A DNA stretch of 38,026 nucleotides from a bacterium (lineage in GTDB: Bacteria; Patescibacteriota; Minisyncoccia; Phycocordibacterales; UBA2100), in NCBI GenBank assembly GCA_030648265.1, contig JAUSHX010000017.1:1-38026 (forward strand), given 5' to 3'. The notes below the pieces were generated by a model. It saw only the letters and a list, made by a program, of their open reading frames with translations, was not told the DNA's origin and searched no databases. Below are positions 1 through 38,026 of this stretch, one piece after another. The position numbers and the translations under genes were made by a program. How positions within the stretch are numbered: the stretch's first letter is position 1; every line of letters starts with the position of its first letter.

Positions 1-1070
1 GAGCCGTTGTCGGCGGATTGTTCAAATGCGGGCGCGTCAATGCTGTGGGAACTTCGCGGGGAGCTTATGTGCGAGTACGAATCCGCCAGAATTACCCCAA
101 CGGGAGAACCTACAAAAAGGCGTATGAGCCAGCCGGAAACATAAAACGCAACACCCACAGGAACGGATCGTTCAAATTTCATGCGAGTAGCCAGGTGGCG
201 GTACGCATACCGCAACAGAAGTATGGCGATGAAAGTCGCGCTCAATATTGCGCCGAGCATTTTGTAATCGGAGCCGACAATAAAGAATACAGAAATGGGC
301 CACACGAGGAACAGCACTGTTCCCTGCAATCCCCCGCTTACCGATGCGGAAAGCGACCGGCGGTTGCTCCGCTTGAATAGTTGCCTGAATGTTTCTTTGT
401 AATCCCACGCGAACCTCTCAAAATATTCCCGTATTGCCAATACGGGTACGAGCGACATTCCGATTAAAACGGCGCTGCCGAAAAGCAAACGAAGCGGGGC
501 GTACGGGATGACCGCCATCGTGATACCTGCGAACGCGGGCATGAGCGCAATCAAAAGCTCGTACACCACTGGAAGTCGCGCTCGCCCGTGAGCTTCTGTC
601 GGCGTTAGCAGCCCCGACGTAAAGTCGGGGCTCCGACCAGCGCGTCGGAGTTGATATGGAATCCAATAGAGTGCACGGTATGCGCCGAGAAGTATCGCAA
701 AAACCGCTATTCCCCATCCCACCGGCTCACCGTCAATAACGCCGTAGAGGGTAGCGCCGAGAGTGATGTATGCCCCTCCCGCGAGAAGCGCGCCGAAGAC
801 GAGCGAGTGTTTTGACCCGCGCCGCAAATGCGCCGCTGAAACAGGAGTCAGGAGAACGGTTACCGCCTGCCCGACGCAATACATCGCGAGCGTGGCGACA
901 AGCGCATCAGGTATTGTGCGCGTGAGTAATGCAAAATACTGAAACACGAAAATCCACGCGAACGTGTTGGCAATGCTTAAACCTGTGCGGAACAGAAACC
1001 GGTGAACGTGAAGAAATCCGAACCGCGAGCTCGTGTCGGGTAACATCACAGCGCTCTCTGCATCCTGCAT
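1..1070 (-). CDS. MFS-like multi-pass membrane protein, C-terminus cut by the window edge
   Basis: Open minus frame missing from the ORF track because it runs off the edge; reads MQDAESAVMLPDTSSRFGFLHVHRFLFRTGLSIANTFAWIFVFQYFALL...IREYFERFAWDYKETFRQLFKRSNRRSLSASVSGG..., many hydrophobic spans. Confidence 0.75.
   Translation of the reverse strand, partial: MQDAESAVMLPDTSSRFGFLHVHRFLFRTGLSIANTFAWIFVFQYFALLTRTIPDALVATLAMYCVGQAVTVLLTPVSAAHLRRGSKHSLVFGALLAGGAYITLGATLYGVIDGEPVGWGIAVFAILLGAYRALYWIPYQLRRAGRSPDFTSGLLTPTEAHGRARLPVVYELLIALMPAFAGITMAVIPYAPLRLLFGSAVLIGMSLVPVLAIREYFERFAWDYKETFRQLFKRSNRRSLSASVSGGLQGTVLFLVWPISVFFIVGSDYKMLGAILSATFIAILLLRYAYRHLATRMKFERSVPVGVAFYVSGWLIRLFVGSPVGVILADSYSHISSPRSSHSIDAPAFEQSADNG
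610..650. repeat. family 2 double-hairpin element, copy 1, inside the MFS-like gene
   Basis: AGCCCCGACGTAAAGTCGGGGCTCCGACCAGCGCGTCGGAG; two stems, encodes RRAGRSPDFTSGL. Confidence 0.85.
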
Positions 1071-1076
1071 ATATGC

Positions 1077-1481
1077 CTATGTGTGCCACTTTGATATCTC
1101 GTCTGTTATTGCAATTCCTCTCGCAAAAAATAACGGAACGATAATAACGAGCACATAACTCATCCAGACGTACGGCTCCACAAAGACGCCCCATGCAATA
1201 AATGGCCATGACATGATGGTGTTCAGTATTGCCATGCATAATCCCCACGTCAGTGAATACGGGAGAATGTCTTTCCATGTTGAGAAATGAAGCGAGCTGC
1301 CTGCGATGGCCGCTATCACAGACAGGACCAGAAGTATCGCAATGTGAGGCGCTGTTCCATCAACAAATTCATAACTAAGAAATCCGGTCCATACCATATG
1401 CACAATAGCGTAAATAGAGACTCCCCAGCCGAAGAGAGAACGATATTTCAACATACGTACAGTATGACGCATAAACATCAA
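1077..1481 (-). CDS. small integral membrane protein, unknown function
   Basis: 134 aa, about 4 hydrophobic spans, adjacent to and codirectional with the MFS-like gene. Confidence 0.6.
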   Translation of the reverse strand: MMFMRHTVRMLKYRSLFGWGVSIYAIVHMVWTGFLSYEFVDGTAPHIAILLVLSVIAAIAGSSLHFSTWKDILPYSLTWGLCMAILNTIMSWPFIAWGVFVEPYVWMSYVLVIIVPLFFARGIAITDEISKWHT

Positions 1482-1508
1482 TTTACTCCTATGATGATGT
1501 GGATATCA

Positions 1509-1540
1509 CAAACAAAAACAACCCGCGGTTTCCCGCGGGC
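1509..1540 (-). terminator. rho-independent terminator downstream of the RRM gene
   Basis: minus strand GCCCGCGGgaaaCCGCGGGT followed by TGTTTTTGTTTG. Confidence 0.8.
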
Positions 1541-1563
1541 TGTTTAATTGAAAAAGTGGGAAA

Positions 1564-1908
1564 TTACCAACTTCTTCCGCTGTCGCGACCGCCTCCACTG
1601 TAGCCGCCGCGGTCATTGCTGCCGCCACCGCCACCCCGGAAATCGCGTCGTGGTCTCTCCTCCATCGGGCGAGCCTCGTTCACGGTGAGCGTTCGTCCTC
1701 CGAAATCCTTACCATTCATCAACTCAATCGCCTTCTGTGCTTCCTCGTCGGAAGACATTTCCACGAAGCCGAATCCCTTTGAACGGCCGCTCATCTTGTC
1801 TATGATGATGACGGCTGATGCAACGGTTCCTGCCTGCGAGAAAGCGTCCTTGAGTTCTGCATCGGTAGTGCTGTAAGGCAACCCACCGACGTATAGTTTC
1901 TTTGCCAT
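1564..1908 (-). CDS. RRM-domain glycine-rich RNA-binding protein
   Basis: KLYVGGLPY and KGFGFVEM motifs of RRM, RGG/Gly-rich tail. Confidence 0.92.
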   Translation of the reverse strand: MAKKLYVGGLPYSTTDAELKDAFSQAGTVASAVIIIDKMSGRSKGFGFVEMSSDEEAQKAIELMNGKDFGGRTLTVNEARPMEERPRRDFRGGGGGSNDRGGYSGGGRDSGRSW

Positions 1909-2100
1909 GAATCTTTGATTTTGTTTTTGTGTTTAGTTTAAAAATGTAAACCAACCTTTCCTCGCTTCCCTTGGTCTAAATAGAACCTACTCAAGCTATG
2001 GAAAACTTACATTACGACAACATAGTACCCCACAGCAGAAAATGCGCAACTCAAGTTAGTAGTCAGTAGTACGTAGTCTGTAGTAATGCAAGAAAACGAC

Positions 2101-2802
2101 CTAATTGTTGAAGAATGCACGACCGATTCTTAACATCGTCGCGCCTTCCTCAAGCGCGATTTTGTAATCATTAGACATTCCCATGGATAGCTCGGTTATG
2201 TCAGGGAACTTTGCACGCAATGCATCCCTGATATCTTTAAGCAGGCGGAATTGCCTCCGCACGACCTCGGTGTCTTTTGTGTCTGTTGCCATGCCCATTA
2301 CGCCGATTATGTTTACATAATGATTCGTTGAAATAGATTCACTCTTACCGGCTAATTCGTGCGAATTAGCCGGTAGTGAATCACTTAAGATTGCTTGGAT
2401 TACTTGTTCAAGATTCTTTTGGTCGAAACCGCCCTTCTGTTCTTCTCCCGAAATATTAAATTGCAACAGAACTTTTATTGGCTTTCTTTGTGCTAACGTC
2501 TCTTTTTCAATCTTTTCCAAATACTCAATGGAACCGACCGATTGAATGACGTCAAACAACTGAACAATTCTTTTTATCTTCCGCGATTGAATCTTACCGA
2601 TGAAATGCTTTTCTACTGGGAGCAGGTGCGAATTTTTCTTTTCAAAATCCTCAACCCTATTTTCGCCGATAGCTGTTACTCCCGCTCTGATAATCTCGTT
2701 CGTTTCATCTATTCTCACGCTTTTTGTCACAGTCACCAGGGTCACATTTTGCACTGTTTTACTTATGATTTGCGAGACCTGCTCAAAAAAAGTGCGGTTC
2801 AT
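2101..2802 (-). CDS. YggS/PLPBP-family pyridoxal phosphate homeostasis protein with an internal palindromic insertion
   Basis: VTKSVRIDETNEIIRAG...GENRVEDFEKK...HFIGKIQSRKIKRIV...LSMGMSNDYKIALEEGATMLRIGRAFF. Confidence 0.9.
   Translation of the reverse strand: MNRTFFEQVSQIISKTVQNVTLVTVTKSVRIDETNEIIRAGVTAIGENRVEDFEKKNSHLLPVEKHFIGKIQSRKIKRIVQLFDVIQSVGSIEYLEKIEKETLAQRKPIKVLLQFNISGEEQKGGFDQKNLEQVIQAILSDSLPANSHELAGKSESISTNHYVNIIGVMGMATDTKDTEVVRRQFRLLKDIRDALRAKFPDITELSMGMSNDYKIALEEGATMLRIGRAFFNN
2336..2381. repeat. family 1 palindromic element, copy A, inside the yggS-like gene
   Basis: CCGGCTAATTCGTGCGAATTAGCCGG core, arms extended by GATTCACT.../...AGTGAATC; encodes LPANSHELAG on the minus strand. 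Confidence 0.85.
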
Positions 2803-2830
2803 GGAACATTATGATACATTGCTTTGCACT

Positions 2831-2902
2831 GGGCCGGTAGTTCAGTGGTAGAACGTCTCATTTGCAATGAGAAGGTCGGGGGTTCGATTCCTCTCCGGTC
2901 CA
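2831..2902 (+). tRNA. tRNA-Ala(TGC)
   Basis: acceptor GGGCCGG/CCGGTCC with G3-U70 pair, anticodon loop TTTGCAA, T-loop TTCGATT; CCA not encoded. Confidence 0.95.
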
Positions 2903-2912
2903 CAGCCATATT

Positions 2913-3884
2913 TTATGTTTGCTGTGCCAACGCAATAGCGTGCTCAAGGAATTCTTGCGTTGAGGAACCGACGGCTTCTAACATTACAGGAAACGATGCT
3001 CCGGCGTAAAGCCCCGGCAAAGCGTTCACTTCCAACAGGTACGGGCCTCGGCGCGTGTTGATGATATCGGCGCGTGAGAAATGCGAGAGGCCGAGCGCGC
3101 GGTGCGCCATGCGCGCCATTTCTTCTATCGCCCGCTTTTCAGCGTGCGTAAAATTGCTCGGGCACACATGCTGTGCGAGCGCATCTTCATGATGCGAAGA
3201 ATCAAGAAAACGTGCGTCCCCGGGAAGTTTTACGTGCACGGGCGGCAAAACGTATAATTCCAGCCCGCGGAAATCCGCAATGATACCGGCGCTGACTTCG
3301 TCGCCTTTAATATATTCTTCAATGAGTGCCGCGCCGTATTCGTCCAACACATCGCCTATTGCGTCCGGTAATTCAAGCAAGTGCAATGCATAACGGATGC
3401 CGTACGATGCCCCCTCACTTTGCGGTTTGACAATGTATGGAGGTCCGAATTGTGAGAAAACTGCCTGTGCCATTTCTGCAGTGTTGAGGCCGTTGCTTAA
3501 GGTAAACGAAACTCCGCGCGGCATGCGGATACCCGCTTTCTGCAAGACTTCGCGGGCGCGGATTTTATTGAGCGAAAGCCATGCGCCATGTGCGCGGGAA
3601 CCCGCGTATGCGACGCCCGCGTTGTCCAACAATCTCTGAACCGTCCCGTCCTCACCCACCCCGCCGTGAAGGCCGTTCAGCACGACATCTATTTGCGCGA
3701 GCGCGCGCGAAGAATCCACAGGAATCCCCCGCGAATGCCACACCCCACCCCTGTCTACCAGAATATCCCGCACCTCGTACTTCTCTTCCGGAAGCGACGA
3801 AAGAATCGCCGCTCCGGTCTTAAGAGAAAGATTATATTCCTTAGACGTCCCTCCTCGTAACACTCCGACGATAATGCGCGACAT
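2913..3884 (-). CDS. ddl: D-alanine--D-alanine ligase
   Basis: GGTSKEYNLSLKTG, VLNGLHGGVGEDG, YIVKPQSEGASYGI, NALPGL. Confidence 0.93.
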   Translation of the reverse strand: MSRIIVGVLRGGTSKEYNLSLKTGAAILSSLPEEKYEVRDILVDRGGVWHSRGIPVDSSRALAQIDVVLNGLHGGVGEDGTVQRLLDNAGVAYAGSRAHGAWLSLNKIRAREVLQKAGIRMPRGVSFTLSNGLNTAEMAQAVFSQFGPPYIVKPQSEGASYGIRYALHLLELPDAIGDVLDEYGAALIEEYIKGDEVSAGIIADFRGLELYVLPPVHVKLPGDARFLDSSHHEDALAQHVCPSNFTHAEKRAIEEMARMAHRALGLSHFSRADIINTRRGPYLLEVNALPGLYAGASFPVMLEAVGSSTQEFLEHAIALAQQT

Positions 3885-3896
3885 CGGTGAATTATA

Positions 3897-4364
3897 TCAT
3901 TTCTTTTCTATATTTCCTGCCAAACGTCTAACACATTCTTCTGCGGCAGCAACAAGTTTTGGGGTGATAATGTGAACAGAGTTCTTTTTATATTCGTTCA
4001 GAGCGTCAAAGATTTCTAGCCTTTTCAGTTCCCTTGCTTGTCGACGCTCCGCCCTAAGTTCTTGTTCGAGTATGTTTTGAGGATTATTGAGAAGTACGAG
4101 CGCTAAGAAATGTTCGCCAGAACTAAGGCTCTTTTGTTTGTGCCCGATATATTCCGCAAAGCCACTTTTATTGGAGGTGGCAATAATACCGCTAGCGATT
4201 GAAAAAGCTTCAGTCGGAGTTATTTCTTCTGCAGATATTGCGGCATCCTTCACGACTGTTAATGCCGGATGAGGGATATCCATAGCGGCCCTTTTCTCCT
4301 TTTCCTTTATTCTCCGCCGATTATCTATTACATAACTTACCTTTCCGAAATTTTCTTCTTGCAT
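3897..4364 (-). CDS. hypothetical protein
   Basis: 155 aa ORF, codirectional with neighbours. Confidence 0.55.
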   Translation of the reverse strand: MQEENFGKVSYVIDNRRRIKEKEKRAAMDIPHPALTVVKDAAISAEEITPTEAFSIASGIIATSNKSGFAEYIGHKQKSLSSGEHFLALVLLNNPQNILEQELRAERRQARELKRLEIFDALNEYKKNSVHIITPKLVAAAEECVRRLAGNIEKK

Positions 4365-4390
4365 GCTAACGATTTTGTACTATGCGGACT

Positions 4391-5809
4391 TTATTTGCGA
4401 ATGCACAGCCGCCTTCGGTGATATGCAACCGCAAAGCGATGCGCTTCTTGATTGGCTAACAAAATCTCCTTTCCGCATGTTTCAATGGCCTTTGCATCGC
4501 CTATCAAGCGTTCCGGTTTATGGAATTCGTTTTTTACTACGGCAACTACGGGAATCATAATACCAGCACCTTTGAGCACACTTGTGGCCGTTCGTAATTG
4601 CGCGATGTTTCCGTCCACCACAAACACGCGCGGAAAAGGCCATTCATTGTGCGCGAGCCTGCGCGAAAGCGCTTCTTTCAGCGCACCAACGTCATCATTC
4701 TTCGCCGTTTTGATTTTGAACTTTCTGTACGACTCTTTTTCAGGCTCGCCATTGTTTATTACTGTCATCACTGCAACCGTTTCAGTGCCTGATGTATGTG
4801 CCACGTCATAGGCCTCAATGCGAATGTTTGCGCTAAGCGGAGCCGAAGGGTCGCCGGATATATTAAATAATCCACCATCGGCTAATTCGCGCGAATTAGC
4901 CGATAAGCAAATTCTACGGGGAGAGATATTGCTTTCGTCTTTGATGAGCGACACATCGCGGATGTGTTCAAGCGCGGAAATCTGCCGGCGGAGTTCTTGC
5001 GCCTTTTCATACGCTTCCGCTTTTGCTTCCGCTTGCATCTCGCGCTCAAGCGTTTGTTTCAACGTCTTCACCTTTCCGGAAAAAAGCGTCTTGATGTGCC
5101 GAATGATTCGCGCATACTCTTTCTGATTTACTTCCCCACTGCATACGCCCGGGCATAATCCGATTTGACGGTTGAAACAAGGTTTGCAGGCTAAGTGGCT
5201 CTTCGCTTGAGAGGTGTCTCCTCGCCGTCTCGTATTGCTATCGGCTAATTCGTGCGAATTAGACAATAGCGTATCTCCATGGATATCACACGGAGTACAT
5301 TTATCGCGGAATGGAAATATTTTGCGGACGATTTTCAGCGCTTCTTTCAGGGAACCTCCTTGGGGATAGGGACCGAAGACAGTGGATAGCCCCGACGTGG
5401 AGTTGGGGTCCCGACCGAAGCGTCGGGATTTATCTTGTCCAAACAGTTCCCTCCCACGTACTACTAAAACGCGTGGGAAATCCTCCTTCGTTATGACGAG
5501 GTAGTTGTAACTTTTGTCGTCTTTCTCGTCGGTGTTGTACTTTGGCTGATGCCGCTTTATCAGGTTGGCCTCAAGAATCAGCGCTTCAAGAACGGAGTCA
5601 GTCTTTTGCCAAGAAATAGACCCTGCCTCCTCAATCATCGCCACAATCACGCTACTTCGCGCATCCGCAAGATTTACAGAGAAATAACTCCGCACGCGGT
5701 CGCGCAGTGACGTGGCTTTTCCTATATACAGGATTTTCCTCCCAGATTTAAAGAAATAAACCCCCGGGCTATCCGGAAGCTTGTATTTGCTCAACTCTTT
5801 GCGGGTCAT
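4391..5809 (-). CDS. uvrC: excinuclease ABC subunit C, with three palindromic insertions
   Basis: LPDSPGVYFFKSGRKILYIGKATSLRDRVRSYF (GIY-YIG), FNRQIGLCPGVC, RIEAYDVAHTSG, FVVDGNIAQL; start placed at MTRKELSKY rather than the longer track ORF. Confidence 0.95.
   Translation of the reverse strand: MTRKELSKYKLPDSPGVYFFKSGRKILYIGKATSLRDRVRSYFSVNLADARSSVIVAMIEEAGSISWQKTDSVLEALILEANLIKRHQPKYNTDEKDDKSYNYLVITKEDFPRVLVVRGRELFGQDKSRRFGRDPNSTSGLSTVFGPYPQGGSLKEALKIVRKIFPFRDKCTPCDIHGDTLLSNSHELADSNTRRRGDTSQAKSHLACKPCFNRQIGLCPGVCSGEVNQKEYARIIRHIKTLFSGKVKTLKQTLEREMQAEAKAEAYEKAQELRRQISALEHIRDVSLIKDESNISPRRICLSANSRELADGGLFNISGDPSAPLSANIRIEAYDVAHTSGTETVAVMTVINNGEPEKESYRKFKIKTAKNDDVGALKEALSRRLAHNEWPFPRVFVVDGNIAQLRTATSVLKGAGIMIPVVAVVKNEFHKPERLIGDAKAIETCGKEILLANQEAHRFAVAYHRRRLCIRK
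4877..4904. repeat. family 1 palindromic element, copy B, inside uvrC
   Basis: perfect 28-bp palindrome ATCGGCTAATTCGCGCGAATTAGCCGAT; encodes SANSRELAD. Confidence 0.9.
5237..5270. repeat. family 1 palindromic element, copy C, inside uvrC
   Basis: GCTATCGGCTAATTCGTGCGAATTAGACAATAGC; encodes LLSNSHELADS. Confidence 0.85.
5388..5428. repeat. family 2 double-hairpin element, copy 2, inside uvrC
   Basis: AGCCCCGACGTGGAGTTGGGGTCCCGACCGAAGCGTCGGGA; 31/41 identical to the copy at 610-650. Confidence 0.85.
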
Positions 5810-5883
5810 TGGCCTAGTATAGGTGAGAAAGTATGGAGTATGAAATGTCTTGTATGGAGTATGGAATCCGCACAAAACAGAAG

Positions 5884-5912
5884 ACCGCCTCACCGAGAAG
5901 CCGTGAGGCGGT
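5884..5912 (-). terminator. hairpin, probable terminator of the 126-aa gene
   Basis: ACCGCCTCAC/GTGAGGCGGT stem followed on minus by CTTCTGTTTTG. Confidence 0.5.
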
Positions 5913-5948
5913 TCTGCAGTTCGGCGGTCGGCGGTGAGCGAGCCAGGA

Positions 5949-6326
5949 TCAAAACCGTCCCAAGTCCCAGGACGTAGTACCATCGCACATTCGAACCCAT
6001 AGGTAGAGGAAGTGGAAGGAAACCTTTTCCCCTCGCCTATAAAATTTCACACCTGCGCGGAAGTGCGTCGCATTGTGTGCCGATATGACACATTCAATTC
6101 GGTATGCCATACGAAACGCAGATCGTATTTCTGCCGTATCTTGATCATGCGGGAGGTGATCTTTGAGCCTGTCTTCGGGCGACATCCCCTCATACACAGC
6201 CGCAAAGCGACAGATATCTCCGACAAATTCACTAATTTTCATGTAAGCAGGGCCAGCCTTGGGATCGGCCTCAACTGTACCAACCATGCTTCTGTCAACG
6301 AACAGCGTGAATTTACGTAATAACAT
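5949..6326 (-). CDS. hypothetical protein
   Basis: start at MLLRKFTLF with AAAGGAG Shine-Dalgarno upstream; no family recognised. Confidence 0.6.
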   Translation of the reverse strand: MLLRKFTLFVDRSMVGTVEADPKAGPAYMKISEFVGDICRFAAVYEGMSPEDRLKDHLPHDQDTAEIRSAFRMAYRIECVISAHNATHFRAGVKFYRRGEKVSFHFLYLWVRMCDGTTSWDLGRF

Positions 6327-6528
6327 CGCGATTTTCTCCTTTAGGAAATGGGCTCGCATATGGCCCTACTACACAATGGTGAAACAGCACCATCACTGTC
6401 TTTCTTACATTACTTTTAATGTACTTTCTGTGCACTTCTATATTGAACTCGGGCACGTCGCCCTTGATTTTCTCCATAGCAGGTGTACAATCTACTTTTG
6501 ATGAACCCCCAAGAGCGCACAAAGAAGA

Positions 6529-6552
6529 ACACCCGCAAGGGTGTATTTTTCT
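6529..6552 (+). terminator. terminator hairpin 1 in the carA upstream region
   Basis: ACACCCgcaaGGGTGTATTTTTCT. Confidence 0.65.
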
Positions 6553-6600
6553 ACTCTCCCCCTTTGCCCGCTTCCAGCGGGCATTTTCTTGCGAGAGTAG
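6551..6600 (+). promoter_or_regulatory. second hairpin in the carA upstream region, enclosed by outer arms
   Basis: GCCCGCTtccAGCGGGC followed by ATTTTCTT; CTACTCTC/GAGAGTAG outer stem encloses it. Confidence 0.55.
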
Positions 6601-6637
6601 TCCGCCATAGCTTTAGCGACGGCGGATCCAATGAATT

Positions 6638-7708
6638 ATGAAATTAACTCTAAAAGACGGCACAGTGTTTGAGGGCAAAAGCTTCGGCGCCAATGTACCG
6701 GCCGCGGGCGAAGTTGTTTTCAACACAGGAATGGTCGGTTATGTGGAGAGTCTTTCCGACCCCTCATATACAGGGCAAATACTTGTGTTGAGTTATCCGC
6801 TCGTAGGCAATTACGGGGTACCCGACAAGGGATTCTTTGAGTCGGCAAAAATACACGCGGCCGGACTTGTTGTCGCGGAATATTCGGAAAATTATTCGCA
6901 TCACGCCGCGCGCGAGTCGCTCTCGGAATGGCTAAAACGCTCAAAGGTCCCGGCAATAACCGGCATTGACACCCGTGCGCTCACGCAAAAACTCCGAGAA
7001 CACGGCATAATGTTGGGCGTCCTAGACGCCAATCCCGCTAATGCAGTGAGGCGACGCCTCACTGCATTAGATTTCGTTGACCCCAATGAAGAAAATCTCG
7101 TGGCACAGGTGAGTATCAAGAAACCGGAAACGTATGGCGATGGTCCTGCGACCATTGTTCTTGTGGATTGCGGAGCGAAAGAAAATATTCTGCGCTCGCT
7201 TATGCGGCCGGAGACAAAAGTCGTGCGCGTACCATGGGATTACGATTTCACGAATGATACATACGACGGCATCGTAATTTCCAACGGCCCAGGCGACCCG
7301 CAACAATGTGAGGAAACAATCGCAAATTTGCGTAGAGCTATGATTTCCAATAAACCAATTCTCGGTATTTGCCTTGGCACGCAACTTCTTGCGCTTACGG
7401 CCGGCGCCACTACGTACAAACTCAAATACGGACACCGTTCGCAAAATCAGCCGTGCATAGATACCGAGACTCATCGGTGTTACATAACCTCGCAGAATCA
7501 CGGCTACGCCGTAGACGCAAAATCTCTTCCTGCGGATTGGAAAGTATGGTTTACGAACGCAAACGACGGGAGCGTGGAGGGAATAAAACACAGAACAAAA
7601 CCGTGGCGGGCGGTGCAATTTCATCCTGAAGCTTCCCCGGGGCCAACGGACACCGCTTGGATTTTTGACGATTTCGTTCTAAATATTAAGGGTTTACGAA
7701 ACCCTTAA
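6638..7708 (+). CDS. carA: carbamoyl-phosphate synthase small subunit
   Basis: FNTGMVGYVESLSDPSYTGQILVLSYPLVGNYGV, class I GATase GICLGTQLLAL, VQFHPEASPGP. Confidence 0.96.
   Translation: MKLTLKDGTVFEGKSFGANVPAAGEVVFNTGMVGYVESLSDPSYTGQILVLSYPLVGNYGVPDKGFFESAKIHAAGLVVAEYSENYSHHAARESLSEWLKRSKVPAITGIDTRALTQKLREHGIMLGVLDANPANAVRRRLTALDFVDPNEENLVAQVSIKKPETYGDGPATIVLVDCGAKENILRSLMRPETKVVRVPWDYDFTNDTYDGIVISNGPGDPQQCEETIANLRRAMISNKPILGICLGTQLLALTAGATTYKLKYGHRSQNQPCIDTETHRCYITSQNHGYAVDAKSLPADWKVWFTNANDGSVEGIKHRTKPWRAVQFHPEASPGPTDTAWIFDDFVLNIKGLRNP
7038..7070. repeat. 33-bp palindrome inside carA
   Basis: CTAATGCAGTGAGGCG-A-CGCCTCACTGCATTAG, 16-bp perfect arms; encodes ANAVRRRLTALD. Confidence 0.85.
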
Positions 7709-7730
7709 TATTTAGGGGGATTACGAAATC
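7670..7730. repeat. 61-bp interrupted palindrome spanning the carA 3' end
   Basis: GATTTCGT...CTAAATATTAAGGGTTT-ACG-AAACCCTTAATATTTAG...ACGAAATC; supplies the last CarA codons. Confidence 0.8.
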
Positions 7731-7747
7731 ATTAAATCGATCACCGT

Positions 7748-10700
7748 ATGGAAAAAGTGGAAAAAGTTCTTCTTCTTGGCTCCGGAGGCCTGAAAATCGG
7801 CCAAGCAGGCGAATTTGATTATTCGGGAACACAGGCGATCAAAGCACTCAAAGAGGAGGGTGTACGCGTGGTGCTCATGAATCCTAATATTGCGACAGTT
7901 CAAACGGATGAAGGGCTGGCGGATGCCGTCTATCTCTTGCCTCTCACTCTGCAATTTGCACTTCAAGTAATAAAGAAGGAACGGCCGGATGCGATATTGC
8001 TCGGCTTCGGCGGGCAGACTGCGCTCAACCTCGGGCTTGAGCTTCAAGAGAAAGGAATTCTGACGAAATATAAAGTGCGTGTACTCGGAACTCCTGTGTC
8101 AGTAATAAGGGACACGGAAGACCGCGAGTTATTCGTGAAGCGCCTGCAGGAAATCGGTGTGAAGACCGCGCGCAGTTTCGCGGCGAGAAGCATTGCGGAT
8201 GCGCAAAAAGCTGCGCAAAAAATCGGCTACCCAATAATGGTGCGTGCAGGGTTTGCTCTCGGGGGCCTCGGCTCCGGAATAATTCGCACGCCTGCCGAAC
8301 TCTCACAAAGACTTACAGAAATATTCAAATCCAGCCCGCAGGTTTTGATTGAAGAAGATTTATGCGGATGGAAAGAAGTGGAATATGAAATCGTGCGCGA
8401 CTGCGCCGACAACTGCATTTCCGTTTGCAATATGGAAAACATTGACCCTATGGGAATTCACACAGGCGAAAGCATTGTCGTTGCGCCTTCGCAGACGCTT
8501 TCCAACGAGGAGTACCACCGCCTGCGCGAAATCGCGATTAAAACAATCCGTCATCTTGGCGTCGTCGGAGAATGCAACATTCAATACGCGCTTAATCCGA
8601 AGACGGGCGATTACCGCGTGATTGAAGTAAATGCACGGCTCTCCCGCTCCTCTGCTCTCGCCTCAAAGGCCACGGGTTATCCCCTTGCCTTCATCGCGGC
8701 CAAGCTCGCACTTGGATTCACTTTGCCGGAACTAAAAAATTCTGTCACAAAAACCACGACCGCATGTTTTGAGCCCGCTCTTGATTACATCGTTCTTAAG
8801 ATGCCCCGCTGGGATTTGACCAAATTTGAAAATGCAATTACGCAAATCGGCACCGAAATGAAAAGTGTGGGCGAGGTGATGGCGATTGGAAGAAGTTTTG
8901 AAGAAGTCCTACAAAAAGCGATTCGCATGCTTTCCATCGGCGCAGATGGATTCACGGCGCATAAAAACGGCAATTTCCGCATCCCCCATTATATGGATGA
9001 AATCAAGCATCCAACCACGCGCCGGATTTTTGCACTGGCAGAGGCGCTACGCGCAGGAGTTAGCACGAAGAAAATCTCTACCGCATCCGGCATTGATCCG
9101 TGGTTCTTGGAAAAAATGCAAAACATCATCCTCTGCGCAAAAAAGATATCAAGGTCTCACCTTGATAGAAAAACTATTCTGGGGGCTAAGAAGCTCGGTT
9201 TTTCCGATATTCAAATCGCCACACTTACAAAAAGCACGGAGGATAGGGTACGCAAAGAGAGAAAGCGTCTGAAAGTGCTTCCTGTTATAAAGCAGATAGA
9301 CACGTTGGCAGGCGAATTCCCTGCGCAGACAAATTATCTGTACATAACGTATAACGGAACAAAGAGCGACGTGGTGCACGGCAAAAATAGTGTCGTGGTT
9401 TTGGGAAGCGGGCCGTACTGCATCGGGTCGTCGGTTGAATTTGATTGGTCCAGCGTGCAGGTTTTGAAGACGCTCGCGGAAAATAAATACGAGACGATAA
9501 TGATTAACTCAAATCCGGAAACTGTTTCCACGGATTACGACATGTCCAACCGGCTGTATTTTGAAGAACTTTCGCTTGAGCGCGTTCTGGATATTTATGA
9601 ATTTGAGAAGCCGAAAGGAGTTGTGATTTCAACCGGCGGGCAGATTCCGAACAATCTCGCGCTCCCCCTCCACTCCCGCGGAGTGAAGATTCTTGGTACG
9701 AGCCCGAAAAATATTGACCGTGCGGAAGACAGGCACACGTTCTCAAAATTGCTTGACCGGCTTGCGATTGACCAGCCGGCATGGGTAGAACTTACTACTC
9801 ACAAAGCGGCAGCGAAGGCGGCTCTCAAGCTTGGGTATCCTGTCCTCGTACGCCCCTCATACGTGCTCTCCGGCTCTGCCATGAGCGTCGCATACGACGA
9901 ACCTTCGCTTCTGCGGTATCTCAAAAAGGCAGTAGACATTTCCACGGAGCATCCGGTCGTCATCTCAAAATTCATTGAAAACGCGCGGGAGATTGAAATA
10001 GACGGCGTGGCCTCGCACGGGAAACTTGTCATCTATGCAATCACAGAGCATGTGGAAAACGCCGGCACACATTCCGGCGATGCGACAGTTGTGCTCCCGC
10101 CCCAGCGCACATATCTGGAAACAATCCGCCGTGCCAAGCACGTCACAAAAGGAATCGTAAAAGAGCTGCAAATTACCGGTCCGTTTAATATTCAATTCTT
10201 GGCAAAAGAGAATCACTTGCAGGTTATTGAGTGCAACGTGCGAGCATCGCGCAGTTTCCCATTTGTCTCAAAAGTGACCGGCTACAACTTTATAGATATA
10301 GCGACGCGCGCGATGCTTAAAGAAGATGTTAGTGGGGATTACAGAACGCTTGAATTGGATTTCGTAGCCGTGAAGTCTCCGCAATTCTCATACGCGCGCA
10401 TCAAAGGCGCCGACCCTGTTTCAAATGTGGAAATGGCCTCCACCGGAGAAGTTGCATGTTTCGGGGACTCCTTTGCCGAAGCGCTTATAAAATCCATGCT
10501 TTCGGCCGGTTTTAGATTGCCGAAGAAGAACATTCTGATATCTCTCGGCAAGGAAGAAAACAAAGTGAAGTTGCTTCCCGCGCTTCGCGAACTAGCGAAA
10601 ATGAATTTCAAACTCTTTGCGACCGAACACACGGCTGATTTCATGCGAGAGAATGGAATTGAGTGTGAGAAGGTGTACAAAATCGGTACAAAAAAAGAGC

Positions 10701-10942
10701 CGAGTGTCGGTTCGCTGTTAGATAACGATGGCATTGATCTGATAATTAACATTCCTGGCCGTAATTTCGGCCGCGAGGCCGCCGACGGCTACATCATTCG
10801 TCGAAAAGCAGTTGATATGAATATTCCGCTCATCACCAACCGCCAACTCGCCGAGAGTTTTATCGTAGCATTTTCCGAGATGAATCCTGCGCAATTAAAA
10901 TCCGAATCTGTGAGCATGTACCGAAACAAATCCGAGGTCTAA
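7748..10942 (+). CDS. carB: carbamoyl-phosphate synthase large subunit
   Basis: LLLGSGGLKIGQAGEFDYSGTQAIKAL, two ATP-grasp halves, VVLGSGPYCIGSSVEFDW, C-terminal MGS-like domain. Confidence 0.97.
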   Translation: MEKVEKVLLLGSGGLKIGQAGEFDYSGTQAIKALKEEGVRVVLMNPNIATVQTDEGLADAVYLLPLTLQFALQVIKKERPDAILLGFGGQTALNLGLELQEKGILTKYKVRVLGTPVSVIRDTEDRELFVKRLQEIGVKTARSFAARSIADAQKAAQKIGYPIMVRAGFALGGLGSGIIRTPAELSQRLTEIFKSSPQVLIEEDLCGWKEVEYEIVRDCADNCISVCNMENIDPMGIHTGESIVVAPSQTLSNEEYHRLREIAIKTIRHLGVVGECNIQYALNPKTGDYRVIEVNARLSRSSALASKATGYPLAFIAAKLALGFTLPELKNSVTKTTTACFEPALDYIVLKMPRWDLTKFENAITQIGTEMKSVGEVMAIGRSFEEVLQKAIRMLSIGADGFTAHKNGNFRIPHYMDEIKHPTTRRIFALAEALRAGVSTKKISTASGIDPWFLEKMQNIILCAKKISRSHLDRKTILGAKKLGFSDIQIATLTKSTEDRVRKERKRLKVLPVIKQIDTLAGEFPAQTNYLYITYNGTKSDVVHGKNSVVVLGSGPYCIGSSVEFDWSSVQVLKTLAENKYETIMINSNPETVSTDYDMSNRLYFEELSLERVLDIYEFEKPKGVVISTGGQIPNNLALPLHSRGVKILGTSPKNIDRAEDRHTFSKLLDRLAIDQPAWVELTTHKAAAKAALKLGYPVLVRPSYVLSGSAMSVAYDEPSLLRYLKKAVDISTEHPVVISKFIENAREIEIDGVASHGKLVIYAITEHVENAGTHSGDATVVLPPQRTYLETIRRAKHVTKGIVKELQITGPFNIQFLAKENHLQVIECNVRASRSFPFVSKVTGYNFIDIATRAMLKEDVSGDYRTLELDFVAVKSPQFSYARIKGADPVSNVEMASTGEVACFGDSFAEALIKSMLSAGFRLPKKNILISLGKEENKVKLLPALRELAKMNFKLFATEHTADFMRENGIECEKVYKIGTKKEPSVGSLLDNDGIDLIINIPGRNFGREAADGYIIRRKAVDMNIPLITNRQLAESFIVAFSEMNPAQLKSESVSMYRNKSEV

Positions 10943-10975
10943 TTTCCATTTTTCCGAACCTCTGATAGTATCTGT

Positions 10976-11121
10976 CTAGCTTGAAACCATGCGAGCGCAC
11001 AATTCCCAAGCGATGTCTGCTTGGCCTGCCGAGATATAGGGGTTTGTCGGCTACGGGCTGGGGCCGTCTCTGGTTCTCACGAGCTAGCCGGACCTCTCTT
11101 TTCGGTCCGGCTTCATTTTTT
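10976..11121 (+). ncRNA. candidate structured sRNA or carB 3' UTR RNA ending in a terminator
   Basis: closing stem CTAGCT/AGCTAG plus AACCA/TGGTT, hairpins CCAAGC/GCTTGG, GCCGA/TCGGC, ACGG/CCGT, then terminator; weak -35/-10 with 17-nt spacer upstream. Confidence 0.4.
11086..11121 (+). terminator. rho-independent terminator
   Basis: AGCCGGACCtctcttttcGGTCCGGCTTCATTTTTT. Confidence 0.85.
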
Positions 11122-13794
11122 CCTGAGCACTCGTTTCAAATAGTATCCGGTATGCGAGCCATCAGTTTTAGAGACTTCTTCAGGTGTTCCCTGTGCTACG
11201 ATTTTCCCGCCCCCGGCTCCGCCGTCGGGTCCCATGTCCATAATCCAGTCGGCGCATTTTAAGACATCCAGATTGTGCTCAATCACGACCACGCTGTTCC
11301 CTCTTTCCACCAGCTTCTGGAGAATATCTATGAGCTTCTGCACATCGTCGTAATGAAGTCCGACTGTCGGCTCATCCAAAAGATAAATGGTCTTTGCAGA
11401 AAGCGGGCGATACAGTTCCGACGCTATTTTCACCCTCTGTGCTTCCCCACCGGAAAGTGTTGTCGCGCTTTGTCCGAGTTCAAGATAATCCAGCCCGACA
11501 TCAGAAAGTGTCTTCAAACGGTCAGAAATTGCCGGAACGTCTTCAAAAAATGTCAGAGCCTCCTCTACGGTCATGGAGAGTACGTCGTAAATACTCTTCT
11601 TTTTGTATTTAACCTCCAAAGTTTCTTTCATGAATCGTTTGCCGTTGCACATGTCGCAGGTGACATAGACCGTCGGCAAAAAGTGCATTTCCACGGCGAC
11701 AAGGCCGTTGCCTTGGCACACCTCGCAACGCCCGCCTTTCACATTGAAACTAAAACGCCCCGGCCCCCATCCGCGCGCGCGCGCCTCCTCGCTCATAGCG
11801 AATAAGTCACGAATGTGCGTGAATACGCCCGTGTATGTCGCTGGATTTGAACGTGGCGTGCGCCCTATGGGCGACTGGTCTATCAAAATAGAGCGCGCGA
11901 GATATTCTGTCCCGCTGAATTCTTTGCAGTTATATATTTTTGCCGTGCGATATCGTTTATCAAATCGCGCAAGGAAATTGCGGTGCAATATTTCATAAAG
12001 AAAGGAAGATTTGCCCGAGCCGGATACACCGGTAATCGCCACGAGCTTGCCGAGTGGAATATCCACGTTGAGATTTTGAATGTTGAACTTATTTGCCCCG
12101 CGGATTTTTATCTTTCCCCTATCCGCCGTCCGGCGTTTCTCCGGTGCTGTGATTGAGACCTCCTCGCGCAGATATGAGAGGGTGCGCGAGCCAGATTTAT
12201 TTGTTTTCGCCGTAAGCAGGTCGTCCAGCCAACCATGCGCGACCACGTTTCCTCCATGAATACCCGCACCAGGCCCCAAATCAACGATGTAATCCGAAGC
12301 GAAAATCGTGTCTTCGTCGTGCTCCACCACGATGACGGTGTTGCCGATATCACGCAGATGCTTGAGCGTTTCAATCAATTTGTCGTTGTCGCGCTGGTGC
12401 AATCCTATCGTCGGCTCGTCCAATACGTACAAGGCACCAACAAGACCGGAGCCCAATTGCGAGGCGAGGCGGATACGCTGAGCTTCCCCGCCGGAGAGTG
12501 TGTTCGCCTTTCGATTAAGCGTCAGGTATTCAATGCCGACATTTTGCATGAACCGCAGACGACTCAATATTTCCTTAATGACAACACGCGATATTTCCTC
12601 TTCCTTTTTTGTGAGCTTGAGCCCGTCAAAGAATTTCTGGGCATCGTCTATGGACGATGTTGTAACGTCAACAATGTTCATGCCAGTTTTCTCACTAGTG
12701 CCTTCTGCTTTTTGCCGACCTATGAATACACTCAATGCCTCCGGCCGGAGGCGCGAGCCGTTGCAAACATCGCACGGCTCGTCGCCGAAGAAATACTTGG
12801 AACCAAGCCCGTTGCACGCGGGGCACGCTCCATGCGGGGAATTGAAAGAAAAGAGACGCGGTTCAATTTCAGGAAAAGAAAAACCGTCGTACGGGCACAT
12901 GAATTTCGCCGATACGATGTGCGACGCACCGTCGGCATCTATTATCTTTACTAATCCGTCCGATTCGTGAAGAGCTCTTTCGATCGCTTCAGATGCGCGT
13001 TCGCGCGCGGCCTTTGCATCATCGGTAAATTCAGAAACGAATATTTCGTCCACTACGACGTCTATGTCATGTTTCTTGTTTTTCTCCATCATTATCCGCT
13101 CCCTCAGTTTTTTCTCTTCCCCATCCACAATTACCTTCTCAAATCCTTTATTAAGCAAATCGTAAAGCATTTGGTAGTACTCACCCTTTCGTCCGACGAC
13201 GACAGGCGACGTGATTGTGACTTTTGCAAGCGAAACATTCCTTGTGAGAGATTTCTCCTTTGCTTTACCCACGAGGTGAAACCTCGTGGGTTTCAATGGC
13301 TCAGTTTGGTGTTTTCTTGCGCTATCTACAATTTTTAAGACGGATTCAAGAATTTCTTCGTTTGTATGTTTTTTAACCTCGCGCCCACAGGTTATGCAGT
13401 GCGGTTTGCCTACTCGCGCATAAAGAACGCGCAAATAATCATAGATTTCCGTGATGGTGGCTACCGTGGAACGCGGATTGTTGGAGCGCGATTTTTGGTC
13501 TATTGAAATGGCAGGAGAAAGGCCTGTTATCTCGTCCACATCCGGCTTTTGCATTTGGCGTAAGAATTGGCGGGCATATGCCGAAAGTGATTCCACATAC
13601 TTGCGCTGGCCCTCGGCAAAAATGGTGTCAAACGCCAAAGATGACTTCCCCGAGCCGGAAAGCCCCGTAAACACAACCATTTTATTCCGCGGTATTTCTA
13701 CCGAGATATTCTTTAAATTGTGGGTTCTTGCACCTTTAACAATGATTTTGCTTCCATCCTCCCGATTTTCGTTTGGTTTGGACATATAACGCAA
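11113..13794 (-). CDS. uvrA: excinuclease ABC subunit A
   Basis: [50 protein letters not shown], second ABC domain [15 protein letters not shown]. Confidence 0.96.
13267..13291. repeat. 25-bp palindrome inside uvrA
   Basis: ACCCACGAGGT-GAA-ACCTCGTGGGT, 11-bp perfect arms. Confidence 0.75.
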
Positions 13795-13844
13795 ACCATC
13801 CCCCGCTTTACGCTAGGGGTTGGTACGGAGCAATATAGCATCTT

Positions 13845-13881
13845 GGCATAAAAGGAAAAGGCGGAGGTGGCTCACCGCCTT
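13845..13881 (-). terminator. rho-independent terminator downstream of the membrane protein gene
   Basis: minus AAGGCGG...CCGCCTT stem followed by TTCCTTTT. Confidence 0.65.
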
Positions 13882-13892
13882 CCCCCGCCTTA

Positions 13893-14300
13893 CTATTGCC
13901 ATCGCCAGATTCTCTGGTATTGTTTTCCAGCGATGTACCCGCCGAAGCAATCAAAGACGACGTCAAAAAAAGTGTCCCAATTGCCCTGCGGTACATAGTC
14001 CGTAATGATAAGGAAGATTCTCTCCAATCTTTCCCACCCTAAACCGACGAGCAGACCAGACGCCACTCCGGCTAACGGAAGACCGAAGCGTAGAATTGCC
14101 CACCTGAAACGTGCGGGGCAATTGGCGAGTACCAAGAACACCAAAATGCATGCTCCGGCCCCACCAGTGAAATGCATGATCTTGTCGTACCAAAGAGATT
14201 CCACGAAAAAGCCGTGCACACGCTGTACAAAGAACATTACTACTAACACCACTGCCAACAGCATCCCTGGCAGGACGAACAGACTGAACTGCCTTTTCAT
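13893..14300 (-). CDS. VanZ/DUF2238-like small integral membrane protein
   Basis: SLWYDKIMHFTGGAGACILVF...GWERLERIF...DTFFDVVFDCFGGYIAG; start placed at MKRQFSLF. Confidence 0.6.
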   Translation of the reverse strand: MKRQFSLFVLPGMLLAVVLVVMFFVQRVHGFFVESLWYDKIMHFTGGAGACILVFLVLANCPARFRWAILRFGLPLAGVASGLLVGLGWERLERIFLIITDYVPQGNWDTFFDVVFDCFGGYIAGKQYQRIWRWQ

Positions 14301-14362
14301 GGAAGTTCCTTTAGCGTTATTTGTCAGTGCGTAGGCTACCACAAACGAGGATTCTGGCAAAG

Positions 14363-14938
14363 TTACGACAGAGGAATACTGTCCAAGTCTTCCGAGCGGA
14401 TCTCCTTATACAACGGATTACGCACGAGCGCAGGCGCGCCGTCTTTCTCAACAACATAATATGCAAAGCCGCGCATTTTTTTGACCATTTCGTAGTCCGC
14501 ATGCCCCGGCATTGAGGCGGAGTCGTTCGCCCCCAAAACAGGGCTATCATCAGAGGTTACAAGCCACGTCTTCCCCGTATTTACCACCAAATGACCATAT
14601 CCGGCAGGCATATACACCGAATCGCCCGCCTTTACTTTGATTGCCTTAAATTCCTCCACGCGGTCTATTTGAGGTACGCCATTCTCGTCCACAAGTTTTT
14701 GCAAGAGCGCGATTCCCTCTCCCTCAAGAATTACGTACGTCTCATCCAAATTTCCTACGTGATAGTGGCCGTATGTTTTTATGTATTCACCACCCACGGT
14801 GCCGCTTTCCCAGACCGTGATATTCCGTTTTTCGGAACCTCCGCGAATCATGTAGTAATGAACCGCTGGCCCCGTTGCATCCGGATGCATCAAAACTTCC
14901 TTCATTTTTTCGTGCGTTCTCACTGCAAGCGGTTCCAT
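14363..14938 (-). CDS. cupin-type (archaeal-type) glucose-6-phosphate isomerase
   Basis: EYIKTYGHYHVGNLDETYVILEGEGIALLQK...VYMPAGYGHLVVNTG: cupin metal-binding motif typical of the GPI cupin family. Confidence 0.8.
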   Translation of the reverse strand: MEPLAVRTHEKMKEVLMHPDATGPAVHYYMIRGGSEKRNITVWESGTVGGEYIKTYGHYHVGNLDETYVILEGEGIALLQKLVDENGVPQIDRVEEFKAIKVKAGDSVYMPAGYGHLVVNTGKTWLVTSDDSPVLGANDSASMPGHADYEMVKKMRGFAYYVVEKDGAPALVRNPLYKEIRSEDLDSIPLS

Positions 14939-14982
14939 AAGGGTAGTTTACAGTTTACAGACTACAGTTTACAGAGAATTAA

Positions 14983-15909
14983 TCAAGAAAGGATAACCGC
15001 CTCTTCTTTCAACTGCACACCGAACTTTACCTCCACAGCTTTCTTAATATCCTCCGCCAGTTGTTTAACTTCGCGTGCGGTAGCGCCTCCCTCGTTCACG
15101 ATGTAGTTAGGGTGTTGGAGGCTTGCGATTGCCCCGCCGATTTTTACCCCTTTCATCCCCGCCTTATCAATAAGCCAGCCGGCAGGAACGCGGTTTTCTC
15201 GGGATTTCTGATTTTGGTCTGTTTCAAACAATTCTTGCACCTCGCGCGACACGACAGGATTCATGAAATAAGAACCCGCGGCCCGAACATTTTGCAAGTG
15301 ACGTTTTTCGCGCTCTGCTATAGTTTCCTCAATCAGGCGGCTTCCATCCGAGCTATCCACGCCCCGAAGCTCAATGGCGACATTGGTAATAATCCATTCG
15401 GGATTATCTTTAAAGAAACTGTGCCGGTACGAGAAGTCACAACCGGCATTTGGGAACTCCCTGATTTCCGCAGTCGCAGAATTCAGCGCGCGAACTTTAA
15501 TCGGAAAATCTTTAATCTCCGTACCGAACGCGCCCGCATTACCCCGCATGGCGCCACCAATTGTGCCTGGGATACCCGCTAGCTTTTCCCATCCGCCCAA
15601 ATTCTTCTCACTCGCGGCGCGGATCAGTTCAAGCAAATTACATCCGGCGTCCGCTTCTAATACGCGTTCGGAAATCGCGAACGCACCTTTTGTCATGTGA
15701 ATGACGAGTTTGTTTAGCCCTTTGTCGGGAACAAGAATGTTGCTTCCGCCGGAAAGTATAACAAAGGCAATTTCCTTTCCCTTCGCCCACAGAATAGCCT
15801 CCCGCATTTCATCTTCCGTTCGGACATCTACAAAATACTTCGCAGGCCCGCCGATTTTAAACGTAGTCAAGGGCGCTAAGGGCACATTTTCTTGGATGCT
15901 TATTGTCAT
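14983..15909 (-). CDS. murB: UDP-N-acetylenolpyruvoylglucosamine reductase
   Basis: LTTFKIGGPAKYFV, ILSGGSNILV, GIPGTIGGAMRGNAGAFG, AAGSYFMNP; start at MTISIQEN. Confidence 0.93.
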   Translation of the reverse strand: MTISIQENVPLAPLTTFKIGGPAKYFVDVRTEDEMREAILWAKGKEIAFVILSGGSNILVPDKGLNKLVIHMTKGAFAISERVLEADAGCNLLELIRAASEKNLGGWEKLAGIPGTIGGAMRGNAGAFGTEIKDFPIKVRALNSATAEIREFPNAGCDFSYRHSFFKDNPEWIITNVAIELRGVDSSDGSRLIEETIAEREKRHLQNVRAAGSYFMNPVVSREVQELFETDQNQKSRENRVPAGWLIDKAGMKGVKIGGAIASLQHPNYIVNEGGATAREVKQLAEDIKKAVEVKFGVQLKEEAVILS

Positions 15910-15910
15910 A

Positions 15911-17977
15911 TTATTTTGACTGTTTCCGTTTACCTTTCTCAAGCTCTTGAATCTCATCCCGCAACAGTGCCGCAGTCTCAAAATCCAGATTATTCGCGGC
16001 TTCGTGCATTTCCTTGCGTTTGGCGGCTATGAGACTCGCTTTCGTCCCCGCATAAGCGGCAGAGTCCAGTTTTGCGAGGTCAAACACCGCTCTTCGGCGC
16101 GCCGCCACGATATCGCCGACAATATCTTTGATACGGGTCTTTATCGTCTTAGGCGTTATGCCGTGCTTTGTATTATACGCAATTTGCCGGTCACGACGCT
16201 CATTTGTCGTCTTTATTGCGCGCTCCATAGAGCCTGTAGAATTATCGGCGTAGAGAATCACGCGCCCCAGCACATTGCGCGCGGCGCGCCCGATGGTCTG
16301 GATAAGGGATGTTTCCGAGCGCAGAAATCCCTCCTTATCGGCATCCATAATTCCTACAAGTTCTACTTCGGGCAGGTCCAATCCCTCACGCAAAAGATTT
16401 ACCCCCACGAGCACATCAAACACGCCTTTGCGAAAATCAGTCAGAGTTTCAATGCGTTCTATCGTCTTTACATCGGAGTGTATGTAGCGCGATTTGATTT
16501 TCTTTTCAGTCAGAAATGCAGACAAATCCTCCGCCATCTTTTTTGTAAGTACAGTAACCATTGACCTGCCTCCGCGTTTGGTAACAATTTCCGCTTCCGC
16601 GATGAAATCTTTGACTTGACCGGGATATTCGAGAACCAAGGACGGTCCTTCAGCACCAAGGACCGTCCTTGGTGCTGCGCTTATGATTGGTTTTACGATA
16701 ACTTCCGGATCCACGAGGCCGGTCGGGCGAATCACCTGCTCTATGGGCTTGCCACTGTGCCCCAATTCATAAACGCCTGGCGTGGCACTGGTGTAAATTG
16801 TCTGCCCTACACGCTCTTGGAATTCTGCAAAATTAAGCGGGCGATTGTCTACGGCGCTCGGAAGCCGGAATCCGTGTTCCACGAGCATATCCTTGCGGGC
16901 GCGGTCCCCCGCGTACATTCCGCCGATTTGAGGAACAGTAACGTGCGATTCATCAATGATGGTGAGGAACCCGTCGGCACTCCCCGCATTTTTTGTAAAA
17001 TATGACAGCAGTGTGTGTGGAGGTTCGCCGGATTTGCGCCTATCAAAATGGCGGGAATAATTTTCAATCCCGTTGCAAAAACCGAATTCGCGAATCATGG
17101 ATATATCCTGCCTTGTCCGGCGCTTCAATCGTTCCGCTTCCAGTATCTTTCCCGCAGAGTCAAATCTATTCAGCTGTTCCTTCAGTTCAATTTCCATATC
17201 CGCAAGAGCCAATTCCTGCACATCTTTTGGCGTCACATAGTGCTTTGCGGGAAAGACGAACGTGGACGGAAGCGTGCCTATACCCTCCCGTGTTATTGCA
17301 TTTATTTCTTCAATTTTGGAAACACCGCCGCCCGTCAAATCAATCCGCCTGATAATTCTTTCGTTCGCGGGCATTATTTCCACGCGCGAGCCGAGAGCGC
17401 GGAAAGTTCCCGGCGAGAGGTCGCCCGCCACGCGCTCAAAATACATCGCTATGAGCCGGCGCATGAGGGCGGCTCTCGTAAGCGTCTCGCCTTTTGTTAT
17501 TTTCAAATTGATTTTCTCGTATTCCAACGGGCTCCCGAGGCCGTAGATGCAAGATACGGAAGCGACCACAATCACGTCTTTTCTCGTGAGCAGGGCCTGC
17601 GTCGCCGCGTGCCGTAATCGTTCAATGTCCTCGTTTATTTGCGCTTCCTTTTCTATATACGTATCGCTAATAGGCATGTACGCCTCGGGCTGGTAGTAAT
17701 CGTAGTAAGAAACAAAATAGTGCACGGCATTCTCGGGAAAGAATTCCCGATATTCTGCCGCGAGCTGTGCGGCAAGCGTTTTGTTGTGCGCAATGACAAG
17801 CGTGGGTTTCTGGACCTTTTCAATCACATTCGCCATCGTGAAGGTCTTTCCGGAACCGGTTACCCCCAAAAGCGTCTGATGCCGTTTCCCATCCTTCAAC
17901 CCCTCCACAAGCGCCTTTATAGCCGTTGGTTGGTCCCCATCAGGTTTGTAATCCGATTTGATTTTAAACTTTGCCAC
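15911..17977 (-). CDS. uvrB: excinuclease ABC subunit B
   Basis: YKPDGDQPTAIKALVEGL, LLGVTGSGKTFTMANVI, YYDYYQPEAYMP, GVNLLREGLDLPEVELV, C-terminal UVR motif. Confidence 0.97.
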   Translation of the reverse strand: MAKFKIKSDYKPDGDQPTAIKALVEGLKDGKRHQTLLGVTGSGKTFTMANVIEKVQKPTLVIAHNKTLAAQLAAEYREFFPENAVHYFVSYYDYYQPEAYMPISDTYIEKEAQINEDIERLRHAATQALLTRKDVIVVASVSCIYGLGSPLEYEKINLKITKGETLTRAALMRRLIAMYFERVAGDLSPGTFRALGSRVEIMPANERIIRRIDLTGGGVSKIEEINAITREGIGTLPSTFVFPAKHYVTPKDVQELALADMEIELKEQLNRFDSAGKILEAERLKRRTRQDISMIREFGFCNGIENYSRHFDRRKSGEPPHTLLSYFTKNAGSADGFLTIIDESHVTVPQIGGMYAGDRARKDMLVEHGFRLPSAVDNRPLNFAEFQERVGQTIYTSATPGVYELGHSGKPIEQVIRPTGLVDPEVIVKPIISAAPRTVLGAEGPSLVLEYPGQVKDFIAEAEIVTKRGGRSMVTVLTKKMAEDLSAFLTEKKIKSRYIHSDVKTIERIETLTDFRKGVFDVLVGVNLLREGLDLPEVELVGIMDADKEGFLRSETSLIQTIGRAARNVLGRVILYADNSTGSMERAIKTTNERRDRQIAYNTKHGITPKTIKTRIKDIVGDIVAARRRAVFDLAKLDSAAYAGTKASLIAAKRKEMHEAANNLDFETAALLRDEIQELEKGKRKQSK
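16635..16677. repeat. nested palindrome inside uvrB
   Basis: ACCAAGGACGGTCCTT-cagcacc-AAGGACCGTCCTTGGT (16-bp arms) plus overlapping 27-bp CAGCACCAAGGAC-C-GTCCTTGGTGCTG. Confidence 0.85.
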
Positions 17978-18054
17978 CCGCCCACTCTATCAGGATTTAG
18001 ATCTAAAGTGTATTTCCCCTGTAAAAACGACCAAATCATTACACCACGTTTTTA

Positions 18055-18120
18055 GCGTCACTGACGTGCCTGACACCATTTATTCGTGCCTGCGTCACTG
18101 ACGTGCCTGACACCATTTAT
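18055..18120. repeat. two exact 29-bp direct repeats
   Basis: GCGTCACTGACGTGCCTGACACCATTTAT at 18055-18083 and 18092-18120, partial third CACCATTTAT at 18122. Confidence 0.95.
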
Positions 18121-18219
18121 CCACCATTTATCCAACACCGCAAGTACGACTGGAAATTGTTTGTAATTCGTTTTCATACATTAAACATTACGCCCAAAAC
18201 ACTGCTTTGCAAGGGATAC

Positions 18220-18450
18220 TTAGAGTCCCCAGGCACTCTTAGGCAAACCTGATTGAGCAATCATTCCTTTTAGCGTTCTGGGCTTAAAAACTTTGCTACT
18301 GTGTCGCGCTACGCACACTTGGTGCATGCGCCCGTCTACATAACCTACATAGTAATGGTGACTGCCCCTGATGTGATTCAACTTGAACCCATTATCTTTT
18401 AGAACAGTAGTGACTTCGTCGTATGTCCAGTTAAAAACCCTGTTGGCCAT
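18220..18450 (-). CDS. hicA: HicA-like mRNA interferase toxin
   Basis: VLKDNGFKLNHIRGSHHYYVG...LKGMIAQSGL: HicA/YcfA GSH motif. Confidence 0.88.
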   Translation of the reverse strand: MANRVFNWTYDEVTTVLKDNGFKLNHIRGSHHYYVGYVDGRMHQVCVARHSSKVFKPRTLKGMIAQSGLPKSAWGL

Positions 18451-18462
18451 ACTGCACGAATC

Positions 18463-18765
18463 CTAGACCTTAGTAAATCCGTAGTATTTTACTTTAAGCG
18501 GACTCGGAATTGGTTTACTGGAGTGCAGATTATCCCAAAGTTTCTCATATTCAACGTCAGACTTTTGGTTTAGGGGCGACACTCGGGAGCCCTTAATCTT
18601 TTTTTGTGACTCCACGTAACCCTGTATTGCTTCTTGAAGGTTGAAGTTCACAACCTCAGCATCATCGCCGGATTCCACAATATTGAACTCTAGAGCCACG
18701 CCATACCAGGTGTCGCCTTCCTTAAAGATTATAGTCCTTACCTTTCCCTTGTTAGCAGTGTTCAT
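18463..18765 (-). CDS. hicB: HicB-like antitoxin
   Basis: FKEGDTWYGVALEFNIVESGDDAEVVNFNLQEAIQGYVE: HicB-like fold; directly upstream of hicA. Confidence 0.75.
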   Translation of the reverse strand: MNTANKGKVRTIIFKEGDTWYGVALEFNIVESGDDAEVVNFNLQEAIQGYVESQKKIKGSRVSPLNQKSDVEYEKLWDNLHSSKPIPSPLKVKYYGFTKV

Positions 18766-18796
18766 GGGTACACATTAACATAAACACTAATTACGG

Positions 18797-18830
18797 CAAA
18801 CGGCTCAATTACCAGTAATTGAGCCGTTTG
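18797..18830. repeat. 34-bp perfect palindrome between tyrS and hicB
   Basis: CAAACGGCTCAATTAC-CA-GTAATTGAGCCGTTTG, 16-bp arms, no T-tract. Confidence 0.85.
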
Positions 18831-18835
18831 TATCC

Positions 18836-20089
18836 TTAACCTAGTGTCAAAACAACCGCATTGCGCTTGCCGCGCATGAGGGTTGCGATGGGGGCGTCCT
18901 GAAAATCTTCATGCATCATGACCCTGTCAATGCCGGAAACTTTTGCGCCGTTCATGGTTACCGCGCCGTCTTCAATAAATTGCCGCGCTTCACGGCGGGA
19001 TTTGGCAAGTTCCGCTTTCACAAGTACGTCTATCATAGATTCACCGAGCCGTACTTCGCACGAGGGCGCTTCTTTGTGCAGCATTTCCCGCTCGCTCGCA
19101 CTCAACTCTTTTGCTTCTTTCTTGCCGAACAGTACAGAAGAAACATCTTCCGCGATTTTTGCGATGTCGTCGCCATGCACAAGCCGCGTCGCTTCATACG
19201 CAAGTTTTTTCTGCGCGTGGCGGTCGGCCGGATTCTTTTTGTGTTCTGTAAGTATTGTTCTGATTTCCAAATCCGAAACAGTCGTCATTTTGAGCAAATA
19301 TTCTTCTACCGCGTCATCGGCTGAATTGAGCCAGAATTGATAGAATTGGAACGGCGAAGTCTTTGCAGAATCTAGCCATATGGTTCCCTGCTCGCTTTTG
19401 CCGAATTTCTTTCCTGCCCTGTCAACAAGCAGGGGCCACGTAAGTCCGTACACGATTTTGCCTTCTTTGCGCCGAACATAATCAACACCCGAAACGATAT
19501 TCCCCCACTGGTCGGAACCGCCGACTTCCACATCGCACCGGTAATTCTTGTGCAGATGCCAGTAATCGTAGGCCTGCAGGAGCGAGTAGGAAAACTCCGT
19601 GTAGGAAATTCCCTGCTCCACGTTCGCAAGGCGTTCTTTTACAAAGTCACGCTGAATCATCGCGTTGATTGAGAAATTCTTTCCGACATCGCGCAGGAAA
19701 TCTATCAGCTTAATTTTCTCCAGCCACTCCGCGTTATTGAGAAGCGTAAACTCGCCCTTGCCCAAGAGACGTTTCGCCTGTTTGGAAATCATTTCCGAAT
19801 TGCGAGAAACTGTTTCCGCGTCCAATAAAGCGCGTTCGGCGCTTTTCCCGCTCGGGTCGCCTATCATTCCGGTGGCGCCGCCGGTAAGAAGAATCACTTT
19901 GTGACCCCCTTCCAAAAATCTCCGCAATACGAGGAACGCCTGCAACTGCCCCACGTGCAGAGAATCCGCGGACGGATCAATACCCAGATAAAGCGTGCGC
20001 TTCACGCCATCGGTAATTTCCTCCAGTTTTTCGCTTGAATGCTGGTATACGTAGCCCCGCGCGCGCAGTATTTCAGAGAGTTTGCTCAT
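18836..20089 (-). CDS. tyrS: tyrosyl-tRNA synthetase
   Basis: LYLGIDPSADSLHVGQLQAFLVLRRFLEGGHKVILLTGGATGMIGDPSG, KFGKSEQGTIWLD, S4 domain. Confidence 0.96.
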   Translation of the reverse strand: MSKLSEILRARGYVYQHSSEKLEEITDGVKRTLYLGIDPSADSLHVGQLQAFLVLRRFLEGGHKVILLTGGATGMIGDPSGKSAERALLDAETVSRNSEMISKQAKRLLGKGEFTLLNNAEWLEKIKLIDFLRDVGKNFSINAMIQRDFVKERLANVEQGISYTEFSYSLLQAYDYWHLHKNYRCDVEVGGSDQWGNIVSGVDYVRRKEGKIVYGLTWPLLVDRAGKKFGKSEQGTIWLDSAKTSPFQFYQFWLNSADDAVEEYLLKMTTVSDLEIRTILTEHKKNPADRHAQKKLAYEATRLVHGDDIAKIAEDVSSVLFGKKEAKELSASEREMLHKEAPSCEVRLGESMIDVLVKAELAKSRREARQFIEDGAVTMNGAKVSGIDRVMMHEDFQDAPIATLMRGKRNAVVLTLG

Positions 20090-20112
20090 GTTGGAATAAT
20101 ATCACATTTCCG

Positions 20113-20505
20113 TTACCGCCCTTTTTCCCGTTTCTGCACCTCTTCTTCGTCCATGCCGAAATGGTGCGCAAATTCGTGCCAAATCGTATCCGCGATAACT
20201 TTCTTAATTTCAACCCCGTCTTCCTTCGCGCATTCTTCTATAGGCATCTGATAGAGAGTTATCGTATCCGGAAGTGTAATACCTATGCCGTAGTTCTCGC
20301 CTCTCGCAGAAAGAGGAATCCCCTGATAGAGGCCGAGAAGCGTCTCATCATCTCCAAGCCCTTCCTGTTTGCGGACTTCCGATGACGGTTCGACTTCAAC
20401 CAAAATTGCAACGTTTTTGATTTTCTTTCGCACCCACTCGGGCAATAGCGCGAATCCATCTTCAATAAGACTCTCAAACTCCTGCTTTTCCATGGATGGC
20501 ATCAC
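20113..20505 (-). CDS. metallopeptidase-family (zincin-like) protein
   Basis: VIADTIWHEFAHHFGMDEEEV: HExxH motif, PF06262-like. Confidence 0.8.
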   Translation of the reverse strand: MMPSMEKQEFESLIEDGFALLPEWVRKKIKNVAILVEVEPSSEVRKQEGLGDDETLLGLYQGIPLSARGENYGIGITLPDTITLYQMPIEECAKEDGVEIKKVIADTIWHEFAHHFGMDEEEVQKREKGR

Positions 20506-20510
20506 GAAAA

Positions 20511-20789
20511 CTATTTCTTGCCGCTATCGCCTTTTGCTCCACCAATAATATCTTTCGTCTGAAGAGGGCTTTGTATATTCGGCGTCCATTCGGCCTCAAT
20601 CTTTCCGAATTGCTTTTCATATTCCGCAATCTGAAACGAGATGTATTGAGAAAGCCTCTTCATGTGTTGCGGGGTAAGAGCGTACGTGACTCCTGATTCT
20701 CCTGTCAGCATGCTCATAACGAAATACTCCTTGGACAAGGCCACGGCGATATTTTCACAGAACTGCTTCGGAATCTTGGTTAGGTCCAT
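20511..20789 (-). CDS. DUF3467-like protein
   Basis: SKEYFVMSMLTGESGVTYALTPQHMKRLSQYISFQIAEYEKQFGKI. Confidence 0.6.
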   Translation of the reverse strand: MDLTKIPKQFCENIAVALSKEYFVMSMLTGESGVTYALTPQHMKRLSQYISFQIAEYEKQFGKIEAEWTPNIQSPLQTKDIIGGAKGDSGKK

Positions 20790-20826
20790 ATGAATTAGCT
20801 TCTAGCGTCCTGGGCTAGGGGTTAGA

Positions 20827-22299
20827 TTAATAAACTTCTCGTGGCAATGGCCGGAGAAGCGGGAACAGTTGTGCCTCGTGTATAGGTTTATTCTCAAGAA
20901 ACGCAAAGAGGCGTTCGGACACGCCGAAACCGAACGCGGGTGGCATGCCGTATTCCATCGCCCGCACATAATCCAAATCCAGCCGTTGCGCCTCCTCGTC
21001 GCCCTTGTCGCGCAATCTTTGCTGTTCCTCAAACCGCTTGCGCTGGTCAATCGGGTCGTTTAATTCGCTGAAACCTTTTCCCACCTCGGAGCCGGCAATA
21101 ATAACCTGAAAGCGTTCTACGACATTCGGATTTTGAGGCGAGCGCTTTGCAAGGGGTTCAAGAAAAATCGGCACGCCCACGAGAAATGCCGGGCCTGCAA
21201 TTCCCTTCCGTATCTGCTTCCAAAGCTGGTCAATGGAGCGCTCCTTGTTCGGCTCCACGCCAGTGGGCAGAACTTTTGCCTCGCGTGCCGCGTCTATCGC
21301 CTCTTTCGCACTGCAATTAATGGGGTCAATCCCAAAATGCTCTTTTATGGATTCGGCAAAATCAATCGTTTTCCATTCTTCCGCAAAGTCCACTTCGTGC
21401 CCGTTGATAATAAACGTGTATTTTTTGTAGACCTCGTGTGCCAAGTGCCGGTACAATTCCTGCACTAATTTCATTCCGCCGCGGTAATCGAAATATGCCT
21501 GATAAAATTCCATTTGCGTGTAATCTTGCAAATGCTCGCGCGATTGCCCCTCATTGCGGAAAATCCGTCCGATTTCAAATGTCTTCGGAAATCCGGCAAT
21601 AAGCAAACGTTTCTGCCACAGCTCGCCCGCTGAAATTCGGAGATATACATCCATATCAAGCGCATTGTGATGGGTAATAAAAGGTCGTGCCTCGGCACCC
21701 CCAGGTGAAGTTTCAAGTACCGGGGTTTCAACTTCCAGAAAATCTTTTTTCTCAAGAAATGACCTGCATGCAGACCAGAATTTGGATTTGCGAATAAACA
21801 TCTTCCGCAACTCCTCGTTCTGTAATATGTCTACAGCTCGCTCGCGCAAGCGCTTTTCTTCGTCTTTAAGGCCGAACCATTCGTCGGGAATCGGGAGGAG
21901 CGATTTAGAGAGCATCCGCCACTTTTGAACCTTGAGCGAGCGTTCACCACGCTTCGTTTTAAATACAGTGCCTGACACTTCAATGAAGTCGCCCGTATCA
22001 ACACACGCAATGAAAAGCTCGTAGAGCGCCTGCTCAACTTCCGTCTTCTGCAGAACGATTTGCAGACGACCAGTTCCGTCAAAAATGTCCGCGAACATAA
22101 TTCCGCCTTGCCCTCGCTTGGACATTATGCGTCCACCAATGTGTATTTTCTTTCCGCCGGACTCAAGCTCTTCAAATGCGGCAAGTACATCCGCAATACT
22201 GATATCGCGATGCGACTCCGCAGGATACGCCTCCATTCCCGCATCTTTAAGCTTTTTAAGCTTTTTCAGCCGTTCTGCGCGAATATCGATCTCTCCCAT
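20827..22299 (-). CDS. lysS: lysyl-tRNA synthetase, class II
   Basis: HIGGRIMSKRGQGGIMFADIFDGTGRLQI, EVETPVLETSPGGAEARPFITHHNALDMDVYLRIS, FEIGRIFRNEG. Confidence 0.96.
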   Translation of the reverse strand: MGEIDIRAERLKKLKKLKDAGMEAYPAESHRDISIADVLAAFEELESGGKKIHIGGRIMSKRGQGGIMFADIFDGTGRLQIVLQKTEVEQALYELFIACVDTGDFIEVSGTVFKTKRGERSLKVQKWRMLSKSLLPIPDEWFGLKDEEKRLRERAVDILQNEELRKMFIRKSKFWSACRSFLEKKDFLEVETPVLETSPGGAEARPFITHHNALDMDVYLRISAGELWQKRLLIAGFPKTFEIGRIFRNEGQSREHLQDYTQMEFYQAYFDYRGGMKLVQELYRHLAHEVYKKYTFIINGHEVDFAEEWKTIDFAESIKEHFGIDPINCSAKEAIDAAREAKVLPTGVEPNKERSIDQLWKQIRKGIAGPAFLVGVPIFLEPLAKRSPQNPNVVERFQVIIAGSEVGKGFSELNDPIDQRKRFEEQQRLRDKGDEEAQRLDLDYVRAMEYGMPPAFGFGVSERLFAFLENKPIHEAQLFPLLRPLPREVY

Positions 22300-22370
22300 G
22301 GTGCGAATATCATACCATGCGTGTGGATAACAGGGATATTGCGTTTCTTGTCGGATGTTATGATGTCCCT

Positions 22371-23069
22371 ATGGCAGATCAAAAAGTATTGGGCGGTAAA
22401 AATATAGAAAGGTCCAAGCCACCGACAGAAGTCGCCCGGGCAATCGAGTCGCTCAGGTCACCAAAGTTACGAAATGCCGGCCTCAAATTCCCCAAGAACC
22501 TAGAAAACGCAGAAAGAAAAATTAAGCCGTACATGAATGAGGAAGCGGCGCTCCAGGCCATGACAGAAGGATGTAGTGATAACGTGCGAAAGGCGTGCCG
22601 CAAGATATTGGAAATCGGTGAGAGGATTCGTCCGGAGAGAGATTCACGCGCAGGAGAAGAACGTCCGTCCCCCGGCATCGAGGCGTTGGTTCTACTTGAT
22701 GCGGCGGGTATTTGCGGCAGAAAACTCGAGTCTCTGTATAATGCCTGTGGCGGAAAGAATGCGGTAGGTTTATTTGCACTCATTCTTGCTGTTCACGACA
22801 GAACGCCAATTCCGTACGGCGACCCTCTAAAATCCAGGGTTTTAGGCGTCGACGATTTATTAAATATAGTTAAGTCACAACAGAAAACAACGGGAGGATT
22901 GCACATTGCAGACGCTCAAGACCCGAAAGATTTCATTGAATTGTCCCACGTGATTTCCGCAGTCCGGAAACACTACGTATACCTTCTCAGGGGTGATTCC
23001 AGTGTGCCCGAGGCGGCAGTACGTACCCCTGCACAGTCTATAAAGCCACCGGAGAAACCAGGGGAGTAA
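22371..23069 (+). CDS. hypothetical protein
   Basis: ORF from MADQKVLGGKN; no family recognised; plus-strand island among minus genes. Confidence 0.55.
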   Translation: MADQKVLGGKNIERSKPPTEVARAIESLRSPKLRNAGLKFPKNLENAERKIKPYMNEEAALQAMTEGCSDNVRKACRKILEIGERIRPERDSRAGEERPSPGIEALVLLDAAGICGRKLESLYNACGGKNAVGLFALILAVHDRTPIPYGDPLKSRVLGVDDLLNIVKSQQKTTGGLHIADAQDPKDFIELSHVISAVRKHYVYLLRGDSSVPEAAVRTPAQSIKPPEKPGE

Positions 23070-23075
23070 TCTTCA

Positions 23076-23249
23076 CTAAGCCCCCTGCTGAACTTCGTTA
23101 AACGTATTTCCAGTTGGAAATTGTTTTGTTGCGAGAAAAAACAGGCCCAGGAGCATGAGTGCGACAATCACAGAAAATACTTTTATAAGAAAGTCTCCGT
23201 GGTCATGGAACATTTTGTCAAACCAAGCGATTATATTTTCTATAAACAT
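23076..23249 (-). CDS. small single-pass membrane protein (57 aa), below the ORF-track cutoff
   Basis: MFIENIIAWFDKMFHDHGDFLIKVFSVIVALMLLGLFFLATKQFPTGNTFNEVQQGA. Confidence 0.5.
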   Translation of the reverse strand: MFIENIIAWFDKMFHDHGDFLIKVFSVIVALMLLGLFFLATKQFPTGNTFNEVQQGA

Positions 23250-23289
23250 TAGTTTGAAATTGTATCACATCAACGCAGGCAAAGAATCC

Positions 23290-24528
23290 TCACTCGTATC
23301 GCAATGCCTCTATCGGGCTTTTGGCGGCGGCTTTCCGTGCGGGATAGAGGCCGAATATAAGTCCCACGATAGTTGAAATTATTATCCCCAGAAATGCCGC
23401 TCCTATTGGAAAAGTGAAGTTCCATGCCAATCCGAATACGTTGCTTATCACGAGTGAAATTGCAAATGAAAGACCGGCTCCTAAAAGAATGCCCACGATG
23501 CCGCCCACGCCCGTCAAAATAATCGCTTCCAACAAGAATTGCGTGAGAATATTTTTGTTGGTCGCGCCAAGCGCCTTCCGCAAGCCGATTTCCCTCGTTC
23601 GGTCGGTTACGGAAACAAGCATGATATTCATAATGCCGACTCCGCCGACGACCAAGGATATTGCCGCAACCATGGCAAGAAATACTGTCAGCGTGTTTAA
23701 GATAGTTCCAACTGTTTTTAGAGCGTCTGCCTGCGTCTCAACTCCGAAATCATCTTTATCGGGGTCCGTAATTCCGTGTAACTCGCGAAGTGTCGTTTTT
23801 ACATCCTCCACAGTTGAAGATACATTTGCTTCACTGTCGGCACGCATTGCAATACGATTGAAATGCTTAATGCCGAAAATATAATTTTGAGCTGTTGTAT
23901 AAGGCATCAGAGCCATTTCATCAAAATTGATGAATGAGGCACCGCCCTTCTTCGGGAGTATTCCTATCACCAAAAAGTTCCTGCCTTTTATTTTTATACG
24001 CTCGCCAAATAAATCGTGGTCCGGGGAAAGCTTGTCAACAACAGTTTGTCCCAATACGACCACGTCCGCAGAGCCACGCACATCATCAGCCGTTATATTT
24101 CTACCGCGTTCGGGGTAGGCATCGTATATGTCGGCCATAAGCTCCGTTCCGCCGAAGATTGTCGGCCTATAAGTCTCCCCCTCATAGTAGGCGGTCTCGC
24201 TTCCAAAAACAATCGGCATTATGTCCGCCGCATGGGGTACGTTTTCCTTTCGCCCCAATGCAACAAGGTCGCGTTCTTTGAGAGAGGCCGTAAGGGTCGC
24301 CAGAACATCCGTCGGGCCTTTCGGCTGACGCCCTGGAATGATGCCGATGGTTCGCGCCCCAATCCCCTGAATCTGCCCTAAAATCAAGTCTTTCGCCCCC
24401 TGCCCCAAGGAAACCACCATTATTATCGCGGTCACTCCGATGACAATTCCTAAAATAGTGAGTGCAGAACGCATCTTGTTCGTTTTAAGACCAGCTAAAG
24501 AAATCTTTATTGCGTGATAGAGGGACAT
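23290..24528 (-). CDS. MacB-like ABC transporter permease
   Basis: NKMRSALTILGIVIGVTAIIMVVSLGQGA, VGGVGIMNIMLVSVTDRTREIGLRKALGAT. Confidence 0.93.
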   Translation of the reverse strand: MSLYHAIKISLAGLKTNKMRSALTILGIVIGVTAIIMVVSLGQGAKDLILGQIQGIGARTIGIIPGRQPKGPTDVLATLTASLKERDLVALGRKENVPHAADIMPIVFGSETAYYEGETYRPTIFGGTELMADIYDAYPERGRNITADDVRGSADVVVLGQTVVDKLSPDHDLFGERIKIKGRNFLVIGILPKKGGASFINFDEMALMPYTTAQNYIFGIKHFNRIAMRADSEANVSSTVEDVKTTLRELHGITDPDKDDFGVETQADALKTVGTILNTLTVFLAMVAAISLVVGGVGIMNIMLVSVTDRTREIGLRKALGATNKNILTQFLLEAIILTGVGGIVGILLGAGLSFAISLVISNVFGLAWNFTFPIGAAFLGIIISTIVGLIFGLYPARKAAAKSPIEALRYE

Positions 24529-24529
24529 G

Positions 24530-25246
24530 TTATTTTTGGAAAAGTTTGCCAGTTCGGCGATTCAACACTTTTGTATCGCTTTCCACCAAGCCGTCACGAA
24601 GACGGATAATTCGTTCTGCATATTCCGCTGTATATGACTCGTGTGTAATTAATATTACGGTATGCCCCATTTCATTGTGAAGTTTTTGGATTATTTCCAT
24701 AACGATTTCACCCGACTTTGAGTCCAAATTCCCTGTCGGCTCGTCGGCAAATATTACTTCCGGATTATTTACAAGCGCTCGAGCTATGGCCACTCTCTGT
24801 TTTTCTCCGCCGGATAATTGCGACGGCTCAAAATCTAATCTATGCGATAAGCCGACAGCATCTATGGCTTTGCGAGCCATACTGTTCCACATTTCTTCCT
24901 TAATTCCGGAATACAGCAGCGGTAATTTTACGTTTTCAAGCACAGTCGTCCTTGGCAATAAATTGAACGACTGGAAAACGAATCCCAATTTCTTGTTGCG
25001 GAGCCTCGCGACCTCATCTTCTGAATATTCACCTGTTTGTTTGTCTTCAAAGAAATACTCGCCGCCGCTTTGCCGTTCAAGAAGCCCAAGAATGTGAAGC
25101 AGTGTTGATTTGCCGGAGCCGCTTGGCCCCATAATGGTAACGAATTCCCCTTTAGTGATTTTAAAAGTAAGTCCTCGGAGTACCGGCGTCGCGACATCTT
25201 CGTCGCTATACGTCATTTCGAGATTCCTCACTTCCATTAGAGACAT
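24530..25246 (-). CDS. MacB/LolD-type ABC transporter ATP-binding protein
   Basis: Walker A GPSGSGKST, LSGGEKQRVAIARAL, FADEPTGNLDSKSG. Confidence 0.95.
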   Translation of the reverse strand: MSLMEVRNLEMTYSDEDVATPVLRGLTFKITKGEFVTIMGPSGSGKSTLLHILGLLERQSGGEYFFEDKQTGEYSEDEVARLRNKKLGFVFQSFNLLPRTTVLENVKLPLLYSGIKEEMWNSMARKAIDAVGLSHRLDFEPSQLSGGEKQRVAIARALVNNPEVIFADEPTGNLDSKSGEIVMEIIQKLHNEMGHTVILITHESYTAEYAERIIRLRDGLVESDTKVLNRRTGKLFQK

Positions 25247-25350
25247 AGGGTGGGGGGAAGTTTTTAGTTTTGAGTTTCTAGTTTTTAGTAAATGCTAGGT
25301 AAGTACTAGATTTTGCTTGGTGCTTAAAACTGAAAACTGCAAGCTTAAAA

Positions 25351-26859
25351 CTAATTCGCTTTGACCTTGTCGCCTTCCGCAAGACCCGAAAGTATCTCAA
25401 CGTCGCCATTTGAACCCCGCAGACCCGTTTCAACAGTCACTTCTCGGACCGTTTCTCCCTCAAGCGCATTCACCGTTTTGGCCGCTCCCCTCCCGGAAAT
25501 TGCTCTGCCGGGAATAAACAGGACGCTGTCTCGTTTCGCCCCGGAAATATCTGTATTGGCAGTCATTCCTGATTTTATCCTCTGGTCGTTTCCTTTAAAC
25601 TGAAGTGTTGTTTTGTACGTCGGGACTCCGTCAATTATTGTTTCTGCAGGGCCAATACTCGTTACCATCGCAGTGAAAACCACGTCATTTCCATATGCGT
25701 CAAGCGTGACCTGCGCCTCGTTCCCTATTTTTATTTTTGCGATATCTGCTTCGGCGACATTGGCTTCAATCTCATATTTCGCATCGGAAATAACCGAGGT
25801 AAGCACGACCCCGGCACTCGCTATCTCTCCCGCTTTTGCATCCTGTTTTGTCACAATACCGGCAATGGGCGAACGAATCACCGTTTTCGCAAGTTGCGCC
25901 TGTAAATTCATGGCACTTGCTTCTGCCGATTCAACTTCGGCCTCTTGCGCATCAATTTGTTCCTTAACCGTTCCGGCTTTTTTAAGCGCTAGCTTTGATT
26001 CCGCTGTCCGCAATTTTTCCTGCGATGCGGTAATGTTATCAAGAGAAGTTGAGATATTAGTCCGTCCCGAGAGCACGGCCGCCTTGTATCCATCGATTGT
26101 TGTTTGGGAAACTGTCGAGCTCGGCTGAAGCGCATTAACTGCAAACGATACCAAATCTAAGAAGTTTTGAACCAAGACCAAGTTGCCTTTCGTTTCGGTT
26201 ATAAGTGCTGTTACATCCCCTACCCACGCTACACCGGCGATATCGGCGTTCCATGACACGAGCAGAGACTCCATTCTTTGCCTGTCTACCTCCATGTCAC
26301 TTTTTAATTGGGAATTGCTGATGGTGAAATTAAATTGAGGAGATGAGCCCCGAGGATTTGAAAAGAGCTGGTCAACTTTGTTCCGTATCGCATCATCGGA
26401 ATTTACATATCCGCTTTTAATATCATTAGCGACATCGTTTTTTGCATTTTCTACATCCACTTCCGAAACCAAGATATCTTCCGGTCTCGCTCCGTTTTCG
26501 AGCTCCGACAGTTTTGCCGCTTGCACCTTGGTGTTGGCTTGCGCTTGCGCGAGTTGCGCCGTGATATCACTGCCGTTGAGAGCGACGAGTGCGTCACCAA
26601 CTCCAACTATATCGCCGACGCGGGCGTATACAGCCGAAATCCTCCCGCTTTTTTCGAAAGACAGGTTAACTGCACTGGATGGTTTTACATAGCCTGTCAC
26701 GGAGACAACTTGAGACACGGTTCCGCGCTCTACTACCGAATAATCTACCGATGCAGGGGTCTTCGTACGCGTGAAGTACAACAAGCCACCGACGCCCGCT
26801 ACGATAATCAGCCCAGTAATCCATGGCCATTTTAGTATGAGATTCTTGGCTTTTTCCAT
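25351..26859 (-). CDS. MacA/HlyD-type periplasmic adaptor-like protein
   Basis: VERGTVSQVVSVTGYVKPSSAVNLSFEKSGRISAVYARVGDIVGVGDALVALN, IRSPIAGIVTKQDAKAGE. Confidence 0.9.
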   Translation of the reverse strand: MEKAKNLILKWPWITGLIIVAGVGGLLYFTRTKTPASVDYSVVERGTVSQVVSVTGYVKPSSAVNLSFEKSGRISAVYARVGDIVGVGDALVALNGSDITAQLAQAQANTKVQAAKLSELENGARPEDILVSEVDVENAKNDVANDIKSGYVNSDDAIRNKVDQLFSNPRGSSPQFNFTISNSQLKSDMEVDRQRMESLLVSWNADIAGVAWVGDVTALITETKGNLVLVQNFLDLVSFAVNALQPSSTVSQTTIDGYKAAVLSGRTNISTSLDNITASQEKLRTAESKLALKKAGTVKEQIDAQEAEVESAEASAMNLQAQLAKTVIRSPIAGIVTKQDAKAGEIASAGVVLTSVISDAKYEIEANVAEADIAKIKIGNEAQVTLDAYGNDVVFTAMVTSIGPAETIIDGVPTYKTTLQFKGNDQRIKSGMTANTDISGAKRDSVLFIPGRAISGRGAAKTVNALEGETVREVTVETGLRGSNGDVEILSGLAEGDKVKAN

Positions 26860-26900
26860 AGTTAAAGTGAGCTTATACCGATATCTGATATAGTTCAAGC

Positions 26901-27614
26901 GTGCTGCTTCTTATTTCGCTTGCAACGTTTTTGTCTACTTTCTTAGGCGGACTGTTCGCTTTGCGATTTAAGGACCGTTTACACCTGATTTTAGGGTTCA
27001 GCGCCGGTGCTGTAATCGGCGTAGCTTTTTTTGATTTGCTTCCGGAATCAATCGCGCTTGCGGGTACCAGTTACAGCGTTGCAACAATCACAAGCGCCGT
27101 GGCGCTCGGCTTCGTTGCATATCTTTTTCTTGACAGAGTCATAACGCTCCACGCTCATACCGACGAAAACGGACACGGAGAGCGTAGTGTCCTTGGGGCG
27201 GGCAGTCTCTCCATTCACAGTTTCCTCGATGGCATCGCAATTGGACTCTCGTTTCAGGTTTCAACAGCAGTCGGTGCGATTGTCGCCGTAGCAGTTCTTG
27301 CGCACGATTTTTCCGATGGAATAAATACTGTCGGGCTTATTCTAAAAAACGGGGGTACGAGGCAATCTGCTTTTCGATGGCTCACAATTGACGCTCTGGC
27401 ACCGGTCTTGGGCATTTTCTCAACCATTTTCTTTTCAGTCCCTCAACAAACACTCGGAATCGTCCTCGCAATTTTCTGCGGATTTTTCATGTATATAGGG
27501 GCAAGCGACCTCCTACCGGAAAGCCACCATAGTCATCCAACGCTGTGGACGACGGTAATGACAGCGCTTGGGGTAGCCGTAATATATATTGCAATCTCGC
27601 TTGCAGGACTTTAA
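26901..27614 (+). CDS. ZIP-family metal transporter
   Basis: FSAGAVIGVAFFDLLPES, HSFLDGIAIGLSF, AHDFSDGINTV; GTG start. Confidence 0.85.
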   Translation: MLLLISLATFLSTFLGGLFALRFKDRLHLILGFSAGAVIGVAFFDLLPESIALAGTSYSVATITSAVALGFVAYLFLDRVITLHAHTDENGHGERSVLGAGSLSIHSFLDGIAIGLSFQVSTAVGAIVAVAVLAHDFSDGINTVGLILKNGGTRQSAFRWLTIDALAPVLGIFSTIFFSVPQQTLGIVLAIFCGFFMYIGASDLLPESHHSHPTLWTTVMTALGVAVIYIAISLAGL

Positions 27615-27623
27615 ACTTTGCTC

Positions 27624-27992
27624 ATGTCTTTAAAACAAAAAATTGAGAAGTTTAAATATCCAATCCAGGGCTTTCGTATCGCATGGCAGGAAGAGCCCAA
27701 TTTTCGGTTCCATATCACATGGGCATTGCTGACGCTCCTGTGTGCCTACCTTTTGAGAGTTACTCGTGTTGAATTTCTTATCATCATAGCCATGATAGGT
27801 TTCGTTCTCGTCGCAGAGCTGTTTAACACCGCGCTTGAAGAATTGTGCGATAAATTCCAACCGACGCATGACCCGCACGTAGCAAAAATCAAAGACCTTG
27901 CGGCGGCAGCCGTCTTCGCAGCAGCGATGACTGCGGTAATTGTGGGGCTCTCTATCTTTATTCCCCATGCTATGCTGTTGTTCACTGTATGA
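27624..27992 (+). CDS. diacylglycerol/undecaprenol kinase-like protein
   Basis: AWQEEPNFRFHITWALLTL...LVAELFNTALEELCDKF...KIKDLAAAAV. Confidence 0.9.
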   Translation: MSLKQKIEKFKYPIQGFRIAWQEEPNFRFHITWALLTLLCAYLLRVTRVEFLIIIAMIGFVLVAELFNTALEELCDKFQPTHDPHVAKIKDLAAAAVFAAAMTAVIVGLSIFIPHAMLLFTV

Positions 27993-28549
27993 ATTTCATA
28001 TCGGCGTTTGACCTGCATATTGAGCAGGCACTCTACGCAATACGCGACCCTTCACCGGTTCAATTTTTCACGTGGGTCACCGAACTCGCAAGTACGACAA
28101 CGGTCCTCGGAATTACATCCATTATCATTATCATCCTCGCGTATCGTAAACGGTGGGCTTTAGTTGCCGGACTATGTACGACCACCCTCGGAAGCGGTGC
28201 CGTCGCATTTATTTTGAAAGATATCGTGGCACGGCCTCGTCCGGGCGCACCGCTCTATGCATTCGTGGAAACCTCCTATTCATTTCCGAGCGGACATGCG
28301 ACCTTTTCCGTTGCGATGTATGGCTTCGTTCTTTGGTTACTCTACGACACAATACCAGTTGCCTGGAGATATGTTGCAATTGTCGCAGTAACAATTGTTG
28401 TCTTCGCGGTAGGATTTAGCAGACTTTATCTCGGTGTGCACTATCCCAGCGATGTTATCGCGGGATACATCCTCGGAGGACTCTTTGTGCTCCTCGGAAT
28501 CAAAGTCACGAAATATTTGGAACGAAGGACTACTTTTGTTTCGCAGTGA
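27989..28549 (+). CDS. PAP2-family phosphatase
   Basis: KDIVARPRPG, YSFPSGHATFSVAMYG, GFSRLYLGVHYPSDVIAGY. Confidence 0.93.
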   Translation: MNFISAFDLHIEQALYAIRDPSPVQFFTWVTELASTTTVLGITSIIIIILAYRKRWALVAGLCTTTLGSGAVAFILKDIVARPRPGAPLYAFVETSYSFPSGHATFSVAMYGFVLWLLYDTIPVAWRYVAIVAVTIVVFAVGFSRLYLGVHYPSDVIAGYILGGLFVLLGIKVTKYLERRTTFVSQ

Positions 28550-29438
28550 GAATTGTTTTTAGAAGCGCCATGCGGACGGAGTGGCCGTAGCCGACCTGTT
28601 TGAAGTACACGGCGTGAGGCGAATCGTCAACTTCCGGCATTATTTCCCCGACGCGTGGAAGCGGGTGGATTATGATGGCGCCTTTTTTCATTGAATCCGC
28701 CAGTTTGCGCGTAATTATGTATTTGCCTGAAAGCGTTTTGAACTCTTCGGGGCTCATCCACTCCTTTTGCATACGCGTCTGATACACGACATCGGCGGTC
28801 TTCATCGCCGCATGCATGTCTTCTGTCTCGTCAAACGTAACGTCATGGCGCTTCAGATATGCCTTTATGTCGTCACGCATGCGTAAGGCCGGCGCGGAAA
28901 CAAGCGTGAGGTGGATATCCTTATATTTTCCCAAGAGATATGCAAGAGAGCGGGCGGCGCGGTAATATTTCAGATTTCCAACGACGGCAATGGTAACGCC
29001 GTCAGTACGCCCGAGTTCGCGGTGAATCGTATACAAATCAAGAAGAGCCTGCGTCGGGTGCTGGCCGGTACCATCCCCTGCATTTATGACAGGAATTTTA
29101 GATACTTTGGCTGCTCTGTCCGCCGCGCCTTCTTCGGGATGGCGCAGTATGATGATGTCCGCGTAGCAGTTCATGACGCGGATAGTATCTTCAAGAGTTT
29201 CGCCTTTAACGTCGGACGAACTTTCTCGTGCGTTTTCAACGGTCAGCACATTTCCGCCGAGTCGCATCATTGCCGACTCAAAACTAAATCGCGTGCGCGT
29301 GCTCGGCTCGTAGTATAGAGATGCGAGTATCTTCCCTTTTAGGGAATCGTCTGCTTTATTTTCTAATTTGGAGGCAAGCTCGAATAGTTGGTCAAGCGAA
29401 CTCCTGGTAAATTGCTGTGTTTTGGTGACGTGATGCAT
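28530..29438 (-). CDS. pyrB: aspartate carbamoyltransferase catalytic subunit
   Basis: YYEPSTRTRFSFESAMMRLGG, INAGDGTGQHPTQALLDLYTI, HPLPRVGEI. Confidence 0.95.
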   Translation of the reverse strand: MHHVTKTQQFTRSSLDQLFELASKLENKADDSLKGKILASLYYEPSTRTRFSFESAMMRLGGNVLTVENARESSSDVKGETLEDTIRVMNCYADIIILRHPEEGAADRAAKVSKIPVINAGDGTGQHPTQALLDLYTIHRELGRTDGVTIAVVGNLKYYRAARSLAYLLGKYKDIHLTLVSAPALRMRDDIKAYLKRHDVTFDETEDMHAAMKTADVVYQTRMQKEWMSPEEFKTLSGKYIITRKLADSMKKGAIIIHPLPRVGEIMPEVDDSPHAVYFKQVGYGHSVRMALLKTILTAKQK

Positions 29439-29524
29439 ATGAAAAGAGTATACCGTATCTTGTATCGTGTATACAGTATGAAAATACGGAATACTAAATA
29501 CCGTATACGGAATACCTTTGTAAA

Positions 29525-30094
29525 TTACCTACTGCCCGTTGTCTTGGAAAGTGCCGGAAAGAGTGCACCCAATTCCAGTTGTTCTGAAGTAACTACCCAT
29601 CTGTAGAGTGCAGGGCTCAAAAGCGTCGCGAAAACTACCGTGCCGAGCAGGTGCATGAGTGTAAAGGGAATTTGGCCCGTGAGCGCAATAATGAACGGCT
29701 GGCCTTGGAAAATCGGGCCGATCGTGAGGCCGGTAACTGCATCATAGAAAATAGTTCCGACAATGCCGAAGCTTAAGAAATTCTTGACGGTTGCCTCGCG
29801 ATTCTTAAAGAAAAGACAAGAGCCGGCGCCCAGCACGCCATAGGCAATCGCCGTAACAGCAGTCCAAATTCCCCATCCGGAAGTTACCGCGTCAAACAAG
29901 ACAATTCCGAGGAATCCGAAAAGAAAACTACCGAGCACGCCGTAGCGTTTTGAAAAGGGCATCATGGTCGCGAGCATCGGCTCAAAATTCGGCGGGCGGA
30001 ACGGAATCAGGCGAAAAAGGAAGACGGCACCCCAGCCAATGGCGAATTTCAACCAGCCCGTTGTGAACTGAAGCTTCATACGATGGATTGCCAT
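29525..30094 (-). CDS. integral membrane protein, ECF transporter S-component-like
   Basis: RLIPFRPPNFEPMLATMMPFSKRYGVLGSFLFGFLGIVLFDAVT; upstream part of the track ORF overlaps the neighbouring gene and was trimmed. Confidence 0.6.
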   Translation of the reverse strand: MAIHRMKLQFTTGWLKFAIGWGAVFLFRLIPFRPPNFEPMLATMMPFSKRYGVLGSFLFGFLGIVLFDAVTSGWGIWTAVTAIAYGVLGAGSCLFFKNREATVKNFLSFGIVGTIFYDAVTGLTIGPIFQGQPFIIALTGQIPFTLMHLLGTVVFATLLSPALYRWVVTSEQLELGALFPALSKTTGSR

Positions 30095-30151
30095 AATATC
30101 ACGGATTTCTTTCCGAAGACCTAGATCCTGCAATGGAAAGTTAGGTGCTCC

Positions 30152-30174
30152 ATATCGACCTCGTAGGTCGATAT
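30152..30174. repeat. 23-bp palindrome, intergenic
   Basis: ATATCGACCT-CGT-AGGTCGATAT. Confidence 0.7.
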
Positions 30175-30179
30175 TATGG

Positions 30180-31415
30180 CTATAGGACAAACCTTCCTTT
30201 TTTGTAGATAACCTTTTTGCTCCCGTCTTTGAGGTGCGCGGTAACGGTCCTGTCGGTTGTGGAGACAACATCAGTGTGCACGGACGAATCATTGAAGCCC
30301 AGCCGTTTTGCTTCTCTGTCGGTGAGTTTGGATACATCGCCTGCGTAGGTGTCGCGATAACTCATGCCGAGTGCGATGTGTGAATTGCCGTAGGGCCCGC
30401 CCATATTCTCGTCAAACAATGTTTCCGCCATGAATTTCGTGATTCGCGAGTGGCGCTTGTCGGTAAGCGAGTACTCGCCTATTTTGTCGGCGCCTTCCGT
30501 CGCAATCATTTCCTTGAGCAATTTCTCGTTGGTTTTCGCACTGCTTTTTACTACGCGTCCGTTCTTAAACCACAATTGAATGCCCGTAATTTTATTGCTG
30601 TAGCGATAGAGGGGCTGATTGATGCGAATCCAGCCGTTGGTGCCCCGCCAATCAGGAGAGGTGAAAATCTCAAATGATGGAATGTTCCTGCCGGAGCCCG
30701 CGTGCCATGCCCGTTTCTCCCCCAACGTGTACCACATGTCCATGTCTTCCCCTACCGCGTGGAGTTTATCAATCCGCGGAGAGAGTTTGTTGAGGCGGGT
30801 ACGATACTTCTCAATATCGCGATACACCGCTTTCCACTTTCCGATAGGGTCCTTTTCATCCAAAAAGCAGGCTTTGATAATTTGTTGCCAATATTCCTTT
30901 TCAGAGAGACCCGCTTCCTTGGCCATCGCCGGCGTGCCGTAGAGCGCTATGGTCCATGTGAACTTTCCTTTCCATTCCTTCACATGTCGCCAATCCGTAA
31001 AGCGTTTGAGCGCTTGCCCGCGCATCATAATCTTCTTCCCATCAATGCCCTTGAGCGCGTGCGGGTCTTTCTCCGCAAGAAGGAATACCGAGTGGTCCAT
31101 TTCTTCAATCACGCCCTTGAGATATTTTGCCGGAAAATGTTTTATCTGCGCTTCGGAGGCGTGCTCGTAAAAATAACGGGAAACGGAGACATTGCGGCGC
31201 TTGTCGCCCTGTTCGTCATCGGGCCCGTAGTTTGACATCACGTGCCCTCCCGCATCCACGATTGCGTTGCAAACGGCCATAAAAAGCGGTTTGGCAGATT
31301 CCGATGCGGAAACCCGCACCACCTCTCCCTTCTTAATTCCCTTTCCCCCGCCGAGAGCAAAATTCACGAGCACGTCAGCGTAATTCTTAAGTATCTTGTC
31401 GCTTGGGGTGTACAT
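30180..31415 (-). CDS. M29-family aminopeptidase
   Basis: YADVLVNFALGGGKGIKKGEVVRVSASESAKPL, ...GGPYGNSHIALGMSYRD...NDSSVHTDVVSTTDRTV. Confidence 0.85.
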   Translation of the reverse strand: MYTPSDKILKNYADVLVNFALGGGKGIKKGEVVRVSASESAKPLFMAVCNAIVDAGGHVMSNYGPDDEQGDKRRNVSVSRYFYEHASEAQIKHFPAKYLKGVIEEMDHSVFLLAEKDPHALKGIDGKKIMMRGQALKRFTDWRHVKEWKGKFTWTIALYGTPAMAKEAGLSEKEYWQQIIKACFLDEKDPIGKWKAVYRDIEKYRTRLNKLSPRIDKLHAVGEDMDMWYTLGEKRAWHAGSGRNIPSFEIFTSPDWRGTNGWIRINQPLYRYSNKITGIQLWFKNGRVVKSSAKTNEKLLKEMIATEGADKIGEYSLTDKRHSRITKFMAETLFDENMGGPYGNSHIALGMSYRDTYAGDVSKLTDREAKRLGFNDSSVHTDVVSTTDRTVTAHLKDGSKKVIYKKGRFVL

Positions 31416-31470
31416 GTTGTGTGAGAATACAGCCACAGAGTTGTTTTGTCTAGAAATTGCATCGATACAC

Positions 31471-31920
31471 TTAATTTATCTTCTTGCCGTAGTCCTGTTT
31501 GAGGAGTGGGCGTGGTAATTGATTATTATTCATGTCGCCTCTATTCGGACCCAGTTTTTTCCTCACATCCTCAATTAGATCAAGGTACTCAGGAGTAATC
31601 TGTATTCCAGAACCCTCTCGAATCATTTGCTCTGCTTTGTTGAATAATCTGAACACATCCCCCTCTGCAGCTTTTTGCTTTTCACTTTTGCGGTTTCCAA
31701 AGAACTCTTTCGCAATGTCGGTAATATCAGTGCCGCGCATAACGTGATAGAAAACTCCGGATAAAAGCTCTTTTTCCTTTCGGGAAATGTCATTTCTAGA
31801 CTCAATGATGGCGATTGCGCGACTCAACAACTTATCGTTAACAATCTCCTTCTCATAATAATTTCTGATTGACACTTTGATTCTCTCTCCATTCCCCGTG
31901 GCGAACTCATTCAGTACCAT
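31471..31920 (-). CDS. hypothetical protein
   Basis: 149 aa ORF, charged, no family recognised. Confidence 0.5.
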   Translation of the reverse strand: MVLNEFATGNGERIKVSIRNYYEKEIVNDKLLSRAIAIIESRNDISRKEKELLSGVFYHVMRGTDITDIAKEFFGNRKSEKQKAAEGDVFRLFNKAEQMIREGSGIQITPEYLDLIEDVRKKLGPNRGDMNNNQLPRPLLKQDYGKKIN

Positions 31921-31929
31921 AAAGTCAAT

Positions 31930-33354
31930 CTATTGACTGCTATTCTCCCTAAACGGCGTGTAGCAAACCTTCTTCGCCACAATCTCTTTCATGCGCTCTT
32001 TAATGTCAATGGGGTACTCGCCCGTAAAGCATGATGTGGAGAACTGGTCTTCGGGAATTCCGGTTGCTTTTATCATGCCCTGATAGGAAAGAAATTGCAG
32101 AGATGTCGCACCGAGAAATGCCTTCATTTCAGGGATAGATTTATCAGATGCCAGAAGATTTTTTTGTTTCGGCGTATCAATACCGTAGAAATCCGGGAAC
32201 ATTATGGGCGGTGACGACACAAGAAAGTGGACTTCGGTTGCACCCGCACCAAAAAGCATTTCAACGATTTTGCGCGAAGTGGTACCGCGAACTATTGAAT
32301 CGTCAATGACCGCCACACGCTTGCTTTTAATAACTTCGGCAATCGGCGTTAATTTCGCTTTAACACCTTGGTCCCTGATATGCTGTTCGGGCTCAATGAA
32401 TGTGCGATGTATATACCGATTCTTTGTTAAGCCCATTTCAAGCGGTATGCCCGATTCGTTGGCGTATCCAATGGCTACGGGAATTGCCGTTTCAGGCACG
32501 GGAATAATAACATCCGCCCGCAATGGGTATTCTTTGGCTAATTGTACGCCGAAGTTTCTTCGTACGCTGTAGACCGATTTTCCCAGCAAATGACTGTCCG
32601 GTCTTGCGAAGTATACGAACTCAAAAATGTCCATCTTCGGATTCGGTTTTGCGAGTTGTTCTGAACGCAACCCATTAGCGTCAATCACGACCATTTCACC
32701 GGGTTGTACATCGCGCATAAACTCTGCACCTATTGTTTGAAATGCACATGTTTCAGACGAGAAAATAAACCCACCGTTTATTGTCGCTATAGAGAGCGGG
32801 CGAATTCCGCACGCATCGCGTATGGCAATCATCCTATCTTTGGACATTATGAGAATTGAAAATGCTCCGGTCATGAGCGGGTATGCTTTCTTGATTGCCT
32901 CTTCAAGCGAAGCGCCCTCTTTAACGAGGACGCCGATTGCTTCGGCTATCATCCGCGAATCAGAAAGCTTACTGGTCTCTATATTTTTGCCGTGCAAAAA
33001 TTCCTCAAGAACGGCCGTGCTGGGGATGTTGCCGTTGTGCGCGAGAGCTATGCCCCAGTTGTTCACAATTGTTGGTTGTGCGTGGTCTACGTGAGAACCT
33101 CCGGCCGTGGAATACCTGTTGTGTCCGATGGCAATGTGCCCGGTTAATCTCAGAATGTCTTCTTCCGCAAAAACTTGCGAAACCAGTCCCATGCCCTTGT
33201 GGCACGCAATGCGTTCCCCGTCGGAAGCCGCTATGCCGGAGCTTTCCTGCCCGCGATGCTGAAGCGCGAAGAGGCCGAAGAAAGAGATGCGAGCAACATC
33301 CAAACCCTTTCCATAAACTCCAAAGACGCCACACTTTTCTCCAAGGTCTGACAT
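31930..33354 (-). CDS. purF: amidophosphoribosyltransferase
   Basis: CGVFGVYGKGLDVARISFFGLFALQHRGQESSGIA, GHNRYSTAGGS, VAVIDDSIVRGTTSRKIVEML. Confidence 0.96.
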   Translation of the reverse strand: MSDLGEKCGVFGVYGKGLDVARISFFGLFALQHRGQESSGIAASDGERIACHKGMGLVSQVFAEEDILRLTGHIAIGHNRYSTAGGSHVDHAQPTIVNNWGIALAHNGNIPSTAVLEEFLHGKNIETSKLSDSRMIAEAIGVLVKEGASLEEAIKKAYPLMTGAFSILIMSKDRMIAIRDACGIRPLSIATINGGFIFSSETCAFQTIGAEFMRDVQPGEMVVIDANGLRSEQLAKPNPKMDIFEFVYFARPDSHLLGKSVYSVRRNFGVQLAKEYPLRADVIIPVPETAIPVAIGYANESGIPLEMGLTKNRYIHRTFIEPEQHIRDQGVKAKLTPIAEVIKSKRVAVIDDSIVRGTTSRKIVEMLFGAGATEVHFLVSSPPIMFPDFYGIDTPKQKNLLASDKSIPEMKAFLGATSLQFLSYQGMIKATGIPEDQFSTSCFTGEYPIDIKERMKEIVAKKVCYTPFRENSSQ

Positions 33355-33491
33355 GGTTATTTAGGAAGAAAGAAGTCTTGAGAACATGGTTACCCATGCA
33401 GTATACCCCATCAGATATGCAATGCACATGAGCGCAGGTGGGGCGCATCGCGTATTGAGTATCGTGTGTGGCGTAAGCGGAAATGCTGGAA

Positions 33492-33529
33492 CAACTACTT
33501 GCTTATTCGCGCGAATAAGCAAGTAGTTG
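33492..33529. repeat. 38-bp perfect palindrome, family 1 copy D, intergenic
   Basis: CAACTACTTGCTTATTCGCGCGAATAAGCAAGTAGTTG. Confidence 0.9.
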
Positions 33530-33535
33530 GTTTAT

Positions 33536-33565
33536 GGTCTAATTCGCGCGAATGGTTCAATAGCC
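33536..33565. repeat. partial family 1 copy E
   Basis: GGTCTAATTCGCGCGAATGGTTC: core retained, arms degenerate. Confidence 0.65.
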
Positions 33566-33581
33566 GACAAAAACATTTCCA

Positions 33582-33662
33582 GAACATTCCAACATTCTTG
33601 AGGCCGATAGATTTTGTATCCGATTGTACCCAATCGCCTGTAGACGGAATGTTGGAATGTTG
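33582..33662. repeat. inverted repeat with inner hairpin
   Basis: GAACATTCCAACATTC / GAATGTTGGAATGTTG (15 of 16) enclosing CGATTG-tacc-CAATCG. Confidence 0.75.
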
Positions 33663-33669
33663 CAAGTGA

Positions 33670-33990
33670 CTACCTCTCAATTTTCACAGACCAAACATCA
33701 ATCGCGGGTTCTTCATAGGGGTGCGCTTTCCGTATCGCCCGCACCACTTTTGCCCTTAATTCCGGCTCGCAAACAAATTCAATGCACTCCTCCTCAACAG
33801 ACTCCAATTTGCCTACTGCGCCGACTACGGGATGCGCTCCGGCGCCCGGCATAAATCTTCCCACGCCACGCGTTGAAAAACTGCAGAAAGAATACTTGCC
33901 GAGCTTTCCGCCTCCGGCCTTACCTATCGCCTCGCGCACCTTGTCGGCGTGAGTTACGGGAACGTATGTGACAATCTTCAGGTGCGACAT
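33670..33990 (-). CDS. NIF3/YqfO PII-like domain protein
   Basis: KIVTYVPVTHADKVREAIGKAGGGKLGKYSFCSFSTRGVGRFMPGAGAHPVVG...RKAHPYEEPAIDV. Confidence 0.85.
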   Translation of the reverse strand: MSHLKIVTYVPVTHADKVREAIGKAGGGKLGKYSFCSFSTRGVGRFMPGAGAHPVVGAVGKLESVEEECIEFVCEPELRAKVVRAIRKAHPYEEPAIDVWSVKIER

Positions 33991-34027
33991 ATAGATAAAT
34001 ATACTACTTTTCAGTATGTTGGGGGAA

Positions 34028-34061
34028 TAAAAAAAGCAGGCAAGGAAGTAGCTTCCCTGCC
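34028..34061 (-). terminator. terminator downstream of hisG
   Basis: minus GGCAGGGAAG-cta-CTTCCTTGCC then TGCTTTTTTT. Confidence 0.85.
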
Positions 34062-34095
34062 CGCGAAAAAAGACTAGGAGTTTGCCGACACCACT

Positions 34096-35037
34096 CTACG
34101 ACATAATGACGCGTATTTCGCGATTCGACATAATGAGAGGGATGTCGCGATTTACGATAATATCGGTAACCCCGATTTGAAGTAGCGCGAAAATGATGTC
34201 TTGCTCTTTTTCGCGAAGCACCAAAGATTGTAATGCGAACCATCCCTTGCCTTTTCCCACAATCGGCGAACAGGAAGGGCCCTTCAATCCCCCCATAAGC
34301 CAGCCGGCATTCTCCAACTTCTCTTTTGGAACGTTGGCGGTGAGCGATACATACAGCGATGCCTGGTACGCCCCCATGATGAGTCTTGCGAAGCAGTCTA
34401 TGTAGGAGCGCTTGGCCTTATCCGCATACGATTTGGGGTTCGCCACAATGATCATGCTAGATGGCTTGATGATGTCGCAGAGGACCTTGAGCTTGTTTGC
34501 TTTTAGCGATCGTCCGCTTTCAGTCACATCGACTATTCCCGTTGCGCCGAAAGCAATCTTCTGCTCAGTTTTTCCCCAAGACCGTGTGACTTTTATGTCG
34601 CCCCTTCCCTTGCGTTCAAAGAACGCGCGGGTCAACTCGACATACTCGGTCGCGATTTCACACCCACGTGGCAAACGCTCCGGCCGGGTAACCTTACTAG
34701 TTTCAGCCACCGCCAAGACTATCCTGACCGGATTATTGCCACCACGGCCTATGGGTAACCTCCCTTCTACAATGAACTTGCCCCAAAGACCCCAGTTTGC
34801 AATCCAGTCTTCGCTAGCGATGCCAACGTCAAAATGATTGTTAGCGAGATAGATTGGGATTTCCTGAGGCCTTTGGTAAACAACCCTTTCGACCCAGTCA
34901 ACACCAACTGTCCCCTCCATTTTGCGCTCGCCTTCGAGTTTTATCGGCAAACCGGCCTTCATGAACAACCCTTCAACCTTCGCTTGCATAGAACCATCGG
35001 GTACAACGATTTGTATTTTATTCACAGCAAACTCCAC
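34096..35037 (-). CDS. hisG: ATP phosphoribosyltransferase
   Basis: IQIVVPDGSMQAKVEGLFMKAGL, DVGIASEDWIANWG, GATGIVDVTESGRSLKANKLKVL, C-terminal region suggests the long form. Confidence 0.85.
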   Translation of the reverse strand: MEFAVNKIQIVVPDGSMQAKVEGLFMKAGLPIKLEGERKMEGTVGVDWVERVVYQRPQEIPIYLANNHFDVGIASEDWIANWGLWGKFIVEGRLPIGRGGNNPVRIVLAVAETSKVTRPERLPRGCEIATEYVELTRAFFERKGRGDIKVTRSWGKTEQKIAFGATGIVDVTESGRSLKANKLKVLCDIIKPSSMIIVANPKSYADKAKRSYIDCFARLIMGAYQASLYVSLTANVPKEKLENAGWLMGGLKGPSCSPIVGKGKGWFALQSLVLREKEQDIIFALLQIGVTDIIVNRDIPLIMSNREIRVIMS

Positions 35038-35087
35038 TTATCAAAGAGCACGTTTCTGTTTTGGCACAGAAAACGAAAGCCTCTCTC

Positions 35088-35168
35088 GCAGAAAGAAAAA
35101 TACCCCTCGCGAGAGGGGGCTGGTTTGATAATCAAATGCAAGAATCATCAACTCAATCCCCTCTCGCG
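35088..35168 (-). promoter_or_regulatory. candidate transcription attenuator between the TrpR-family gene and hisG
   Basis: terminator CCCCTC-TCGC-GAGGGG + TATTTTTCTTTC; upstream CGCGAGAGGGG is an 11-nt perfect complement of CCCCTCTCGCG in the terminator. Confidence 0.55.
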
Positions 35169-35461
35169 ACGAAATTTGAATGATGATGCAACCTTTTGAT
35201 AACTGATTTGTATCCCCCCATCCCGTTACTCAACCATTTTGAGACGCGCGCAATCGTGGTGGAGCTTAATCCGGTCTTTTTTTCTATGGTTGTATACGGA
35301 ATGTTTTCGGAAAGCATTTCTGCAACTTGCAGTCTCTTTCCGAACTCTTCTATCTCTTTTGTGGTCATTAAATCACGCAAAAATCCCCTCGCTTCATAAG
35401 CGGTCTTCAACCCTAAGATTGCCTGAATCAATTTCTTATTTTCCTTGCTATTCCAATCCAT
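35153..35461 (-). CDS. TrpR/YerC-YecD-family transcriptional regulator
   Basis: LRDLMTTKEIEEFGKRLQVAEMLSENIPYTTIEKKTGLSSTTIARVSKWL. Confidence 0.92.
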   Translation of the reverse strand: MDWNSKENKKLIQAILGLKTAYEARGFLRDLMTTKEIEEFGKRLQVAEMLSENIPYTTIEKKTGLSSTTIARVSKWLSNGMGGYKSVIKRLHHHSNFVARGD

Positions 35462-35593
35462 GACTGCACTTTATCTTAGTAAAGCGTTTAAGTCAAGCAA
35501 CTGTAGGATAGTAGATAGCCATTAGGGTTCAGCCACTAGAAACTCAAGCCCGCATTTCCCTATTCGCTACACCCTATCCCCTAGTGCCTATTC

Positions 35594-35850
35594 TGGAGCC
35601 GATGTCCGGGATTGAACCGGAGACCTCGTTCTTCGCTTATACCTCCGTTTCAACTTTCTATTATCGGAGGGCTAGACTGTATCTTTTCGCCAGAGGCGAA
35701 CCCTTGTCAGTCGTTCGGGCGTTTGACGCCACGGTCTTGCCCTTAGAAAGGGTATTAACCGTTATTCGGGATTCATGCGCATGTTGCCACGCGCATGGGC
35801 AGGGCCTGCGACCCACCAAGAACGTGCTCTACCAACTGAGCTACATCGGC
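35594..35850 (-). tRNA. tRNA-Thr(GGT) interrupted by a group I intron (intron 35634-35814); CCA encoded
   Basis: exon 1 GCCGATGTAGCTCAGTTGGTAGAGCACGTTCTTGGT, exon 2 AAGAACGAGGTCTCCGGTTCAATCCCGGACATCGGCTCCA; joined they form a canonical 76-nt tRNA-Thr. Confidence 0.93.
35634..35814 (-). other. 181-nt ORF-less group I intron
   Basis: U at 5' splice site, terminal omega-G; P1 GGU/GCC, P2 ATGCGC/GCGCAT, P4 ACGGT/ACCGT, P5 CCCTT/AAGGG, P6 GGCG/CGCC, P7 GACTG/CAGTC with AAGATACAGTC S-like element, P8 TTCGCC/GGCGAA, P9 CCTCCG/CGGAGG. Confidence 0.88.
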
Positions 35851-35942
35851 TTCCCCACCAGTCTTTCGATGGTTGCACCGCGGATGATATCATGTTGTCT
35901 ACACAGTGTATATTTGCCGAAACACGATATAATTCATTACGT

Positions 35943-36344
35943 ATGTTCAAAGATGTAGATAAGTTTTTTGACCATCTGGAGGATAATGTGCGCAGCCACT
36001 TGAGCCACTACCCCATCGTGTATGCATTCATTGCCGGTGTCGGCATCATTCTCTTTTGGCGTGGGGTGTGGCACACCGCCGACTTGTTCGCTTTCATGAC
36101 AGGGCCGGTATCAACCATAATTGGCGTCATCATCCTTCTCATGGTCGGAGCGTTCGTCTCATTTTTTATCGGGGACAGCATTATCATCGCGGGAATTAAA
36201 CGCGAGAAAAAGCTTGCCGAAAAAACCGAAGGCGAGATAGAGACGGAGAAAGAGGAGCTGGACGAGGTACGCGGAATGGTCCGCGATGTTGAGAAAGAGG
36301 TGGAGGAAATAAAAGACATTATGAACCACAACAAGAAGTGTTGA
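35943..36344 (+). CDS. small membrane protein with C-terminal coiled coil
   Basis: start MFKDVDKFFDHLED; two hydrophobic spans, Glu/Lys-rich heptad-like tail; track ORF start lies inside the tRNA and was trimmed. Confidence 0.65.
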   Translation: MFKDVDKFFDHLEDNVRSHLSHYPIVYAFIAGVGIILFWRGVWHTADLFAFMTGPVSTIIGVIILLMVGAFVSFFIGDSIIIAGIKREKKLAEKTEGEIETEKEELDEVRGMVRDVEKEVEEIKDIMNHNKKC

Positions 36345-36372
36345 GGTTAAAATCCGGCTAGCATCTCGTCAA

Positions 36373-36398
36373 AATAGACTGACCGGAGCCAGTCTATT
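36373..36398. repeat. hairpin AATAGACTG/CAGTCTATT between CDS and tRNA-Asp
   Basis: 9-bp perfect arms, 8-nt loop; possible weak terminator. Confidence 0.55.
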
Positions 36399-36408
36399 CT
36401 TGCCGAAG

Positions 36409-36483
36409 CGCGGCCGACCGGATTTGAACCGGCGATCTATCCCGTGACAGGGGATTATGTTAACCAGGCTACACCACGGCCGC
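36409..36483 (-). tRNA. tRNA-Asp(GTC)
   Basis: acceptor GCGGCCG/CGGCCGC, anticodon loop CTGTCAC, T-loop TTCAAAT, discriminator G; CCA not encoded. Confidence 0.94.
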
Positions 36484-37161
36484 ATCTGGATACAGGGTTT
36501 TAATTGCCTTCCGAAAAATCTTATACTTCCTTGGCAAGAATAAACCTGTAGCAGGCACAGTATCGTACATCAAATGAAACAAGGCAAGGCTGTCGCGATG
36601 GCTCAATAAGATATCAAAGCCATGTCTTTTGTTTCTTATTGTTCCGCGAGAGATTCCGTGTTGTTTTAGCAGGCTAAGGAGTTCTTCAAGAAATAATCTT
36701 GACCCGCATGTAAATATGCTCTGGAATACGGGTCTCGGCCTTTTTCGATCAGCACATTTCAGAAAAGCAAAATAAACACATCCGTCTCCGTCGAAATAAC
36801 CACGCACGAAATCTCTGCAATACGTGTTAGGAATTTGTGGGAGCCTCAATGTAAGACTTTTTGCGGGAGTCATACCAATACGCAGCAAATCATCAAACAT
36901 TTCCCTGCTTCCAAGTTGAAGCTGATAACTTGTAGATCGCTTACTAGTTTTGTACATGCGCTTCCCGATTTTGTGATTCGATCCAAGCACAGCTTTCACG
37001 TTCGCTAGCAATTCTCGATCGTTGCTATAAAAAGCGATAAAATATGCCCCGCGTCGATTCTTAATCATGTTGCCGTCAGCTGTAAAGAACCCCAATACAT
37101 ATGCCATTTCTCTACTCCACGTTTTAAAGAAATTCCTTCGCAAATTTCTAGGTATTGGCAT
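36469..37161 (-). CDS. free-standing LAGLIDADG homing endonuclease-like protein
   Basis: two LAGLIDADG-type motifs: MAYVLGFFTADGNM and FVRGYFDGDGCV, roughly 105-110 residues apart. Confidence 0.88.
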   Translation of the reverse strand: MPIPRNLRRNFFKTWSREMAYVLGFFTADGNMIKNRRGAYFIAFYSNDRELLANVKAVLGSNHKIGKRMYKTSKRSTSYQLQLGSREMFDDLLRIGMTPAKSLTLRLPQIPNTYCRDFVRGYFDGDGCVYFAFLKCADRKRPRPVFQSIFTCGSRLFLEELLSLLKQHGISRGTIRNKRHGFDILLSHRDSLALFHLMYDTVPATGLFLPRKYKIFRKAIKTLYPDAAVV

Positions 37162-37234
37162 CGGTTAAGTATAACGTGACACTGCATTACTCTAGCCACG
37201 CATGTGGATAAAATAAGAAATGCAGGTGCTGTGC

Positions 37235-37267
37235 ACTTCGAAGCTTCACGAGTGTGTGAAGCGAAGT
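37235..37267. repeat. hairpin adjacent to the tRNA-Met fragment
   Basis: ACTTCgaaGCTTCAC...GTGAAGCGAAGT. Confidence 0.6.
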
Positions 37268-37268
37268 A

Positions 37269-37287
37269 GTGCCGAAGGGTGGAGTTG
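37269..37287 (-). repeat. 19-nt exact copy of the tRNA-Met 3' end (T-arm and acceptor)
   Basis: GTGCCGAAGGGTGGAGTTG identical to 37476-37494 inside tRNA-Met. Confidence 0.9.
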
Positions 37288-37473
37288 CCTCTCGCGCTAC
37301 TGCGCTCGAAACCTTCGCTCCCTCTTCGGGAGCTGCGGGTCTCGTTTTACTCGACACTGCTGTTTGTACCCAATCGCTTCACTCTTGGACAAACAGGGAG
37401 CCCGCGGTTCAACTCCCCACAGACTCACCACATCAAATACCTCCAACTCAATACAAAGTTGGATTTTATTGTG

Positions 37474-37548
37474 TGGTGCCGAAGGGTGGAGTTGAACCAC
37501 CGTTTAGGGTTTATGAGTCCCTCGTTCTAGCCGTTGAACTACTCCGGC
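37474..37548 (-). tRNA. tRNA-Met(CAT); CCA encoded
   Basis: acceptor GCCGGAG/CTTCGGC, loop CTCATAA, T-arm GGTGG TTCAACT CCACC; Met versus Ile2 not distinguished. Confidence 0.88.
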
Positions 37549-37619
37549 GCATCTGCATATTAACCTATTTCAGAAAAAAATACTCCCCAAGTCCCCGCTT
37601 TCGTGTTATATCTGAATGT

Positions 37620-37796
37620 ATGTGGAATACCTTACTTGCAATTAATGGAGTCATTTGGGTCTTCACTTCCATCTACTTCATCTATTCTATCGGCGCGTCA
37701 ATTTTACTACACGACGGACACGTCTTCCTCGTCGGTCTTGGATATTTTCTGCTCTCCGTATTTCTTGAGATTATCCTCGCATCGCTTTCGAAGTAG
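37620..37796 (+). CDS. small two-pass membrane protein (58 aa)
   Basis: MWNTLLAINGVIWVFTSIYFIYSIGASILLHDGHVFLVGLGYFLLSVFLEIILASLSK. Confidence 0.55.
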   Translation: MWNTLLAINGVIWVFTSIYFIYSIGASILLHDGHVFLVGLGYFLLSVFLEIILASLSK

Positions 37797-37835
37797 CGAT
37801 TTCTGTATATGCTGCCTGCCGGCAGGTCTTCTTTA

Positions 37836-38025
37836 CAGAGCGGAGGGTGAGAGAATTTCTCCTTCGCCTCTCGCCTCGTCGTCACTCGGCTCGGGCTAGG
37901 CACCAGCTCGTCTGTTTTGCGAGCTCGCAAAACATGACTCCGCTGTTCGAATCTCTCACGCAAAGCGCGCAGGCGCTTTGCTCCCCTCGCGCAAATTACA
38001 CTCCACTTCGCTTCGTTAATTTGCG
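37836..38025. repeat. dyad-rich noncoding module
   Basis: GTGAGAGA...TCTCTCAC; GTTTTGCGAGCTCGCAAAAC (20-bp palindrome); GCAAAGCGC-gcag-GCGCTTTGC; CGCAAATTA...TAATTTGCG. Confidence 0.75.
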
Positions 38026-38026
38026 G

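Follow-up and report, generated by a model that had tools for sequence, protein, structure and literature searches.

A putative minimal group I intron in the only known tRNA-Thr(GGU) gene of a patescibacterium, with copies on integrative elements elsewhere

An interrupted tRNA-Thr(GGU) gene and its predicted ribozyme

We analyzed a stretch of 38,026 nt, here called the window, from contig JAUSHX010000017.1 of assembly GCA_030648265.1 (Patescibacteriota; Minisyncoccia; Phycocordibacterales; UBA2100). At 35594-35850, on the minus strand of the window, lies an interrupted gene for tRNA-Thr(GGU). Its 5′ exon (35815..35850) holds tRNA nucleotides 1-36 and ends in the anticodon GGU; its 3′ exon (35594..35633) holds nucleotides 37-76, with the CCA encoded; and between tRNA positions 36 and 37, as delimited by empty-site comparison and by homologues, sits a predicted group I intron of 181 nt (35634..35814). 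When the exons are joined, they form a 76-nt tRNA that ARAGORN calls as tRNA-Thr(GGU). On the unspliced window, ARAGORN reports only Ala, Asp, and Met tRNAs and misses the Thr(GGU) gene.

Both exons match the intronless gene of G011, a genome of the same genus, at 100% identity, the break falling at 36|37, and the exons are directly adjacent at exactly this point in other members of the window genus. Because intronless relatives have the exons abutting at 36|37, the splice junctions are fixed. An intact tRNA-Thr(GGU) is also called by ARAGORN at 14 intronless loci of relatives. An earlier sequence-only reading of this DNA had split the tRNA after position 36 at the same coordinates, with an intron that starts after a U, ends in a G, and leaves an intact 76-nt tRNA-Thr when the exons are joined. 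The sequence itself and the empty site of G011 show the split to be exact, the two bases are indeed U36 and a terminal G, and ARAGORN agrees on the spliced product.

In the window genome (943 kb, 97.7% complete), 43 tRNA genes score above the Rfam cut-off. The remaining Thr tRNAs carry the anticodons CGU, UGU, and UGU, and the tRNA genes of this genome include no further Thr(GGU) gene that could be found; an intact second copy was part of what the sequence-only reading had said would speak against it.

The fold of the insert was examined in an alignment of 20 full-length copies among 98 related genomes, comprising 19 homologues and the window copy; all coordinates below are on the minus strand. 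An internal guide, GCC (35798..35800), would pair with the exon GGU (35815-35817) to form P1, placing a U-G wobble, U36 with the G of the guide, at the 5′ splice site in 20/20 copies; the exon pairing in P1 amounts to only 3 bp. P2 (35774..35797) is a covarying hairpin of 10 bp with the GNRA loop GCAA, and a GNRA motif occurs in the L2 region of 114 of 115 introns. P3 (35701..35770) pairs CCC at 35768-35770 with GGG at 35701-35703 in all 20 copies, with one compensatory change, and encloses P4-P6. P4 (35731..35762), formed by 35758-35762 with 35731-35735, is invariant; inside it, P5 (35749-35752 with 35740-35743) shows compensatory changes at all four of its pairs, and the P6 hairpin (35718..35730; 35727-35730 with 35718-35721) at three of four. 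P7 (35675..35712), the predicted guanosine-binding helix, joins GACUG at 35708-35712 to CAGUC at 35675-35679 and contains P8 (35696-35700 with 35686-35690), in which 5/5 pairs have compensatory changes. P7 crosses P3, as in a group I core; it is invariant in 20/20 copies, and its support thus comes entirely from position and conservation. The 2-bp helix P9.0 (35671-35672 with 35635-35636), which positions the 3′ splice site, is paired in 20/20 copies, and both of its pairs covary, from G-C to A-U and from C-G to U-A. Together with P9 (35665-35670 with 35642-35647), it spans 35635..35672. The terminal omega-G (35634; G217) is invariant in the 20 copies. The sequence-only reading had drawn P1, P2, and P4-P9, including P7 as GACTG/CAGTC, all of which stand; it had left out P3 and P9.0.

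In the 20-copy alignment the structure comprises 50 pairs, with 93.8% of cells paired, compared with 31-43% when the partners are slid by 1-3 columns, a control biased in favor of the structure, which was written from the group I plan and partly from the same sequences. Both partners vary at 30 of the pairs, and the score for covariation reaches 0.439, versus 0.157 ± 0.011 for shuffled alignments; drawing the structure from the same sequences does not account for these covariation counts. Invariant stretches fall where a group I core requires them (P4, P7, J8/7, and the terminal G), and the paired arms elsewhere vary. The short P5 and the P2 with its GNRA motif may be compatible with subgroup IC3, that of bacterial tRNA introns. 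The earlier proposal of a minimal group I intron in tRNA-Thr(GGU) gains support from the covarying core of the homologues, and its statement that the intron has no ORF also holds: the insert is too short to encode a protein.

Splicing would be expected to follow the group I route. Once the GGU exon end has paired with the guide in P1, its U-G wobble marking the 5′ splice site, a guanosine held by P7 would attack after U36; the freed 5′ exon would then attack after the omega-G, placed by P9.0, so that nucleotide 36 becomes joined to 37 and the only known tRNA-Thr(GGU) of the cell is produced. Four points are direct observations: the empty site matches exactly, the core is conserved and covaries, no second gene turned up, and, as described below, homologues are strictly confined to Thr(GGU) at 36|37. 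We consider it very probable that the insert acts as a minimal group I ribozyme and is excised from this tRNA, with copies borne by mobile elements elsewhere.

Detection and distribution of the intron family

The sequence-only reading had proposed a check against group I models, and here the outcome went against it. The Rfam model RF00028 gave no match at E<=1 to a 451-nt stretch with the intron, and none at E<=10 to the 20 intron copies; Rfam at gathering thresholds likewise gave no group I match on the window stretch. The same model nevertheless matches the 16S intron of the window genome at 74.5 bits and two Patescibacteria tRNA-Leu(UAA) introns at 45-47 bits, which our own family model, R1, weakly reaches at 24-25 bits. 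Because RF00028 works on 16S and Leu(UAA) introns, the Thr intron is a relative too diverged for the curated model to detect, and because the homologue alignment shows a full covarying group I core, we ascribe the miss to a limit of the model.

The missing RF00028 match would also suit a different reading, in which the tRNA is simply broken, the insert is retained, and another tRNA reads ACC and ACU. The genome has two tRNA-Thr(UGU) genes, and with an unmodified position 34 their products could in principle decode every ACN codon. This reading is nonetheless very hard to reconcile with only one Thr(GGU) gene found in a genome 97.7% complete, with exons that are intact and identical to those of an intronless congener, and with a core that is invariant while its loops are free to vary, the pattern expected of a ribozyme under purifying selection; we regard it as highly improbable.

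The RF00028 match in the window genome was considered as a candidate for the Thr intron and rejected, since it lies in the 16S rRNA gene. That gene contains a group I intron (L001:1329-1566; G000:C18) and, just upstream of it, a further insert with an ORF resembling a LAGLIDADG protein. Weak R1 matches were dismissed in G051 and G089-C9, where they look like chance or an RNase P gene, and in G233, where the match is a 16S intron.

R1 gave strong matches in 21 of 98 close relatives and, phylum-wide, in 18 of 389 genomes; among 392 genomes of the class, 53 (about 13%) had matches at E<1e-30. A GTDB-wide pattern scan gave at least 80 loci, and those listed lie in Kaiser-, Komeili-, Yanofsky-, Moran-, Wolfe-, Nomura-, Peregrini-, Uhr-, and Saccharibacteria and other Patescibacteria. 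A single non-Patescibacteria copy, in Niastella populi (Bacteroidota), is among the matches listed. The insertion site is strict. All 78 listed GTDB loci with both junctions visible are tRNA-Thr(GGU) interrupted at 36|37, as are all evaluable copies among the matches listed, about 119 distinct introns; the junction search required TGGT, and four copies that it missed agree when read by eye. Intron length ranges from 175 to 246 nt across the family, and no intron contains an endonuclease gene, the longest ORF on either strand being 60 aa. The survey of CPR tRNA-Thr genes that the sequence-only reading had called for returned a large family, at the same site in every evaluable copy. That reading had not recognized the site; it is in fact occupied by this family, and the title of a 2025 preprint (Nakagawa et al.), cited in PMC12641178, suggests an earlier report of a tRNA insertion site in Patescibacteria. 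Because that preprint, to go by its title, may describe the same Thr(GGU) intron family, we do not claim the intron alone as new.

Bacterial tRNA group I introns are also found in Leu(UAA) of cyanobacteria and in Arg(CCU). Others are known in fMet and Ile(CAU) (PMC8450103). Like these, the Thr intron is small, follows a U within the anticodon loop, and has a P1-P9 core, and Patescibacteria also have introns of the Leu(UAA) type. It differs in its host, a Thr tRNA, and in being too divergent for RF00028, which does find the Patescibacteria Leu(UAA) introns. CPR rRNA introns, often with LAGLIDADG endonucleases, have been described as well (Tsurumaki et al. 2024, PMC11270868); they are likewise group I-like and common in the same bacteria, including the window genome with its 16S intron, whereas the Thr intron resides in a tRNA and encodes no endonuclease.

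The distribution has a practical consequence. About 13% of the sampled class genomes hold an interrupted Thr(GGU) gene that standard tools list as absent, and automatic tRNA inventories of Patescibacteria therefore probably err for this tRNA. The introns would also be small natural group I ribozymes, as predicted from their fold, outside the Rfam model and useful for minimal-ribozyme work.

Two individual loci are of separate note. In G116 (L050/L062; G116:C4:342917-343408), neighboring Thr(GGU) (36|37) and Leu(UAA) genes carry one group I intron each, about 100 nt apart. At a contig end of G094 (L014:1768-1825), an intron-bearing gene is followed immediately by a second tRNA-Thr 5′ half and the start of the same intron, which is cut off where the contig stops; this is either a tandem copy or an assembly artifact.

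The native locus of the window gene

The tRNA order in the window is tRNA-Met, tRNA-Asp, Thr(GGU). The same order is seen in G001, G042, L094, and L081, and the intronless G018 shares it from Asp onward; elsewhere in the genus another tRNA-Thr (CGU where called) can come next, after intron-bearing and intronless genes alike. The shared order indicates that the window intron sits in a native gene, where it was gained or lost in place. There is no integrative element near the window copy. Horizontal transfer within the window genus is not supported by the intron tree, on which monophyly is not rejected (p 0.365).

Between tRNA-Met and tRNA-Asp, at 36469-37161 on the minus strand, is a free-standing LAGLIDADG_3 gene whose 3′ end overlaps tRNA-Asp by 15 nt and which lies about 0.6 kb upstream of tRNA-Thr. 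The family recurs at the same tRNA locus in G001, G042, L094, L081, and the intronless G018. Collaborative homing has been described for phages (PMC3984707), and this recurrence raises the idea that the endonuclease cuts intronless tRNA-Thr(GGU) while the ORF-less intron rides on the repair. However, a LAGLIDADG gene was found near very few of 108 scanned intron loci; in G042 the gene is in two pieces; and it abuts tRNA-Asp rather than tRNA-Thr. We rejected this explanation, which we consider unlikely, as resting on a gene too rarely present.

Integrative elements that split tRNA-Thr(GGU)

Ten of 115 distinct listed intron loci carry an adjacent integrase, and in nine of these ten a split host 5′ half lies upstream; the other 105 loci have no such integrase. 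Where an integrase is present, the intron-bearing gene sits at the left end of an integrative element, and in Niastella and several Patescibacteria loci the start of a tyrosine recombinase gene, of one family throughout, lies 74-90 nt past the 3′ splice site. The layout is clearest in G059 (L205:842-18060). Its left end consists of nucleotides 1-38 of the host tRNA-Thr(GGU), 122 nt of intervening sequence, a complete intron-bearing tRNA-Thr(GGU), and the integrase; after about 17 kb, the right end holds nucleotides 31-75 of an intronless tRNA-Thr(GGU), and the outer halves joined give an intact tRNA-Thr(GGU). The same is seen in G136 (L271; 8.6 kb), with an intron-bearing spare gene, and in G149 (L273; 15.9 kb), with an intronless one; in G539 (L279), the right end of the element is visible. 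The fully visible elements, those of G059, G136, and G149, have a second tyrosine recombinase at the right end. Their cargo, some of it defense-like, includes AbiU2-type HEPN and SIR2-like genes in G136 and Fic and RHS genes in G059.

The only sequence common to both ends of an element is (A/T)TGGTAA, in the anticodon loop, and the intron interrupts this 7-bp crossover core after its fifth base. Classical islands use tRNA genes as attachment sites and make the tRNA whole again by means of a duplicated 3′ end. The elements described here resemble such islands in the crossover within an anticodon-loop core and in the tyrosine integrase beside the attachment site. They differ in that their ends share only about 7-8 bp, no duplicated 3′ end restores the tRNA at attL, and the host halves stay split at both ends. 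Instead, the elements carry a complete and separate replacement, often intron-bearing. Four of them, in G333, G149, G328, and G397, have intronless spares, and the intron is therefore not obligatory in the elements.

The association between element and intron (ASCERTAINMENT) cannot be read from the listed loci directly, as five of the ten integrase loci were found through the intron pattern itself. The unbiased test was therefore made in the 392 class genomes, drawn regardless of intron or integrase. Five of these have the integrase, and all five are among the 53 genomes with the intron (P 4e-5); three of the integrases adjoin the intron gene, one is split from it by contig ends, and one (G713) is at tRNA-Lys. 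In the phylum sample, one of three close integrases has the intron. A single clade of element-borne introns was rejected on the intron tree (p 0.02-0.04), over which the element copies are scattered.

These observations allow two readings of how intron and element are related. The intron may be an old, mostly vertical resident of native tRNA-Thr(GGU), repeatedly lost, from which the elements only captured intron-bearing copies as convenient spares, without a part in the spread of the intron. The large majority of listed loci without an adjacent integrase, the window gene in a tRNA order common to the intronless G018, the compatibility of the window genus with a single clade, and the element spares that lack the intron all favor such a history. 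It fits less well with the presence of the intron in every integrase genome of the unbiased sample, even with one of those integrases at tRNA-Lys, with the dispersal of element copies over the intron tree, and with a copy beside an integrase in a Bacteroidota genome. We find this history quite possible, just short of probable.

Alternatively, the intron may act as an attachment-site shield. Since it interrupts the crossover core, it could shield the spare copy: the elements would destroy tRNA-Thr(GGU) on integration, their complete spare tRNA would rescue ACC/ACU decoding, and the intron, where present, would break the 7-bp core and hide the spare from the integrase. Introns that now stand alone at native loci, that of the window among them, would then be descendants of this traffic in non-recombinable spares or donors to it, and integrative elements may contribute to intron spread. 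Such shielding would account for the constancy of the insertion site, for the patchy distribution, and for the absence of a homing gene; we put it forward tentatively, as plausible although rather less than probable. If the link to the elements is true, it would give a ribozyme a new role, that of guarding a rescue gene from the recombinase of its own carrier element, and would offer a route for intron spread that needs no homing endonuclease. The link appears to be new here; open-access text yielded nothing on it, in searches with other aims.

The isolate genome of Niastella populi (NZ_LWBP01000002.1; L104 / L283) has an intron-bearing tRNA-Thr(GGU) with a Patescibacteria-type integrase in addition to its own intronless Thr(GGU) gene. 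This copy is in no other genome of a 120-genome family sample and may be contamination. In L045 (G445:C25), an intron-bearing gene with no integrase is preceded, about 37-130 nt upstream, by fragments of a decayed tRNA-Thr 5′ half, possibly the fossil left end of an element.
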